Origin: Allobranchiibius sp. CTAmp26
GTDB lineage: Bacteria > Actinomycetota > Actinomycetes > Actinomycetales > Dermatophilaceae
Direction: 5' to 3'
Length of the DNA: 64,000 bases
NCBI RefSeq assembly: GCF_017565405.1
Contig: NZ_JAGEKR010000009.1
Coordinates: forward strand, 1-64,000
Part shown: piece after piece, positions 1-64,000 of the stretch
Layout: the number at the start of each line of letters is the position of its first letter
Position numbering within the stretch: position 1 is the first letter of the stretch
Made by a program: the position numbers and the translations under genes
The notes under the pieces: generated by a model
Told to the model about the DNA's origin: nothing
Seen by the model: the letters and a program-made list of their open reading frames with translations, nothing else
Databases searched by the model: none

Positions 1-42
1 ATCGCTGTGTGCCCGAGGCGTCCTCTTCGTGCGCTGTCGAGG

Positions 43-1191
43 TCAGCTCCGTACGACGGTGGGTGCGGTCAGCGGCGAGTCGGACTTCAGGACCCGGCGG
101 CGGGCGGCGGCGACTCCGCCGTACGACTGCTCGATCGAGGTGAGGCGAGCCGCATAGTGGCTGATCGGGGTCTCGAAGGTCATTCCGATGCCGCCGTGCA
201 GCTGCACGACCTCCTCGGCGACCACCCGTGCGGCGTGGGCGATGTAGACGAACGCGTCGTCGGCGGTCGCGTCGACGTCGGTGTCGTCGGTCTGCGCGTC
301 CCGTTCGAGGCTCGCGGTGGCCCACAGCGCGACCGAGCGAGCGAGTTCGACCTCGGCGTAGAGATCGGCGGCGCGGTGCACCAGAGCCTGGAACGTCGAC
401 AGCGGCACCCCGAACTGCTTGCGCGACTTCAGGTAGTCGACCGTCACCTTGCTCGCGCGGTCCATCAGGCCTACGGCCTCGGCGAGCACCGCGATGCGGG
501 CACGGGCGACCGCGGCGTCGAAGGTGCGACGCGCTTCGTCGCCGGAACTGCCCAGCAGGGTGGCGGGCGTCCCCTCGAAGGCGACCCGTGAGACCCGGGT
601 CCAGTCGGCCGTGCGGCCGTCCGTGCGGGTGATGCCCTCGGCGTCGCCGTTCACCAGGTAGACGCCGAAGCCGGCGTCGCCGGACGCGGTGACGAGCAGC
701 CACTTGGCCTGATCGGCGTGTGCCACAGCGGTCTTCGTGCCGGAGAGGGTGACCTTGTCGCCGTCGCCGTCGCCGGTCGCGGTGGTGGACGGCGCGGCGT
801 CCCAGACCCGGCCGGGCTCGGAGTGCGCGACCGCGGCGATCGCCTCACCGGAGGCGAGAGCGGTAAGCACCTCGTCCGGCGCCGACCCGCTCGCGGCGAG
901 CAGCCACGACGGCAGGTAGACCCCGTCGAGGAACGGCTCGATGGCGGCGTTCTGGCCGAGCGCGTAGAGCGCGGCGTAGACCTCGCCCGCGCCGGCGTCC
1001 AGGCCGTCGTGCTCCTCGTCGATGGTGAGCGCACTCGCGCCGATCTCTGCCAGGGTCGAGAAGAGCTTCTCGTCCCAGCCGACGTCGCTGGCGGCAGCTT
1101 TCCCGCGGAACTCCGCGGTGTACTTGCGTGCCAGGGCATCGTCGATGCTCTCGGCGAAGGCTTCCTGGTCTTCGTTCAGTGTCAGATCCAT
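43..1191 (-). CDS. Acyl-CoA dehydrogenase, partner (small-subunit) type
   Basis: FAD-dependent acyl-CoA dehydrogenase fold, 382 residues from the ATG at 1191, which has a GAGAG ribosome site just upstream. An upstream in-frame start would overlap the preceding gene and is less likely. The helical N-terminus (DLTLNEDQEAF), the central beta domain and the C-terminal signature KSRKQFGVPLSTFQALVHRA are present. The usual YEGT/GG.NEIQR ending is replaced by GGIGMTFETPISHYAARL, which resembles the partner subunit of two-gene (alpha2beta2) acyl-CoA dehydrogenases known from actinobacterial steroid and fatty-acid catabolism. It lies 49 nt downstream of the second dehydrogenase on the same strand, so the two probably form one enzyme. 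The substrate cannot be read from sequence. Confidence 0.88.
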   Translation of the reverse strand: MDLTLNEDQEAFAESIDDALARKYTAEFRGKAAASDVGWDEKLFSTLAEIGASALTIDEEHDGLDAGAGEVYAALYALGQNAAIEPFLDGVYLPSWLLAASGSAPDEVLTALASGEAIAAVAHSEPGRVWDAAPSTTATGDGDGDKVTLSGTKTAVAHADQAKWLLVTASGDAGFGVYLVNGDAEGITRTDGRTADWTRVSRVAFEGTPATLLGSSGDEARRTFDAAVARARIAVLAEAVGLMDRASKVTVDYLKSRKQFGVPLSTFQALVHRAADLYAEVELARSVALWATASLERDAQTDDTDVDATADDAFVYIAHAARVVAEEVVQLHGGIGMTFETPISHYAARLTSIEQSYGGVAAARRRVLKSDSPLTAPTVVRS

Positions 1192-1240
1192 CAGATGCTC
1201 TCGTTCGTCGTGTCGAAGGGGGCTGCCGGGGTCCTGCGGG

Positions 1241-2434
1241 TCACAGACCCAGGACCGCCTTGGCGATGACGCCGCGCTGGATCTCGTTGGAACCACCGAA
1301 GATCGACAGCTTGCGCATGTTGAGGTACTGCAGGGCGGCCGTGCTCGCGGCGTGCTCGCTGCTCAGGCCGACCGGGGTGCCGTCGGTGCCCTCGGTGTCG
1401 CCGACGAGCACGGAGTCGGTGCCGCCGGCATCCAGCCGCAGGGCGGTGAGGCTCTGCAGCAGTCGGGTGCCCTCGAGCTTCAACAGCGAGGACGCCGGGT
1501 CGGGCTTGCCGTCCGCGGAGGCGCCCGCGACGCGCAGCTGGGTCGCCTCGAGCGCGAGCAGCCGCATCTTGGCGGTGTGCAGCTGCGCGCGGAAGTCCGG
1601 GTCCTCGGCGAGGGTGCCCTCTTCGACGTCGGTCTCCTTGGCGGCGTCGACCAGCTCGGCGAAGACCCGCTGGCTGGTGCCCACCTGGGCGATCCCGTTG
1701 CGCTCGTTGCCGAGCAGGAACTTGGCGTAGGTCCAGCCCTTGTTCTCCTCGCCGACCAGGTTCGAGACCGGCACGCGGACGTTGTCGAAGAAGAACTCGT
1801 TGACCTCGACGCTGCCGTCGATCAGCTTGATCGGGCGACGCTCGATGCCGGGGGTCTGCATGTCGACCAGGATGAACGAGATGCCCTGCTGCTTGCGCTC
1901 CGCGCCGGGGTTGGTGCGGGCGAGCAGGAACATCCAGTCGCCGTACTGGCCGAGGGTGGTCCAGGTCTTCTGTCCGTTGATGACGTACTCGTCACCGTCG
2001 CGGATCGCGGTGGTCTTGAGGCCAGCGAGGTCCGAGCCCGCCTCGGGCTCGGAGAATCCCTGCGACCACCAGATGTCGAGGTTGGCCGTGGCCGGGAGGA
2101 ACTTCTCCTTCTGCTCCTGGCTGCCGAACTCGGCGATGATCGGTCCGACCATGCTCACGTTGAACGCCAGGGGAGTGGGGACGGCGGCACGCTGCAGTTC
2201 CGAGACGTAGATGTTCTGCTGGGTCGCGCTCCACTTCTTGCCGCCCCACTGCGTCGGCCAGTGCGGAACGGCCAGCCCGTGCTCGTGCAGGATCCGCTGG
2301 CTCGTCACGATGTCCTCGCGGCTGATCTGCCCTCGCACCACGCGCTCGCGGATCTCGGCGGGCACCTTCTCGTAGAAGACGGTGCGCAGTTCGTCGCGGA
2401 ACTGCTGCTCCTCGGGTGTGTATTCCAGATCCAT
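1241..2434 (-). CDS. Acyl-CoA dehydrogenase
   Basis: Catalyses alpha,beta-dehydrogenation of an acyl-CoA thioester with FAD. It has 397 residues from ATG 2434; an AAGGA ribosome site precedes it, so the in-frame start 54 nt further upstream is rejected. Visible family motifs are WSQGFSEPEAGSDLAGL (FAD/substrate loop), YVINGQKTWTTLG, and the C-terminal FGGSNEIQRGVIAKAVLGL. It is the first gene of a two-gene operon with the shorter dehydrogenase downstream, an arrangement typical of heteromeric FadE (ChsE-like) enzymes. Divergent from the DUF427 gene across about 100 nt, where I recognise no operator. Confidence 0.92.
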   Translation of the reverse strand: MDLEYTPEEQQFRDELRTVFYEKVPAEIRERVVRGQISREDIVTSQRILHEHGLAVPHWPTQWGGKKWSATQQNIYVSELQRAAVPTPLAFNVSMVGPIIAEFGSQEQKEKFLPATANLDIWWSQGFSEPEAGSDLAGLKTTAIRDGDEYVINGQKTWTTLGQYGDWMFLLARTNPGAERKQQGISFILVDMQTPGIERRPIKLIDGSVEVNEFFFDNVRVPVSNLVGEENKGWTYAKFLLGNERNGIAQVGTSQRVFAELVDAAKETDVEEGTLAEDPDFRAQLHTAKMRLLALEATQLRVAGASADGKPDPASSLLKLEGTRLLQSLTALRLDAGGTDSVLVGDTEGTDGTPVGLSSEHAASTAALQYLNMRKLSIFGGSNEIQRGVIAKAVLGL

Positions 2435-2536
2435 CGGGGTCCTTCCAGGGTTGATCCAGCGTGACGGTCTCTCCCCGCAGCATCTCACTTCCCGTACGCG
2501 CCGGTAGCATCACCCAGGGGCAGGACGGAGCGTCGG

Positions 2537-3034
2537 ATGAACAGAGCACGCAGGGTTGCACCGGGACCAGGGCAGGAATCGGTGTGGGACTACCCGCGAC
2601 CGCCGCGGGTCGAAGCCACCGACGAGCTGGTAGAGGTGGATCTGGGCGGGGCCACCATCGCGAGCAGTCGCGCCGCCGTACGCGTGCTCGAGACCAGTCA
2701 CCCGCCCACCTACTACCTGCCCGCCACGGACTTCGCCGATGGCGCGCTGCACCCCACCGACGGCTCGTCGTTCTGTGAGTTCAAGGGTGTGGCCGCGTAC
2801 TTCGACCTGGTCGGCGGGGGCTCCACGGCGCGCCGCGCCGGGTGGACCTACCCCGACCCCAGCCCGGGATTCGAAATGCTGCGCGGCTACGTCGCGGTCA
2901 TGCCGGGTCTGGTGCAGGAATGCCGCGTCGACGGCGAGCGCGTCGACGCGCAGGCCGGGGGTTTCTACGGCGGCTGGATCACCGGCCGTGTCGTCGGCCC
3001 GTTCAAGGGCGAACCGGGGACGATGGGGTGGTGA
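2537..3034 (+). CDS. DUF427 domain protein
   Basis: A 165-residue protein of the DUF427 family (small beta-rich fold, no established enzymatic role). The conserved core is visible as VWDYPRPPRVE near residue 16, then ETSHPPTYYLP, the CEFKGVAAYFDL stretch and the ending GGWITGRVVGPFKG. ATG 2537 gives the full family length. Its stop overlaps the start of the following GntR-type regulator (GTGA at 3031-3034), so the two are translationally coupled. Function unknown; the pairing only suggests joint control. Confidence 0.85.
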   Translation: MNRARRVAPGPGQESVWDYPRPPRVEATDELVEVDLGGATIASSRAAVRVLETSHPPTYYLPATDFADGALHPTDGSSFCEFKGVAAYFDLVGGGSTARRAGWTYPDPSPGFEMLRGYVAVMPGLVQECRVDGERVDAQAGGFYGGWITGRVVGPFKGEPGTMGW

Positions 3035-3405
3035 ACCCGGACCTGCGCATCGACCCGGAGGACGCGACCGCGCCGTACGAGCAGATCTGCCGGCAGATCG
3101 CCGCCGGGTCGAACGACGGCACCCTGCCCGTCGGCACCAAGCTGCCGACGGTGCGTGGGCTCGCCGAGCAACTCGGGGTGGCGCCGGGCACGGTCGCCAA
3201 GGCCTACACCCGGTTGGAGCAGTCCGGCCTGATCGAGACGCGCGGCCGGGCCGGCACCTTCGTCAGCTCCTCCGGCGATCGGTCGCAGGCGGAGACGGCC
3301 GCCGCCGCGGCGGAATTCGCGGAACGGACGCGCCACCTCGGCCTCGACCAGGACACGCTGCTGGCGGTCGTCCGCGCGGCCGTCAGCAACGTGCACTCCC
3401 GCTGA
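3031..3405 (+). CDS. GntR-family regulator, short YtrA-like type
   Basis: A 124-residue transcription factor. Residues about 10-75 form the GntR winged helix (YEQICRQIAAG, LPTVRGLAEQLGVAPGTVAKAYTRLEQSGLI). The short C-terminal helical tail, with no effector domain, is typical of the YtrA branch. The GTG at 3031 overlaps the DUF427 stop; an extension to the in-frame ATG at 2842 would lie inside the DUF427 gene and is rejected. YtrA regulators often control a neighbouring transporter; none is adjacent here. It faces the dehydrogenase at 3413 tail to tail, only 7 nt apart. Confidence 0.85.
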   Translation: MNPDLRIDPEDATAPYEQICRQIAAGSNDGTLPVGTKLPTVRGLAEQLGVAPGTVAKAYTRLEQSGLIETRGRAGTFVSSSGDRSQAETAAAAAEFAERTRHLGLDQDTLLAVVRAAVSNVHSR

Positions 3406-3412
3406 GCGCGAC

Positions 3413-4666
3413 CTACTTCAGCTGGCTGGAGGACAGGCCGAGCAGCCGCCGGGCCACGATCAGCAGCTGGATCTGCTGGGTCCCCTCGAAGATGTCCAGG
3501 ATCTTGGAGTCCCGCGCCCACTTCTCGAGCAACTCGGTCTCCGCGTAGCCGCTCGCGCCGGCGAGCTCGACGCACGCGAGCGCGACGTTGACGCAGGTGC
3601 GCCCGGCCTTCGCCTTGGCCATCGAGGCCTGCATCGAGTTGGGCTTGCCGTTGTCGGCCATCCACGCGGCGCGCAACGCCAGCAGGTACGCCGCCTCGTA
3701 GTCGGCCTCCATCTGGATCAGCCGGGTCGCGGCATACGGCTGGGCCGTGAGCGGCGCGTCGACGTCCGGTACGACGCCCTCCTTGGCGAGCAGCTCGGTC
3801 GTCAGGTCCAGGCAGGCCCGGGTCAGACCACAGGCCATCGCGGCGACCAGCGGACGGGTGTTGTCGAAGGTCTGCATGACCCCGCCGAAGCCGCCCTCGG
3901 TGCGGATCTCCGGGTCACCCAGCAGGTCGCGGGCCGGGACCCGGCAGTCCTGGAGCAGGAACGCCGCCGTGTCCGAGGCACGGATGCCGAGCTTGTGCTC
4001 CAGTCGCACCAGCTGCAGGCCGGGATTGCTGGTCTCGACCACGAAGGACTTGATGGCCTGCTTGCCGAGCGAGCGGTCCAGCGTTGCCCACACCACGACC
4101 AGGTCCGCACGGGATCCGGCGGTGACGTAGATCTTCTCGCCGTTGAGGACGTACTCGTCACCGTCCTTGATCGCGGTGGTGCGGATCGCGCCTGAGTCCG
4201 AACCGGCTTCCGGCTCGGTGATCGCCATCGCGGCCCAGCGGTTGCCGTACCGCTCCTTCTGCTCATCGCTGGCGACCGCTGCGATCGCCGCATTGCCGAG
4301 GCCCTGGCGGGGGATCGAGAGGGTGAGGCCGACGTCGCCGCGGCAGGTCTGCATGATCGACAGCACCGACGACAGGTTGGCGCCGTTCTTGTTGGGCTTG
4401 CCCAACCGATCGTTGCGACCGGACCCGACACCCGCGGGTGCCGTGTCGGTGTCCTTGACCTGGGCCGACCCGCGCGCGCCGGCGCCCTGAGTCGCACCGG
4501 AGTCGGACATCCCGTCCAGCAGCGCGGACAGCAGGTCGAGCTCGGTGGGGTACTCGTGCTCGGCCAGGTCGTACTTGCGGCTGATCGGGCGGAACATGTC
4601 GTCCGCCAGCGATGCCGCCTGGGTGAGCAGCGGCCGGAACTTCTTGGGGACTTCCAGATCAATCAC
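3413..4666 (-). CDS. Acyl-CoA dehydrogenase
   Basis: A 417-residue acyl-CoA dehydrogenase. It carries MAITEPEAGSDSGAIRTTAI (flavin and substrate loop), YVLNGEKIYVTAGS, and the C-terminal catalytic segment DIFEGTQQIQLLIVARRLLG with the Glu of the EGT motif. Residues about 50-90 are an insertion rich in Gly, Ala, Ser and Asp (GATQGAGARGSAQVKDTD), probably a surface loop. It is the second gene of a pair with the 442-residue dehydrogenase upstream (33 nt gap). Substrate chain length cannot be told. Confidence 0.92.
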   Translation of the reverse strand: MIDLEVPKKFRPLLTQAASLADDMFRPISRKYDLAEHEYPTELDLLSALLDGMSDSGATQGAGARGSAQVKDTDTAPAGVGSGRNDRLGKPNKNGANLSSVLSIMQTCRGDVGLTLSIPRQGLGNAAIAAVASDEQKERYGNRWAAMAITEPEAGSDSGAIRTTAIKDGDEYVLNGEKIYVTAGSRADLVVVWATLDRSLGKQAIKSFVVETSNPGLQLVRLEHKLGIRASDTAAFLLQDCRVPARDLLGDPEIRTEGGFGGVMQTFDNTRPLVAAMACGLTRACLDLTTELLAKEGVVPDVDAPLTAQPYAATRLIQMEADYEAAYLLALRAAWMADNGKPNSMQASMAKAKAGRTCVNVALACVELAGASGYAETELLEKWARDSKILDIFEGTQQIQLLIVARRLLGLSSSQLK

Positions 4667-4699
4667 GATCGATCTCCTGTCGTCGAGTCTCGGGCCGGG

Positions 4700-6028
4700 T
4701 CAGACCAGCAGGGTGCCCTCGAGCACCCCGGCACCGCGCAGGTCGCGGTACCAGCGTTCGTTGTCGTACTCCTTGACGAATCCGTGTCCGCCGAGCAGCT
4801 GCACGCCGTCTGACCCGACGCGGGTCAGGTAGGTGGAGGTGAGGGCGCGCGCGTGGGCGACGGACGCTCCGGCATCGCGGCCGGCATCCAACTGAGCGGC
4901 GGCCCGCCACACGACGAGCCGCAGCGCGTCGACCTCGATCGCGGCGTCGGCGACCGTGAACGCCACGGCCTGCCGCTGCGCGATCGGCTCGCCGAACGCG
5001 GTCCGCTCGACGGTGTACGTCGTCAGATGGTCGACCACGGCCTGCCCGGTGCCGACGGCTGCTGCCGCCCAGGCCAACCGGGCGCGGCGTACGGCGTCGA
5101 CCACGTCGGCCGAGGTGCCGAGCAGGTTGCCCGCCGGGACGCGTACGCCGGCCAGGTGCAGTCGCCCGGTGGCCGCGGCGCGCAGACCCATTGCCGGATC
5201 GTCGGACGTGGTGAGGCCGTCGGTGCCGGGCTGCACCACGATCAGACGGGGTTCGTCGTCCAGCAGCGCGGACACGATGAACAGGTCCGCGCTCGCGGCG
5301 CCGACGACGAGCGACTTCTCTCCATCGATCACGAGGTCGTCGCCATCGGTGCGAGCGACCGTGCGCGGCTTCAGCGGGTCGAAGAGCGGCTGCGGCTCGG
5401 TCATCGCGAGGGCGCCGGAGGCCGGGTCGTCCTCATCGGTGAACGGCGGCAGGAAGGTGGCCTGCTGGGTGGAGCTCCCGTAGTTGACGAGGGCGTTGGC
5501 GACGGCGGCGGAGGACATGATGGCCACGGCCAGCCCCATGTCACCGCGCGCGAGCTCTTCGATGACCAGGGCGCTGGTGACCGCCGAGGCCTCCTCGGCG
5601 ACGCCGCCCAGGTCGGTCGGGACGCCGACGAGCGTCAGGCCCATCGACGCGGCCTGCCGACGGACCTCGTCCGGCACCGCGCGGTCGGTGTCAGCCTGCC
5701 CGCCGGCGGGGCGGATGACCTCGTCGGCGAGTTCGCGGGCCGCCTCCTGGATCATCTCCTGGTCCTCGGACGGCGTGAGATCGAACTCGCGCCGCGGCGT
5801 GCGGTGCTCCGGACGGGTGGCCGCACCCGACCCCGGCTTGCGGGTGAATGCCTTGCCAGCGGCCGTCTGGGCCTTGAAGCCGTGCTGCGCACCCTTGTAG
5901 AGGATGCGCTCGACCTTCGAGCGCAGGGAGGGGTTCTTCATGGCCTCGAGACCGCCGGCGCGGGCGATCAGGCGCAACCCGAATGCCTGGCCCTTGTCGG
6001 CAAGGCTCGGTTTGGAGTGCGTACTCAT
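4700..6028 (-). CDS. Acyl-CoA dehydrogenase
   Basis: A 442-residue acyl-CoA dehydrogenase with an N-terminal extension of about 90 residues rich in Lys and Arg before the first dehydrogenase helix (DLTPSEDQEMIQEAARELAD). The middle has ALAMTEPQPLFDPL, where the usual Glu-Ala-Gly-Ser-Asp is altered, and DDLVIDGEKSLVVG. The C-terminus is LLGGHGFVKEYDNERWYRDL followed by VLEGTLLV. First gene of the pair with the dehydrogenase at 3413-4666. The altered flavin-loop motif suggests a divergent or partner role beside its neighbour. The upstream region holds several nested inverted repeats. Confidence 0.9.
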   Translation of the reverse strand: MSTHSKPSLADKGQAFGLRLIARAGGLEAMKNPSLRSKVERILYKGAQHGFKAQTAAGKAFTRKPGSGAATRPEHRTPRREFDLTPSEDQEMIQEAARELADEVIRPAGGQADTDRAVPDEVRRQAASMGLTLVGVPTDLGGVAEEASAVTSALVIEELARGDMGLAVAIMSSAAVANALVNYGSSTQQATFLPPFTDEDDPASGALAMTEPQPLFDPLKPRTVARTDGDDLVIDGEKSLVVGAASADLFIVSALLDDEPRLIVVQPGTDGLTTSDDPAMGLRAAATGRLHLAGVRVPAGNLLGTSADVVDAVRRARLAWAAAAVGTGQAVVDHLTTYTVERTAFGEPIAQRQAVAFTVADAAIEVDALRLVVWRAAAQLDAGRDAGASVAHARALTSTYLTRVGSDGVQLLGGHGFVKEYDNERWYRDLRGAGVLEGTLLV

Positions 6029-6061
6029 GGCGCGACGCTCCTTCGGGACGAGTGGTCTTTA

Positions 6062-6117
6062 GTTTCCGGTGAGTAAAGTTAGCCTACTCGATAACTGGTA
6101 CGCGCGGTACCGGAAAC
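6062..6117 (-). promoter_or_regulatory. Nested inverted repeats upstream of the dehydrogenase pair
   Basis: Three inverted repeats lie within 60 nt upstream of the gene starting at 6028: GTTTCCGGT (6062-6070) with ACCGGAAAC (6109-6117); GAGTA-N9-TACTC (6071-6089); and GGTAC-GCGCG-GTACC (6097-6111). The position before a fatty-acid-type operon suggests a TetR- or GntR-type operator. The regulator is not identified. Confidence 0.45.
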
Positions 6118-6158
6118 ACGACGTACCGCGTAATTCCTCCGCCCGCACCAACGCGAGA

Positions 6159-6185
6159 CCGCCCGACCAGGTGATGGTCGGGCGG
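6159..6185 (-). terminator. Terminator hairpin after malate synthase
   Basis: A 10-bp perfect stem (CCGCCCGACC with GGTCGGGCGG) and a 7-nt loop lie 28 nt beyond the malate synthase stop codon on its strand. There is no clear T tract. Confidence 0.6.
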
Positions 6186-6212
6186 CCTGCTCATGCGGTG
6201 AGGCGGACGGCG

Positions 6213-7817
6213 TCAGGGCATCCGCTCGTACGCCGGCAGGGTGAGGAAGTCGGCGTACTCATCGGCGACGGCGACCTGCAGGAAGGTCTCCTTGGCCGCC
6301 TCGTAGTCGGCCGGGTCGCCGGGCAGGCCGGCGATGACCTCGTCGACGATCTGTTGCACCCATTCCGCGGTGATGAGCGTGCCCGAGTCGGCCGTGGTGA
6401 CGCCGTTCTTGATCTGCTGCCAGATCTGCGAACGGGAGATCTCCGCGGTCGCCGCATCCTCCATCAGGTTGTGGATGGCCACGGCGCCTCGACCGGTCAA
6501 CCAGCTGCGCAGGTACTGCAGCGCGATGTCGATGTTGGAGCGCAACCCGGCCTCGGTGACGTCGCCGGGTGTGGAGCGCACGTCCAGCAGTGCCGCGGCG
6601 TCGACCGACACGTCCTCGCGGGTCTTGTCCAGCTGGTTGGGCTTGCCGCCCAGCACCTGCTCGAACACCTCGAAGCAGGTCTTGACCATCGCGGGGTGCG
6701 CCACCCACGACCCGTCGAAGCCGTCGTTCGCCTCGCGGGTCTTGTCGGCGGTGACCTTCTCGTACGCCGCGGTGTTGGTCTCCTCGTCCTTGCTCGGGAT
6801 CTGCGCGGCCATGCCGCCCATCGCCGACGCGCCGCGCTTGTGGCAGGTACGCACCAGCAACTCGGTGTACGCGCGCATGAACGGCACGGTCATCGTCACG
6901 GTGTTGCGGTCCGGGACGATGTAGTCGGCGCCGCGGGTGCGATAGGTCTTGATGACCGAGAACAGGTAGTCCCACCGGCCGGCGTTCAGGCCGGAGGAGT
7001 GCTCGCGCAGCTCGTAGAGGATCTCCTCCATCTCGAACGCCGCGGGGAAGGTCTCGATCAGACAGGTGGCCCGGATGGTGCCCTGCGGGATGTCGAGGAA
7101 GTCCTGACCCAGCACGAAGGCCCGATTCCAAAGCCGCGCCTCCTTGTGGCTCTCCATCTTCGGCAGGTAGTAGTACGGCCCGTGCCCGCGGTCGATCTGC
7201 TTCTGGCCGCAGGCCGTCAGGTAGAGCGCGAAGTCGACCAGGGACCCGGAGGTCTGCTCTCCGTCGACCAGGATGTGCTTCTCCGGCAGGTGCCAGCCCC
7301 GCGGCCGCACGATGATGGTCGGCTGCTGCTCGAACGGCACGACCTTGTAGTCCTTGCCCTCGGCGCTGGTGAAGTCGAGGGTGCCGTCGATGGAATCCAT
7401 CAGATTGAGCGGGCCCTGCACGACGTTGCCCCACATCGGGGTGTTGGCGTCCTCCTGGTCGGCCAGCCATGCGCGGGCGCCGGAGTTCAGCGCGTTGATG
7501 GTCATCTTTGCGTCGGTCGGACCGGTCATCTCGACCCGGCGGTCCTCCAGCCCCGGCGCGAGGGGCGCCACCTTCCAGCTGTCGTCCTCGCGCACGCTGC
7601 GGGTCTCGTCGAGGAAGCCCAGGTCGGTGCCGGCGGCCACCTGCGCGACCCGAGCGGTCCTCGCCTGCAACGCGGTGAGGCGGTCGGCGTTCAACTCACG
7701 GTGCAGTCGCGCGATCAGCTCCAGGGCCCGCGGGGACAGGATGACGTCGTAGCGCTCCTGCAACGGTCCCGTCACCTGCACGCCGTCGGGCAGCTGAAGA
7801 GTGGGTGCGTCGGACAT
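6213..7817 (-). CDS. aceB: Malate synthase A (glyoxylate shunt)
   Basis: Condenses glyoxylate with acetyl-CoA to give malate, the second step of the glyoxylate bypass. Its 534 residues match the A-type enzyme length, not the larger G type. ATG 7817 is set by a perfect AGGAGG 6 nt upstream; the longer in-frame reading is discarded. Family segments include ATCLIETFPAAFEMEEILYE, AGRWDYLFSVIKTYR, PFMRAYTELLVRTCHKRGA and the C-terminal DGSWVAHPAMV. Isocitrate lyase is not in the window. The acyl-CoA dehydrogenases next door produce the acetyl-CoA this pathway needs. A palindrome at 7884-7899 may control it. Confidence 0.96.
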   Translation of the reverse strand: MSDAPTLQLPDGVQVTGPLQERYDVILSPRALELIARLHRELNADRLTALQARTARVAQVAAGTDLGFLDETRSVREDDSWKVAPLAPGLEDRRVEMTGPTDAKMTINALNSGARAWLADQEDANTPMWGNVVQGPLNLMDSIDGTLDFTSAEGKDYKVVPFEQQPTIIVRPRGWHLPEKHILVDGEQTSGSLVDFALYLTACGQKQIDRGHGPYYYLPKMESHKEARLWNRAFVLGQDFLDIPQGTIRATCLIETFPAAFEMEEILYELREHSSGLNAGRWDYLFSVIKTYRTRGADYIVPDRNTVTMTVPFMRAYTELLVRTCHKRGASAMGGMAAQIPSKDEETNTAAYEKVTADKTREANDGFDGSWVAHPAMVKTCFEVFEQVLGGKPNQLDKTREDVSVDAAALLDVRSTPGDVTEAGLRSNIDIALQYLRSWLTGRGAVAIHNLMEDAATAEISRSQIWQQIKNGVTTADSGTLITAEWVQQIVDEVIAGLPGDPADYEAAKETFLQVAVADEYADFLTLPAYERMP

Positions 7818-7883
7818 CGATCCTCCTGGGAAGGCCATCGGGTCGGCGCTCGCGGCGTCGCGAACGTCGTCGGTCCGCCGAAG

Positions 7884-7899
7884 GTTACCAGCCAGTAAC
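7884..7899 (-). promoter_or_regulatory. Palindrome upstream of malate synthase
   Basis: GTTAC-CAGCCA-GTAAC is a perfect 5+5 bp inverted repeat, 67 nt before the aceB start. The spacing fits a promoter-proximal operator. The binding regulator is unknown. Confidence 0.45.
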
Positions 7900-7936
7900 A
7901 TTCGGCTGCGTCGGCTACGCCATTGTGCATGAACGC

Positions 7937-7971
7937 CGTGTGCCGCCACGTCCAGGACGAGGCGGCACACG
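7937..7971 (-). terminator. Terminator hairpin after the ABC importer operon
   Basis: An 11-bp perfect stem, CGTGTGCCGCC with GGCGGCACACG, and a 13-nt loop, 27 nt beyond the last binding-protein stop codon. Confidence 0.65.
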
Positions 7972-7997
7972 ATCGCAACGGCCGTGGGTCGAGAAGA

Positions 7998-8948
7998 TCA
8001 GCCCTTCTTCGCCAGGTCGGCGATGGAGACCAGGTGGTACTTCTGGGCCGTCGCCTTGGTCACCATGACCGAGTCGTTGTCCTGCGCCTGCGCCGGAGTC
8101 AACGCCACGATGGAGGAGGGCAGCGCCTTCTTCAGCGCGGCCATCACCTCGGCAGTGCTGGAGGCGCTGGTCGAGTTGTCCAGGTAGCTCGCCAGGGCGC
8201 CGTTGTACTCCGGGAACATGTTGATCGATCCGGCCTTCAGTGCCGGGTAGTACTTCTCGCGGCTGCCGATGTTGAACTTGTCGGTCACCTTGGCTCCGGC
8301 GCTCGCCAGCGCTTGGGAGTAGAGGTTGCCGAGGACGACGCTCTCCGGGAAGTTCGAGGAACCGACGCTGAGCGAGACACCGCTGGCCTTGCCCGGCATG
8401 TTGATCGGGTTCTTCGCCAGGAAGGCCTTCGCGACCGCCGCCGGGTCCTCCTTGTCGGTGATGGCCTGGGAGACCATGTCGACCAACGCCTGCTGCGACA
8501 GCTTCGCCGACACCGCGTTGAGCACCGCCTCGACTCCCGGCGTCGCCTTGCTCTTGGTCACCAGCGGAGTGATGTTCTGCGCCGCGAAGTTGTTCTTCGG
8601 ATCCTTCAGCGAGACGAACCCGTACTTCTTGATCGACGGGTCCGTGCTGAAGATGTCGGCCGCGTCGATCTGACCGTTCACCAGAGCGCCGACGGTGACG
8701 GGGCCGCCGGTGTCGGTGACGGTGTACTTGCCGAAGACAACGCCGTAGTTCTTCTTCAGCCCCGGGAGGCCGTTGGCGCGGGTCTTGAACTCGGCGGAGC
8801 CTCCCATGATGAGCTTCGAAGCGACGGTGCCGCTGCTGCCCGATGTGGCGCCGTTGCTGCTCCCGGTCTTCGAGCTGTCCTTGCCGCACGCGGCCAGGCC
8901 GAGGCCCAGCCCGACCACTACGACGATGCTGATGCTGCGTCTGATCAT
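7998..8948 (-). CDS. Betaine-type ABC importer binding lipoprotein 1, circularly permuted
   Basis: A 316-residue extracytoplasmic substrate-binding lipoprotein. The signal peptide ends in LAAC with lipid-modified Cys21, followed by a Ser/Gly/Thr linker to about residue 42. Residues 44-181 (KLIMGGSAEF, DGQ/ADIFSTDP, PVTVGALVNGQ, LNAVSAKL, DKEDPAAVA) match what is normally the second half of OpuCC/actinobacterial ProX proteins. Residues 190-316 (SVGSSNFPES, NIGSREKYYPALKAG, MFPEYNGAL, ending SIADLAKKG) match the normal first half. The order is therefore permuted. Signal peptide and stop are both in place, so this is not an assembly break. Last gene of the importer operon, 2 nt after its paralogue. 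The family binds quaternary ammonium compounds. Confidence 0.93.
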   Translation of the reverse strand: MIRRSISIVVVVGLGLGLAACGKDSSKTGSSNGATSGSSGTVASKLIMGGSAEFKTRANGLPGLKKNYGVVFGKYTVTDTGGPVTVGALVNGQIDAADIFSTDPSIKKYGFVSLKDPKNNFAAQNITPLVTKSKATPGVEAVLNAVSAKLSQQALVDMVSQAITDKEDPAAVAKAFLAKNPINMPGKASGVSLSVGSSNFPESVVLGNLYSQALASAGAKVTDKFNIGSREKYYPALKAGSINMFPEYNGALASYLDNSTSASSTAEVMAALKKALPSSIVALTPAQAQDNDSVMVTKATAQKYHLVSIADLAKKG

Positions 8949-8950
8949 GG

Positions 8951-9907
8951 TCAGCCCTTCTTCGCAAGGTCCGCGATGGACACGAGCTTGTACTTGTCGG
9001 CGGTGGCCTTGGTCACCACGATCGCGTCGCTGTCCTGGGCCTCGGCGGGCTTGAGCGCGACGATGCTCGAGGGCAGGGCCTTGGCCAGGGCGGTGTCGAC
9101 GGCGGCCGTGCTCGCCTCGGTGGCCCCCTGCTGCAGATAGCTGAGCACGGCGCCGTTGTACTCCGGGAAGACGTTGATCGACCCGGACTTGAGTGCCGGG
9201 AAGTACTTCTCGCGGCTGCCGATGTTCAGCTTCGTCGACACCTTGGCGCCCGCGCTCTTCAGCGCTTCCGCGTAGATCTCGGCGAGCACGACGTTCTCCG
9301 GGAAGTTGGCGGAGCCCACGGTGAGCGAGGCGCCGCTCGCCTTGCCCGACATATTGACCGGGTGCGCGGACAGGAAGCTCTTGGCGACGGCATCGGGGTC
9401 CTTCTTGTCCGTGACCGCCTGGGTGACCAGGTCACGCAGGGCCGCGGTGGACAGGCTGGCGGAGATCGCGTTCAGCACCGCCTGCACCCCGGGAGTCGCC
9501 TTGGACTTGCTCACGAGCGGGACGATGTTCTGCGCCGCGAAGTTGTGCTTGGGGTCGGTGAGCACCACGAAGTTGTTCGCCTTGATCGACGGGTCGGTCG
9601 TGAAGATGTCGGCCGCGTCGACCTGGCCGTTCTTCAGCGCGCCGATGGTCACCGGGCCACCGGTGTCGGTGACGGTGTACTTCCCGAAGGCGACGCCGTA
9701 GTTCTTCTTCAGCCCGGGGAGCCCGTCGGCCCGGGTCTGGAACTCGGCCGGACCGCCCATGATCAGCTTCGAGGCGATGGTGCCTGCCGCAGCACTGCCG
9801 CTGGCGCTGCCGCTACCAGTGCCGGTTTTCGAGCTGTCCTTGCCGCACGCGGCGAGGCCGAGGCCGAGGCCGGCGACCGCGACGATGCTGATGGTGCGCT
9901 TGATCAT
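8951..9907 (-). CDS. Betaine-type ABC importer binding lipoprotein 2, circularly permuted
   Basis: A 318-residue paralogue of the next gene with the same permuted layout: signal peptide with lipobox LAAC (Cys21), normal C-half segment first (KLIMGGPAEFQTR, ADIFTTDPSIKANNF, EDPKH-like DPKHNFAAQN), then the normal N-half (TVGSANFPEN, LNIGSREKYFPALKSG, VFPEYNGAVL, SIADLAKKG at the end). ATG 9907 has an AGGAG ribosome site. The two proteins are similar along their whole length, so they arose by tandem duplication after the permutation. Two binding proteins for one permease pair suggest two related ligands or affinities (inference). Confidence 0.93.
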   Translation of the reverse strand: MIKRTISIVAVAGLGLGLAACGKDSSKTGTGSGSASGSAAAGTIASKLIMGGPAEFQTRADGLPGLKKNYGVAFGKYTVTDTGGPVTIGALKNGQVDAADIFTTDPSIKANNFVVLTDPKHNFAAQNIVPLVSKSKATPGVQAVLNAISASLSTAALRDLVTQAVTDKKDPDAVAKSFLSAHPVNMSGKASGASLTVGSANFPENVVLAEIYAEALKSAGAKVSTKLNIGSREKYFPALKSGSINVFPEYNGAVLSYLQQGATEASTAAVDTALAKALPSSIVALKPAEAQDSDAIVVTKATADKYKLVSIADLAKKG

Positions 9908-9976
9908 CTGTGCTCCTGTGGTGAAGTGCTTGCTGGTGAATTGATCTGTATCTCGACGGTGCCGGTCCGTGGACCC

Positions 9977-10756
9977 TCAGACAGTTACCCCCGCCTCGTC
10001 GACGGCGGCCACCCGGGAGTCGGCCTCGCCCGCGGCACCGCGGCGCCGGTCCGCGCGCTTGGAGAACCGTCCGCTCACCCCGGGCGAGACGAGGATGCGC
10101 TGGATGGCTGCCAGGAGCAGGTCGACCAGCAGGGCGAGCAGGGCGACGAGGACGCCACCGCCGATCATCTGCGGGAAGTCGCGCTGGGCGAGACCGTCGT
10201 AGATGAACCGGCCGAGTCCGCCGAGCGGCACGAAGGACGCGATGGTGGCCGTGGCGATGAGCTGGAGCGCGGCGGAGCGCACCCCGGAGATGACCAGGGG
10301 CAGGGAGTTGGGAAGTTCCACCTTGAGCAGCACCTGACCGCCCTTCATCCCCATCCCGTAGGCCGCGTCCCGCACGGCGGGATCGACGTTCTCCACACCC
10401 GCGTAGGTGCCGGCGAGGATGGGCGGGACTGCGAGCAGCATGAGGACGATCTCGGTCGGAATGATGAATCCCGCCTGGGTGCGGCCGTGGAAGTGCGGCG
10501 AGATGATCACCACCAGCAGGATCAGCAGTCCGATGCTCGGGATCGAGCGGATGGCGTTGGCGAGGGAGACGGCCGAACCGCCCCTGCCCGTGTGGCCGAT
10601 GAGCAGGCCCAACGGGACGGCGATCAACATCGCGATGAGCAGCGCGATGCCGACGTAGGAGATGTGCCGTTCCAGCTGGGTGACGATGCCGTCGGTCGTC
10701 CCCGTTCCGCGCCAGTGCGACGGATCGTTGAGCCAGGTGATGACGTTGCCGATCAT
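9977..10756 (-). CDS. Betaine-type ABC importer permease 2
   Basis: Inner-membrane subunit of the OpuCB/OpuCD (ProW) type, 259 residues from ATG 10756, whose ATGA overlaps the stop of the preceding permease; an ATG 21 nt further upstream is possible. Five or six hydrophobic segments are visible (for example YVGIALLIAMLIAVPLGLLI, GLLILLVVIIS, EIVLMLLAVPPILAGTYAG). The cytoplasmic EAA loop reads VRDAAYGMGMKGGQVLLKVE. The C-terminal 30 residues are charged and cytoplasmic. A 69-nt gap separates it from the first binding protein. Confidence 0.93.
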   Translation of the reverse strand: MIGNVITWLNDPSHWRGTGTTDGIVTQLERHISYVGIALLIAMLIAVPLGLLIGHTGRGGSAVSLANAIRSIPSIGLLILLVVIISPHFHGRTQAGFIIPTEIVLMLLAVPPILAGTYAGVENVDPAVRDAAYGMGMKGGQVLLKVELPNSLPLVISGVRSAALQLIATATIASFVPLGGLGRFIYDGLAQRDFPQMIGGGVLVALLALLVDLLLAAIQRILVSPGVSGRFSKRADRRRGAAGEADSRVAAVDEAGVTV

Positions 10757-11454
10757 CCTCGGGCCGCCCGTCGCCATGGCGTGAGCCCTCGGCCGGCCAG
10801 GATCACCAGTGCATCCAGCGCCAGCGCGAGGATCACGCAGAGGACCAGGCCCAGCACGATGGGCGGGTAGTACGGACTCGTGCCGGAGGACAACTGGTAG
10901 CCCGTCGTGAAGAGGTTGCCGAGGTTCTGGAAGCCGATGGTGCCGGCGATCGCCACAATGCTGACGTTGGACACGACGGCCACCCGCAGGCCGGCGGTGA
11001 TCACGGGCACGGCGATCGGCAGGTCGACCTTGAGGAGGCGGGCCAGCGGGGTGAAGCCGATAGCGGTGGCCGCCTGGCGGGTGTCCTCACTGACCGAGCC
11101 GAGCCCGTCGGCGACGACCCGCACCAGCAGCGCCACCGAATACACCGTGAGGGCGATCGGCACCTGCAGTTCCGAGAGCTGGTCGAGATGCAGCAGCGGC
11201 GGAATCAGCACGAAGAGTGCGATCGACGGGATGGTGTAGAGCAGCCCGGAGACGGTCATGATCGGCGGGTAGCTCCACGAGAACCGGTTCGAGAGCCACC
11301 CGAGCGGCAGCGCGATGACCAGGCCCAGGACGACCGGTACGACCGAAAGCCACGTGTGGGACCAGAGCAGCTGCAGGTCCGCGCTGCGGTGGTCCATGAA
11401 GTAGCTCCAGAAGCTGAGCGGCGAGGAGCTCACCTCATTCGCGAAGCCGCTCAT
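10753..11454 (-). CDS. Betaine-type ABC importer permease 1
   Basis: A 233-residue permease subunit of the same family. Membrane segments include WLSVVPVVLGLVIALPLGWL, LLYTIPSIALFVLIPPLL and the last segment IVLGLVLCVILALALDALVIL. The EAA-like loop is TRQAATAIGFTPLARLLKVD. It starts with an ATGA overlap on the ATPase gene and ends with another on permease 2. Together the two permeases probably form a heterodimer served by the single ATPase upstream. Confidence 0.93.
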   Translation of the reverse strand: MSGFANEVSSSPLSFWSYFMDHRSADLQLLWSHTWLSVVPVVLGLVIALPLGWLSNRFSWSYPPIMTVSGLLYTIPSIALFVLIPPLLHLDQLSELQVPIALTVYSVALLVRVVADGLGSVSEDTRQAATAIGFTPLARLLKVDLPIAVPVITAGLRVAVVSNVSIVAIAGTIGFQNLGNLFTTGYQLSSGTSPYYPPIVLGLVLCVILALALDALVILAGRGLTPWRRAARG

Positions 11455-12632
11455 GCCGGACCCTTCTGCAGGACGGCCGCGGTGGCGCCGGATGTGCCCT
11501 GGGTGCCGGTGCCGGTGCCGGTGTCGCCATCGGCACCTGCCGGGCCGGGCTCGCTCTTGATGAGCTGCACGACCTCGTCGAGCTGGGCACTGCCGAGCAG
11601 TCGGTGGTTCTCATCGACCACCACGCCCCGACCGGACGGCGAGGACAGACAGGCGTCCAGCGCCGCGCGCAGCGATCCACCCTGTGTCGCCAGCGTCCCG
11701 CCTCGGTAGAGCAACTCCTCGGTGACCTCGCGTCCGGCGGTCTGCTCGACGTTGATCCAGCCCTGCGGGTGCGCCTCCCCGTCGACCGCGAGCAGCCACT
11801 CGGCCGCCTCGGACGCTGCCGGGGCCGTCTCGCCCATCCGCACGGTGGGTTCCTCGTGGTGCGGCAGCTCGTGCCCCTCGCTGAATCCCAGGGCGCGGTA
11901 GCCGCGGTCGCGCCCGACGAACCCGGCGACGAACGCGTCGGCGGGTCGGGCGAGCAGGTCGGCCGGCGTCGCGAGTTGCGCCAGATGCCCACCGACCCGC
12001 AGGACGGCGATCCGGTCGCCGAGCTTGATGGCCTCGTCGATGTCGTGCGTGACGAAGACGATGGTCTTGCCCAGGTCGTCCTGCAGGCGCAGGAACTCGT
12101 CCTGCAACTGCTCGCGCACCACCGGGTCGACGGCCGAGAACGGCTCGTCCATCAGCATCACCGGCGGATCGGCCGCGAGTGCGCGGGCGACTCCGACGCG
12201 CTGCTGCTGTCCGCCGGACAGCTGTGCGGGGTAGCGCTTGGCGAAGCCGCGGTCCAGGCCGACCCGCTCCAGCAGGTCCATGGCGTCGCTACGCGCCTTC
12301 TTCCTGTCGGTGCCGAGCAGCAGCGGCACGGTCGCGACGTTGTCGACGATCGTGCGATGGGGGAAGAGACCGGCATGCTGGATGACGTACCCGATCCGGC
12401 GCCGCAACTCGTGGGTGGCGATCGTGGAGGTGTCGCGGTCGTCCAACCAGATGGAGCCCTGGGTGGGCTCGATCATCCGGTTGATCATCCGCAGGCTGGT
12501 GGTCTTGCCGCAGCCCGACGGGCCGACGAAGACGGTGATCTTGCCGGTCTCGGCGGTCAGGTCGAGAGAGTCCACGGCGACGGTCCCGTCGGGATATCGC
12601 TTGGTGACGTTGTCGAAGCGGATCATGCGCAA
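11451..12632 (-). CDS. Betaine-type ABC importer ATPase with CBS-like C-terminus
   Basis: A 393-residue ATP-binding subunit of the OpuCA/ProV type. The Walker A is GPSGCGKTT (about residues 37-45), the ABC signature LSGGQQQRVGVARAL, the Walker B MLMDEPFSAVDP and the switch His is in VFVTHDIDEA. Residues about 270-365 follow the nucleotide domain and resemble a CBS module (SLRAALDACLS, GRGVVVDENHRLLGSAQLDEV), which in OpuA senses ionic strength or nucleotides. The last 25 residues are a Gly/Thr-rich tail. It follows the IclR regulator by 6 nt, so the regulator and importer form one operon. Confidence 0.95.
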   Translation of the reverse strand: MRMIRFDNVTKRYPDGTVAVDSLDLTAETGKITVFVGPSGCGKTTSLRMINRMIEPTQGSIWLDDRDTSTIATHELRRRIGYVIQHAGLFPHRTIVDNVATVPLLLGTDRKKARSDAMDLLERVGLDRGFAKRYPAQLSGGQQQRVGVARALAADPPVMLMDEPFSAVDPVVREQLQDEFLRLQDDLGKTIVFVTHDIDEAIKLGDRIAVLRVGGHLAQLATPADLLARPADAFVAGFVGRDRGYRALGFSEGHELPHHEEPTVRMGETAPAASEAAEWLLAVDGEAHPQGWINVEQTAGREVTEELLYRGGTLATQGGSLRAALDACLSSPSGRGVVVDENHRLLGSAQLDEVVQLIKSEPGPAGADGDTGTGTGTQGTSGATAAVLQKGPA

Positions 12633-12638
12633 TCTCTC

Positions 12639-13331
12639 CTAGGTGCCGAGCTGGACTTCGAGACGGTGCGCTGCTTCTGCAATCACAGCACCGCAGTGTG
12701 ACAACGCGCTGTCGGTCAACCGGTAGGACGGACCGAGGATGGTGACGGCCGCGACGATCCTGTCCTGCGACCGGACCGGGGAGGACACCGCCGTGATGTC
12801 GGGCTCCAGCTGTCCGCGGGTGGCGAGGTAGCCCTCCGGCGTCGATTCGCCGGCGAGCGCGGCGCGGACGGCGTACGCGTCCAGCCCCACCTCCCGGCCG
12901 ATCCACGAGCTGTGCCGAATGGGCCAGGTGCCCTCGTGCGCCGCGGCGTAGACCGCTGTCCTTCCGGGGCCGGGCAGCGCGAGGTAGGCGGATTCGCCGG
13001 TCGCGTCGACGACGCCCGCGAGCGCCGGACGGCTCAGCGCGACGAGGCGGTGGCTGCTGAGGGCACGCGTCCCGATCTGCACCATCCGGGGTCCCGCGCC
13101 GAAGCTTCCATCGGGGTCGCGAGTGACGAAGCCGGAGTTCTCGAGGGTGCGCAGGAGCCGCAGGGCGGTGCTGGCGGGCAGTGCCGTGCGTCGGGCGCAC
13201 TCGGTGAGGGTCAGGGACGGCTCGCCGCACACCTCCGACAACAGCGCCATCGCTCGATCGACGGCGCGCGTCGATGACGCGGGCGCCACGGAGGCGGTCC
13301 GGCCGGCAGGGGACAACAGTTTCCATTCCAT
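12639..13331 (-). CDS. IclR-family transcriptional regulator
   Basis: A 230-residue IclR regulator. Residues about 20-80 are the winged helix (AMALLSEVCGEPSLTLTECA, LPASTALRLLRTLENSGFV); residues 90-230 are the effector domain. The effector domain is shortened and lacks the usual central Cys-containing loop. First gene of the importer operon and divergent from the lyase gene over 104 nt, so it most likely controls both. IclR proteins usually govern catabolic genes for one small-molecule substrate, which supports a single pathway for importer and lyase. Confidence 0.92.
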   Translation of the reverse strand: MEWKLLSPAGRTASVAPASSTRAVDRAMALLSEVCGEPSLTLTECARRTALPASTALRLLRTLENSGFVTRDPDGSFGAGPRMVQIGTRALSSHRLVALSRPALAGVVDATGESAYLALPGPGRTAVYAAAHEGTWPIRHSSWIGREVGLDAYAVRAALAGESTPEGYLATRGQLEPDITAVSSPVRSQDRIVAAVTILGPSYRLTDSALSHCGAVIAEAAHRLEVQLGT

Positions 13332-13435
13332 AGCAGCGCGTTTTCGTTAGGCGGTAGCCTGACACCTTTTCTTCCCGTGTGGGAGACCCTGCCGGACGCG
13401 CCGCCCGGCGGGGGACGGTGCGAGAGGCTGTGGGC

Positions 13436-14839
13436 GTGGAACTGACCTCTGCAGGGTTGCGCATCGGTGACATCGTGCGCATCGCGATGGATCACGAATC
13501 GTTTACTGTCACAAGAGAAGTCGGCGACCGAGTGGCCGCCGGTGCGGCCCTCGCAGAGCGGCTGGCCGCCCAGCGCCCGGTCTACGGCCGCTCGACCGGG
13601 GTCGGTGCCAACAGGTCCGTCCCTGTCCAGGATCCGGACGGCCAGCTGGCCCGGGTGCTGCGCTCGCACGCCACCTCGCTCGGCCCGCCCCGCGCCGCGG
13701 TGCGTGTGCGGGCGATGGTCGCCGTGCGGATCGGGCAGCTGGCGGCCGGTGGCAGCGGCCTCAGCCGGGTCGCGTTCGACGCCCTGCTGGACATGCTGAA
13801 CGCGGACACCCTTCCTGCCGTGCTCGAGCGCGGCAGCATCGGTACCGGTGATCTGAGCGCCCTGGCCACGGTGGGTTTGTCGTTGCTGGACCACCCCGCG
13901 GGCCCCCGGGTCCGACCGGGCGACGCGCTCGCTCTGATCTCCAGCAACGCCGCGGCGATCGGGGACGCTGCGCTCGCGATCCACCGGCTCGAGATGCTCG
14001 CTCGAGCGGCGGTGCCGATCGCCTCACTCACCCTGCGGGCGGTGCACGGCAACGTCGAGCCGTTCGGGCCGGCCGTCGAACGGGCCACCCCGTTCCCGGG
14101 CGCCCGGCGGGTCTGCATCGCCATGCGGCAGGTGCTGGACGACGACGGGTACGCGGATCCGCCGGCCCGGATCCAGGACCCGTTCGGACTGCGGGCGATG
14201 CCACAGGGCCACGGCGCGTTGCTGGACGCGCTCGACCGTGCCGCCCACGTCGTCCAGGCGATGGCGAACGCGCCGAGCGAGAACCCGGTCTTCGACGAGC
14301 ACACCGGGGTCACCCATCACGGAGCGTTCCACGCCGCGTACCTCGCGCAGGCGCTCGAGGGCCTGCTCGGTGCGCTGGTGCAGGCGGCCCAGCTGGGGCT
14401 CGGTCGGACGACGATCCTGGCGAGCCCCGGGCTCACCGGGGCCACGGCGTTCCTCGCCGACGGCACGCCCGGCGCGTCGGGCACGATGCTGGTGGAGTTG
14501 GTCGCGGCGTCGGCGCTCGCGCGGTTGCGCTCGTTCGCCGCTGCGGCAGCCGGCACTGGCACGGTCACCCTGTCGCGCGGGCTGGAGGACGACGCGAGCT
14601 TCGCCTCCGTCGTGGCGGTCGACGCGCTCGCCGCCGGGGACGCCTACCAGGACCTGCTCGCCGCCGAGCTGCTCACCGCCGCTCGCGCGCTCACCCTCAC
14701 CGATCGGCTGCCGCCCTGGTCGCAGCTCCTGTCGATGCGGCCCGGTCTCGCTCAGCCGGAGGACCGTGACCTGACGGCGGATCTGCAGGCGGCGAGCCGT
14801 GTGGTGCCCGACCTGGTGCACCGCCTACGGAGCCGCTGA
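13436..14839 (+). CDS. HAL/PAL-superfamily lyase lacking the canonical MIO tripeptide
   Basis: A 467-residue aromatic amino acid lyase-family enzyme from GTG 13436, which has GAGAGG 8 nt upstream; GTG starts at 13379, 13418 and 13430 are alternatives. Several HAL active-site positions are visible: Tyr50 in VYGRSTGVGANR, Asn171 in ISSNAAAIGD, Arg in QDPFGLRAMPQGHGALLDAL, and Glu in LSRGLEDDASF. However, the Ala-Ser-Gly that cyclises to MIO (GSVGASGDL in HAL) is replaced by a shorter GSIGTGDL, giving Gly-Thr-Gly at residues 136-138. The enzyme may therefore use another chemistry, as reported for ergothionase in this superfamily. Divergent from the IclR-importer operon. Histidine or phenylalanine ammonia-lyase activity is not supported. 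Confidence 0.88.
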   Translation: MELTSAGLRIGDIVRIAMDHESFTVTREVGDRVAAGAALAERLAAQRPVYGRSTGVGANRSVPVQDPDGQLARVLRSHATSLGPPRAAVRVRAMVAVRIGQLAAGGSGLSRVAFDALLDMLNADTLPAVLERGSIGTGDLSALATVGLSLLDHPAGPRVRPGDALALISSNAAAIGDAALAIHRLEMLARAAVPIASLTLRAVHGNVEPFGPAVERATPFPGARRVCIAMRQVLDDDGYADPPARIQDPFGLRAMPQGHGALLDALDRAAHVVQAMANAPSENPVFDEHTGVTHHGAFHAAYLAQALEGLLGALVQAAQLGLGRTTILASPGLTGATAFLADGTPGASGTMLVELVAASALARLRSFAAAAAGTGTVTLSRGLEDDASFASVVAVDALAAGDAYQDLLAAELLTAARALTLTDRLPPWSQLLSMRPGLAQPEDRDLTADLQAASRVVPDLVHRLRSR

Positions 14840-14840
14840 G

Positions 14841-15764
14841 TCAGGGGGCCGCGACGCCGAGGAGCCGCGCGGGATTGTCGTGACAGAACGCGCGCCGCTC
14901 GGCGTCGGTCAGCCGCGGGTCGGCGATCCGATCGAACGGCTCGGCGTACGGGCGGTCACTGCCCAGGACGATGGCACGTGGGCCGAGGGCCGCCCGGAGC
15001 GCATCCACGCCGAGTCGCCCGTAGGACGAGGTGTCCACGAAGAGATCGTCGTCGGCGCGGGCGGTGGCCCGGGCGCGCACCGCGAACCGCTCGATGGACA
15101 GCGGCGCGAGGCCCGCTCCGGCGACGAAGCAGATGCGCAGATCCGGCAGGAGCACGCGGCCGACCGCCTGCCATGCCCACCAGGCGGCCTGCTGCGCGGC
15201 CGGATACTGCACCACCGCGGGCCACCAACGCGGGCAGTCGGTTTCGGGCAGCGCCTGCACCGGGCCGGGATGCACGAGCACGGGGCGCCCGGCGAGCTCG
15301 GCGCGGCGCAGCAGTGGCGCCAGAGCCTCCAGGGCGGCGGGAGTGTCCATCGAGTGGGCGCCTACCTGCAGCCCCGCGATCCGCCTCATGCCGAGCAACC
15401 GGTCCACCTCGGCCAGGTCCGGCGCGTGGGTCGGGGCGGCGGCCCACCCGAGGAACGGGGCGCCGAGCTCCACGACCCCGGTGTGCCAGGCGCTGAGCAG
15501 GGGAGCGGCCTCGTCCGGGGGCAGCGCCTCCACACCGAGCGGGGTGGACATCGACAGCGCCACGACGGCGCGGTCGGAATCGGCCGCGCGCCGCACCTCG
15601 ACGTCGTGTGCCGCGGGGTCGACCTCGTACGGCGCTTCGTACGACGTGTGCAACGTCCAGCCGCGCAGCATCGGCGCAGTGGAACGACGGCGCAGCTGCT
15701 CGATAAACTCCGGCGGCCACAGGTGCTGGTGGACGTCGATGCCCCCGGTGGGCCGTTGCGTCAT
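14841..15764 (-). CDS. Amidohydrolase-2 family metal-dependent hydrolase
   Basis: A 307-residue TIM-barrel hydrolase. The metal-binding HxH of the family is at the N-terminus (GGIDVHQHLWP); further candidate ligands are in LVHPGP and the Asp of VLGSDRPYAEPFDRI. ATG 15764 is the start that puts HxH at the N-terminus; the much longer open frame upstream overlaps the MFS gene and is discarded. Family members hydrolyse or decarboxylate ring carboxylates. It is convergent with the lyase, one base between the stops, so a role on the lyase product is possible but not shown. Confidence 0.86.
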   Translation of the reverse strand: MTQRPTGGIDVHQHLWPPEFIEQLRRRSTAPMLRGWTLHTSYEAPYEVDPAAHDVEVRRAADSDRAVVALSMSTPLGVEALPPDEAAPLLSAWHTGVVELGAPFLGWAAAPTHAPDLAEVDRLLGMRRIAGLQVGAHSMDTPAALEALAPLLRRAELAGRPVLVHPGPVQALPETDCPRWWPAVVQYPAAQQAAWWAWQAVGRVLLPDLRICFVAGAGLAPLSIERFAVRARATARADDDLFVDTSSYGRLGVDALRAALGPRAIVLGSDRPYAEPFDRIADPRLTDAERRAFCHDNPARLLGVAAP

Positions 15765-15821
15765 GAGGACATCCTGCAGGTGGTGGCGAGCGATTTCGGC
15801 TGCGCCCTCGGGAGGAGCACC

Positions 15822-17102
15822 ATGGTGACAGTGACCGACACCCTCCCCGCCTCCACCGCGAACGACGCGGTGTCGCCCTCGGACGGCGCTGCGTCGACGC
15901 CTGCCACCGGGACGCTGCACGGTTTCGCGCTGCACGCCGCCCTCGCGTCCATGGCGCTGGGCGGTTTCGCGATCGGCACCACCGAGTTCGTCACGATGGG
16001 GCTGCTCCCGCAGATCGCGCAGGGGGTCCACGTCGGCATCCCGCAGGCCGGACACGTGGTCTCGGCGTACGCGCTCGGCGTCGTGGTGGGGGCACCGACC
16101 ATCGCGACCCTCGCGGCGAAGCTGCCGCGCAAGGGTCTGCTCATCGCTCTGATGATCGCGTTCGCCGTCTTCAACACGGCGTCCGCGCTCGCGCCGAACT
16201 TCGGCACGCTGCTCGTCGCGCGTTTCCTGTCCGGGGTGCCGCACGGAGCCTTCTTCGGCATCGCCTCCGTGCTGGCCGCCGGGCTGGTTGACAAGGAACG
16301 CCGCACCTGGGCCGTGGCGATGATCCTGTCCGGATTGACCGTCGCGAACATCATCGGGGTGCCCGCGTCCACCCTCATCGGCCAGGACCTCGGCTGGCAG
16401 TGGCCCTACGCCGGGGTCGGGGTGATCGCCGCTCTCACTGCGTTCGCCGTGTGGCGGTGGGTGCCACGCCAGCGCGCCGACGCGGGCGCGACCGCCGGGT
16501 CGGAGCTGGCAGCGCTCCGGCTGCCGCAGGTGTGGCTCGCGCTCGGGATCGGGACGGTGGGATTCGGTGGGATGTTCGCCACGTTCTCCTACATCGCGCC
16601 GACCCTGACCCACCTGACGGGGGTCCACGACAACGTCGTACCGCTCTTCCTGGTCTGTTACGGCGTGGGGATGACGACCGGCGCGTTCGCCAGCGGCCGG
16701 CTCGCCCGCATCGGACTGTTGCGCGGGATCCTGCTCTCGCTCGTCCTCATCACCGTGCTGCTCCTGGCCTTCGGACCGATGGTGCACACGGTGGCGGGCG
16801 CGGTGGCTGCGGTCTTCCTGCTCGGGTTCGTCGGGACGCTGCTGGTGCCGATGCTGCAGACCCGGCTGATGGACGTCGCGCATGACGGTCAGGCGCTCGC
16901 CGCGGCGCTCAACCACTCCACGCTCAACCTGGCCAACGCCCTCGGCGCCTGGGTCGGGGGACTGGTGCTGTCGCAGGGCCTCGGCTACGAGTGGCCGAGC
17001 CGGGTCGGGGCGTTCCTCGCGGTCGGCGGCATCGCCATCGCCGCGGTGTCGGCGGTCGCCGGGCGGCGTACGGCGCGCAACGCCGCAGCCGCAGCCGCCT
17101 GA
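15822..17102 (+). CDS. MFS transporter, drug/arabinose-exporter (AraJ/CmlR) type
   Basis: A 426-residue major facilitator with 12 predicted membrane helices. A perfect GGAGGA ribosome site at 15811-15816 precedes ATG 15822. The first helix carries [20 protein letters not shown], diagnostic for the YdhP/AraJ/chloramphenicol-exporter branch. Motif A-like AKLPRKGLL follows helix 2, and [17 protein letters not shown] is in helix 5. The first 36 residues and the last 15 (poly-Ala) are likely cytoplasmic. It diverges from the amidohydrolase gene across 57 nt. The substrate is not predictable. Confidence 0.92.
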
Positions 17103-17206
17103 ATCCATCCTTCGGGGGTCGGATCGGTGCCGACGGACGTGTCCGCGGACCGTGGGAGAATGGACGTTCCGCCGCACTTCTCCGCTATCCCCTGAGGACC
17201 CCACAC

Positions 17207-19063
<1,857 letters not shown>

Positions 19064-19798
19064 GTGTCGCAAGGTAGTTCGCCGGAGACGGTCACCGACG
19101 ACGATCGCAGGGTGGCGGCCACCAATCGGTCGTTCACCCGGCGCGGCGGTCGGATGCCGCCGCGGCACCATCGGGCGCTCGAGACGCACGGGCCGGCGTA
19201 CCTGCTGTCCCCGCCGATCGAGGGCACCAGCGTGGCGGCCGGCTTCGTGCTCGATCTGCCGGCCGCGTTCGGGCGCACGGCGCCGCTGGTCGTCGAGATC
19301 GGATCGGGCTCCGGCGACTGCGTGGTGGCGGCCGCCGCCCAGCACCCGGAATGGGACTTCCTGGCGGTCGAGGTCTGGCGTCCTGGGATCGCCCAGACCC
19401 TCGCCAAGGCCGCCCAGGCCGACGTGACGAACCTGCGGGTGCTGCGCGCCGATGCCGCCGGCGTGGTCGCGACGGCGCTGCCGCCGGGGAGCGTGGACCA
19501 ACTCTGGACGTTCTTCCCCGACCCGTGGCCGAAGGCCAAGCACCACAAGCGCCGGCTGGTCGACCCGATGTTCGCGGTCGACGCCGCGCGTGTGCTGCGG
19601 CCCGGTGGCCTGTGGCGACTCGCGACCGACTGGGAGGACTACGCCGAGCAGATGCGGGACGTGCTGGGTAAGGCTCCCGGGTTCGCGTCGGGTGCGGAGT
19701 ACGGCGACCGGTTCGACGGGCGGGTGATGACCCGGTTCGAGCGCAAGGGACTCGAGGCCGGGCGCGCGGTGCGCGACATCGTCGTACGACGCGACTGA
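19064..19798 (+). CDS. trmB: tRNA (guanine-N7-)-methyltransferase
   Basis: Methylates guanine 46 in the tRNA variable loop using SAM. It has 244 residues, and GTG 19064 directly follows the lepA stop. The SAM motif is VVEIGSGSGDCVVAAA, and the TrmB signature is FFPDPWPKAKHHKRRLV. The N-terminal FTRRGGRM segment is typical of actinobacterial orthologues. Cotranscribed with lepA and hemW. Confidence 0.95.
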   Translation: MSQGSSPETVTDDDRRVAATNRSFTRRGGRMPPRHHRALETHGPAYLLSPPIEGTSVAAGFVLDLPAAFGRTAPLVVEIGSGSGDCVVAAAAQHPEWDFLAVEVWRPGIAQTLAKAAQADVTNLRVLRADAAGVVATALPPGSVDQLWTFFPDPWPKAKHHKRRLVDPMFAVDAARVLRPGGLWRLATDWEDYAEQMRDVLGKAPGFASGAEYGDRFDGRVMTRFERKGLEAGRAVRDIVVRRD

Positions 19799-19809
19799 GG
19801 CGGCCCGCT

Positions 19810-21054
19810 GTGCCCAGTGCCCTGCCGGACGGCGAGCCCGTCCCCACCGACGGATCCCTGCCGGCGTCGGCCCTCGCCGACGTCGCGCGCCGGCAACTCG
19901 GCATCTACCTGCACGTGCCGTTCTGCCGGGTGCGCTGCGGCTACTGCGATTTCAACACCTACACCCTGACCGAGCTGGGAGCACCGGGGCAGGGAGCGGG
20001 GGTGAGTTCCTATGCCGACACGGCGTTGGCCGAGCTCGACCTCGCCGAGCGCGTTCTGCGCGCCGGTGGTGAGATCCCTGCGGTGACAACAGTGTTCGTC
20101 GGTGGGGGAACCCCCACGATGCTTGCCGCGGGCGATCTGGTGCGGATGGTCGACGGAGTGCGCGAACGCTTCGGACTCGCGCCGGACGCCGAGGTGACGA
20201 CGGAGGCCAACCCCGACACCATCACCCCCGAGGTGGCGCGCACGCTCGCCGCGGGCGGTTTCACCAGGATCAGCCTGGGCATGCAGTCCGCGGTGCCGCA
20301 CGTGCTGGCGACCCTGGACCGCACCCACGATCCGGCCAACGTCGAGCGGGCGGTGGCGTACGCGCGCGAGGCGGGGCTGCAGGTCAGCCTGGATCTGATC
20401 TACGGGACACCGGGGGAGTCGCTGCAGGACTGGCGACGCAGCCTCGACGCCGTGGTCGCGCTGACGCCGGACCACGTGAGCGCGTACGCCCTCGTGGTCG
20501 AACAGGGCACCAAGTTGGCGGCGCAGGTGCGGCGCGGCGTCGTGCAGATGCCGGCGGACGACGACGAGGCGCTCAAGTACGAGGTAGCTGACGAGGTCCT
20601 CGGCGCTGCCGGGTACGGGTGGTACGAGATCAGCAACTGGGCGGCTCGCCCGGACGCGCGCTGCCGGCACAACGAGAGCTACTGGCGCGGCGACGACTGG
20701 TGGGGCGTCGGTCCCGGCGCGCACAGCCACGTCGGCGGAGTGCGCTGGTGGAACGTCAAGCACCCCACGGCGTACGCCGGTCGGCTGGGCGACGGGGTCT
20801 CGCCGGGGGCGGGCCGCGAACTGCTCACCGACGAGCAGCGCTACGACGAGACGGTGTTGCTGGGTGTCCGCCTCGTCGACGGGCTTCCGTTGGATGCTCT
20901 TGCACCGCAGGGTCGCACGGCGGTGGCGGGGTTGATCTCCGACGGGCTGGTCGAGCCCGCGGCGGCGGTCCGACGGGCTGATCGGCGCGTCGTGCTCACC
21001 CTGCGGGGTCGCCTGCTCGCCGACACCGTCGTACGCCGCCTGCTCGGTTTCTGA
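19810..21054 (+). CDS. hemW: Radical SAM heme chaperone HemW
   Basis: A 414-residue radical SAM protein that hands heme to acceptor proteins; formerly annotated as HemN-like coproporphyrinogen dehydrogenase. The Fe-S cluster Cys are in CRVRCGYCDF (about residues 38-45). Also visible are VFVGGGTPTML, ISLGMQSAVPHVL and the HemW-type SYWRGDDWWGVGPGAHS. GTG 19810 follows GAGGCGG. A strong palindromic element (21057-21106) separates it from the convergent nad genes. Confidence 0.93.
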   Translation: MPSALPDGEPVPTDGSLPASALADVARRQLGIYLHVPFCRVRCGYCDFNTYTLTELGAPGQGAGVSSYADTALAELDLAERVLRAGGEIPAVTTVFVGGGTPTMLAAGDLVRMVDGVRERFGLAPDAEVTTEANPDTITPEVARTLAAGGFTRISLGMQSAVPHVLATLDRTHDPANVERAVAYAREAGLQVSLDLIYGTPGESLQDWRRSLDAVVALTPDHVSAYALVVEQGTKLAAQVRRGVVQMPADDDEALKYEVADEVLGAAGYGWYEISNWAARPDARCRHNESYWRGDDWWGVGPGAHSHVGGVRWWNVKHPTAYAGRLGDGVSPGAGRELLTDEQRYDETVLLGVRLVDGLPLDALAPQGRTAVAGLISDGLVEPAAAVRRADRRVVLTLRGRLLADTVVRRLLGF

Positions 21055-21056
21055 CC

Positions 21057-21106
21057 CGGTTGTCAGCGTCCTCGTGGTGGTGGCGCCACGAAAGCGCGGA
21101 CAACCG
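21057..21106. repeat. 50-bp palindromic element, copy 1 (hemW/nadC convergent gap)
   Basis: Arms CGGTTGTCAGC (21057-21067) and GCGGACAACCG (21096-21106) pair with one mismatch around a 28-nt centre, which holds a second hairpin TCGTGG/CCACGA (21072-21091). It fills the gap between convergent stops, so it can act as a two-way terminator. It shares length, arms and the central GGCGCCA with the element at 59078-59127. Confidence 0.7.
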
Positions 21107-21108
21107 CT

Positions 21109-21993
21109 CTACGCGGTGCGCAGGTCGAGCCCGAAGTCCAGCTCGGTGACGCTGTGCGTGAGGGCGCCGACCGAGATGACGTCGGGACCGGCCTCGGCCA
21201 ACGCACGGACCGACTCCTCGGTCACCCCGCCGGAGACCTCGACCGTCACCGGGGCGGGATGGTCCCGGACCAGCGCGACTCCTTCGGCGATCCGGTCGGG
21301 GCCCATGTTGTCCAGCAGCACGGCGTGCACCACGGGTGCGTGACCCGATCGCAGGCGGTCGGCGTCGAAGGCCAGGACCTGACGCAGCTGGTCGAGATCG
21401 TCGACCTCGATCTCGACGCGCGTGAGATGGCCGGTGTGCTCGGCGAGCCGTGTCAGCACCTGTGAGAGGCCGCCGCCGAGCCCGATGTGGTTGTCCTTGA
21501 CCAGGATCGCGTCGAAGAGCCCGAACCGGTGATTGACGCCGCCACCATCTCGCACCGCCTGCTTCTGAAGTGCCCTCAGACCGGGTGTCGTCTTGCGGGT
21601 GTCGGCGATCCGCGCTCCGGTGCCGTCGAGCAACCGCACCAGGCCTGCCGTGCGCGTGGCGATGCCACTGAGGTGGGACAGCAGATTCAGACCGACGCGC
21701 TCACCGGTCAGGATCGACCGCGCACTGCCGTGCACCGTGGCCACGACCTGCCCGGAATGCACGTCCGTGCCGTCCGGGGCGCTCCATTCGACCTCCAGTC
21801 GAGGGTCGACGAGGTCGAATGCCGTGTCGACGCAACCTGATCCGGACAGCACCCCGACCTGGCGCGCCACGACGTACGCCGTGCCGACGGCGTCCGGCGG
21901 GACCGTAGCCTGCGTAGTGATGTCGCCGACCCCTCCGAGATCCTCTTCAAGTGCGCGCCGGATCAGCTCGACGAGGGCGAGGTCGGTGCTCAC
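21109..21993 (-). CDS. nadC: Nicotinate-nucleotide pyrophosphorylase (carboxylating)
   Basis: Converts quinolinate and PRPP to nicotinate mononucleotide, the third step of de novo NAD synthesis. 294 residues from GTG 21993, which overlaps the nadB stop (GTGA). Characteristic segments are EEDLGGVGDITT, NLLSHLSGIATRT, ADTRKTTPGLRALQKQAVRDGG (substrate-binding Lys and Arg), ILVKDNHI, and the C-terminal VEVSGGVTEESVRALAEAG. Last gene of nadA-nadB-nadC. Confidence 0.96.
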   Translation of the reverse strand: MSTDLALVELIRRALEEDLGGVGDITTQATVPPDAVGTAYVVARQVGVLSGSGCVDTAFDLVDPRLEVEWSAPDGTDVHSGQVVATVHGSARSILTGERVGLNLLSHLSGIATRTAGLVRLLDGTGARIADTRKTTPGLRALQKQAVRDGGGVNHRFGLFDAILVKDNHIGLGGGLSQVLTRLAEHTGHLTRVEIEVDDLDQLRQVLAFDADRLRSGHAPVVHAVLLDNMGPDRIAEGVALVRDHPAPVTVEVSGGVTEESVRALAEAGPDVISVGALTHSVTELDFGLDLRTA

Positions 21994-23432
21994 GCAGCGC
22001 TCCCCGCGGCCCTCGTGTCGACCCGTCGGTGGGCGCCGATGCTGCGCGGATCGGCGAGTGCCGCACGGGCGATCAGCCACCCGACGTACGCCGCGTCATC
22101 GTGGGTCCATTCGTCCAGCACGTCGACGGCCGCGCGCAGGTCATGCGCGGTGCGCAGCACCCCGCAGCCGCGCTGCAGGATGTCCCGTACCTCCCGCAAT
22201 GGAGGGGTGGGCCGGCCGGCGGCGGCGCGAAGCCCCGATCGATCGGCCTGGGGCACGTCGCCACCTGCTCGCCAGCTGTCTCCGGTCAGGTCGGCGGCCG
22301 CGGCCTCACCGCTCACGACCGCTTCGAGCAGCGAGTTGGAGGCCAGCCGGTTGCCACCGTGCAGGCCGGTGCGCGCCACCTCGCCGACGGCCCACAGGCC
22401 GGGCACGCTGGTGCGCGACCGGGCGTCCACGGTGACCCCACCCATCGCGTAGTGCACGGCGGGCGCGACCGGCAACCGATCGAGCGCGAGGTCCAGGCCC
22501 GCGGATTGCACCAGCGCGGCCACGGCCGGGAAGCGGGCGGCCACCTGGGGCACGTCGCGGGCGTCCAGCATCACGCGCCGGCCCGCCTGGGCCTGCTCCC
22601 AGACCGCGGCTGCGACGACGTCGCGGGGCTGCAGCTCGTCGACGAACCGGACACCGTCCGCGAGCAGCACGGCCCCGGCGCCGCGCAACGCCTCGGTCAG
22701 CAGCGGCATCGGGTCGAGGCCGACGTCGAGGGCGGTCGGGTGGAACTGCACGAAATGCAGGTCGTCGGTGCGGGCGCCGACCCGTGCCGCCATCGCGATG
22801 CCCTCGCCGAGCGCCGTCCGCGGGTTGGTGGTGTGCGCGAAGAGCCCGCCTAGTCCGCCGGTCGCGAGCACCACCCGGTCCGTGTCGATCCCCTCCTCGG
22901 TGCCGGAGGCGTCCCGCAGCACGAGGCCCGCGATCCGGCCGTCGGCGTCGAGGACGAGGCGGCGGGCGTTCAGGCCCGTGCGGACCTCGACGCTGTCCAG
23001 CGTGGCGACGTGCTCGGCGACCGTGCGGGTGATCGCGGCGCCGCTGCGGTCGCCGGCGTGCGCGATCCGCCGCCGCGAGTGGCCACCTTCGAGCGCAAGG
23101 TCGAGTGCCTGTCCGGCAGAGACGTCGAACGGCACCCCCAGCGCGTGCAGCCGGCGTACGACGTCGGGGGCGGCCGCCGTCATGCGCGCGATCGTGTCGG
23201 TGTCGCCGAGGTCGGCACCTGCCCGCCGGGTGTCGACGGCGTGCAGTTCGGGGGAGTCGTCGTCGCCGATCGCCGCGGCAATCCCGCCCTGTGCCCACAT
23301 GCTGGCCGCGCCGCCGGTGAGGTCGTCGGGCGTGACCAGGATGCAGCGCTGCGGTGCGAGCGCCCGGGCCACGGTGAGACCGGCGAGCCCGGAGCCGACG
23401 ACGACCGGGGTGCTCTTCGTCGGGTTGATCAT
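21990..23432 (-). CDS. nadB: L-aspartate oxidase
   Basis: FAD enzyme oxidising L-aspartate to iminoaspartate. 480 residues. The dinucleotide motif is VVGSGLAGLTVARAL; the flavin and substrate region is GGAASMWAQGGIAAAIG. Further family segments are EGGHSRRRIAHAGDRSGAAI, FVQFHPTAL and GLWAVGEVARTGLHGGNRLA. The start overlaps the nadA stop by one base (TGATG). The C-terminal helical domain is somewhat shorter than in E. coli NadB. Confidence 0.96.
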   Translation of the reverse strand: MINPTKSTPVVVGSGLAGLTVARALAPQRCILVTPDDLTGGAASMWAQGGIAAAIGDDDSPELHAVDTRRAGADLGDTDTIARMTAAAPDVVRRLHALGVPFDVSAGQALDLALEGGHSRRRIAHAGDRSGAAITRTVAEHVATLDSVEVRTGLNARRLVLDADGRIAGLVLRDASGTEEGIDTDRVVLATGGLGGLFAHTTNPRTALGEGIAMAARVGARTDDLHFVQFHPTALDVGLDPMPLLTEALRGAGAVLLADGVRFVDELQPRDVVAAAVWEQAQAGRRVMLDARDVPQVAARFPAVAALVQSAGLDLALDRLPVAPAVHYAMGGVTVDARSRTSVPGLWAVGEVARTGLHGGNRLASNSLLEAVVSGEAAAADLTGDSWRAGGDVPQADRSGLRAAAGRPTPPLREVRDILQRGCGVLRTAHDLRAAVDVLDEWTHDDAAYVGWLIARAALADPRSIGAHRRVDTRAAGSAA

Positions 23433-24391
23433 CAGGAGACCGCCAGCATGCGCTCGATCGAGGTCGTGGCCGCCTCCGCCAGCGACGGGTCGACCGTGAT
23501 CTCATGCCGGCCGTGCTCCAGGGACGCGCGGATGGCCGCGAGGGTGTTGCGCTTCATGTGCGGGCACAGGTTGCACGGGCGCACGAAGTCGATGTCCGGG
23601 TGCCCCGCCGCGACGTTGTCCGACATCGAACACTCAGTGATGAGAGCGACCTTCGGCGGCCGGTGCTGTTCGACGTACGCCTGCATGTCGGCGGTCGAAC
23701 CGGCGTAGTCCGCGGCCTGCACGACCTCGGGAGGGCACTCGGGGTGGGCGAGGACGACGACGCCCTCGTTGCCCTGGCGGATCTCGGCGATGTCCAGCGG
23801 CGTGAACCGCTCGTGCACCTCGCAGGCTCCGGGGTGGGTGATGACCTCGACGCCGGTGCGAGCGGCGATGTTCCGCGCGAGGTACTGGTCCGGGATCATG
23901 ATGACCTTCTTGACGCCGAGCGACTCGATGACCCGGACGGCGTTGCCCGAGGTGCAGCAGATGTCGCTCTCCGCCTTGATCGCGGCTGAGGTGTTGACGT
24001 AGGTGACCACCGGGACGCCGGGGTGCTCCGCGCGCAGCGCGCGAACCTGCTCGGGGGTGATGCTCTCGGCCAACGAGCAACCCGAGCGCAGGTCCGGCAG
24101 CAGCACCCGCTTGGCGGGGTTGAGCAGCTTGGCAGTCTCGGCCATGAAGTGCACACCCGCCAGCACGATGGTGCCCGCGCGCACGTGCTGCGCTTCGCGT
24201 GCCAGGGCGAGGGAGTCGCCGACGATGTCCGCGACGCCGTGGAAGATCTCGGGCGTCATGTAGTTGTGCGCCAGGATCACCGCGTCGTGCTCGACCTTGA
24301 GCCGCTCGATCGCCTCGATGTCGTCCTCGAACGTCGCCCACTCGACCTCGGGGATGACGTGCCGCACCTTCTCGTACGTCGCTGTGGTCAT
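23432..24391 (-). CDS. nadA: Quinolinate synthase A
   Basis: Fe-S enzyme that condenses iminoaspartate with dihydroxyacetone phosphate to quinolinate. 319 residues. The three cluster Cys can be placed in DLRSGCSLAE, SDICCTSGNAV and CNLCPHMKRNTL. Also seen are AHNYMTPEIFHGVADIVGDS and THPGACEVHE. ATG 24391 has an AAAGG site upstream; a longer frame to 24463 would run through the operators and is rejected. First gene of the NAD operon, preceded by two overlapping operator-like palindromes. Confidence 0.97.
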   Translation of the reverse strand: MTTATYEKVRHVIPEVEWATFEDDIEAIERLKVEHDAVILAHNYMTPEIFHGVADIVGDSLALAREAQHVRAGTIVLAGVHFMAETAKLLNPAKRVLLPDLRSGCSLAESITPEQVRALRAEHPGVPVVTYVNTSAAIKAESDICCTSGNAVRVIESLGVKKVIMIPDQYLARNIAARTGVEVITHPGACEVHERFTPLDIAEIRQGNEGVVVLAHPECPPEVVQAADYAGSTADMQAYVEQHRPPKVALITECSMSDNVAAGHPDIDFVRPCNLCPHMKRNTLAAIRASLEHGRHEITVDPSLAEAATTSIERMLAVS

Positions 24392-24422
24392 CTCGGTGCC
24401 TTTCGCAGTCACGATGCAGGGG

Positions 24423-24460
24423 TAATGCTCCCAGTGAGTAAATGCTGAGAGTGAGCATAA
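24423..24460 (-). promoter_or_regulatory. Two overlapping NrtR-like operators before nadA
   Basis: Two 21-bp sites of the form AATGCT-N7-AG(C/T)A(T/A)A overlap by 4 bp with a 17-bp pitch. The better one (24440-24460) has ATGCT-GAGAGTG-AGCAT, a perfect palindrome. The weaker one (24423-24443) reads ATGCT-CCCAGTG-AGTAA. They end 32 nt before the nadA start, in the gap shared with the nrtR 3' end, where a NAD-responsive repressor would act. Confidence 0.6.
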
Positions 24461-24494
24461 CACTCGAGCTCGACAACCTGCGCTACGTGTCGGT

Positions 24495-25403
24495 CTAACG
24501 CCCGCGGGGGATGGGCAGCTTCGTGCCCACCTGCGCCCGCTCCGCGAAGACCTCGCGGCGGAAGCGGTAGCGCCGCGCCGGCCGGCCCCCGGTTCCGTGA
24601 CTGAGATCGCCGGTGGGCTCCACCAGCTGGTGCTGCTGCTCGACCAGCCGACGGAAGTTCTGTTTGTGCACGTCCTGGCCGGCGATGGCCTCCACGACGT
24701 CCTGCAACTGCCCGAGGGTGAACGTCGGCGGCATCAACTCGAAGACCACGGGCCGGTACTGCAGCGCCGATCGCAGCCGGGACAACCCGGTCGCCACGAT
24801 CCGTCGATGATCGTGCAGCATCACCGCACCGGACTCGGGGCGGACCGCCGACGCTCGGGGCGACTCGGCGACGATGCCCGCCTCCCACAGCAGTTCGTAG
24901 CGCTGCAGGGCGAGCTCGGGACGCCACGGCATCGAACCGATGCCGAAGAGGTGCTCGCGGCGTTCCTGGCGCGCCTCCCTCGCGGCGCCCCGGACTCCGC
25001 GCACCCACCGCGACAGATCGTCGATGAGCACCTGCTCGGTGCCGACCGACCTGCGGTCCTCCCACGGAAGGAGGGTGTACGCGCCCGCCCATTCCGGCGC
25101 GGTGGTGTCGGCGCGGGTCAGCCCGAGATAGGAGATCGAGATGACCCGCCCCGTGCCGTCGCCGCGCCCGAGGTCGGCGAAGGTGTAGAGCTGTTCGACA
25201 TACCCCAACGTGTGCCCGGTCTGCTCGGCGGCGAACGCCCGCACACCCTCCTGGAGTGAGTCGTGATCAGCCCGCAGTTCACCGGCCGGCAGTTGCAGCG
25301 GGTCGCCTGAGGCGAGCACCGCCGGACCGTCCTCTCCCACGGACGCGACGACGGCGACCAGCTCCGCCCGGAACGCCCCGGGCTGACGGCCCGAGGTGCT
25401 CAT
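24495..25403 (-). CDS. nrtR: NUDIX-related transcriptional regulator of NAD synthesis
   Basis: A 302-residue NrtR-type regulator. Residues about 10-150 are a NUDIX-like domain whose catalytic box is degenerate (LQEGVRAFAAEQTG instead of GX5EX7REUXEEXGU). Residues about 210-295 form a winged helix (FTLGQLQDVVEAIAGQDVHKQNFRRLVE, then RPARRYRF). NrtR proteins bind ADP-ribose and repress NAD genes. Its place immediately upstream of nadABC on the same strand supports that role. ATG 25403 overlaps the DUF3097 stop (ATGA). Confidence 0.9.
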   Translation of the reverse strand: MSTSGRQPGAFRAELVAVVASVGEDGPAVLASGDPLQLPAGELRADHDSLQEGVRAFAAEQTGHTLGYVEQLYTFADLGRGDGTGRVISISYLGLTRADTTAPEWAGAYTLLPWEDRRSVGTEQVLIDDLSRWVRGVRGAAREARQERREHLFGIGSMPWRPELALQRYELLWEAGIVAESPRASAVRPESGAVMLHDHRRIVATGLSRLRSALQYRPVVFELMPPTFTLGQLQDVVEAIAGQDVHKQNFRRLVEQQHQLVEPTGDLSHGTGGRPARRYRFRREVFAERAQVGTKLPIPRGR

Positions 25404-26275
25404 GGCGACGGCACGGTGACGAAATCGATGAGTTCCTCGACGCGGCCGAGCAACTCCGGTTGCAGGTCGGCGTATGTGCGCACCGTGGCGAGGATCTGCT
25501 TCCACCCGCGGGCGACGTCGGCCTGGGACTCGTGAGCCCACCCCAGCTCGGCGAGGATCCCGTGCTTCCAGGACCGGCCACGCGGGATCACCGGCCACTG
25601 CTGCCACCCCAGTCGCTCGGGCCGCACCGACTGCCATACGTCGATGTAGGGGTGTCCGACCACGAGCACGTGCTCACCGGCGTACGGCGACGCCATCGCC
25701 TCCGCGACGATGCGGGCCTCCTTCGTGCCCGGCACCAGGTGGTCGACGAGCACGCCCATCCGGCGCTGCGCGTTCGGCTTGAAATCGCGGATCACCGACG
25801 TCAGGTCGTCGACGCCCTCCAGCAGTTCGACCACGACGCCCTCGATCCGCAGGTCGTCGCCCCACACCTTCTCTACCAGCTCGGCATCGTGGCGCCCTTC
25901 GACGAAGATGCGCGACCCGGCGGCGACGCGAGCCTGGGCACCCGTCACCGCGCGCGAGCCGCTGGCGGTCCTGGTAGCGGCCTTGCGGGCGGCATCGATC
26001 GCCGCGGTGTCCTTGACCGGGACCAGCTCCACGGGCGCGCCGTCGAGCAGGAACCCGGGGCCGAGCGGGAACGCCTTGCTGCGTCCGCGCCGGTCCTCCA
26101 GGTGGACGACGTACATCCCGCCGGCCTTCTCGACGCGGGTGATCGCGCCACACCACCCGGTCTCGACGTCCTCGACCACGATGCCGCGCTCGGCCTGGAG
26201 GGGCACCGAGCGCCCGCGCCGGGGCGCACGCCAGTCGCCGGAGAGCACGTCGGTGCCGTAGCGGTCGGGGGTCAC
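25400..26275 (-). CDS. DUF3097 domain protein
   Basis: A 291-residue actinobacterial conserved protein. The family core is clear: RYGTDVLSGDWRAP near the start, GWCGAITRVEKAGGMYVVHLED, IFVEGRHDAELVEKVWGDDLR and VGHPYIDVWQSVRPERLGW. The FVEGRHDAELVEKVWG segment resembles a TOPRIM-like nucleic-acid fold (inference). GTG 26275 is chosen because it starts at the conserved DRYG motif; an ATG at 26320 is possible. In many actinobacteria this gene lies between hemW and hrcA, as here. Confidence 0.88.
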   Translation of the reverse strand: MTPDRYGTDVLSGDWRAPRRGRSVPLQAERGIVVEDVETGWCGAITRVEKAGGMYVVHLEDRRGRSKAFPLGPGFLLDGAPVELVPVKDTAAIDAARKAATRTASGSRAVTGAQARVAAGSRIFVEGRHDAELVEKVWGDDLRIEGVVVELLEGVDDLTSVIRDFKPNAQRRMGVLVDHLVPGTKEARIVAEAMASPYAGEHVLVVGHPYIDVWQSVRPERLGWQQWPVIPRGRSWKHGILAELGWAHESQADVARGWKQILATVRTYADLQPELLGRVEELIDFVTVPSP

Positions 26276-26345
26276 GGCACGAGGGTAGGGGCCCCTCGCC
26301 GGGGCCGGGAGGGACGACACGCACTGCGCCGTCGAGCACGTAGAC

Positions 26346-26372
26346 TTGGCACTCTACGAAGCGGAGTGCCAG
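26346..26372 (+). promoter_or_regulatory. CIRCE operator before hrcA
   Basis: TTGGCACTC-N9-GAGTGCCAG differs from the CIRCE consensus (TTAGCACTC-N9-GAGTGCTAA) only at outer positions. It lies 23 nt before the hrcA start and is the binding site for HrcA itself. Confidence 0.88.
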
Positions 26373-26395
26373 CCGACACCGTCGCGGGAGGTGAC

Positions 26396-27436
26396 ATGAG
26401 CGAGGAACGGCGCCAGCACGTGCTGCGCGCGATCGTCCAGGATTACGTCGCGACGTCCGAACCCGTCGGTTCCAAGGCGTTGCTCGACCGTCACCGCCTC
26501 GGGGTGAGTGCCGCGACGGTCCGCAACGACATGGCCGTCCTGGAGGAGGAGGGGCTCATCACGGCCCCGCACACCTCGGCGGGCCGGGTGCCGACGGACG
26601 CCGGATACCGCGCGTTCGTCGATCGCCTCAACGAGATCAAGCCGATGTCCCGGGCCGAGCGCGCCGCGGTGCAGACCTTCCTGGCCCAGGCCGTCGATCT
26701 CGACGACGTCGTGGACCGCACGGTGCGGCTGATGTCCTCGCTGACCAACCAGGTCGCCGTGATGCAGTACCCCTCGCTCAACCCGGCGACGATCCGGCAC
26801 ACCGAGCTCGTCTCGCTCGACGGCGACCGCCTGATGGCCGTCGTCATCCTGTCCAACGGGCGGGTCGAGCAGCGGATCGTGCAGGTGGACGTCGACCTCG
26901 TCATGGACGCCGGCCAGCAATTGCTGCGGACCCTGCGCGACCGGGTCAACGAGGCCGTGGCGGGGGCGACCTGGTCCGACGGCATCGGCCTGCTGCCGGC
27001 GGTCATCGACCGCATCGCCCCGGAGCACCAGGAGACCGCCGGTCTGGTGATCGCCGTGCTCGCTGACGCCCTGGCCCAGCAGCGCGAGGAGCGGGTGGCG
27101 CTCGCGGGCACCGCGCACCTGGCCCGATCGGTCAGCGATTTCCCCATGACGATCGGTCCGGTGCTCGAGGCGCTGGAAGAACACGTGGTGCTGCTGCGTT
27201 TACTCGGACAGATGAGCCAGACCAGCAGCGCGTCCGGCGACTCGGTGGCGGTCCGGATCGGCGCCGAGAACACCGTCGACGGACTGCGCGGCGCATCGGT
27301 GGTCAGTTCGACCTACGGACTGAACTCCACCGCCGGACTCGGCGTGCTCGGCCCGACCCGGATGGACTACCCGACCACGATGGCCGCCGTACGAGCGGTC
27401 GCGCGCTACGTGTCCGAGATTCTCGACCAACGCTGA
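26396..27436 (+). CDS. hrcA: Heat-inducible transcription repressor HrcA
   Basis: Represses class I heat-shock genes by binding CIRCE. 346 residues. The N-terminal winged helix is EERRQHVLRAIVQDYVATSE with VSAATVRNDMAVLEEEGLI and TSAGRVPTDAGYRAFVD. The effector region ends in the family-typical GPTRMDYPTTMAAVRAVARY. GGGAGGTGAC precedes ATG 26396; the long open frame upstream antisense to DUF3097 is not coding. It leads the hrcA-dnaJ-rsmE-phoH-ybeY-CBS-era run and carries its own operator. Confidence 0.97.
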   Translation: MSEERRQHVLRAIVQDYVATSEPVGSKALLDRHRLGVSAATVRNDMAVLEEEGLITAPHTSAGRVPTDAGYRAFVDRLNEIKPMSRAERAAVQTFLAQAVDLDDVVDRTVRLMSSLTNQVAVMQYPSLNPATIRHTELVSLDGDRLMAVVILSNGRVEQRIVQVDVDLVMDAGQQLLRTLRDRVNEAVAGATWSDGIGLLPAVIDRIAPEHQETAGLVIAVLADALAQQREERVALAGTAHLARSVSDFPMTIGPVLEALEEHVVLLRLLGQMSQTSSASGDSVAVRIGAENTVDGLRGASVVSSTYGLNSTAGLGVLGPTRMDYPTTMAAVRAVARYVSEILDQR

Positions 27437-27494
27437 CCGCCGGCTCGCTGCCGGCCATGTACTGCTCGAAGACGACCAGCTGACAAGGATTTTC

Positions 27495-28619
27495 GTGAAC
27501 GACTACTACGCCGTCCTCGGCGTCTCACGGGACGCGAGCCCGGAAGAGATCAAGCGTGCCTACCGCCGCCTCGCCCGCAAGCTGCACCCGGACGTCAACC
27601 CCGGCGACGAGGCGTCCGAGGAGTTCAAGGCCGTCTCCCAGGCGTACGACGTGCTGTCGGACCCGACGAAGAAGTCGTCGTACGACATGGGCCAGGACCC
27701 GTACGGCGGCCAGGGTGCTGCCGGATTCGGGCAGGGTTTCTCCTTCAGCGACATCATGGACGCCTTCTTCGGCGGTACGGCGGCCGGTGGCGGCGGCCCG
27801 CGCTCACGCGCCCAGCGCGGCCAAGACGCGCTGATCCCGGTCGACGTCGAGCTGCGGACCGCGGTGTTCGGCAGCGAGGAGGACATCACCTTCGACACGG
27901 CGGCGACGTGTCACACCTGTGAGGGCAGTGGCGCCCGCGCCGGCACCGGGAAGCGCACCTGCGACGTGTGCCACGGGGCCGGGCAGGTGCAGCAGGTCCA
28001 GCGCTCGTTCCTGGGCCAGGTCATGACGACCCGCCCGTGCGCGGCGTGCCGCGGATTCGGCGAGGTCATCACCGACCCGTGCTTCGAGTGCTCCGGCGAG
28101 GGCCGGGTGCGCGACCGCCGCACCATCACGATCAAGGTCCCGGCCGGCGTCGACACGGGCACCCGCATCCAGCTCACGGGCGAGGGCGAGGTCGGTCCCG
28201 GCGGCGGCCCCGCGGGTGACCTCTACGTCGAGATCCGCGTCGAGCGGCACCCGACGTTCCAGCGGCAGGGGGATGACCTGCACTGCTCGGTGGAGCTGCC
28301 GATGACGGCGGCCGCGCTCGGCACCGAACTGCCTCTGGAGACGTTCGACGGGGTCCGCGAGGTGGGTATCCGCGTGGGCACCCAGCCGGGCGACGTCATC
28401 ACGCTGAAGGGCCTCGGGGTCACCCGGTTGCGGTCCGGCGTCCGCGGCGATCTGCTCGTGCACGCCAACGTCCGCACGCCGACCCGGCTGGACACCCAGC
28501 AGGAGGAGTTGCTGCGGCTGCTGGCCAAGGAGCGCGGCGAGGAGTCGCCTGTAGCCAACTTCCAGCCGGTCGGTCAGGGGCTGCTCGGCAAGCTGCGCGA
28601 CGCGTTCAAGCAGAAGTAG
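27495..28619 (+). CDS. dnaJ: Chaperone protein DnaJ (DnaJ2 type)
   Basis: Hsp40 co-chaperone that stimulates DnaK. 374 residues. The J domain is at residues 3-70 with the HPD triad at 31-33, followed by a Gly/Phe-rich linker (FGQGFSFSDIMDAFFGG). Four zinc-finger repeats CxxCxGxG are present (CHTCEGSG, CDVCHGAG, CAACRGFG, CFECSGEG), then the client-binding beta domains. GTG 27495 follows AAGGA. Its position after hrcA identifies it as the HrcA-linked second DnaJ of actinobacteria. Confidence 0.97.
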   Translation: MNDYYAVLGVSRDASPEEIKRAYRRLARKLHPDVNPGDEASEEFKAVSQAYDVLSDPTKKSSYDMGQDPYGGQGAAGFGQGFSFSDIMDAFFGGTAAGGGGPRSRAQRGQDALIPVDVELRTAVFGSEEDITFDTAATCHTCEGSGARAGTGKRTCDVCHGAGQVQQVQRSFLGQVMTTRPCAACRGFGEVITDPCFECSGEGRVRDRRTITIKVPAGVDTGTRIQLTGEGEVGPGGGPAGDLYVEIRVERHPTFQRQGDDLHCSVELPMTAAALGTELPLETFDGVREVGIRVGTQPGDVITLKGLGVTRLRSGVRGDLLVHANVRTPTRLDTQQEELLRLLAKERGEESPVANFQPVGQGLLGKLRDAFKQK

Positions 28620-28626
28620 GACGCTC

Positions 28627-29373
28627 GTGACCGCGCCGATGTTCTACGCCGAACCGGGCTCCCTGGCGCAGGTGAGCGCGGGCGCGATCATCACCCTGGC
28701 CGGGTCCGAGGGGCGCCACGCCGTGCGGGTCCGTCGGATGGCGCCGGGGGAGCCGGTGCAGCTGTCCGACGGTTCGGGCGTGATCGCCGTGGGACGGGTC
28801 GACGCGGCGGAGGACGACGTGCTGTCGGTCCTCGTCGAGACCGTGGAACGCCCGGAGTCCCGCGGTCCGCGGTTCGTGCTGGTGCAGGCACTGGCCAAGG
28901 CCGGGCGGGACGAGCAGGCCATCGAGGCGGCCACCGAGCTGGGGGTGGACGCCGTGGTGCCGTGGGCCGCCGAACGCAGCGTCGTGCAGTGGCGGGGCGA
29001 CCGCGCCGTACGCGCCCACCGCAAGTGGGAGAGCGTGGTGTCGGCCGCTGCCAAGCAGGCCCGCCGCGCGACCGTGCCGGTGGTCGAGCCCCTCGCCACC
29101 AGCGCCCAGTTGGCGGCACGCCTTTCGGGGATGCGGGTGGTGCTGTTGCACGAGGAGGCGACGACCTCGGTCGGCAAGCTGGAGCTCGGCGGGCTCGACG
29201 ACGACGCCCGGGTGGCACTGGTGGTGGGCCCCGAAGGCGGGGTGAGCGACCAGGAGCGCGCCGATCTCGTCGCTGCCGGCGCGGACGTCGTACGCCTCGG
29301 GCCGTCCGTGCTGCGCAGCTCGACGGCGGGTCCGGCCGCCCTCGCCGTGCTGTCCGCGCGGTTGCGCTGGTGA
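28627..29373 (+). CDS. rsmE: 16S rRNA (uracil-N3-)-methyltransferase
   Basis: SPOUT-class methyltransferase acting on U1498 of 16S rRNA. 248 residues from GTG 28627, 7 nt after the dnaJ stop. The N-terminal PUA-like part has HAVRVRRMAPGEPV; the trefoil-knot part has KAGRDEQAIEAATELGVDAV, LVVGPEGGVSDQER and VRLGPSVLRSSTAGPAAL. Usual position in the actinobacterial hrcA cluster. Confidence 0.95.
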   Translation: MTAPMFYAEPGSLAQVSAGAIITLAGSEGRHAVRVRRMAPGEPVQLSDGSGVIAVGRVDAAEDDVLSVLVETVERPESRGPRFVLVQALAKAGRDEQAIEAATELGVDAVVPWAAERSVVQWRGDRAVRAHRKWESVVSAAAKQARRATVPVVEPLATSAQLAARLSGMRVVLLHEEATTSVGKLELGGLDDDARVALVVGPEGGVSDQERADLVAAGADVVRLGPSVLRSSTAGPAALAVLSARLRW

Positions 29374-29422
29374 CCGATTCGGGTCGATCCGGGCCGGATC
29401 ACGCCCGTAGAATGGCCATACG

Positions 29423-30454
29423 ATGACAGAACAGGACCGCCCCGCCGAAGCCGTGACAGCCGGCCACACCGTGCAGATCCCGCCCGACGTGGCCATGGTC
29501 ACCCTCCTCGGCCCGCGGGACGAGTTGCTGCGCACCATCGAGCGGTCCTTCCCGAAGCTGCTGATCCACGTGCGCGGCAACGAGTTCCACCTCGAGGGAT
29601 TGCCGGCCGACATGGCCTTGGTCGAGGAGCTGATCGACGAGCTGCTGGTCATCATCGACTCCGGGCAACCGCTCAACCGGGACTCCGTCGAGCGCTCGAT
29701 CGGCATGCTGCGCTCCAACGCGAACGAGCGGCCGGCCGATGTCCTGACGATGAACATCGTGAGCAACCGCGGCCGCACGATCCGGCCCAAGACCCTCGGG
29801 CAGAAGCAGTACGTCGACGCGATCGACACCAACACCATCGTGTTCGGGATCGGCCCGGCGGGCACCGGCAAGACCTACCTGGCGATGGCCAAGGCGGTCG
29901 CGGCACTGCAGGCCAAGGAGGTCAGCCGGATCATCCTGACCCGGCCCGCAGTGGAGGCCGGCGAGCGGCTCGGCTTCCTGCCGGGCACTCTGACGGACAA
30001 GATCGACCCCTATCTGCGCCCGCTCTACGACGCGCTGCACGACATGGTCGACCCCGACTCGATGGCTCGCTTGATGGCGTCCGGCACCATCGAGGTGGCA
30101 CCGCTGGCGTACATGCGCGGACGCACCCTCAACGACGCGTTCATCATCCTGGACGAGGCCCAGAACACCTCGGCCGAGCAGATGAAGATGTTCCTCACCC
30201 GCCTCGGCTTCGGCTCCAAGATGGTCGTCACCGGCGACGTGACCCAGGTCGACCTGCCCGGCGGCACGAACTCGGGCCTGCGGGTGGTGCAGGGCATCCT
30301 CGACGGCGTCGACGACGTGCACTTCTCCTACCTGAACGCGCACGACGTCGTCCGGCACCGACTGGTCAGCGCGATCGTGCAGGCGTACGACGAGCACGAC
30401 GCCCACCCCGGCGGCATCCGGCGATCGCCCGGCGGGTCCAAGGGTCGTCCGTGA
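29423..30454 (+). CDS. phoH: PhoH-like ATPase (YbeZ family)
   Basis: A 343-residue PhoH/YbeZ ATPase, a partner of YbeY in rRNA maturation. The Walker A is GPAGTGKTYLAMAKAVA, the Walker B FIILDEAQN, and the sensor segment is MVVTGDVTQVDLP. The N-terminal third is a KH-like domain (LLIHVRGNEFHLEG). ATG 29423 is preceded by a -10-like TAGAAT at 29408-29413, so it may have its own promoter and a very short leader. Its stop overlaps the ybeY start. Confidence 0.94.
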   Translation: MTEQDRPAEAVTAGHTVQIPPDVAMVTLLGPRDELLRTIERSFPKLLIHVRGNEFHLEGLPADMALVEELIDELLVIIDSGQPLNRDSVERSIGMLRSNANERPADVLTMNIVSNRGRTIRPKTLGQKQYVDAIDTNTIVFGIGPAGTGKTYLAMAKAVAALQAKEVSRIILTRPAVEAGERLGFLPGTLTDKIDPYLRPLYDALHDMVDPDSMARLMASGTIEVAPLAYMRGRTLNDAFIILDEAQNTSAEQMKMFLTRLGFGSKMVVTGDVTQVDLPGGTNSGLRVVQGILDGVDDVHFSYLNAHDVVRHRLVSAIVQAYDEHDAHPGGIRRSPGGSKGRP

Positions 30455-30942
30455 GCATCGACCTGCTCAACGAGACCGAGAGCAACATCGACCTCGATGA
30501 GTTGCACGCCTGCGCGACGTACGTGATGGGCGAACTGGGCGTGCACCCGCAGGCCGACCTGTGCGTGCGGGTCGTCGACGAACAGGCCATGGAAGTGCTG
30601 CACGTGCAGTGGATGGACCTGCCGGGGCCGACCGACGTGATGAGCTTCCCGATGGACGAGCTGCGGCCGAACCGCGGAGCGGACGAACCGGTGGAGGGTG
30701 TGCTCGGCGACCTGGTGCTGTGTCCCACCGTGGCGGCCAAGCAGGCGGCCGAGGCCGGTCACACCACCGAGGAGGAGCTGCTGCTCCTCACCGTGCACGG
30801 GCTGCTCCACCTGCTCGGCTACGACCACGCGGAGCCGGACGAACGCCGCGAGATGTTCGAGCTGCAGCGGGTGCTGCTGCTGACCTTCCTCGCCTCGCGG
30901 GATCGTCCCGCGGCCAGCATCTCGCCGCCCTCGGGGGAGTGA
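30451..30942 (+). CDS. ybeY: Endoribonuclease YbeY (16S rRNA maturation factor)
   Basis: Single-strand endoribonuclease for 16S rRNA 3'-end processing and ribosome quality control. 163 residues. The zinc-binding signature HGLLHLLGYDHAE (H-x3-H-x5-H) and the family segment DLPGPTDVMSFPMDE are intact. GTG 30451 overlaps the phoH stop (GTGA), which couples translation of the two partner proteins. Confidence 0.96.
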   Translation: MSIDLLNETESNIDLDELHACATYVMGELGVHPQADLCVRVVDEQAMEVLHVQWMDLPGPTDVMSFPMDELRPNRGADEPVEGVLGDLVLCPTVAAKQAAEAGHTTEEELLLLTVHGLLHLLGYDHAEPDERREMFELQRVLLLTFLASRDRPAASISPPSGE

Positions 30943-30949
30943 CCGCGCC

Positions 30950-32275
30950 GTGACGCTGCTGCTGGTCTGCGCGCTGCTCTCGGTGTCGGCGGGATTCCTG
31001 CTCGCCGCGACCGAGTCGGCCGTGAGCCGGATGGGGGTGCACCACGTCGAGGCGCTCGTCGAGGAGCGCCGCCGCGGCGCCCCCGCCCTGCTGGAGCTGG
31101 TCAAGGACAGCGGCGCCGTCGCGATGGTGCTCGCCCTGCTGCGGGTCCTCGCCGAGGCGACGGCCGCAGTGCTGGTGACGATCGCGGTGAGCGATGTCGT
31201 CAGCTCGCTGTGGGCGCGGTTGGTCGTCGCGATCGGCCTGATGGCCGTGATGTCGTTCGTGCTCGTCGGTGTGTCGCCGCGCACCCTGGGGCGTCAGCAC
31301 GGTGAGGCGATCTCGCTGCTCGTCGCACCCGTCGTGCTGTGGCTGCGCACGGTGATGGGACCGATCGCCCACCTGCTCGTGTCACTCGGCAACGCCGTGA
31401 CGCCCGGACGCGGTTTCCGCGACGGGCCGTTCGACTCCGAGGCCGAGCTGCGCGAATACGTCGATCTGGCGACGGATTCGGAGTTGATCGAAGCCGACGA
31501 ACGCAAGATGATCCACTCGGTCTTCGAGCTGGGCGACACGCTGGCGCGCGAACTCATGGTGCCGCGTACGGACATGATCACCATCGACCGGACCAAGACC
31601 ATGCGGCAGGCGATGTCCCTCTTCCAGCGGTCCGGATTCTCGCGGATCCCGGTGGTCGACGGGAGCCCCGACGAGATCGAGGGCGTCCTCTACTTCAAGG
31701 ACGTCGCGGGACGCCTGGTCGACGGACGGGTCGACGGGCAGGCGCCGTGCGAGTCGGTGATGCGTCAGGTGGCTTTCGTCCCGGACAGCAAGCCGGTCGA
31801 CGACCTGCTGCGCGAGATGCAGGTGGCCCGACGGCACTTCGCGATCGTCATCGACGAGTACGGCGGCACCGCCGGGCTGGTCACGCTCGAGGACATCGTG
31901 GAGGAGGTCGTCGGCGAGATCGACGACGAGTACGACCGCGCGACACCGGGACTGGAGACGTTGGAGGACGGTCGGGTCCGCGTGCCGGCGCGGATGTCGG
32001 TCGACGACTTCGCCGAGCACTTCGAGGTCACCATCGAGGAGGAGGACGTCGACACGGTCGGCGGTCTGCTCACCAAACTGGTCGGGCGGGTGCCGATCCC
32101 CGGTGCTACAGCCGACCTCGGCGACCTGCGGATGACCGCCGAACGGATGGCGGGTCGCCGTCATCAGTTGGCGACCCTGGTGGTGGAGCGTCTGGCCGAG
32201 TCCCGGCGTCACGATGCCGGTGCGGCACAATCGGCCGAGGGCGGGGCGCACCGAGTGGAAGAGAGAGCATCGTGA
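30950..32275 (+). CDS. Hemolysin-type CNNM/CBS/CorC membrane protein
   Basis: A 441-residue protein of the CorC/HlyC family linked to Mg2+ or Co2+ transport. An N-terminal CNNM (DUF21) domain has about three membrane helices. Then come the hinge ELGDTLARELMVPRTDMITI, two CBS repeats (about 215-330; FSRIPVVDGS, HFAIVIDEYGGTAGLVTLED) and a C-terminal CorC domain (VGGLLTKLVGRVPIPG). GTG 30950. Its stop overlaps the era start. Same position between ybeY and era as in mycobacteria. Confidence 0.92.
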   Translation: MTLLLVCALLSVSAGFLLAATESAVSRMGVHHVEALVEERRRGAPALLELVKDSGAVAMVLALLRVLAEATAAVLVTIAVSDVVSSLWARLVVAIGLMAVMSFVLVGVSPRTLGRQHGEAISLLVAPVVLWLRTVMGPIAHLLVSLGNAVTPGRGFRDGPFDSEAELREYVDLATDSELIEADERKMIHSVFELGDTLARELMVPRTDMITIDRTKTMRQAMSLFQRSGFSRIPVVDGSPDEIEGVLYFKDVAGRLVDGRVDGQAPCESVMRQVAFVPDSKPVDDLLREMQVARRHFAIVIDEYGGTAGLVTLEDIVEEVVGEIDDEYDRATPGLETLEDGRVRVPARMSVDDFAEHFEVTIEEEDVDTVGGLLTKLVGRVPIPGATADLGDLRMTAERMAGRRHQLATLVVERLAESRRHDAGAAQSAEGGAHRVEERAS

Positions 32276-33183
32276 CGGCATACCGGGCAGGATTCGCTGC
32301 CCTGGTGGGGCGGCCGAACGCGGGCAAATCCACCCTCACCAACGCACTGGTCGGCAGCAAGGTGGCGATCACCTCGAGCAAGCCGCAGACCACGCGGCAC
32401 CCGATCCGGGGGATCGCGAACACCGAGTCGGCACAGTTGATCCTGGTCGACACCCCCGGGCTGCACAAGCCGCGCACGTTGCTCGGCAAACGCCTGAACG
32501 ACGTGGTGCGCGAGACGCTGCACGACGTCGACGTGATCGGGTTCTGCCTGCCGGCGGACGAACGGATCGGCCCCGGCGACCAGTTCATCGCCCGGGAGCT
32601 GGCAGAGATCCGGCGTGGGCGCAACCGCCCGATGGTCGCCATCGCGACCAAGATCGACACCGTGGCCCGCGACAGGGTGGCGCAGCACCTGATGGAGATC
32701 GACGCTCTGGGGGAGTGGGACGACATCGTGCCCTGCTCGGCGACGAAGGGCGAACAGGTCGACGTGGTGCGCGAGGTGCTCATGAAGCACCTGCCGGAGT
32801 CCCCGCAGCTCTACCCCGACGACGTGATCACCGACGAGCCGCAACTGGTGATGGTCGCCGAGCTGGTGCGCGAAGCCGCCCTCGAGGGCGTGCGCGACGA
32901 GATGCCGCACAGCCTGGCGGTCGTGGTCGAGGAGATGGTGCCTCGCGAGGGACGCGCGCCCGGCAAGGAACTGCTGGACATCCGCGTCAACGTGTATGTC
33001 GAGCGGGACAGCCAGAAAGCCATCATCATCGGACGGGCCGGTGCCCGGTTGCGTGAGGTCGGCACGAACGCGCGCGTCGAGATCGAGCGCGTGCTCGGTC
33101 AGCGGGTCTATCTCGACCTGCACGTGAAGATCGCCAAGGACTGGCAGCGCGACCCCAACCAACTGTCGAAGCTGGGCTTCTGA
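32272..33183 (+). CDS. era: GTPase Era
   Basis: Ribosome-assembly GTPase that binds 16S rRNA. 303 residues. G1 is GRPNAGKSTLTNAL, G2 TTRHPIRG, G3 DTPGLHKP and G4 ATKIDTV. The C-terminal KH domain has IIIGRAGARLREVG and VYLDLHVKIAKDWQRD. GTG 32272 overlaps the stop of the CBS protein (GTGA). Last gene of the housekeeping run; the usual neighbours recO and uppS are displaced to 52-54 kb by an accessory stretch. Confidence 0.97.
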   Translation: MTAYRAGFAALVGRPNAGKSTLTNALVGSKVAITSSKPQTTRHPIRGIANTESAQLILVDTPGLHKPRTLLGKRLNDVVRETLHDVDVIGFCLPADERIGPGDQFIARELAEIRRGRNRPMVAIATKIDTVARDRVAQHLMEIDALGEWDDIVPCSATKGEQVDVVREVLMKHLPESPQLYPDDVITDEPQLVMVAELVREAALEGVRDEMPHSLAVVVEEMVPREGRAPGKELLDIRVNVYVERDSQKAIIIGRAGARLREVGTNARVEIERVLGQRVYLDLHVKIAKDWQRDPNQLSKLGF

Positions 33184-33187
33184 CCGG

Positions 33188-33940
33188 ATGGCCGACGACG
33201 ACAACGCTGCCTGGGCGGAGTTCGGTGACACCCTGCGACTCCCGATCGACGAGGAGGCGGACTACCTCTTCGGGATCCCATGGGAGCAGGCCGCCCTCCT
33301 CGGAGACCGCCCGCTGATCGACATCGGCTGCGGCAGCGGCCTCACCACGATCGCGTTGGCCGACCGCTTCCCGGGGGCGGAGATCCTGGCCGTCGAGCCG
33401 GACCCCCTGACCCGATCGCTGTTGATGTTGCGGGTGGCCGAGCGAGACGAGATGCGTTCGCGCACCACTGTGCTCGCCGAGTCGATCCTCGACGTCTGGC
33501 TGCCCCCGAACTGTGGCGGGGCGCTCCTCTTCAACGTCATCTACTTCCTCGGCGGACGGGCGCGCGACGCGTTCTGGACCCGGATGGCCGACGTGCTGGC
33601 ACCCGGCGCGCCGATCCTGATGAGCCGCTCCTACGGCGGGGTGCCGGACAAGCCGGTCGAGCGGCACCTGGTGAAGTCGGCCACGATGGGCCACCACGAG
33701 TACCAACGGTTCTTCGAGGCGCACCCCGTCGGCGACGGGCGGGTGGAGATCACCAACACCTACGTGGTGCTCCGGGACGGCACGGAGGTGCGGTCGGTAC
33801 GCACCAGCGTGACGGCGTTCGGGCTGGACGAGGAGCTGATCCTGTCCGAGATCCCGATCGGCAAGTTCTCGATCGAGGAGATCGACGAGAAGTACATTGC
33901 GGTCCGCCGCCAAGAGGACCTGCGCCGCATCAGGCGCTGA
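33188..33940 (+). CDS. Class I SAM-dependent methyltransferase
   Basis: A 250-residue methyltransferase starting 4 nt after era. The SAM-binding motif I is LIDIGCGSGLTTIALADRF, and the acidic end of strand 2 is LAVEPDP. The C-terminal 80 residues form a beta-rich tail (VEITNTYVVLRDG, VRSVRTSVTAFG) not found in minimal methyltransferases. The substrate is unknown. Its end overlaps the convergent SDR gene by 11 bp. Confidence 0.82.
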   Translation: MADDDNAAWAEFGDTLRLPIDEEADYLFGIPWEQAALLGDRPLIDIGCGSGLTTIALADRFPGAEILAVEPDPLTRSLLMLRVAERDEMRSRTTVLAESILDVWLPPNCGGALLFNVIYFLGGRARDAFWTRMADVLAPGAPILMSRSYGGVPDKPVERHLVKSATMGHHEYQRFFEAHPVGDGRVEITNTYVVLRDGTEVRSVRTSVTAFGLDEELILSEIPIGKFSIEEIDEKYIAVRRQEDLRRIRR

Positions 33941-34832
33941 CGTAGTAGTGCCCCTCGTCCAGGTCGGCGATCAGGCCCTGGTGGGTGGGTTCCCAGTCGA
34001 GCAGATCGCGGGTGATCCCCGACGAGGCGGGTGAATCCATCCCGAAGAGGGCACCGATCCAGCCGAAGTGCCCGGCGGCCTCCTCGGCGGAGATGGACCT
34101 GACCGGCAGGCCCAAGCCACGACCGATGGCCTCGGCGATCGCGCGGGTGGTCACGCCCTCCTCGCTCACGCCGTGCAGCGCCGAACCCGCGGGTGCGTTC
34201 TCGAGCGCGAGTCGGAAGAGCCGTGCGGCGTCGAATCGGTGAACGGCGGGCCATCGGTTGGCGCCCTCACCGGGGTAGGCGGAGAAGCCCCGGTCACGCG
34301 CGATCTGCACGAGGGTCGCTACGAATCCGTGGTCGCCGTCACCGTGCACGGTGGGCGAGAGGCGCACTGCGGAGCTGCGCACCCCCTCCGATGCAAGGCC
34401 CAGGGTCCAGCGTTCGGTGGCCAACCGCGGCGACGTGCTCTCATCCGGTGAGAAGTCCTCCGTCGCAACGGTTCCCGGCCGGAGCCCGAGTAGGCCGGAC
34501 GCAATGACAAGCGGGCGGTCCGAGCCCTTCAGCGCGTCGCCGAGTGTCTGGACGGCGCGCTGGTCGGCGTCGGCTGCGCCCTGGAAGTCGCCGGAGAAGG
34601 CGATGTCGTGCTTGAACGCGGTGTGGACGACGCCGTCGGACTCGGCGGCCGCCGCGCGCAGAACGTCCAGGTCGTCGAGGCTGCCGCGGCGTACCTGCGC
34701 GCCGGCGGCAGTGACGGCGGCAGCGGACGCCTCCGACCTGGCCAACCCGACGACGTCGTGACCCGCGTCGCGCAGGTCGGTGACGAGGGCGGAGCCGATC
34801 CATCCGGACGCACCGGTGACGAAGACGCGCAT
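33930..34832 (-). CDS. NAD-dependent epimerase/dehydratase-like SDR
   Basis: A 300-residue extended short-chain reductase. The Rossmann motif is MRVFVTGASGWIGSALV. The usual YxxxK catalytic pair is not evident in standard form, so the activity is uncertain. ATG 34832 follows AGGAGG; the longer frame is rejected. It is divergent from a TetR regulator, and two copies of a TGTCAGNNNCTGTCA operator lie between them. Such SDR-TetR pairs are common in actinobacteria; the inducer and substrate are unknown. Confidence 0.9.
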   Translation of the reverse strand: MRVFVTGASGWIGSALVTDLRDAGHDVVGLARSEASAAAVTAAGAQVRRGSLDDLDVLRAAAAESDGVVHTAFKHDIAFSGDFQGAADADQRAVQTLGDALKGSDRPLVIASGLLGLRPGTVATEDFSPDESTSPRLATERWTLGLASEGVRSSAVRLSPTVHGDGDHGFVATLVQIARDRGFSAYPGEGANRWPAVHRFDAARLFRLALENAPAGSALHGVSEEGVTTRAIAEAIGRGLGLPVRSISAEEAAGHFGWIGALFGMDSPASSGITRDLLDWEPTHQGLIADLDEGHYYVSA

Positions 34833-34878
34833 GAGAGAACCTCCTGGTCGAGCCCGTGGACGGGTGCGCCCACGATTG

Positions 34879-34895
34879 ATGTCAGTCGCTGTCAT
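34879..34895. promoter_or_regulatory. TetR operator, copy 1
   Basis: ATGTCAGTCGCTGTCAT contains two TGTCA repeats 10 bp apart, that is, one helical turn. It lies 47 nt before the SDR start, and its twin is 32 bp away. Confidence 0.65.
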
Positions 34896-34910
34896 CGAGG
34901 CTAGCAAGAG

Positions 34911-34927
34911 ATGTCAGAGACTGTCAT
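34911..34927. promoter_or_regulatory. TetR operator, copy 2
   Basis: ATGTCAGAGACTGTCAT matches copy 1 at 14 of 17 positions and covers the region just upstream of the TetR -10 box, a typical autorepression position. Confidence 0.65.
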
Positions 34928-34931
34928 CACT

Positions 34932-34937
34932 TATGAT
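34932..34937 (+). promoter_or_regulatory. -10 box of the TetR gene (leaderless)
   Basis: TATGAT lies 6 nt before the ATG at 34944, so transcription would start at or next to the start codon. No ribosome site precedes that ATG. Confidence 0.5.
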
Positions 34938-34943
34938 CTGCGG

Positions 34944-35510
34944 ATGGGCCGATGGGAGCCGGATGCACGCGGGCGGCTCGAACAGGCTGCGATGGACCTC
35001 TATCTCGAGCACGGTTTCGAGCAGACGACCGTCGCCGAGATCGCGGCGCGCGCGGGGCTGACCGAGCGCACGTTCTTCCGCCACTTCGCCGACAAGCGCG
35101 AAGTGCTCTTCGCGGGCGCGGCCGAACTCCAGCAGTTGCTGGTCAGCACGCTGTCGGCAACTGCGACGTCCGCCTCGCCACTGGACGCCGTCGCCACCGC
35201 TCTGGCCGCGGTCGCGCCGTTCTTTCAAGAGCGCAGCGATTTCGGGCGGCGGCGCCAGCGCATCATCTCCTCGACCGCGGAGTTGCGCGAGCGCGAACTG
35301 ATCAAACTCGCGTCGCTCGGGTCGGCCATGGCCGCGACCCTGCGTGAACGGGGAGTCGCCGATCCTGCCGCGAGTCTCGCGGCCGAGGCCGGGGTCGCGG
35401 TCTTCAAGATCGCGTTCGAGCGCTGGCAGGATGCCCCCGTCGGCACCGACTTCGCTCAGGTGATCCAACACTGTCTGAGCGAATTGAAGGTCGTGGCCGC
35501 CGGCGCCTGA
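34944..35510 (+). CDS. TetR-family transcriptional regulator
   Basis: A 188-residue TetR regulator. The N-terminal helix-turn-helix is MGRWEPDARGRLEQAAMDLY with TTVAEIAARAGLTERTFFRHFADKREVL (about residues 10-55). The ligand-binding helical domain follows. ATG 34944 is chosen over the in-frame ATG at 34911, because MGRWEPDAR is the usual family start and 34911 lies inside an operator copy. It probably represses itself, the divergent SDR gene and, by a third operator, the hydrolase at 37108-38013. Confidence 0.93.
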   Translation: MGRWEPDARGRLEQAAMDLYLEHGFEQTTVAEIAARAGLTERTFFRHFADKREVLFAGAAELQQLLVSTLSATATSASPLDAVATALAAVAPFFQERSDFGRRRQRIISSTAELRERELIKLASLGSAMAATLRERGVADPAASLAAEAGVAVFKIAFERWQDAPVGTDFAQVIQHCLSELKVVAAGA

Positions 35511-35555
35511 TGCGAGCTAGCCGCGATTCGACCTCCGCCGTGAGTCAATAAGTGG

Positions 35556-37022
35556 GTGAAGCGACTCAGCGACAACGCGGTGAGATCCCGGTCCGGCGCC
35601 CTGTGTCTGGCGGTGATCGCCGCAACGGCGATTGCCGCGTGCAGTTCGCAGTCGTCGCCCGCGAACGGCACGACGGCGCCGGCGAGCGCCTCGACCACGC
35701 GGCCGACCACGGCGACGGGCTCAGCGACGGGCTCAGGGACGACGTCCGCGACGCGGACGAGTTGGTTGAGTTATCACGCGACCGGGTCACGGCAGGGCGC
35801 GGTCGCCTACGGTGTCCCGCGGCGGGCTCCGCACAAGACCTGGTCCGCGGATCTCGGCGGCGCCGTCCGAGGACAAGCCCTGGTCTACGACGGGCGCGTG
35901 CTCGCGGCCACCGAGAAGAACAGGGTCGTCGCGCTGAATCCGTCGACGGGCGCGGTGCTGTGGTCGCGGACCGTCGGGCGACCGCTCACCAACGTCACGG
36001 AGCGCTCGGGATGCGGCAACGTCGACCCGCTCGGCATCACGAGCACGCCGGTGGTCGACCCCGCGACCGGCACGCTGTACGTCGTCGCCGAGATCGACGA
36101 CGGCAACACGGTTCACCACCAACTCGTCGGACTCGACGCCACCAGCGGTGCGATCCGTGTCGACGTGCGCGTCGACCCGCCGCTCACCGGTGGCCAGCAG
36201 GCGATCCACCTGCTGCAGCGCGCCGCGCTGGCGTTCAGCGGCGGTCGCGTCATCGTCTCGTACGGCGGCAACTCCGGAGACTGCGGCAACTACCACGGGT
36301 GGGTGGTGTCCGTCGATGCGCGAAAGCCGACTGACCAGAAATCTTTCGAGGTCGCGGCCGACGGGGAGGGCGGGGCGATCTGGCAGTCCGGCGGTGCCCC
36401 GGCGATCGATGCGACCGGGAACATCTTCGTGACTTCCGGAAATGCCAACCCGGATCCGCCGCAGGGCGGCCCGGACCCGAAGAAGTACACCGAGAGCGTC
36501 ATCGAGTTGGACGCCGCGCTCAAGCCCCTCGCGTCGTACAAGGACCGCGTGGCGGGCGGTGACGAGGACCTGTCGACGGCTAACCCGGTGCTCCTTCCAG
36601 GGGGTTTGGTGTTCGCGGTCGGAAAGACCGACATCGGTTTCCTGCTGCGCGCGAGTGACCTCGCGCAGGTCGCTCAGATTCCACACCTGTGCGGCAGCGA
36701 TCCTGACGGTGGCCCGGCGTACGACGCGCACACCCAGAAGCTGTTCGTGCCGTGTCGCGGCGGTGGTGTCCAGGTCGTCGACGTCGCCCATCGCGTGCGG
36801 GGTCGGATGCTGTCCGGGGCGGACGGCTCGCCGGTCGTGCTAGCGGGGACGGTCTGGGCACTGGACTCCGGCAACGACACCGTGACCGGCTACGACCCCG
36901 CGACGGGGACGAAGGTCGGATCGGCCGCAGTCGGCTCCGACGTCCCGGTCTTCGAATCGCCGAGCGCCCTGCCGGGGATGATGCTGGTGCCGACGGCGAC
37001 TGGCGTGACGGCGTTCGACTGA
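35556..37022 (+). CDS. PQQ-like beta-propeller lipoprotein
   Basis: A 488-residue secreted lipoprotein. The signal peptide ends in IAAC (Cys29), followed by a Ser/Thr/Ala-rich linker to about residue 68. The rest is built of repeats of the PQQ/beta-propeller type (VYDGRVLAATEKNRVVALNPSTGAVLW, STPVVDPATGTLYVVAE, LDATSGAIRVDV, GLVFAVGKTDIGFLL, ALDSGNDTVTGYDPATG). No catalytic residues of quinoprotein dehydrogenases can be assigned. Probably a surface scaffold or binding protein. GTG 35556; stands alone between the TetR and hydrolase genes. Confidence 0.85.
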   Translation: MKRLSDNAVRSRSGALCLAVIAATAIAACSSQSSPANGTTAPASASTTRPTTATGSATGSGTTSATRTSWLSYHATGSRQGAVAYGVPRRAPHKTWSADLGGAVRGQALVYDGRVLAATEKNRVVALNPSTGAVLWSRTVGRPLTNVTERSGCGNVDPLGITSTPVVDPATGTLYVVAEIDDGNTVHHQLVGLDATSGAIRVDVRVDPPLTGGQQAIHLLQRAALAFSGGRVIVSYGGNSGDCGNYHGWVVSVDARKPTDQKSFEVAADGEGGAIWQSGGAPAIDATGNIFVTSGNANPDPPQGGPDPKKYTESVIELDAALKPLASYKDRVAGGDEDLSTANPVLLPGGLVFAVGKTDIGFLLRASDLAQVAQIPHLCGSDPDGGPAYDAHTQKLFVPCRGGGVQVVDVAHRVRGRMLSGADGSPVVLAGTVWALDSGNDTVTGYDPATGTKVGSAAVGSDVPVFESPSALPGMMLVPTATGVTAFD

Positions 37023-37084
37023 GCGCGTCCTTCACGACGGTGCACCTCGGGCCTGCGCCGCCGGCGTGATGTGAACGGCTCGTG

Positions 37085-37102
37085 CGGCCGGGCGACCGGC
37101 CG
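37085..37102. terminator. Hairpin between convergent genes
   Basis: CGGCCGG-GCGA-CCGGCCG, a 7-bp perfect stem with a four-base loop, in the 85-nt gap between the lipoprotein and hydrolase stops. Confidence 0.5.
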
Positions 37103-37107
37103 TGCGC

Positions 37108-38013
37108 TCACATCGCGTCTGGCGTCGAACTCGAGGATCGGATATCCGCGATGAATGCTTCGAGGGCGTTGGCCAGTGCTTCAGGCGCTTCCAGAGCCGG
37201 GTGGTGACCGACTGATTCGAGGTGGACGACGGTGACGTCGGTCGACACGGCTCGCTGCATCGTCTCGGCGGTGGACGGGTGGCTCATGGCGCCTACTGCC
37301 AGCACCGGGACTCGGAGAGAGTGGCTCTCGGCCAGGGCCTTGATGTCCTCGCCCTCGGCGAGCGCCGAGGCGTAGAGCCCGTGGGTGCCGCGCCAGGCAT
37401 TGGGCCGCTCGTACGTGCGGGCGAATTCGTCGAGGTCGGAGTCGGTGACGGCGCCGGGCACCAGCGTGAGGTGCGGATACCAGAGCCGGGCGGCATAGTC
37501 ACGGAATCGGCCGGTGAAGACGAATTCGGCGATGCCGGGGGTGGCCAGAGCCCCGACGTGCCAGGCGCCGCCGTGGGCGACGTCGGCGAAGCGTTCCCAC
37601 CCGAAGCCGCTGAGTCCCGTCTCGATGGCGGTCAGACTGAGGACATCGTCGGGGTAGGTGGCCGCGAGACGGAAGACGGTGTTTCCGGCGATGTCCTGGC
37701 CGGTGAGATGCACCGGGCCCCAGCCGAGTTGAGCGATCAGCTCGTGCAGAGCCTTTGCCGCCAGCGCGCTTCCGAAGTCGGAGTCGTCGGCCGCGGAGTC
37801 GCCGACCCCCGGTAGGTCGACAGCGATGACGCGGTGATCGGTCGCCAGCAAGGGCAGCAGCTTGTGGAACGCCCACCACGTTTCCGGGAAGCCGTGCACG
37901 AGCAGAATCGGCTCGCCGTTGGTGCCGGCGGTGACGTAGTGAATCTCGGTTCCGGCGACGGCAGCCGTGTGGTGCTCGGTCCCGGCCAACGCGGGCGACA
38001 GGTTGTCGGTCAT
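37108..38013 (-). CDS. Alpha/beta hydrolase, epoxide-hydrolase-like
   Basis: A 301-residue alpha/beta hydrolase. The oxyanion motif is HGFPETWWAF (residues 40-49), the nucleophile Asp107 is in TGQDIAGN, and the catalytic His is in ESVGHHPALEAPEAL near the C-terminus. An Asp nucleophile with HGxP is the pattern of soluble epoxide hydrolases and haloalkane dehalogenases; GxDxxG with HGFPE favours epoxide hydrolase. ATG 38013 has GGAGGG upstream. A copy of the TetR operator lies 36 nt upstream, linking it to the regulator at 34944. Confidence 0.9.
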   Translation of the reverse strand: MTDNLSPALAGTEHHTAAVAGTEIHYVTAGTNGEPILLVHGFPETWWAFHKLLPLLATDHRVIAVDLPGVGDSAADDSDFGSALAAKALHELIAQLGWGPVHLTGQDIAGNTVFRLAATYPDDVLSLTAIETGLSGFGWERFADVAHGGAWHVGALATPGIAEFVFTGRFRDYAARLWYPHLTLVPGAVTDSDLDEFARTYERPNAWRGTHGLYASALAEGEDIKALAESHSLRVPVLAVGAMSHPSTAETMQRAVSTDVTVVHLESVGHHPALEAPEALANALEAFIADIRSSSSTPDAM

Positions 38014-38048
38014 GGTGAGCCCTCCGTTGTGATGAGTCGCTTCATTCG

Positions 38049-38063
38049 TGTCAGCGCTTGTCA
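38049..38063 (-). promoter_or_regulatory. TetR operator, copy 3 (hydrolase promoter)
   Basis: TGTCAGCGCTTGTCA has the TGTCAG-N3-(C/T)TGTCA pattern of the two copies between the SDR and TetR genes, and lies 36 nt before the hydrolase start. The rest of the 261-nt gap up to the DUF222 stop shows nothing else I recognise. Confidence 0.55.
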
Positions 38064-38274
38064 GAGCCGCAGATCCAGCCGCATCAGGAGTCGCCAGGAT
38101 GCTCGCCCAGCACGCCCGCGTCAGCGTCTTGTCCAAACCGCCAAGAGCCGTGGCCGCATGAGCGAGTGCCAGGACGATCTGCGCGCTCAGCGACGTCTCA
38201 CTCTTGTCTCGTTCAAACCCGCGGCTGGGGAGCCCGGCGGGTGGGACCACTTCGACAGATGCGCGGGGTTCGCA

Positions 38275-39564
38275 TCATGCGGGCGGTTCGCCGTCTTCGC
38301 CGGTCCTCGATCCTTCCGCCCTCCGGATGCGGCGGTGGAAGCGGACTTGGTCCAGGTGGAGGATCTCGTTGGTGGGCCCGGTGTAGCGCGGTGGTTCCGG
38401 TTGATCGGGGGGTGTGATGCTGGGTGGGGGAGGTGCGGCGAGGGGTTCGATGGGGTGGCCGTGGCGGGTGGCGAATCGGAATCGTCCGGGTGCGCCCGCA
38501 TCGGGGTGGATGGTGAAGTCGCCGGTGTGGTGGCGGTCGTGGTGGTGGGGGCACAGGCTGATCAGGTTGGTCATATCCGTGGGTCCGCCGTCGGCCCAAT
38601 GTGTCACGTGGTGGCATTCCAGGTGGTGGATGGTCAGGCAGCCGGGGTAGGCGCAGCCGCGGTCGCGGTCTTCGATCAGGCGGCGGGTGCGGTGGGGCAC
38701 GATGCGTTGGGCACGTCCCACGTTCACTGGGGACCCGTCGGTTTCCCAGACGGGCTGGAGCGTGCCGTCGCAGGTCCATTTGCGCAGCAGGTGCGGTGGT
38801 AGGGCGCCGCGTTTGGTGAGCCAGCCGTGTCCGGTGGTGTCCAGGTGCAGGTAGATCCGGAATTTGTCGCCGCGTCCGGCGATGTCGGTGGTGCCGATCT
38901 GCAGGGAGCGGGTGGCGAGTTGTTCCATGGCGTCGGCCATCCGCACCCGCCGCCCCTCGTCCTTGCTGCTGGCACCGGTGGTGGTGGCGAGGAAGAGGGC
39001 GTCTGTGGCTTCGGTGAGGGCTTGGTGGACCAGGGCGCCGATGTCGGCGGGTGCGGTGTAGGTCAGGTGGAACCGGTCGCGTTCGAACCACATCGCCAGT
39101 TCCGCGGGTTGCGCGGCGACACAGAACGCGTCCGGCGGCTCCGGTGGAGTGTCGGGGGTGTCGGGCTGCTGGGTGAAGTCGTATTTGACCAAGGCGCGGC
39201 GCAACTGCGGGACGGTCGCGTGCACCGCCAACTGCACCACTGACTCGTCGTACCCGGTCGGGGTGTGCGCGGCGACGACCGCGGCCTGCCCCAACGAGAG
39301 CCGCCCGGAGTGCACCTCCCGGGACAGCGCCGGCAACTCACCAGAGCGGGTGGCAATGCGGACCAGGTCCCGGGCCGTGGCGGGGGAGACGCCGGCGAAG
39401 CAGGTCAGCCAGTGTTCGGGGGACCGGATCCCGCTGATCGCCCACGAACCCTCCCGTACCAGGCGGGTCACCAGGTCGATCAGGTCGGCGTGCGCGGCGT
39501 TCAACCGACCACAGATCACCCCGACCTGGGTCAACGGATCCGTACGCGAATCACGATCACGCAC
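38275..39564 (-). CDS. DUF222/13E12-repeat HNH endonuclease-like protein
   Basis: A 429-residue protein of the DUF222 family. The N-terminal helical DUF222 region runs from about residue 15 to 290 (WAISGIRSPEHWLTCFAGVS, SLGQAAVVAAHTP). A C-terminal HNH nuclease fold follows (CAYPGCLTIHHLECHHVTHW, LISLCPHHHDRHH). A Pro-rich tail ends the protein. The frame is open from a TTG at 39627, but an SOS-like motif at 39606-39621 would then be inside the gene, so I prefer GTG 39564; the start is uncertain. These genes are multicopy in actinobacteria and are thought to be mobile; a second member lies at 49371. Confidence 0.88.
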   Translation of the reverse strand: MRDRDSRTDPLTQVGVICGRLNAAHADLIDLVTRLVREGSWAISGIRSPEHWLTCFAGVSPATARDLVRIATRSGELPALSREVHSGRLSLGQAAVVAAHTPTGYDESVVQLAVHATVPQLRRALVKYDFTQQPDTPDTPPEPPDAFCVAAQPAELAMWFERDRFHLTYTAPADIGALVHQALTEATDALFLATTTGASSKDEGRRVRMADAMEQLATRSLQIGTTDIAGRGDKFRIYLHLDTTGHGWLTKRGALPPHLLRKWTCDGTLQPVWETDGSPVNVGRAQRIVPHRTRRLIEDRDRGCAYPGCLTIHHLECHHVTHWADGGPTDMTNLISLCPHHHDRHHTGDFTIHPDAGAPGRFRFATRHGHPIEPLAAPPPPSITPPDQPEPPRYTGPTNEILHLDQVRFHRRIRRAEGSRTGEDGEPPA

Positions 39565-39605
39565 AGGGCTGTCCGCGCTGTCACTGACAGCGACGAGACC
39601 CCGTG

Positions 39606-39621
39606 TCGAACTAATGTACCC
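39606..39621 (-). promoter_or_regulatory. SOS-like (LexA) motif before the DUF222 gene
   Basis: TCGAAC-TAAT-GTACCC has the full left half of the actinobacterial SOS box (TCGAAC-N4-GTTCGA) but only GT plus one further match on the right. The same partial form precedes the other DUF222 gene. Confidence 0.35.
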
Positions 39622-39681
39622 ATACAACCACCCACCACCGACAGCCCCTCGCGACCGGGCAGCACGAGCGACGGCCGGCGC

Positions 39682-41181
39682 TCAGACCCTGGCGGCAGCC
39701 TGGCAGGCGGCGGCGCCCTTGCATTTCTCCAGCGCGCTCAGAGCCGTTCGCAGGCTGGCGGGGACCGCCTTCGAGCCCAGGTTGTGCAGCTCGTACGGAT
39801 CCTTCGTGGTGTCGTAGAACTCCTCCTCGCCGCTCGCGTACCGCACATAGAGCGCGTCCGGTGTCCGCACCGCCTCGTACGACGGTGGGTCGGCCGCCTT
39901 CTTTCCCTGCCGGTCGGGATCGCCGGGGGTGTTGTCCGGCCCGTGATGCTCGATGAGCACCGCCTGTGGCGCGTTGGCCGGGGGCTTGCCGTGCCACGCG
40001 TCGACCATGCTGACCCCGTCCACCGTGGACGGGACGGTCGCGCCGCCCAACGACTCGAACGTCGGGGCGAGGTCGACGTTGGACATCGGCTGGGTGACGG
40101 TGCGGTCGGCCGGCACCCCCGGACCCGACACGATCATCGGCACGTGGATGTCGGTGTCGAACGCCGTCTGTTTGCCTGCGGTTAAACGGTATTCGCCCAT
40201 GTGGTAGCCGTTGTCGGAGCTGAAGACGATGTACGTGTTGTTGGCGATGCCCTTGGCCTGCAGCGTCTTCCGGAGGTTGCCGATCAGGTCGTTCACGGCG
40301 AGGTCGGCCTCGACACGTTTGCGGTAGCCGTTGAGAAGCTTCTTCTCCTGCCCCGCCTTCAGGGTCGGACGGCCCTTGAGCCAGGACGGTGGATTGCTCG
40401 GCAGTGCGTCGTACGCCGGAGTCTTCGGGTACGACATGCCCTGGGCGGCGGAGGCGTACCGCGGTGCTGGGGTGTACGGCGCATGCGGGGCGAAGGTCGC
40501 GACCTGGAGCATGAACGGCTTCCCGCTGCTCGCCGAGGTGCTGACGAACGAATCAGCCTTTCCCGACAGCACATCCACCATGTAGTCGTTGGCCGAGTGC
40601 CCGTACTTCACCTGCTTGCCGTTCTCGTTCAGCGTGTAATTGAACTCGGGGTATCCGTTTCCGGCGACGTCCCACTCGTCCCATCCCGCGGGCTTCGGAT
40701 CAGTGGGCTGGTAGCCGTTCAGGTACTTGCCCATGAACCCGGTCGCGTACCCCGCTTTCTGCATCGACAGCGCATAGCTCTTCTGCGCGTCACCGTTCTT
40801 GTTGTACGCGTCGTACCCGCCGTCGCTCCCGGAGTTGGTGAACACCCCGTCGTTGTGCGGGTATTCGCCGGTGAAGATCGCCGACCGCGACGGGCAGCAC
40901 AACGAATCGACGACCCGGTAGTTCGACATCGTCGTGCCGGCCTTCTGCAGAGCCTGCACCTGCGGCATGTGACTGATCAGGTTCATCGACAGATCGTCGG
41001 TGAGCACGAAGACGACGTTCGGCTTGCCCGAGGTCGAGCCCGAACCCGAGCCCGATGTCGAGCCGCTGGTCGCCGCCGTCGTCGTCGGTGCGCCGCCGGT
41101 GGAGCAGCACGCGAGCACGGTGGCGAATGCCACGGCCACCGCGCACGCCATCACTTGCCGGACCAGTCGTTGCCGCGTCAT
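39682..41181 (-). CDS. Sulfatase-family lipoprotein
   Basis: A 499-residue arylsulfatase-type hydrolase, exported as a lipoprotein (lipobox VLAC, Cys25; Ser/Gly/Thr linker to residue 52). Metal-binding Asp are in FVLTDDLS. The formylglycine motif is CCPSR at residues 95-99 (C-x-P-S-R, modified Cys95), and the second metal site is IVFSSDNGYHMGEYRL. ATG 41181 follows GAGGA. Activity needs a formylglycine-generating enzyme, which is not in the window. Likely substrates are extracellular sulfate esters, possibly polysaccharide. It stands alone, 54 nt upstream of the DUF222 region. Confidence 0.92.
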   Translation of the reverse strand: MTRQRLVRQVMACAVAVAFATVLACCSTGGAPTTTAATSGSTSGSGSGSTSGKPNVVFVLTDDLSMNLISHMPQVQALQKAGTTMSNYRVVDSLCCPSRSAIFTGEYPHNDGVFTNSGSDGGYDAYNKNGDAQKSYALSMQKAGYATGFMGKYLNGYQPTDPKPAGWDEWDVAGNGYPEFNYTLNENGKQVKYGHSANDYMVDVLSGKADSFVSTSASSGKPFMLQVATFAPHAPYTPAPRYASAAQGMSYPKTPAYDALPSNPPSWLKGRPTLKAGQEKKLLNGYRKRVEADLAVNDLIGNLRKTLQAKGIANNTYIVFSSDNGYHMGEYRLTAGKQTAFDTDIHVPMIVSGPGVPADRTVTQPMSNVDLAPTFESLGGATVPSTVDGVSMVDAWHGKPPANAPQAVLIEHHGPDNTPGDPDRQGKKAADPPSYEAVRTPDALYVRYASGEEEFYDTTKDPYELHNLGSKAVPASLRTALSALEKCKGAAACQAAARV

Positions 41182-43269
<2,088 letters not shown>

Positions 43270-43276
43270 GTCTTTT

Positions 43277-43318
43277 GGACATGCACGCCGGGGCGCCCAC
43301 GCCCCGACGTGCATGTCC
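43277..43318. terminator. Strong palindromic terminator after leuA
   Basis: GGACATGCACG (43277-43287) pairs perfectly with CGTGCATGTCC (43308-43318). Inside it GGGGCG pairs with CGCCCC around CCCA, with a CC/GA internal bulge. It is flanked by TTTT and GAAA, so it can work in both directions. Confidence 0.75.
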
Positions 43319-43386
43319 GAAATCGGGTGCAGGCTAGGTTCGTGCTCGCGCGGACACGCCGCGCCGGGACTTGTGGGGAGGCGTCG

Positions 43387-44619
43387 ATGGGCGCGTTGTG
43401 GCATCCGTTCAGCGACATGGGTGCGGTCGAGCGCGACGGTGAGTTCGTCATCACCCGCGGTGAGGGCGCCTACGTCTTCGACGATTACGGGCAGCGCTAT
43501 CTCGACGCCACCGCGGGCCTGTGGTTCGCCAACGTCGGGCACGGACGCACTGAGCTCGCGGATGCCGCTGCTGAGCAGATGCGCGCCATCGCGGCGTACT
43601 CGACCTTCGGCGACTTCACCACGGACGTCACGGTGCGGCTGGCCGAGCGACTGGCCGGGATCGCTCCCGTGCCCGGTTCAAAGGTCTTCTTCACCTCGGG
43701 AGGATCGGACTCGGTGGAGACCGCCGCCAAGATCGCCCGCCGCTACTGGGTCGAGCGGGGCGAGCCGACCCGCCGCATCCTCATCGGCCGCGAGAAGGCT
43801 TACCACGGCATGCATTACGCCGGTACGTCGCTCGCCGGCATTCCGGGCAACCACGACGGCTACGGGGAGTTGATCGCCGACCAGGCGCACGTCTCCTGGG
43901 ACGACCCGGAGGACCTGCGTGCCACGATCGAGCGCCTCGGGCCGCAGAACGTCGCGGCGTTCTTCTGCGAGCCGGTGATGGGTGCGGGTGGGGTCTATCC
44001 GCCGCCCGAGGACTACCTGCTCGCGGTGCGCAAGATCTGCGGCGAGAACGACGTGCTCTTCGTGGCCGACGAGGTGGTGACCGGATTCGGTCGGATCGGC
44101 GGATCGTGGTTCGCCTCCTCGCGTTTCGGCCTCGAACCGGACTTCGTGACCACCGCCAAGGGCCTCACCTCCGGGTACGTCCCGATGGGCGCGGTCTTCG
44201 TGGCGCCGAAGGTCGCGGCACCCTTCTTCGAGACCGACGCGGGTCGCTGGCTGCGGCACGGCTACACCTACTCCGGGCACGCCGTCGCGGCCGCCGTCGC
44301 CCTGGTCAACCTCGACATCATCGAGCACGAAGGTCTGCTCGACGAGGCCCTGCGGCTCCAGGACACCCTCGCCGAGCAGTTGAGCCCGCTGGCGAAGCAC
44401 GATGCTGTGGCCGAAGTGCGTTGCGGCACAGGCGCGCTGGCGGCGGTGCAGCTCGTGGACGTCTCGAAGGCGATGTCGCTGGCGAAGGCGCTGCGGCTGC
44501 GCGGGGTGTCGACCCGGGCGGTCGGTGCAGGCGGCATCCAGATCTCACCGGCGCTGATCATGACCGATGACCAGGTGACGGAGATGGCCGAAGCCATCGA
44601 GGCGGCGCTCGACGATTGA
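43387..44619 (+). CDS. Class III PLP-dependent aminotransferase
   Basis: A 410-residue omega-amino acid:pyruvate-type aminotransferase. Cofactor motifs are FFTSGGSDSVETAAKIARRYW, AYHGMHYAGTSLAGIPGNHDGY, FVADEVVTGFGRIG and the Schiff-base Lys in TTAKGLTSGYVPMGAV. GGGGAGG precedes ATG 43387; the open frame from 43309 would start inside the terminator. The substrate is not fixed; beta-alanine, putrescine or taurine-like amines are usual. A P450 gene follows 41 nt later on the same strand. Confidence 0.92.
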   Translation: MGALWHPFSDMGAVERDGEFVITRGEGAYVFDDYGQRYLDATAGLWFANVGHGRTELADAAAEQMRAIAAYSTFGDFTTDVTVRLAERLAGIAPVPGSKVFFTSGGSDSVETAAKIARRYWVERGEPTRRILIGREKAYHGMHYAGTSLAGIPGNHDGYGELIADQAHVSWDDPEDLRATIERLGPQNVAAFFCEPVMGAGGVYPPPEDYLLAVRKICGENDVLFVADEVVTGFGRIGGSWFASSRFGLEPDFVTTAKGLTSGYVPMGAVFVAPKVAAPFFETDAGRWLRHGYTYSGHAVAAAVALVNLDIIEHEGLLDEALRLQDTLAEQLSPLAKHDAVAEVRCGTGALAAVQLVDVSKAMSLAKALRLRGVSTRAVGAGGIQISPALIMTDDQVTEMAEAIEAALDD

Positions 44620-44660
44620 GCGGGCACGCGTAGGCAGCACGACGAGGCGGAGTGGTGGGC

Positions 44661-45917
44661 ATGGCCGACACGACACAGCTGAAGCAGACCGTGAGATTCG
44701 CGACGAGCCTCTACGCCGACAAGGGAGCCCGCGCGTACCAAGCCTTCGTACGCCGGGAGCCCCTGTCCCAGCTCGCCTACGGCCGTCGGCTGCGCGACCC
44801 GTACCCCAACTACGAGGTGGTGCGGTCGCAAGGACCGTTCGTCCGTAACAGGTTCGGGCATCCCACGACCGTCGACCACGCCATCTGCAACGAGATCCTG
44901 CGCAGCCGCCGCTTCGGCCCCCGACCGGAGAGCGAGCCGTCCGCACCCGATGAGGAGGGCGATCTGTCGTTCCTCGGCTACAACCCGCCGGACCACACCC
45001 GGCTGCGGCGGCTGGTGGCTCCCGCGTTCGGGCCACGGCAGATGCGCGGATATCGCGGTCTCATCGAGCAGACGGTCGGCGACCTGCTGGACGACGTGGA
45101 GCGGCGGGGGAGTGTCGACCTGGTCTCCGGGTTCGCGTCGCCGCTGCCCATCGCGGTGATCAGCCGGATGATGGGCATCCCCGACGCGGAGACCGACGGC
45201 TTCGCGACGTACGGCGCGGCGATCGGCACGGCACTCTCCGGCGTGACGTCGCTGCGGCACGCTGCCCGGCTCATGGAGGCGAGCGCGGCGTTGTCGACTG
45301 TCTTCTCGCGACTCTTCGAGCTGCGTCGTCGTGAACCGCAGGACGATGTCATCTCCTACCTGGTGGCGGCGGAAGGTGAGTCGATCACCCCCGAGGAGAT
45401 GGTGCCGCTGTGCACACTGCTGCTGGTGGCGGGCTTCGAGACCACCGTCAACGCGATCGGCAACGGGGTGCTGGCCCTCATGGAGCATCGGGAGCAGTGG
45501 GAGCGACTGGTCGCCGACCCCGGGCTCGCGGCGGCGGCGGTCGAGGAGGTGCTGCGCTACGACGCGCCGGTGCAGGGCACGTCACGCGTCTCGTTCGACG
45601 ACACCGTCGTCCGTGACACCCCGATCGGACGGGACGAGCTGGTGCAGCTGCGGATCGGGGGAGCCAACCGCGATCCGAACGTGTTCGAGCGCCCGGACAC
45701 CTTCGACATCACCCGGGCCAATGCCGCCGAGCACCTGGCGTTCTCCGGCGGCATCCACTACTGCCTGGGCGCGCCGCTGGCCCGCCTCGAGCTGGAGGTC
45801 GTCTTCGGCGCGCTCGCCCGTCGGCTCCCGCAGCTGCGACGCGCGGACAGCCCGGTGAAGTACCGCCGGTCGCTGGTCATCCACGGCCCGGCCGTCCTGC
45901 CGATGCGGGAGCGTTGA
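44661..45917 (+). CDS. Cytochrome P450
   Basis: A 418-residue soluble bacterial P450. The oxygen-activation helix is AGFETTVN (about residues 257-264), the ExxR is EEVLR, and the heme loop FSGGIHYCLGAPLARLE has the ligand Cys368. The substrate-recognition region is moderately conserved with CYP107-type enzymes (FLGYNPPDHTRLRRLVAPAF). ATG 44661 is preferred to GTG 44652. Ferredoxin partners are not nearby. It ends 10 nt from the convergent AlkB-like gene. Confidence 0.93.
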   Translation: MADTTQLKQTVRFATSLYADKGARAYQAFVRREPLSQLAYGRRLRDPYPNYEVVRSQGPFVRNRFGHPTTVDHAICNEILRSRRFGPRPESEPSAPDEEGDLSFLGYNPPDHTRLRRLVAPAFGPRQMRGYRGLIEQTVGDLLDDVERRGSVDLVSGFASPLPIAVISRMMGIPDAETDGFATYGAAIGTALSGVTSLRHAARLMEASAALSTVFSRLFELRRREPQDDVISYLVAAEGESITPEEMVPLCTLLLVAGFETTVNAIGNGVLALMEHREQWERLVADPGLAAAAVEEVLRYDAPVQGTSRVSFDDTVVRDTPIGRDELVQLRIGGANRDPNVFERPDTFDITRANAAEHLAFSGGIHYCLGAPLARLELEVVFGALARRLPQLRRADSPVKYRRSLVIHGPAVLPMRER

Positions 45918-45927
45918 ACCGGTGAGG

Positions 45928-46575
45928 TCAGCGGATGCCATGCGGGCGGAACTGGATGCTGATGCGCGGTCCGACGGGTACGGCGGTCTTGGGTACGGCG
46001 TGCTCCCAGGTGCGCTGGCACGAGCCGCCCATCACCAGCAGGTCCCCGTGGCCGAGCACATGCCGCACCGTCTGCCCCGCGCCGCCACCCACCGGGCGCA
46101 GCATCAGGGCCCGCGGCGCGCCGATCGACACGATGGCGACCATGGTGTCCTGGCTCGACGCGCGCCCTTCGCGGTCGCCATGCCAGGTGACCGAATCCCG
46201 GCCGTCCCGGTAGAGGCACATGCCGGCCGTGGTGAACGGCTCCCCGAGCTCGTCGCGATAGTGCGCGGACAGCATCGAACGTGCCTGCGGCAGTATCGGA
46301 TCGGGCCACGACTCGCTCTCGCCGTAGAACCGCAACAGGCGGGGAGTGGCGACCTCCCGGTCCCACATCACGCGCCGTTCGCTGCGCCAGTCCACCCCGG
46401 CCGGACCACCGAGGCTGAGGCGCGCGAACAGCTCGTCGGCGCCCGTCAGCCACCCCGGCCGCACATCGATCCAGGCACCCCGCGACAGTGGCGTCCGGCG
46501 CACGCCGGCGCCGAGCGGGCGCAGCCCCACGTCGTCGACCTGGTCCAGCAGCGATCCTTGGAGCGCGAAGGTCAT
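45928..46575 (-). CDS. alkB: AlkB-like 2-oxoglutarate/Fe(II) dioxygenase
   Basis: A 215-residue oxidative demethylase-type protein that removes alkyl lesions from single-stranded DNA or RNA bases. The iron ligands are in TWHGDREG (His-x-Asp) and WEHAVPK (distal His); the 2-oxoglutarate Arg is in RISIQFRPHG. Also seen are RFYGESESWPDP and MGGSCQRTW. ATG 46575 lies 7 nt after a -10-like TAGTGT (46583-46588) and has no ribosome site, which suggests a leaderless mRNA. Divergent from the CoA-transferase gene. Confidence 0.9.
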   Translation of the reverse strand: MTFALQGSLLDQVDDVGLRPLGAGVRRTPLSRGAWIDVRPGWLTGADELFARLSLGGPAGVDWRSERRVMWDREVATPRLLRFYGESESWPDPILPQARSMLSAHYRDELGEPFTTAGMCLYRDGRDSVTWHGDREGRASSQDTMVAIVSIGAPRALMLRPVGGGAGQTVRHVLGHGDLLVMGGSCQRTWEHAVPKTAVPVGPRISIQFRPHGIR

Positions 46576-46582
46576 GATCACC

Positions 46583-46588
46583 ACACTA
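46583..46588 (-). promoter_or_regulatory. -10 box of the AlkB-like gene
   Basis: TAGTGT on the minus strand, 7 nt before ATG 46575, with no Shine-Dalgarno sequence between them. Confidence 0.45.
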
Positions 46589-46662
46589 GACGTATGTTCG
46601 ATACGGCGCCAGGGGTGTGCAGAGTCACCCTTCGCGGGTTCGTCCTATCGCGAGAGCATAGT

Positions 46663-46668
46663 TAGGCT
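46663..46668 (+). promoter_or_regulatory. -10 box of the CoA-transferase gene
   Basis: TAGGCT, 6 nt before ATG 46675. TTCGTC 18 nt upstream may be the -35. No ribosome site is present, so the mRNA is probably leaderless. Confidence 0.45.
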
Positions 46669-46674
46669 ATAGAA

Positions 46675-47877
46675 ATGTCCGAAGCACCTGAGTTCACCGC
46701 CCCTGCGACCCCGACCGGCGCCCACCCGGGACCCCTCGCCGGGGTGCGGGTGATCGACCTGTCGACCGTCGTGATGGGCCCGTACGCCTGCCAGATCCTC
46801 GGCGACCTGGGCGCCGACGTCATCAAGGTGGAGTCGCCGCACGGCGACCTCGCCCGCATCTCGGTGCCGAGCCGGCATCCGCAGATGGGCGCGCTCGCAC
46901 TGAACGTCAACCGCAACAAGCGCAGCGTCGTCCTCGACCTCAAGTCCGACGAGGGCCAGGCCGCCCTGCATGCCCTGCTGCAGGACACCGATGTCCTGGT
47001 CACCAACATGCGCCCGGGCGCGCTGGCCCGGCTCGGATTCGACTACGCCGGCCTCGCGGAGCGCTATCCGGCGCTCATCTACTGCAGCGCCCAGGGCTTC
47101 CGCTCGGATTCGCCGCTGGCCGACCGGGCGGCGTACGACGAGATCGTGCAGGCCGCGAGCGGCCTCACCGACCTGATGCTGCGCGCGACCGGCACCGCCA
47201 ACTACGTGCCGACGATCCTGGCCGACAAGGTGTGCGCCCTCACCATCGTCTACTCCGTGCTGGCGGCGGTCATCAGCCAACGTGCGACCGGTCTCGGGCA
47301 GCACGTGGACATCCCGATGACCGACACGATGCTGGCCTTCAACCTGGTCGAGCATCTGGGCGGGCACACGTTCGAGCCGCCGATCGGGCCGACCGGCTTC
47401 TACCGCTCTCTCGGCACGGGTCACGCAGCAGTCGAGACCAAGGACGGCTGGGCGTGCATCCTGCCGTACAGCGAGAAGAACGTCCGCGACTTCTTCGTCG
47501 CGTCGGGGCACGGCGACCTCAACGAGGACCCGCGCTTCGTCTCCTGGGCGAAGGTGCGCGAGGACATGTCCGTGCTGTACGCCGAGCTCGGACGCATCGC
47601 GCTGGAGCGCACCACGGCCGAGTGGGAGATCCTGTGCGCCGAGCACAGCATCCCCATGGCGCCGGTGCTGGAGATCGAGGACGCCACCGAGTCGGAGTAC
47701 ATCCGCGAGGGGCACCTGCTCGACGTCTCCGAGCACCCCACCGAGGGCCGCTACCGCTCGATCGGCATCCCGGTCCGTTTCAGCCGCACCCCGGCGGCCG
47801 TGACCCGGCCCGCACCCACCCTGGGACAGCACAACGAGGAGATCCTCGGCGGCACGCAGGGTTGGTCACGGTCCTGA
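46675..47877 (+). CDS. CaiB/BaiF (class III) CoA-transferase
   Basis: A 400-residue family III CoA-transferase. The N-terminal CoA region is VIDLSTVVMGPYACQILGDL with GADVIKVESPHGD. The catalytic Asp155 is in RAAYDEIVQAASGLT. A glutaryl-CoA-dehydrogenase-like gene follows after 72 nt on the same strand. Human SUGCT, which activates glutarate with succinyl-CoA, belongs to this family, so a glutarate-activating role is a reasonable guess. Carnitine or other dicarboxylates remain possible. Confidence 0.92.
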   Translation: MSEAPEFTAPATPTGAHPGPLAGVRVIDLSTVVMGPYACQILGDLGADVIKVESPHGDLARISVPSRHPQMGALALNVNRNKRSVVLDLKSDEGQAALHALLQDTDVLVTNMRPGALARLGFDYAGLAERYPALIYCSAQGFRSDSPLADRAAYDEIVQAASGLTDLMLRATGTANYVPTILADKVCALTIVYSVLAAVISQRATGLGQHVDIPMTDTMLAFNLVEHLGGHTFEPPIGPTGFYRSLGTGHAAVETKDGWACILPYSEKNVRDFFVASGHGDLNEDPRFVSWAKVREDMSVLYAELGRIALERTTAEWEILCAEHSIPMAPVLEIEDATESEYIREGHLLDVSEHPTEGRYRSIGIPVRFSRTPAAVTRPAPTLGQHNEEILGGTQGWSRS

Positions 47878-47949
47878 GCGCCCCCGTCCGTCAAGCTGAC
47901 GCCGCCGGGCACGAGGTCCGGCGATGTTGATCTACCAGGGAGACGACGC

Positions 47950-49161
47950 ATGAGCGAGCACGAGCACGAGCCAGTCGGGCCGCTGCGTGAGGACTTCCTG
48001 GCGGCGGATCTCTACGGCTACCAGGGGTTGCTGACCGAGCGGGAGAACGACGTCGTACGCCGGGTGCGCACCTTCCTCGAGGCTGAGGTGCGCCCGCGCG
48101 CCAACGAGTTCTGGGAGGCTGCCGAGTCGCCGCGGCACCTGCTGCCCCGGCTCGCCGAGCTCGACATCGTGGGACTCGGCTACGACTTCGAGGACCGGCC
48201 CGCACTGAGCAAGGTGCTCACCGGGTGGCTCGGGATGGAGTTCGCGCGGGTCGACCCGTCCACCGGGACGATGTTCGGCGTACACAGCGGGCTGGCGATG
48301 GGCAGCATCTCCATCCTGGGCTCCGATGAGCAGAAGGCCCGGTGGCTGCCCGCGATGCGGCGGATGGAGAAGGTCGGCGCGTTCGCGCTGTCGGAGCCGC
48401 ACGGTGGATCGGACGTGTCCGGTGGCCTCGAGACCACCGCGCGCCGCGACGGCGACGACTGGATCATCAACGGCGGCAAGCGCTGGATCGGCAACGGCAC
48501 CTTCGCCGACGTGATCGTCGTCTACGCCAAGGACGAGGCCGACGATCAGGTCAAGGGTTTCCTGGTCGAGAAGGAGTTCGAGGGTTTCTCGGCGAGCAAG
48601 ATCGAGGGCAAGTACGCCTTGCGCGCCGTGCAGAACGCGGATCTGACGTTCGAGGAGTGCCGGGTGCCGGCGGCCAACAAGCTCGAGCACGCCGACTCCT
48701 TCGCCGACACCGCCAAGGTGCTGCGGCTGACCCGCGGGGGAGTCGCGTGGAGCGCGGTCGGGCTGATGATGGGCGCCTTTGAGCGGGCCGTGGCCTACTC
48801 CCAGGAGCGAATCCAGTTCGGCAAGCCGATCGGCTCCTTCCAGCTCATCTCCGACCTGATCGCCCGGTCGGCGGCCGACATCACCGCCAGCCTCGGGATG
48901 GCCGTGCGGGTCGCGCAGCTGCAGGACGCGGGCGTCTTCCACGACGAGCAGGCCGCGATGTGCAAGTCGTTCACGACCACTCGCGCCCGCGAGGTCGTCG
49001 CCCGGTCGCGCGAGATCCTCGGCGGCAACGGGATCCTGCTGGAGAACGACGCGGTGCGCTACTTCGCCGACGCCGAGGCGCTCTACTCCTACGAGGGCAC
49101 CAGTCAGATGAACAACCTCATCGTCGGCCGCGCGTGCACCGGTCTCTCGGCATTCGTCTAG
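47950..49161 (+). CDS. Glutaryl-CoA dehydrogenase-like acyl-CoA dehydrogenase
   Basis: A 403-residue acyl-CoA dehydrogenase. The sequence FALSEPHGGSDVSGGLETTA, WIINGGKRWIGNG, YSQERIQFGKPIGSFQLISD and the C-terminal LYSYEGTSQMNNLIVGRA (catalytic Glu in YEGT) are closest in pattern to the glutaryl-CoA dehydrogenase branch, which oxidises and decarboxylates glutaryl-CoA to crotonyl-CoA. GGGAGA precedes ATG 47950. Paired with the CoA-transferase upstream. Substrate assignment is inference. Confidence 0.9.
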   Translation: MSEHEHEPVGPLREDFLAADLYGYQGLLTERENDVVRRVRTFLEAEVRPRANEFWEAAESPRHLLPRLAELDIVGLGYDFEDRPALSKVLTGWLGMEFARVDPSTGTMFGVHSGLAMGSISILGSDEQKARWLPAMRRMEKVGAFALSEPHGGSDVSGGLETTARRDGDDWIINGGKRWIGNGTFADVIVVYAKDEADDQVKGFLVEKEFEGFSASKIEGKYALRAVQNADLTFEECRVPAANKLEHADSFADTAKVLRLTRGGVAWSAVGLMMGAFERAVAYSQERIQFGKPIGSFQLISDLIARSAADITASLGMAVRVAQLQDAGVFHDEQAAMCKSFTTTRAREVVARSREILGGNGILLENDAVRYFADAEALYSYEGTSQMNNLIVGRACTGLSAFV

Positions 49162-49180
49162 ACGCGCCCCGGGGTGAGTG

Positions 49181-49198
49181 CCGGCCTGTCCGGGCCGG
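49181..49198 (+). terminator. Weak hairpin after the dehydrogenase
   Basis: CCGGCC-N6-GGCCGG, a 6-bp stem 20 nt after the stop codon. Confidence 0.4.
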
Positions 49199-49308
49199 GT
49201 GTGGACAACCCCGAATACTCCCACCTAGATGCGGGGGATGTGCACAACCATTGTCCGAATCATCAACATTCGCAGCAACTTTCACGCGTTATGCTCTAGT
49301 CAATTCTA

Positions 49309-49324
49309 TCGAACAAGCGTATGA
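49309..49324 (+). promoter_or_regulatory. SOS-like (LexA) motif before the second DUF222 gene
   Basis: TCGAAC-AAGC-GTATGA matches the SOS box in the left half and at four of six positions in the right. It lies in an AT-richer 100-nt stretch, 47 nt before the start codon. Confidence 0.45.
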
Positions 49325-49370
49325 TTCAGGGTAGAGGTAAGGCACCGATCCAACAGCCCTAGGAGGGGCC

Positions 49371-50789
49371 ATGGGGCAGTCGACGACCGACACGCTTCGC
49401 CCCGCTGCGCCGGGTACGGGGTCCCGGCTGTTGGGTCTGCTGCGGGAGTTCGCGACGTGCTTGGACGACTGGCCGGGCGCGTTGTGTCAACTAGGCGAGG
49501 CGGACCTAGGGGAGGTCGTCGGGGGCATGTTGCGGGTCTCGTCGCGTGCGGAAAACGTGGCGGCGTTGGCGACCACGGACGCTCTGGGTCGCGGGACGGT
49601 GGCGAACTCCACCGCCACGGGTGCACCGGCGTGGGTGGCCCGGCAGGCGGCCGGGTCCGACCCGACCGTCGTACGCCGGGTGGGGTCGGTGGGGGGCGAG
49701 TGTGCTGACCCTCGCAACACCGTGGTGGTCGATGCGCTTGCCGCGGGTACGACGAGCGTGCCGGTTGCCGCCGTCGCGTTGCGGGAGGTGCCGAGGATCG
49801 GCCGCCAGTTGCCCACCGTGGACCGGGACGAACTGCTGGGGCGGTACCTGTCCCTGTCGGCGTACGGACCGCGGGCCTTACGGGAGTTGTCGACCAGGAT
49901 CGTGGGCCAGTACGCCCCCGAGCAACTGGTCCGGGACGAAGAGATCCAGCAGGGGTGCGAATCGGTGCGTTGGTACGACCTACCGGGTGGGCTCACCCGG
50001 TTCGAGGCTGAGCTGTCCGCCGGGCACGCCACGATCGTCAAACACGCCCTGCAAGCCCTGTCCGCGCCCGCACCCGCACGACAGTCCGGTGGCGACGTTG
50101 CTTCCGCTGACCAGCCGTTCCTGGAAACCACCGGTTCGGACCCGGAGCGCGACACCCGCACCCCCGCCAAACGGCGCGCCGACGCTCTGGTGCGGCTGGT
50201 CGAGACCTCAGCTGGCGTCCTGGACGGCACCGCGCCGCGACCGGTCGGGGATTTCGGCGGCACCGCCAAGATCCTGGTCACCCTGGACTACCAGACCCTG
50301 CACGAAGGTCTCCGCGGCAAAGGCGTGATAGGCCAATCGAGTTCAGCCGAAACTGGATTGGCACCGACATATCTGCCGGGCATCGGACGCACCACCGACG
50401 GGGACCACCTCGACGCCGGCACCCTGCGCCGACTCGCCTGCGACGCGGACCTGATCCCAGCAGTCCTGGGGGGTGACTCCGAACCCTTGGATGTCGGGCG
50501 CGCCAAACGCCTCTTCACCGGAGGGTTGCGGACAGCGGTCGTCCACCGAGATCAGGGCTGCACCTTCCCCGGCTGCGACCGACCACCCGACTGGTGCGAT
50601 GCCCACCACGTCATCCCGTGGTGGGCCGGTGGAAAGACAACGCTGACCAACGCCGCACTCCTTTGCGCCCGGCATCACACGATCGTGCACCGCGACCTGC
50701 TCACCGCCACCGTCACACCTGCCGGTGTCACATGGGACCTCACCCCCGGACTCATGCCCAACCAGCCCGGCCAGCATCCAGCAGCGTGA
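49371..50789 (+). CDS. DUF222/13E12-repeat HNH endonuclease-like protein
   Basis: A 472-residue DUF222 protein. The helical DUF222 region fills residues about 20-370. The HNH fold at the C-terminus is CTFPGCDRPPDWCDAHHVIPWWAGG with LLCARHHTIVHRDL. AGGAGGGG precedes ATG 49371. It is only distantly similar to the one at 38275-39564, so the two are not a recent duplication. The biochemical role of the family is not established; the nuclease motif is intact. Confidence 0.92.
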   Translation: MGQSTTDTLRPAAPGTGSRLLGLLREFATCLDDWPGALCQLGEADLGEVVGGMLRVSSRAENVAALATTDALGRGTVANSTATGAPAWVARQAAGSDPTVVRRVGSVGGECADPRNTVVVDALAAGTTSVPVAAVALREVPRIGRQLPTVDRDELLGRYLSLSAYGPRALRELSTRIVGQYAPEQLVRDEEIQQGCESVRWYDLPGGLTRFEAELSAGHATIVKHALQALSAPAPARQSGGDVASADQPFLETTGSDPERDTRTPAKRRADALVRLVETSAGVLDGTAPRPVGDFGGTAKILVTLDYQTLHEGLRGKGVIGQSSSAETGLAPTYLPGIGRTTDGDHLDAGTLRRLACDADLIPAVLGGDSEPLDVGRAKRLFTGGLRTAVVHRDQGCTFPGCDRPPDWCDAHHVIPWWAGGKTTLTNAALLCARHHTIVHRDLLTATVTPAGVTWDLTPGLMPNQPGQHPAA

Positions 50790-50804
50790 CGTGCGGGGGT
50801 TAGC

Positions 50805-52367
50805 TCAGTCGGCGCGAGCCTCCAGAATCGCGCGGGCCGCGTGGTAGCCGCCGAGGCCGCTGACCCCTCCACCGCGGCGCGATCCGGCGCCGGCGAGCAG
50901 CACCCCGTCGTACGCCGACGTCACACCCCACCGGGCCGCGGCGCCCGTCAACGCCTCGTCGTCCTCCGCGAACGGCCACGACAGCGGTCCGTGGAAGATG
51001 TTGCCGCCGGGCATGGCCAGGGCGTCCTGCAGATCGCGGGTGGTCTTGGTCTCGATGCACGGCCGGCCGTCGGGCATCGTCAGCACGACGTCCTCGACCG
51101 GTTCGGCGAGCACGCTGGAGAGCGAATCGAGCACGGCCCGCTCGTACGTCGTGCGCGCGGTGTCGAGGTCGGCTCCGTCGAGCAGCCGGTCGGGGGTCTG
51201 CAGCGCGAAGACGGTGAGGGTGTGCGCTCCTGATTCCTGCAGCTGGGGCGACAGGATGCTCGGATCGGTGATCGAGTGGCAGTAGATCTCGGCCGGCACC
51301 GGTTGCGGCAGAGCACCCGAGAGCGCTGCGCGGTAGGCGGTTTCGAGCTGGGTGTAGGTCTCGTTGATGTGGAAGGTGCCGCCGAAGGCGGCGTCCGAGG
51401 GCACGGTCGCGTCCCGCAGCCGCGGCAGACGGGAGAGCAGTAGGTTCACCTTCACCTGGGCGCCCTCGGCGCGCTGCTCGGGCTCGTTGCCCATCACCCG
51501 GTCCAGCACTCCCGGTGCGGCCGCCCAGAGCACCTGGCGCGCGGCAGCCGAGGACTCGTCGCCGGCGGCATTGCGCCAGGTGACCGACCCGTCGCCCAGC
51601 GAGGTCACCTCGGAGTCTGTGCACAGCTGCGCGCCACCACGATGTGCGGCCTCCTCGAGCGCGCCGCTGACCGCGCCCATGCCACCGACGGGCACATCCC
51701 AGTCCCCGGTGCCGCCGCCGATTACGTGGTAGAGGAAGCAGACGTTCTGCTGCAGGTCCACGTCGTGGGCCGAGGCGTACGTCGAGATGAGACCGTCCGT
51801 GAGCACCACGCCCCGGACCAGGTCGTCGGCCACCGATGTCTCGATGACCTCACCGAGCGGTCGCTCCAGGAAGTCGCGGGTGATCGAGGAGTCGCCGACC
51901 AGCGCGTCGACGTCCCGCCGGCGGGGGAGCGGCCCGGTCACGGTCGGCCAGAGAGCCTGTGCGAGGCGGGAGGTGCGCGCATACAACCGGTCCCAGCCCT
52001 CGATGTCCGCGCCTGCGCCGAGCCCCTCGAACGACGCGCGGGTGGCCTGCGGGTCGCCGTGGTCGATCAGCAGGCCGCGCTCGGTGCCGGGCTGCGGTGT
52101 GTAGGAGGAGTACCGCCGGCGGCGCAGCGTGATCCGCAGCCCGAGGTCGTCGATGATCTGCCGGGGCAGCAGACTCACCAGGTAGGAGTAGCGGCTGAGC
52201 CGCGCGCCCATCCCCGGGAATGCCTCCGCGGACACCGACGCACCGCCCAGGTGACCCGATCGTTCGAGCAGCAGCACCGACAGGCCCGCCCGGGAGAGAT
52301 AGGCGGCGGCGGTGAGCCCGTTGTGGCCACCACCGACGATCACGACGTCATAGGTCTGTTGCGGCAT
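50805..52367 (-). CDS. FAD-dependent oxidoreductase (phytoene desaturase/PYROXD2-like)
   Basis: A 520-residue flavoprotein. The N-terminal dinucleotide motif is DVVIVGGGHNGLTAAAYLSRAG with LLLERSGHLGGAS; the C-terminal FAD contact is VLLAGAGSRRGGGVSGLGGYHAA. The overall layout is that of the carotenoid isomerase/phytoene-desaturase and PYROXD2 group. There are no carotenoid synthesis neighbours, so a pigment role is unlikely. ATG 52367 starts at the nucleotide-binding fold; the frame extends 35 codons further but without support. Confidence 0.9.
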   Translation of the reverse strand: MPQQTYDVVIVGGGHNGLTAAAYLSRAGLSVLLLERSGHLGGASVSAEAFPGMGARLSRYSYLVSLLPRQIIDDLGLRITLRRRRYSSYTPQPGTERGLLIDHGDPQATRASFEGLGAGADIEGWDRLYARTSRLAQALWPTVTGPLPRRRDVDALVGDSSITRDFLERPLGEVIETSVADDLVRGVVLTDGLISTYASAHDVDLQQNVCFLYHVIGGGTGDWDVPVGGMGAVSGALEEAAHRGGAQLCTDSEVTSLGDGSVTWRNAAGDESSAAARQVLWAAAPGVLDRVMGNEPEQRAEGAQVKVNLLLSRLPRLRDATVPSDAAFGGTFHINETYTQLETAYRAALSGALPQPVPAEIYCHSITDPSILSPQLQESGAHTLTVFALQTPDRLLDGADLDTARTTYERAVLDSLSSVLAEPVEDVVLTMPDGRPCIETKTTRDLQDALAMPGGNIFHGPLSWPFAEDDEALTGAAARWGVTSAYDGVLLAGAGSRRGGGVSGLGGYHAARAILEARAD

Positions 52368-52430
52368 CCGCTCAGGGTAGGCGCGTGTCCACCGTCGCCT
52401 GACGGGGTCATCAGGGACAATGAAGTCACC

Positions 52431-53207
52431 ATGCCCACCTACAAGGACGTCGCGATCGTCGTGCGCACCCACAAGCTGGGGGAGACCGACCGGATCGTGA
52501 CGATGTTGACCCGCGGGCGGGGCAAGGTGCGCGCGGTGGCCAAGGGCGTGCGGCGTACCAAATCACGTTTCGGCGCCCGACTGGAGCCGGGCATGGTCGT
52601 GGAGCTGCAGTGCTACGAGGGGCGTTCGCTCGACACGGTCACGCAGGCCGAGATGATTGCGCCGTACGGCGACCACATCTCGCGCGACTATCCGGCATTC
52701 ACGGCGGCGACCGCGATGCTGGAGACCGCCGACCGGTTGAGCGAGGAGCACGAGCCGGTGGTCCAGCAGTTCAACCTGCTCGCGGGCGGCCTCGCGGCCC
52801 TCGCCGGCCGCACGCACCCGATCGATCTCGTCCTCGACTCCTACCTTCTGCGCGCGGTCTCGATCGCCGGGTGGGCGCCCACCTTCGTCAACTGCGCGGG
52901 CTGCGGGGCCGCCGGGCCGCACCGGGCGTTCAACCTGGCCGCCGGTGGGGCCGTGTGTTATTCGTGCCGTACGCCGGGCTCGTCCGCGCCCGACCCGCGC
53001 ACCTTCGAGCTGCTCGCCGCGCTGCTGTCGGGGGACTGGGAGCAGGCCGAGCGCTCCGATGAACGCGCCCGGCGCGAGGCGGACGGGCTGGTCGCGGCCT
53101 ACCTGCAGTGGCACCTGGAGCGTGGGGTGCGCTCGCTGCGCCTGGTCGACCACCCGGTGTACGTCGCGTCGCCGGTGCCGCCTGCGGTCGGGGTCGCGCT
53201 GCCGTGA
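52431..53207 (+). CDS. recO: DNA repair protein RecO
   Basis: Mediator of RecF-pathway recombination; helps RecA displace SSB. 258 residues. The OB-fold N-terminus reads [20 protein letters not shown], and [20 protein letters not shown] follows. A zinc site is formed by CAGCG and CYSC (about residues 150-175). Its GTGA stop overlaps the uppS start; the recO-uppS pair is conserved in actinobacteria, including Mycobacterium. Confidence 0.95.
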
Positions 53208-53980
53208 CGACACCCGTCCCGCCCCCGCCACACGCGAGCGGCGCCCAACCGCCCGCGATCCCCAAGGGCCTTGTCCCGCAACACATCGCGATGGTGATGG
53301 ACGGCAACGGCCGGTGGGCGAACGCCCGCGGGCTGCCGCGCACCAAGGGCCACGAGGCGGGGGAGGCGCAGCTGATCGACGTCATCGCCGGCGCCATCGA
53401 GGCGGGGGTGCCGAATCTGTCGGCGTACATGTTCAGCACCGAGAACTGGCGTCGTTCGCCGGACGAGGTGCGCTTCCTGATGGGCTTCAACCGGGACGTC
53501 ATCCGTCGCCGGGTCGACCTGCTGCACTCATGGGGGGTCCGGTGCCGGTGGTCCGGTCAGCGGCCGCGACTGTGGCGCTCGGTGATCAAGGAGTTGCAGC
53601 GCGCGGAGGAGATGACCGCGGGCAACACCGTGATGACCCTGCAGATGTGCGTCAACTACGGCGGCCGCGCGGAGATCGCCGCGGCCACCCGGCGGATCGC
53701 GGAGCAGGTGCAGGCGGGGAAGTTGAAGGCGTCGAGCATCGACGAGCGCACCATCGCCCGCAACCTGGACTGGCCCGACATGCCGGACGTCGACCTCTTC
53801 GTGCGCTCCTCGGGCGAGCAGCGCACGAGCAACTTCCTGCTGTGGCAGTCGGCGTACGCCGAGTTGGTCTTCCTCGACACCCTCTGGCCGGACTTCGACC
53901 GGCTCGACCTGTGGCGTGCCATCCAGATCTTCGTCGACCGCGACCGGCGCTTCGGCGGGGCGGTCGACGCCGCGCGATGA
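53204..53980 (+). CDS. uppS: Isoprenyl transferase (undecaprenyl/decaprenyl diphosphate synthase)
   Basis: cis-Prenyltransferase making the lipid carrier for cell-wall synthesis. 258 residues. The diphosphate-binding motif is [19 protein letters not shown]; also [26 protein letters not shown] and the C-terminal [23 protein letters not shown] 53204 overlaps the recO stop; a start at 53108 would lie within recO. The next gene starts with an ATGA overlap. Confidence 0.96.
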
Positions 53981-54531
53981 CCGGGCGGAGCGGGTCGCTC
54001 GGCGTGCGGATCCGCGCGGAACTTCCCGCCGACTTCGACGCGATCCACGAGGTGGTGCGAGCCGCGTTCGAGTCCGACATGCAGCCCGACCTGGTGCGCG
54101 CCATCCGGACCGACGCCTGCTATCGCCCAGGTCTGTCGTTCGTGGCGATCGAGGGTACGCAGGTCATCGGGCATGTGATGCTCGACGGCTGTTGGGTGCG
54201 CAGCGCCTCAGGACTCCGCCCGATCGTGATGCTCTCCCCGCTGGCTGTCGCTCCCGGCCACCAGCGTCGTGGCGTCGGGACGGCGCTCGTCGAGACCGCC
54301 GTCGCCGCCGCCGAGGCGGCACGCGAGCCGCTCATCGTCCTCGAGGGCGATCCGGCGTACTACGGGCGCAGGGGTTTCACCTTTGCTGGCGACCACGGAC
54401 TGACTCTGCCGCTTCCCGGCTGGGCACCGGCGGAGGCCGCCCAGGTCCGCCTGCTCACGACGTACGACGCGCACGATCGGACTCTGCGCGGCAGCGTGAT
54501 CTACCCCGCGCCTTTCTCCCACCTGACGTGA
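53977..54531 (+). CDS. GNAT-family N-acetyltransferase
   Basis: A 184-residue acetyltransferase. The acetyl-CoA motif is [18 protein letters not shown], and [14 protein letters not shown] near residue 125 is typical of the YhbS-like group. ATG 53977 overlaps the uppS stop. The substrate is unknown. It ends 11 nt from the convergent zur gene. Confidence 0.92.
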
Positions 54532-54542
54532 GGACCGCCGGC

Positions 54543-54941
54543 TCAGGCGGGGCAGTCGGCGCAGACGCCGACGATCTCCACCGTGTGCTCGATCTCGCGG
54601 AACCCGTTGTCGGCGCTCACTTTCGCGGCCCATCGCTCGACGGCAGGACCCTCGACCTCGACGGTGCGTCCGCACTCGCGGCATACGAGGTGGTGGTGAT
54701 GACCGGTGGAGCAGCGTCGGTAGACCGACTCGCCGTCTTTGGTGCGCAGCACGTCGACCTCGGCGTCGGTGGTCATCGCCTGGAGGGTGCGGTAGACGGT
54801 GGCGAGCCCGATCCCGGCGCCCGCGTCACGCAGCTGCGCGTGCAGGTCCTGCGCCGAGACGAAGTCGTCCAGCCGGTCCAGGGCGCCCTCGACGGCAGCG
54901 CGCTGCGGTGTCACGCGGCGACCGGAGTTGGTGGTCGTCAT
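54543..54941 (-). CDS. zur: Fur-family zinc-uptake regulator (Zur/FurB)
   Basis: A 132-residue Fur-family repressor. The winged helix is RRVTPQRAAVEGALDRLDDF with GLATVYRTLQAM. Zinc ligands are in TGHHHHLVCRECG and VCADCPA, that is, two CxxC pairs for a structural site. Assigned as Zur rather than Fur because the gene next to recO-uppS in Mycobacterium is furB/zur and because of the zinc-finger-rich C-terminus. A palindrome at 54966-54980 in its promoter suggests autoregulation. Confidence 0.88.
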   Translation of the reverse strand: MTTTNSGRRVTPQRAAVEGALDRLDDFVSAQDLHAQLRDAGAGIGLATVYRTLQAMTTDAEVDVLRTKDGESVYRRCSTGHHHHLVCRECGRTVEVEGPAVERWAAKVSADNGFREIEHTVEIVGVCADCPA

Positions 54942-54965
54942 GCCCGGGCCTCCTGCGGGAGTCGA

Positions 54966-54980
54966 TGAGGATCGTTCTCA
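54966..54980 (-). promoter_or_regulatory. Zur-like box before zur
   Basis: TGAGGATCGTTCTCA is a near-perfect 15-bp palindrome that matches the Zur/Fur pattern TGAAAATGATTTTCA at 10 positions. It lies 25 nt before the zur start. Confidence 0.5.
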
Positions 54981-55001
54981 GGTAGCCATCGTACGGCGAG
55001 C

Positions 55002-55331
55002 TCACCGCACGGCGGAGATGAGGCACACCGCGGCGAGCGCGATGACCAGCATCAGCACGGCGAGGCGCATCTGGCGCTCCAGGCCGGACAGCCGTGGCCA
55101 CGCGAGGTAGATGCCCCACCCGTGCGCCAGGGCGACGACGCCGAGGAGGATCGCGCCGACCCAGCCGCGGACGACCAGCCCGGCGACCAGCACGACCAGC
55201 AGCACGATGACGACCGTGTTGGACGGCAGACGTGAGAGCCGTTGCAGCACAGGGTCGCTGGCGTGCTCGATGCGGACGCGCAGCGAGGAGCTGCGGACGC
55301 TGGGACGCGGATCGGCGGAGGTGGGGGACAC
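55002..55331 (-). CDS. Small membrane protein of unknown function
   Basis: A 109-residue protein with three predicted membrane helices (NTVVIVLLVVLVAGLVVRGW, AILLGVVALAHGWGIYLAW, LAVLMLVIALAAVCLISAV) after a 35-residue basic, Ser-rich cytoplasmic N-terminus (RLSRLP just before helix 1). The pattern is that of small conserved actinobacterial membrane proteins found near zur (DUF6703-like; assignment uncertain). No functional residues are visible. Confidence 0.75.
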   Translation of the reverse strand: MSPTSADPRPSVRSSSLRVRIEHASDPVLQRLSRLPSNTVVIVLLVVLVAGLVVRGWVGAILLGVVALAHGWGIYLAWPRLSGLERQMRLAVLMLVIALAAVCLISAVR

Positions 55332-55358
55332 GGCCCACGAGGATACGGGGCCGCCGCG

Positions 55359-55370
55359 TGACAGTTGTCA
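55359..55370 (+). promoter_or_regulatory. Palindrome before the ABC exporter/two-component operon
   Basis: TGACA-GT-TGTCA is a perfect 5+5 bp inverted repeat 59 nt before the ABC gene start. A plausible site for the LuxR-type response regulator encoded at the end of this operon. Confidence 0.4.
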
Positions 55371-55429
55371 TGGCGCTCTCGTGACGGCGCCCCCATGGCC
55401 GAGACGGTCGCGGCGGACAGGCTGAACGC

Positions 55430-56374
55430 ATGATGACGAGAACTCAGAAGGGGACCGACCGGACGCGGCTCGCAGGGGGAGCCGCGATCCGGTTGGACGG
55501 GGTGCACAAGTCCTTCGGCGACCTGCACGCCGTCCGTGGCATCGACCTGCAGGTCGAGCAGGGCGAGATCGTCGCGTTCCTCGGTCCCAACGGCGCCGGG
55601 AAGACCACCACCATCGACATGATCCTGGGGTTGGGCCGGCCGGACGAAGGGACCGTGCAGACGCTCGGGATGGCACCTCGTGACGCCGTCTCGCGCGGTC
55701 TGGTCGCGGCCGTCATGCAGACCGGGGGGCTGCTGAGGGATGTGAGTGTCGCGGAGACGGTCGAGCTCACGGCGAGCCTGTTCGTGCACACGCGTGACGT
55801 GCAGGAGTGTCTGGAGCGGGCCGGGATCTGGGGCATCCGGGACCAGCGGGTGGGCAAGTGCTCCGGCGGTGAGCAGCAGCGGCTGCGGTTCGCCATGGCG
55901 CTCGTGAGCGACCCGGCACTCCTGGTGCTCGATGAACCGACGACAGGGATGGACGTCACCGGGCGGCGTGACTTCTGGGCGGCCATCCGCAGCGATGCGC
56001 GGCGGGGGCGGACGGTGCTCTTCGCGACGCACTACCTGGAGGAGGCCGACCAGTACGCCGACCGCATCGTCCTCGTGCGGCACGGCGAGGTCGTGGCCGA
56101 CGGCACGGGAGCGCAGATCAAGGCGCGCGCGAGCGGCCGCACGATCCGCGCGACGCTGGATCGTCCCGATCGCGCGGCATTGCTCGCGATCGAGGGCGTC
56201 GAGGCGCTGGACATCCGCGGCGAGAGCGTGACCATCGGCGCCCACAACAGCGATGCGGTCGCGCGGGCGCTGCTCAACACCATGGGCGCGCGCGACCTGG
56301 AGATCACCGCACAGGGGCTGGAGGAGGCGTTCATGACGCTGACCTCCGACGCGAACGAAGGAGCACGGGCATGA
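55430..56374 (+). CDS. ABC exporter ATP-binding protein
   Basis: A 314-residue ATPase of the drug/lipid ABC-2 exporter class. The Walker A is GPNGAGKTTTIDMILGL, the signature CSGGEQQRLRFAMAL, the Walker B LLVLDEPTTGMDVTGRRDF, and the switch His ATHYLEEAD. A C-terminal accessory domain of about 80 residues follows. It starts the four-gene operon ATPase-permease-histidine kinase-response regulator, joined by overlaps and a 12-nt gap. This arrangement is that of self-regulated exporters of the DesK/YvfT type. Confidence 0.94.
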   Translation: MMTRTQKGTDRTRLAGGAAIRLDGVHKSFGDLHAVRGIDLQVEQGEIVAFLGPNGAGKTTTIDMILGLGRPDEGTVQTLGMAPRDAVSRGLVAAVMQTGGLLRDVSVAETVELTASLFVHTRDVQECLERAGIWGIRDQRVGKCSGGEQQRLRFAMALVSDPALLVLDEPTTGMDVTGRRDFWAAIRSDARRGRTVLFATHYLEEADQYADRIVLVRHGEVVADGTGAQIKARASGRTIRATLDRPDRAALLAIEGVEALDIRGESVTIGAHNSDAVARALLNTMGARDLEITAQGLEEAFMTLTSDANEGARA

Positions 56375-57165
56375 GCACGACCACCCCGGGATCTGCCGCC
56401 GGGACCATCTCACTCGATCGGTCGACGCCGGCGTACGGCGGTTTCAACCGCACGTTGCTGCGGATCGAGCTGATGCGCATCCTGCGGAACAAACGCACGA
56501 TGTTCTTCACGGTCGTGCTCCCCGTCATCTTCTTCTTCGTCTTCCGTGCGAACAGCTTCAACTCCGGTTCGGGCAACGCGTCGGCCTGGCTGATGGTCTC
56601 GCTGGCGCTCTACGGCGCGTTCGTCGCCAATGCGTCGACGTCCGCCGGTGTGGCCGTGGAGCGGGCGCAGGGTTGGTCGCGGCAACTGCGACTCACCCCG
56701 CTGCGGGGACCGGCGTACATCCTCACCAAGGTGCTGGTCTCCTCCGCCGTCGCGGTCATCCCGCTCGTGGTCGTCTACGGACTGGGGCTGGCGTTCGGAT
56801 CCCGTGCGCCGGCCGGCGACCTGGTGCTCGCGTTCGTGGTGAGTTGGCTCGGCTCGATGCTGATGGCGTTGTTCGGCCTGGCGGTCGGCTTCCTGCTGCC
56901 GTCGGAGAACACCATGCAGGTCATGGGCATGGCGATGACGTTGCTGGCCTTCGGCGGCGGGGTCTTCATCCCGCAGCCCGTCTTCAGTCACGCCTTCGAC
57001 CTCTTCGCCCGGTGGACGCCGATGTACGGCGTGACCGCGATGGCCCACGCCGGGCTCGCCGGGTGGTCCGGCGCGTGGATGTGGGTGCTCAACATCGTGG
57101 GATGGGCGGCCGTTCTCGGTGGCTCGGCAGTCTGGTTGTTCCGTCGTGACACCGGCCGGGTCTGA
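56371..57165 (+). CDS. ABC-2 type exporter permease
   Basis: A 264-residue membrane subunit with six predicted helices. The first follows LRIELMRILRNKRTMFF (helix VVLPVIFFFVF), and later ones include WLGSMLMALFGLAVGFLL. The ABC-2 signature region lies around PLRGPAYILTKVLVSSAVAVIP. ATG 56371 overlaps the ATPase stop (ATGA). Partner of the preceding ATPase; the exported compound is unknown. Confidence 0.93.
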   Translation: MSTTTPGSAAGTISLDRSTPAYGGFNRTLLRIELMRILRNKRTMFFTVVLPVIFFFVFRANSFNSGSGNASAWLMVSLALYGAFVANASTSAGVAVERAQGWSRQLRLTPLRGPAYILTKVLVSSAVAVIPLVVVYGLGLAFGSRAPAGDLVLAFVVSWLGSMLMALFGLAVGFLLPSENTMQVMGMAMTLLAFGGGVFIPQPVFSHAFDLFARWTPMYGVTAMAHAGLAGWSGAWMWVLNIVGWAAVLGGSAVWLFRRDTGRV

Positions 57166-57177
57166 GAAACTGCCATC

Positions 57178-58380
57178 GTGGACCGCCGTGAGCAATTGAC
57201 CGCCGCCCTGCGGCGACGCGCGTGGGGCGCCGAAGAGGACGGGGATGCCCCTCTCATCGGGCTGTTCTGGGCCGGGATCTGGCTCTTCTGGCTGGTCAGC
57301 CCGGTGTGGGACGCGGTGCGGATGCTGAACCAGCCACGCGGCTGGGTCGGCACGGCGGCGGTGCTCGGCTTCGCCGCGGTCTACCTGCGGCACTGGACAC
57401 AGCGCTGGCAGCTCTTCGGCAGTTCCACGATCCGGGAGCTGCCAGTGGGCGACCCCCGGTCGCTCACGCGCTACGCCGCCCTGGCCGCCCTGTCCCTCGT
57501 CTCCATCGTGGCCATCGGCCAGAGCGCGGCGGCGACGTTGGTATTCGTGGGGGTCTCGGCGATGTGGACCTTCTCGATCCGGTTGGCGCTGCTCACCTCC
57601 GTGGTCATCGGGGTCGGCTACGCCTGGGCATCGACGCAGGTGCCGGGCTGGCGGTTCGACTCCGGGTCACTCATCGGGCTCACGTTCGCCACGATCGCCT
57701 GCTTCGCCGGGCGCATCGCCGGCGGCCGCGCCCACCAGCTCGAGGCCAGCCGCCGGGAGAACTCCCGGCTCGCGGTGGACGAGGAGCGCAACAGGATGGC
57801 GCGCGATCTGCACGACATCCTCGGCCACTCGCTCACCGTCATCACGGTCAAGGCCGAGCTGGCCGGCAAACTCATCGACGTCGATCCGGCGCGGGCCAAG
57901 GCCGAGGTTGCCGACCTCGAGCGCCTGTCCCGCGACGCGCTCGCCGACGTACGCCGCACCGTCACCGGATTCCGCGAGGTCACCCTGTCGGGGGAGTTGG
58001 CCCGCGCCCGGGAAGCGTTGCGGGCGGCCGGGATCCGTGCCGAGCTGCCGACGGCGACCGATGGCGTCCCGTCCGACCTGCGCGAGGTCTTCGCGTGGAC
58101 GGTGCGCGAGGGCGTCACCAACGTCATCCGGCACAGCCGTGCGCAGTCGTGCACCATCGAGGTCGGTGATCGCGAGGTCACCGTGCGCGATGACGGGGTC
58201 GGCAACGCCGGGGGCGACTGCAGCGGCCACGGGATCATCGGGCTGCGGGAGCGAGCGCTCGCCGCGGGCGCCCGTCTGGTCACCGAGAGTCTTCAGCCGC
58301 ACGGGTTCGCGCTCACGATGACCGCGCTGATGGATGCGCCGTCGGTCGATCGCGTCACGGAGAGAGCCTCGACCGCATGA
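57178..58380 (+). CDS. Sensor histidine kinase, DesK/HisKA_3 type
   Basis: A 400-residue membrane kinase. Four to six membrane helices lie within residues 25-180. A short coiled segment follows, then the phosphorylation site His212 in MARDLHDILGHSLT, then an HATPase domain (TVREGVTNVIRHSRAQ as the N box, VRDDGVGNAGGDCSGHGIIGL as the G box). GTG 57178 is 12 nt after the permease. With few extracellular residues it probably senses membrane state, as DesK does (inference). Confidence 0.94.
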   Translation: MDRREQLTAALRRRAWGAEEDGDAPLIGLFWAGIWLFWLVSPVWDAVRMLNQPRGWVGTAAVLGFAAVYLRHWTQRWQLFGSSTIRELPVGDPRSLTRYAALAALSLVSIVAIGQSAAATLVFVGVSAMWTFSIRLALLTSVVIGVGYAWASTQVPGWRFDSGSLIGLTFATIACFAGRIAGGRAHQLEASRRENSRLAVDEERNRMARDLHDILGHSLTVITVKAELAGKLIDVDPARAKAEVADLERLSRDALADVRRTVTGFREVTLSGELARAREALRAAGIRAELPTATDGVPSDLREVFAWTVREGVTNVIRHSRAQSCTIEVGDREVTVRDDGVGNAGGDCSGHGIIGLRERALAAGARLVTESLQPHGFALTMTALMDAPSVDRVTERASTA

Positions 58381-58985
58381 CGATCCGCGTGATGCTGGCC
58401 GACGATCAGGCCCTGGTGCGCGGCGCCCTGGCGGCCCTGCTGGAGCTGGAGTCCGACCTCACGGTCGTGGCCCAGGTGGGGGCCGGCGACCTGGTGGCCG
58501 CGGCAGCCCGCGAACACCGCCCGGACGTCATCCTGATGGACGTCGAGATGCCCGGCATGGACGGCATCGCGGCGACGGCCGCCGCGCGCGAGGCGCTGCC
58601 CGGGGTGCGGGTGCTGATCGTGACGACCTTCGGTCGGCCGGGCTTCCTGAGGCGAGGCCTGCGGGCCGGCGCGTCGGGGTTCGTGGTCAAGGACACGCCC
58701 GCGACCGAGCTCGCCGACGCCGTACGCCGGGTGCACCAGGGACTGCGGGTGGTCGACCCCCAGCTCGCCACCGACAGCCTCGTCGCCGGTGAATCACCTC
58801 TCACCCGACGGGAGTCGGAGGTGCTCCTCGCGGCGCGCGAGGGCGGCACGGTCGCCGATGTCGCGAAACGCGTCTTCCTCTCCGAGGGCACCGTCCGCAA
58901 CCACCTGTCGGCCGCGATCGGCAAGACCGGCGCCCGCAACCGCGCGGAGGCCGTCCAGATCGCCGACGGCAACGGCTGGCTCTAG
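58377..58985 (+). CDS. NarL/LuxR-family response regulator
   Basis: A 202-residue response regulator. The receiver has the acidic pocket ADDQ, phospho-acceptor Asp55 in ILMDVEMPGMDG and Lys in FVVKDTPA. The C-terminal LuxR helix-turn-helix is LTRRESEVLLAAREGG with VADVAKRVFLSEGTVRNHLS. ATG 58377 overlaps the kinase stop. The likely target is its own operon, through the palindrome at 55359. Confidence 0.95.
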   Translation: MTIRVMLADDQALVRGALAALLELESDLTVVAQVGAGDLVAAAAREHRPDVILMDVEMPGMDGIAATAAAREALPGVRVLIVTTFGRPGFLRRGLRAGASGFVVKDTPATELADAVRRVHQGLRVVDPQLATDSLVAGESPLTRRESEVLLAAREGGTVADVAKRVFLSEGTVRNHLSAAIGKTGARNRAEAVQIADGNGWL

Positions 58986-59018
58986 TCACCCCACGACCGT
59001 TCTCCGCTGCGCTCAGTT

Positions 59019-59060
59019 TGTCAGCAGTTCTCTGGCGTCCGCGCCGTAAACCCGCTGACA
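59019..59060. repeat. Palindromic element, degenerate copy 2
   Basis: TGTCAGC (59019-59025) and GCTGACA (59054-59060) enclose exactly 28 nt. The centre keeps TGGCG and GCGCC at the same positions as copies 1 and 3. It lies 63 bp upstream of copy 3, in register. Confidence 0.55.
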
Positions 59061-59077
59061 TTCACGTGGAGTCGGCG

Positions 59078-59127
59078 CGGTTGTCAGCGGATGGGTGACG
59101 CCGGCGCCATCAGCCTGCTGACAACCG
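59078..59127. repeat. 50-bp palindromic element, copy 3
   Basis: CGGTTGTCAGC (59078-59088) pairs perfectly with GCTGACAACCG (59117-59127) around a 28-nt centre containing GGCGCCA. Same length and arm sequence as the element after hemW. It lies in the 223-nt gap after the response regulator, where it may end that operon's transcript. Confidence 0.7.
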
Positions 59128-59167
59128 GGCGCCAGGGAATGGATCGAGATGCGCTACGGTTGAGGTA

Positions 59168-59181
59168 GTTGACACGTCAAC
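59168..59181 (+). promoter_or_regulatory. Palindrome before the flavin monooxygenase gene
   Basis: GTTGAC-AC-GTCAAC, a perfect inverted repeat, 27 nt before the start codon. The size and position fit a MarR-type or similar operator; no regulator gene is adjacent. Confidence 0.5.
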
Positions 59182-59208
59182 AACACGACACGGCGATCAG
59201 GAGTTGTC

Positions 59209-60366
59209 ATGGAGTTCGGAATCTTCACCGTCGGCGACGTCACGCCCGACCCGACGACCGGTCGTACCCCGACCGAGGCCGAGCGGATCCAGGCGATGGT
59301 GACCATCGCCAAGAAGGCCGAAGAGGTCGGACTGGACGTCTTCGCCACCGGCGAGCACCACAACCCGCCGTTCGTGCCGTCCTCGCCGACCACGATGCTC
59401 GGCTTCCTGGCCGCGCAAACGAGCACCCTGAAGCTGTCGACCTCCACCACGCTGATCACCACCAACGACCCGGTGAAGATCGCGGAGGACTTCGCGATGC
59501 TGCAGCACCTCTCCGCCGGCCGCGTCGACCTGATGATGGGCCGCGGCAACACCGGACCGGTCTACCCGTGGTTCGGGCAGGACATCCGCGAGGGCATCAA
59601 CCTCGCCGTCGAGAACTACCACCTGCTGCGCCGGCTCTGGCGCGAGGAGGTCGTGGACTGGTCGGGGAAGTTCCGTACGCCGCTGCAGGGCTTCACGTCC
59701 ACGCCCCGCCCCCTGGACGGCGTACCCCCGTTCGTGTGGCACGGCTCGATCCGCAGCACCGAGATCGCCGAGCAGGCCGCGTTCTACGGCGACGGCTTCT
59801 TCCACAACAACATCTTCTGGCCGCTGCGCCACACCCGTCAGATGGTGCAGCTCTACCGCGAGCGCTACGAGCACCACGGCCACGGCAGGGCCGACCAGGC
59901 CATCGTGGGCCTCGGCGGTCAGGTCTTCATGCGCGAGAACAGCCAGGACGCCGTACGCGAGTTCCGGCCGTACTTCGACGAGGCGCCGGTCTACGGTCAC
60001 GGTCCGAGCATGGAGGACTTCACCACGCAGACCCCGCTCACCGTCGGGTCGCCGCAGCAGGTCATCGAGCGCTACCTGACGATGCGCGATGCGGTCGGCG
60101 ACTACCAGCGGCAGCTGTTCCTGATGGATCACGCGGGCCTCCCGCTGAAGACGGTCCTCGAGCAGCTGGACATGCTGGGGGAGCAGGTCGTGCCGGTGCT
60201 GCGCAAGGAGTTCGACGCCCTGCGGCCTGCCGGTGTGCCCGCGCACGCGCCCACCCACGCGGAACTGATCGCGGCCGGCGACGACTCGGCCAACGCTCAC
60301 GTCCTGCCGTCCGTCACGGTCCAGCAGGCCGCCACGGACGACGCCCTGCAGATGAAGGAGGCATGA
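59209..60366 (+). CDS. LLM-class flavin-dependent oxidoreductase (CE1758 family)
   Basis: A 385-residue luciferase-like monooxygenase (TIM barrel using reduced FMN). The sequence starts MEFGIFTVGDVTPDPTTGRT and has VFATGEHHNPPFVPSSPTT and DLMMGRGNTGPVYPWFGQD, the pattern of the CE1758 subfamily. AGGAG precedes ATG 59209. The FMN reductase that would supply FMNH2 is the next gene (1 nt gap). The substrate is unknown. Confidence 0.94.
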   Translation: MEFGIFTVGDVTPDPTTGRTPTEAERIQAMVTIAKKAEEVGLDVFATGEHHNPPFVPSSPTTMLGFLAAQTSTLKLSTSTTLITTNDPVKIAEDFAMLQHLSAGRVDLMMGRGNTGPVYPWFGQDIREGINLAVENYHLLRRLWREEVVDWSGKFRTPLQGFTSTPRPLDGVPPFVWHGSIRSTEIAEQAAFYGDGFFHNNIFWPLRHTRQMVQLYRERYEHHGHGRADQAIVGLGGQVFMRENSQDAVREFRPYFDEAPVYGHGPSMEDFTTQTPLTVGSPQQVIERYLTMRDAVGDYQRQLFLMDHAGLPLKTVLEQLDMLGEQVVPVLRKEFDALRPAGVPAHAPTHAELIAAGDDSANAHVLPSVTVQQAATDDALQMKEA

Positions 60367-60367
60367 G

Positions 60368-61039
60368 ATGACCCAGCGCATCGTCGCGGTGACCGCCGGA
60401 CTCTCCGTGCCGTCCTCGACACGGTTGCTGACCGACCGCATCGTGTCCGCGACCCGCGAACTGGCCAGCGCCCGCGGGGATCAGGTACAGGTCGGTCGTG
60501 GCCATGAACTGCAGATCGACGTCGTCGAGCTGCGCGATCTGGCGCAGGACATCGCCGCGCACCTCGTGACGCGCTTCCCGAGCGACGGGCTCGCGCAGGT
60601 CCTCGAGGACGTCAGCACCGCGGACGGCCTGATCGTCGTGACGCCCACGTTCGCCGGCTCCTACAGCGGCTTGTTCAAGTCGTTCTTCGACCTGGTCGAG
60701 CCCACCGCGCTCGCGGGCACTCCGGTGCTGCTGGCGGCCACGGGCGGCACGGCTCGGCACTCGCTCATGCTCGATCACGCGATGCGTCCGCTCTTCGCCT
60801 ACCTGCAGGCCGAGCCGCTGGCCACCGGGGTCTTCGCCGCGACCGACGACTTTGCCGACCCGGGTCTCGGCCGTCGGATCGAGCGCGCCGCGCGGCAGCT
60901 CGTCGCAGCCGTCGGTCCGAACTCGCGGACGATCTACCCGACGGCCGCTTCGGAGGCTGTCCCTGCTCGGCAGGACGCCGGTCGCGACGACCTGGGTCCG
61001 GTGCCGGACTTCCGCGACCTGCTCTTCGGCAAGGTCTGA
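60368..61039 (+). CDS. NAD(P)H-dependent FMN reductase (CE1759 family)
   Basis: A 223-residue flavodoxin-like reductase. The phosphate loop is VTAGLSVPSSTRLLTDRI near the N-terminus; VVTPTFAGSYSGLFKSFFDL is the second FMN loop. CE1758/CE1759 genes occur as pairs in actinobacteria; here the start codon is one base after the monooxygenase stop. It supplies reduced FMN to its partner. Confidence 0.94.
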   Translation: MTQRIVAVTAGLSVPSSTRLLTDRIVSATRELASARGDQVQVGRGHELQIDVVELRDLAQDIAAHLVTRFPSDGLAQVLEDVSTADGLIVVTPTFAGSYSGLFKSFFDLVEPTALAGTPVLLAATGGTARHSLMLDHAMRPLFAYLQAEPLATGVFAATDDFADPGLGRRIERAARQLVAAVGPNSRTIYPTAASEAVPARQDAGRDDLGPVPDFRDLLFGKV

Positions 61040-61102
61040 GCACGGACCGTCCGCCCCTGCCGGACACGACCGGCACGTCGATTTGAGACACTCGACCACG
61101 CT

Positions 61103-62281
61103 ATGACTGCTCTTCTTCCCCCGCTGCGCATCGGTCGCCACACCATCGAGACCCCGGTGGTGCTGGCGCCGATGGCCGGCATCACCAACCGAGCGTTCCG
61201 TCGGCTGTGCCGTGAGTACGGCGACGCCGGGTCCGCCGCGACGGGTGCGCACAGCCTCTACGTCAGCGAGATGATCACCTCACGGGCCCTGGTCGAACGG
61301 GTGCCGCTCACCATGCGGCTGATCGAGCACGACCCCGGCGAGTCGCCACGTTCGATCCAGCTCTACAGCGTCGACCCCGTGACGACCGCGCGCGCCGTGC
61401 ACCTGCTCGTCAGCGAAGACCGTTGCGATCACATCGATCTCAACTTCGGCTGCCCTGTCCCAAAGGTCACCCGCAAGGGCGGCGGCTCCGCGCTGCCATG
61501 GAAGACGGAGCTCTTCCGGTCGATCGTGTCGGCAGCGGTGCGTGAGGCCTCGGCGTACGACGTGCCGGTGACCGTCAAGATGCGCAAGGGCATCGACCCG
61601 GATCACCTGACGTTCCTGGAGGCGGGCCGCATCGCCGAGGGTGAGGGCGCGGCCGCGGTCGCGTTGCACGCGCGCACGGCGTCCCAGGCCTACTCGGGAA
61701 CGGCCGACTGGTCGGCCATCGCCCGGTTGAAGGAAGTCGTCACCACGGTGCCGGTGCTCGGCAACGGCGACATCTGGTCGGCGCAGGACGCGCTCGCGAT
61801 GGTCCGTGCGACCGGGTGCGACGGCGTGGTCGTCGGGCGCGGTTGCCTGGGACGTCCGTGGCTCTTCGCGGACCTCGCGGCGGCGTTCGCCGGCAGCGAC
61901 GTGCGCGTCGTCCCCACACTGCGCGAGGTGACCGACACTCTGCGGCGGCACGCGGAGTACCTCTGCGAGTTCTACGAGTCGCAGGAGAAGGGCTGCCGCG
62001 ACATCCGCAAGCACATCGCCTGGTACCTCAAGGGGTTCCGGGTCGGCGGCGAGCTGCGGTCGAGCCTGGCGCTGGTCGACTCGCTCGACGCCTTGGACGC
62101 GCTGATCGACTCCCTCGACCTCGACCAGCCTTGGCCGGGGGAGCCGGCCGAAGGTCAGCGCGGCAGGGCGGGCTCCGAGCGCCGCGTCGTGCTACCGGAC
62201 GGCTGGCTCGCGTCTCGATCGATCGACGATCGCCAGCACGCGGAGATCGCGCACGCCGAGCTGGCCGTCTCCGGCGGCTGA
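61103..62281 (+). CDS. dusB: tRNA-dihydrouridine synthase (DusB family)
   Basis: FMN enzyme reducing uridine in tRNA D-loops. 392 residues. The barrel begins VVLAPMAGITNRAFRRLC; the catalytic Cys is in NFGCPVPKVTRKGGGSAL; also VTVKMRKGIDPDHLTF, LHARTASQAYSGTADW and GNGDIWSAQDAL. The C-terminal helical tRNA-binding domain has RKHIAWYLKGFRVGGELR. No clear ribosome site precedes ATG 61103. The family is sometimes next to nifR3-type genes; none here. Confidence 0.95.
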   Translation: MTALLPPLRIGRHTIETPVVLAPMAGITNRAFRRLCREYGDAGSAATGAHSLYVSEMITSRALVERVPLTMRLIEHDPGESPRSIQLYSVDPVTTARAVHLLVSEDRCDHIDLNFGCPVPKVTRKGGGSALPWKTELFRSIVSAAVREASAYDVPVTVKMRKGIDPDHLTFLEAGRIAEGEGAAAVALHARTASQAYSGTADWSAIARLKEVVTTVPVLGNGDIWSAQDALAMVRATGCDGVVVGRGCLGRPWLFADLAAAFAGSDVRVVPTLREVTDTLRRHAEYLCEFYESQEKGCRDIRKHIAWYLKGFRVGGELRSSLALVDSLDALDALIDSLDLDQPWPGEPAEGQRGRAGSERRVVLPDGWLASRSIDDRQHAEIAHAELAVSGG

Positions 62282-62315
62282 GCACCTCCGCGATTCCGGC
62301 CGGCGTGGCCCGGCG

Positions 62316-62377
62316 CTGACGGCGTTCACCATGATTGACGGCGTTCGAACACCGTCAACCGACGCGAACGCCGTCAG
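62316..62377. terminator. Four-arm palindrome between dusB and the sulfurtransferase
   Basis: CTGACGGCGTTC (62316-62327) pairs with GAACGCCGTCAG (62366-62377). A second copy TTGACGG (62335-62341) pairs with CCGTCAA (62352-62358) inside it. It sits between convergent genes, so a two-way terminator is likely. Confidence 0.7.
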
Positions 62378-62391
62378 GGTGGGCGCGGGCG

Positions 62392-63255
62392 TCAGTGCGA
62401 GGTCTTGTCCTCCACACCGGCAGCCACCGCACGGTCGGGGTCGGTGATCCAGTGCGACCACGAGCCGATATAGACCGCCGTGTGCGGGTGGATGCCGGAC
62501 GCCTCGAGAGCCAGCGCCAGGTGGGTCGCCTGCACCCCCGAGCCGCAGTAGGTGCCCACGTCCGTCTCCGGGCGGACGCCGTGAGCGGTGAACCGCATGG
62601 CCAGGTCGTCCGGCGGCAGGAACCGTCCGTCGTCCTGGACGTTCTCCAGGGCGGGGGAGCTGAACGAGCCGGGGATGTGCCCGGCCACCGGATCGATGGT
62701 CTCCGCCTGTCCCGCGTGCCGGGCGGCCGGTCGCGCGTCCAGCAGCACCCCACGCTCGACGTACTCCGCGGCGCCGTCCGCGTCGAGCAGCGCGACGTGA
62801 CCGGTCGTGGCGACGAAGTCTCCCTGGGTCGCGGGCTTGTCGGTGGTGACTTCGAGCCCGGCACTGGTCCAGGCCGCGTAGCCGCCGTCCAGCACCTGCA
62901 CGTCCTCCTTGCCGAAATACCGCAGCAGCCACCAACACCGGCTGGCAGCAAGGGAGTTGGCCTGGTCGTACACCACGACGGGTCGCTCGTTGTTGACCCC
63001 GGCGGCTCGCATCGCCGCCTCGAACACCGCGATGTCGGGCATCGGGTGGCGCCCGCCGGTGCCGGGCTCGCCGGAGCACACCTGCTCGAACTCCACCCAG
63101 GACGCCCCCGGCAGATGACCCACGTCGTACGCCGGTCGCTCGCTCGGCGCGCCCAGGGTCCACCGCACATCCAGCACGGTCGGAGAGGGGCGGTCGCCCG
63201 TCAACCAGTCGTGCAGGGCGGCGGCGCCGATGAGCGGACGGAGAGCGCGCTGCAT
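62392..63255 (-). CDS. Thiosulfate/3-mercaptopyruvate sulfurtransferase
   Basis: A 287-residue two-domain rhodanese. The N-terminal inactive domain has VLDVRWTLGAPSERPAYDVGHLPGA; the C-terminal domain carries the active Cys237 in GTYCGSGVQATHLALA. The CGSGV loop is closer to mercaptopyruvate sulfurtransferases than to rhodanese CRKGV. ATG 63255 is 6 nt after a -10-like TAGTCT and has no ribosome site, so it may be leaderless. Confidence 0.93.
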   Translation of the reverse strand: MQRALRPLIGAAALHDWLTGDRPSPTVLDVRWTLGAPSERPAYDVGHLPGASWVEFEQVCSGEPGTGGRHPMPDIAVFEAAMRAAGVNNERPVVVYDQANSLAASRCWWLLRYFGKEDVQVLDGGYAAWTSAGLEVTTDKPATQGDFVATTGHVALLDADGAAEYVERGVLLDARPAARHAGQAETIDPVAGHIPGSFSSPALENVQDDGRFLPPDDLAMRFTAHGVRPETDVGTYCGSGVQATHLALALEASGIHPHTAVYIGSWSHWITDPDRAVAAGVEDKTSH

Positions 63256-63261
63256 GCTTGC

Positions 63262-63267
63262 AGACTA
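63262..63267 (-). promoter_or_regulatory. -10 box of the sulfurtransferase gene
   Basis: TAGTCT on the minus strand, 6 nt before ATG 63255. Confidence 0.45.
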
Positions 63268-63309
63268 GGCGCTCCCGGTGGGGTGGCAACATGTGCGAGC
63301 CTGGACGGC

Positions 63310-63591
63310 ATGTGCCGCAACATCCGCCCCCTCAACAACTTCGCGCCGCCCGCCACCGACGACGAGGTCCATGCCGCAGCCGTGCAGTACGTGCGCAAGA
63401 TCGCGGGCACGACCAAGCCGTCCACCGCCAACCAGGAGGCGTTCGATCTCGCCGTATGGCGGGTAACCGAAGCCAGCCGCGAGCTCGTGGACTCCCTGGT
63501 CACGACCGCCCCGCCGAAGAACCGCGAGGAAGAAGCGGCCAAGGCCCGCGCGCGAGCACAGGTGCGCTACGACACGGTTGGAACGCGTTGA
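63310..63591 (+). CDS. DUF2277 domain protein
   Basis: A 93-residue protein of the DUF2277 family. The hallmark start MCRNIRPLNNFAPPATDDEV and the segment AAVQYVRKIAGTTKPSTANQ are complete. The invariant Cys2 and the following basic residues suggest nucleic-acid or metal binding, but no function is established. ATG 63310 gives the standard length; the longer open frame upstream is antisense to the sulfurtransferase. Confidence 0.92.
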   Translation: MCRNIRPLNNFAPPATDDEVHAAAVQYVRKIAGTTKPSTANQEAFDLAVWRVTEASRELVDSLVTTAPPKNREEEAAKARARAQVRYDTVGTR

Positions 63592-64000
63592 GCAACAGCG
63601 ACATCCGCATCCAACCCCTGGACCGGGCGGCACACCGGGCCCTTGCGGGCTGGATCGCTGACGCACAAGCGGCTGGCATCGACATCGACGACGCCTCCTC
63701 GATGGAGAAGGCGTACGAGGACTACTTCACCTCCGTGCAGGAGACGCCGGCCGCCGAGCGCACCGACCCCACCCAGATGCTCACGATGATCGGCATCGCG
63801 ATGGGCGAACACGTGCAGCGGCGTACCGATGTCTCGTGGCGCGTCGCGACCGACGCGGAGGGCCCCGACCTGGCGCTGGTGGGCACCGACGAGACCGGTG
63901 TCTTCTTCCCGGTCGACCCGGTCGCGGACAACTGGAACGCCGGGCAGCGTGGATGGCTGGCCGAGTTCACCGAACAGGTGGTCGCCAGCCTGGGCGCGCC
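63588..64000 (+). CDS. DUF3806-like protein (partial, runs off the window)
   Basis: At least 137 residues, cut by the window end. TTG 63588 overlaps the DUF2277 stop (TTGA). The sequence has PTQMLTMIGIAMGEHVQRRT, WRVATDAEGPDLALVG, VFFPVDPVADNW and RGWLAEFTEQV, the pattern of the DUF3806 domain. No signal peptide. Function unknown; coupled to DUF2277. Confidence 0.75.
   Translation, partial: MSNSDIRIQPLDRAAHRALAGWIADAQAAGIDIDDASSMEKAYEDYFTSVQETPAAERTDPTQMLTMIGIAMGEHVQRRTDVSWRVATDAEGPDLALVGTDETGVFFPVDPVADNWNAGQRGWLAEFTEQVVASLGA

What the first reader, a model, noticed from the sequence alone, without database searches (positions are those of the whole stretch)
7998..9907. Two circularly permuted OpuC/ProX-type binding proteins in tandem
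In both proteins the segment that is C-terminal in typical OpuCC/actinobacterial ProX (GG.AEF..R..GLPGLKK.YG through DKEDPA.VA) comes directly after the lipoprotein signal. The normally N-terminal segment (S.NFPE through SIADLA) comes last. Signal peptide, linker and stop are intact in both, so this is a true permutation. A half-swap is known between betaine-binding OpuAC and ProX, but I know of none inside the OpuCC/ProX-like branch.
Basis: partly seen in the sequence, partly recalled or inferred. Interest (0 to 1): 0.75.

Follow-up and report, generated by a model that had tools for sequence, protein, structure and literature searches.

The report
Repeatedly permuted ABC importer binding proteins
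Two neighbouring nutrient-capturing lipoproteins in this actinobacterium have their halves in swapped order, and the same kind of rearrangement arose at least three separate times in this one protein family, which makes it an unusual natural experiment in protein topology.

Summary
Both genes (window 7998-8948 and 8951-9907, minus strand) encode intact lipoproteins. Pfam, NCBIfam and PDB matches run second half first. Swapping the halves gives a better alignment with 49 of 49 canonical homologues.

The two are not unique. The same order ('type A') recurs in other Actinomycetota as three clades (A1 = the window's, A2, A3) lying among canonical-order relatives. A second permutation, cut elsewhere ('type B'), forms a fourth clade. 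A single type A clade is rejected (AU p = 1.5e-7); a joint A2+A3 origin is not (p = 0.077). A tree of the transporter's ATPase and permeases agrees. So there were at least three permutation events, probably four.

The type A model matches B. subtilis OpuAC over its full length, so this topology is known elsewhere, but these proteins are not of the OpuAC sequence type. No full-length PDB match was found for type B.

The window genes end a conserved operon (divergent HAL-family lyase lacking an intact MIO triad, IclR, ATPase, two permeases, SBP). They are under purifying selection (dN/dS 0.06-0.14), and no canonical copy exists in the genome. The quaternary-ammonium cage is largely lost, so betaine or choline is unlikely.

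The parts
8951..9907 (-). SBP2 (P0002, 318 aa): circularly permuted type-A lipoprotein. Signal and lipobox 1-21, linker 22-44, C-terminal half 45-186, linker about 183-194, N-terminal half 195-316
7998..8948 (-). SBP1 (P0001, 316 aa): tandem paralogue with the same permutation, 74% identical
9977..10777 (-). ABC permease (BPD_transp_1), 266 aa
10753..11454 (-). ABC permease (BPD_transp_1), 233 aa
11451..12632 (-). ABC ATPase, ProV/OpuCA-like (TIGR01186 309.5 bits, just below its cut-off)
12639..13331 (-). IclR-family regulator, first gene of the operon
13379..14839 (+). Divergent HAL-family (Lyase_aromatic) protein whose MIO-forming Ala-Ser-Gly is one residue short (GSIGTGDL against GSVGASGDL); conserved next to this transporter, whether its SBP is permuted or not

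Best explanation
The two genes encode the substrate-binding lipoproteins of one OpuC/ProU-type ABC importer. Their chain is circularly permuted: the segment that is C-terminal in ProX, OpuCC, OsmF and EgtUC follows the lipid anchor, and the normally N-terminal segment comes last. The original termini are joined in lobe D1 by a short Gly/Ser/Ala linker, and the new termini lie in a surface loop of lobe D2. The fold and the two-strand hinge are kept, so the protein should work as an ordinary Venus-flytrap SBP that hands its ligand to the two permeases, but with its lipid tether on D2 instead of D1. The permutation is old in this operon's lineage (clade A1), and the gene later duplicated in tandem in the window's genus. 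The same permutation arose independently in at least one other clade (A2/A3), and a permutation with a different cut, also in D2, arose in a third lineage (B). Permutation by duplication (tandem copy, in-frame fusion, new start and stop) is the most likely route. Shown: halves, clades, operon, selection. Inferred: fold detail, tether on D2, route, substrate.
For: Half-swapped matches and 49/49 better swapped alignments. Classification of fetched SBPs by the order of three segments: 83 canonical, 25 type A, 10 type B. Trees on rows re-ordered to canonical: A1, A2, A3 and B are separate clades among canonical ones, 4 changes. One-clade type A rejected, delta lnL 196, p 1.5e-7. The ATPase+permease tree, independent of the SBP, gives the same: A1 100, A2 100, B 100, with A1 separated from A2/A3/B by a 100/100 branch. 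Single-lobe trees show no chimerism in A1. Same operon position for permuted and canonical SBPs. dN/dS 0.06-0.14 between orthologues. The new termini of A1-A3 fall in the same loop (canonical ...DLxxVAS-KLxxGG; permuted ends ...DLAKPA* and starts ...IASKL). The P0002 model matches OpuAC over 43-316, Z 17.1. Both cuts map into D2 (341-432) of EgtUC (alignments; domain limits from PMC9732360).
Against: The P0002 model is of middling quality (mean pLDDT 61.8, pTM 0.59), and D2 is the weak part. No fused intermediate (N-C-N-C) was found among 176 ORFs and no gene remnant around 21 loci, so the duplication route is not shown. A2+A3 as one origin is not rejected (p 0.077), and the C-lobe tree alone places A3 weakly. 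Gains followed by reversions cannot be told from repeated gains by parsimony alone. No experiment on transport or binding exists.
Confidence: 0.82

Rival explanations
1. Single ancient origin of the type A order, with several reversions to the canonical order (or transfer of lobes), rather than repeated permutation.
For: A1, A2 and A3 share the same cut loop and a similar new N-terminus (IAS). A2+A3 as one clade is not rejected. Reversion by the same duplication route is possible in principle.
Against: All type A in one clade is rejected at p 1.5e-7, delta lnL 196. The transporter tree separates A1 from A2/A3 by a 100/100 branch with canonical members on both sides. The shared residues are ancestral, since canonical sisters have VAS/VAG there. 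Distant homologues (EgtUC, OsmF, AfProX, OpuCC) are all canonical, so many reversions would be needed.
Confidence: 0.12
2. The permuted proteins descend from OpuAC of Firmicutes, which has this topology, and are not new permutations.
For: The structural best match of P0002 is B. subtilis OpuAC over the full length.
Against: About 15% identity to OpuAC, which is absent from the phmmer hits up to E 0.01, against about 50% per half to canonical actinobacterial SBPs. Neither protein contains any tryptophan, whereas OpuAC binds through Trp (PMC9732360). Trees place A1 deep inside canonical clades of the same operon.
Confidence: 0.03
3. Fission and fusion: two half-genes that encoded separate lobes were joined in the opposite order.
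For: No tandem fused intermediate or remnant was found. Both routes are accepted models (PMC3320104).
Against: No stand-alone half-gene was recognised beside the permuted genes. Tandem full-length SBPs do occur in these operons, giving raw material for the duplication route. Both lobes of A1 point to the same source.
Confidence: 0.15
4. Assembly or annotation artefact.
For: Several carriers are metagenome assemblies.
Against: The same order is found in genomes of few contigs: G001 (4 contigs), G002 (3 contigs), G422 (1 contig), and in Patulibacter minatonensis DSM 18081; G006 and G286 for type B. Reading frames are intact and dN/dS is low.
Confidence: 0.005

Closest known systems
Canonical actinobacterial ProX / OsmF (YehZ) / OpuCC / EgtUC, SBP cluster F-III, Pfam PF04069
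   Same: Each half is clearly homologous; same two-lobed SBP, same operon place, lipoprotein, ProU/OpuC-type ATPase and permeases
   Different: Order of the halves; anchor on the other lobe (inferred); aromatic cage of EgtUC changed (F293 to Y, N339 to D, Y341 to D, Y419 to F, Y443 to Q) while E375 and R379 are kept (alignment; residues from PMC9732360)
Bacillus subtilis OpuAC (2b4m, 2b4l)
   Same: Same chain topology over the full length, Z 17.1, 245 residues; type II SBP
   Different: About 15% identity; Trp-based betaine site in OpuAC, no Trp at all in P0001/P0002; separate origin
Treponema pallidum MglB-2 (Tp0684), PMC4990184
   Same: A naturally circularly permuted SBP lipoprotein; its authors propose that tethering may favour such topologies
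   Different: Type I/cluster B sugar SBP, different fold class and different cut; one lineage, not several events within a family
M. tuberculosis ProX, PMC5894108
   Same: ProX-like actinobacterial SBP, also lacking the quaternary-amine aromatic residues
   Different: Described as an ordinary ProX homologue; binds polyphenols (Kd 20-70 uM) and not betaine; nothing comparable has been tested for the window proteins
DNA methyltransferases and saposin/swaposin (PMC3320104)
   Same: Natural circular permutations; methyltransferases show permutation intermediates
   Different: Unrelated proteins; here several permutation events with two cut sites occur inside one importer subunit family

Membership tests
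PF04069 (OpuAC) / SBP cluster F-III | Significant match of both halves to the family profile | tested here: met
   153.5 and 163.3 bits against a cut-off of 21.2
PF04069 (OpuAC) / SBP cluster F-III | Linear order of the profile (N half, then C half); not a condition of homology, but of the usual architecture | tested here: not met
   Halves swapped
PF04069 (OpuAC) / SBP cluster F-III | Encoded with an OpuC/ProU-type ATPase and permeases | tested here: met
Circular permutant of the ProX/OpuCC branch | Half-swapped alignment beats the collinear one, with both halves complete | tested here: met
   49 of 49 homologues; segments complete
Circular permutant of the ProX/OpuCC branch | Fold kept with moved termini | tested here: inconclusive
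   The model matches the OpuAC topology over its full length but has pLDDT 61.8
OpuAC proper (B. subtilis type) | Trp residues that bind the betaine | tested here: not met
   No tryptophan in P0001 or P0002; Trp use stated in PMC9732360
EgtU (ergothioneine SBP) | Aromatic cage F293, Y341, Y419, Y443 and N339 | tested here: not met
   Replaced by Y250, D294, F102, Q126 and D292 (alignment)
EgtU (ergothioneine SBP) | E375 and R379 for the imidazole and carboxylate | tested here: met
   E55 and R59, invariant in type A1
GlyBetbindOsmF (NF049931) | Curated score cut-off of 400 bits | tested here: not met
   About 86 bits
Histidine ammonia-lyase (for the neighbour P0003) | Ala-Ser-Gly triad forming MIO | tested here: not met
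   GTGDL with one residue missing; all nine homologues have GTG or GTA
Ergothionase (for the neighbour P0003) | HAL fold without MIO, acting on ergothioneine | not testable with these tools
   Matches 6s7j at 1.4e-54 but HAL better, 6.5e-63; lack of MIO in ergothionase from PMC13405746; activity not testable

The most novel reading that the evidence does not exclude
Four independent circular permutations (A1, A2, A3, B) in one importer-subunit family, using two different cuts that both lie in lobe D2. They reflect recurrent selection to move the lipid anchor of a surface-tethered SBP from D1 to D2, for example to change docking geometry or tether strain, rather than neutral drift.
Probability: 0.25. 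Interest if true: 0.8.

Novelty: new variant of a known kind. Interest (0 to 1): 0.62.

Why it matters
Natural circular permutations are usually single old events known from distant structures (own knowledge). Here close relatives in one operon context (about 50% identical per half) exist in canonical and permuted order, and the change happened at least three times with two cut sites. That gives matched pairs for testing whether chain order matters for folding, ligand closure and docking of a tethered SBP, and whether lipid anchoring drives permutation, as was suggested for T. pallidum MglB-2. It also warns that PF04069 hits in Actinomycetota can be mis-aligned if order is assumed.

Tried and rejected
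Chimera of two sources: separate N-lobe and C-lobe trees put A1 in the same neighbourhood. Fused intermediates or remnants: none among 176 ORFs or by tblastn around 21 loci. Descent from OpuAC: rejected on sequence and Trp content. Ergothioneine importer: suggested by the MIO-less lyase, but the aromatic cage is not conserved, so kept only as a lead. Promoter and terminator scan: nothing clearly above chance. Literature searches for a described permutation in the ProX/OpuCC branch: none found in the held library, which misses most subscription papers. The missing full-length PDB match for type B is only suggestive, since a second look covers Foldseek's own matches alone.

Full report
Observation. 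Two adjacent minus-strand genes, 8951-9907 (P0002) and 7998-8948 (P0001), encode lipoproteins of 318 and 316 aa that are 74% identical. The stop of the first and the start of the second are 2 bp apart. PF04069 matches each in two pieces in swapped order, as do NCBIfam OsmF and PDB sequences of EgtUC, YehZ/OsmF and AfProX. In global alignments with 49 canonical homologues the half-swapped sequence wins 49 times (median 588 against 326 for P0002, 571 against 323 for P0001). Scanning rotations puts the best cut mostly at residues 181-190, and shuffled sequence scores about 21.

Structure. AlphaFold2 on P0002 with 15 relatives gave a middling model (pLDDT 61.8, pTM 0.59). Its best PDB match is B. 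subtilis OpuAC over residues 43-316 (Z 17.1, 245 residues, 15% identity), while a canonical-order SBP (4nd9) aligns only over 193-318. So this chain topology is already known from OpuAC, but the sequences are not OpuAC: they are about 50% identical per half to canonical actinobacterial SBPs and contain no tryptophan, which OpuAC uses for its ligand (PMC9732360).

Distribution. In the window's genus all three genomes carry the permuted form, two of them as a tandem pair. The own genome has no canonical PF04069 gene. Outside, the same order at 60-68% identity occurs in Patulibacter minatonensis (also a tandem pair), in Pseudonocardiales, Frankiales and Marmoricola assemblies, and in four genomes of a 395-genome class sample. 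A 246-genome phylum sample gave nine more genomes with the same order at 37-44% identity. In several families of the same order and class a different permutation was found: the chain starts at LVVLxDD in the second half of the C part, continues through the N half, and ends at FSSDG or a few residues after it (type B). Its model (pLDDT 79.9) aligns over only about 190 residues with OpuAC or with EgtUC, with no full-length PDB match. Of the fetched SBPs with all three segments, 83 are canonical, 25 type A and 10 type B.

How many events. I re-ordered all rows to canonical order and built trees. Type A falls into three clades, A1 (window), A2 and A3, each next to canonical relatives, and type B into one. 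Holding all type A together costs 196 log-likelihood units (AU p 1.5e-7). Holding A2+A3 together is not rejected (p 0.077). A tree of the ATPase and permeases, which does not use the SBP at all, gives the same picture: A1 100, A2 100, B 100, with A1 separated from the rest by a 100/100 branch and canonical operons on both sides. N-lobe and C-lobe trees agree for A1, so it is not a chimera. With type B sister to a canonical clade at 100/100, there are at least three events, probably four. Because EgtUC, OsmF, AfProX and OpuCC are canonical, that order is taken as ancestral (inference).

How it arose. In A1, A2 and A3 the cut lies in the same loop. A canonical sister of A1 reads ...SIADLTSVASKLTFGAP..., and the permuted proteins end ...SIADLAKPA* (or similar) and begin ...TIASKLIMGGP.... 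The old termini are joined by a short Gly/Ser/Ala/Thr linker. This fits permutation by duplication (model in PMC3320104), and tandem SBPs do occur in these operons, but no fused intermediate or remnant was found, so the route remains inferred.

What it does. The window genes close an operon IclR, ATPase, permease, permease, SBP, SBP, with a divergent HAL-family lyase. The same cluster occurs with permuted SBPs (for example L082, L083, L085, L054, L056; L084 also has the lyase, ATPase and permeases) and, in L047, with a canonical one; L048 has the lyase, ATPase, permeases and a canonical SBP. So the permuted SBP has replaced the canonical one in place. Orthologues evolve under purifying selection (dN/dS 0.059, 0.096, 0.135). 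I conclude that it is a working binding protein of an importer. Both cut sites map inside lobe D2 of EgtUC (residues 341-432 by PMC9732360; alignments), so permutation moves the chain ends, and with them the lipid anchor, from D1 to D2 (inference).

Substrate. Against EgtUC, the cage residues F293, N339, Y341, Y419 and Y443 become Y250, D292, D294, F102 and Q126, while E375 and R379 are kept as E55 and R59 (alignment; residue roles from PMC9732360). A quaternary-ammonium ligand is therefore unlikely. M. tuberculosis ProX, which also lacks the cage, binds polyphenols and not betaine (PMC5894108). The lyase next door is one residue short in the MIO-forming triad in all ten copies looked at. Ergothionase is a MIO-less HAL relative (PMC13405746), but P0003 matches HAL better than ergothionase. 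The best guess is an amino-acid-like or aromatic carboxylate on which the lyase acts; this is low-confidence inference.

Known or new. The OpuAC topology and one permuted SBP lipoprotein, T. pallidum MglB-2 (PMC4990184), are known. What I did not find described is a permutation inside the ProX/OpuCC-like branch, its recurrence, or the type B order. The searched library is open-access only. I class it as a new variant of a known kind.

Noticed in passing
window 13379-14839 (+): HAL/PAL-family protein with the MIO triad one residue short (GTGDL), conserved beside this transporter in ten loci including ones with a canonical SBP; possibly a MIO-less lyase of the ergothionase kind or another elimination enzyme.
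   Followed up: partly
L042 5041-6048 (-), L043 4666-5661 (-), L045 4780-5784 (+), L088 5652-6743 (+), L092 5731-6732 (+): Second circular permutation (type B) of the same SBP family, cut inside the C half, one clade of at least 11 sequences in several families; the ATPase gene is divergent from permeases and SBP there. No full-length PDB match.
   Followed up: yes
L055 7941-8897 and 9042-9992 (+): Patulibacter minatonensis has its own tandem pair of permuted SBPs; the tree makes this a separate duplication from the window's pair.
   Followed up: partly
L161 6889-9032 (-), L162 2797-4949 (+): The canonical sister operon of the window's clade ends with two SBPs from different subfamilies, the second related to the canonical sister of type B.
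   Followed up: partly
window 14841 to about 15760 (-): Amidohydro_2 family protein downstream of the lyase, also found near the cluster in L054, L056 and L087; may belong to the same catabolic set.
   Followed up: no
window 43-7970 (-): Block of four acyl-CoA dehydrogenases and malate synthase A directly downstream of the SBPs, conserved in the genus (L086, L087).
   Followed up: no
window about 15820-17102 (+): MFS transporter related to chloramphenicol efflux Cmx/CmrA (279 bits, below the cut-off of 400).
   Followed up: no
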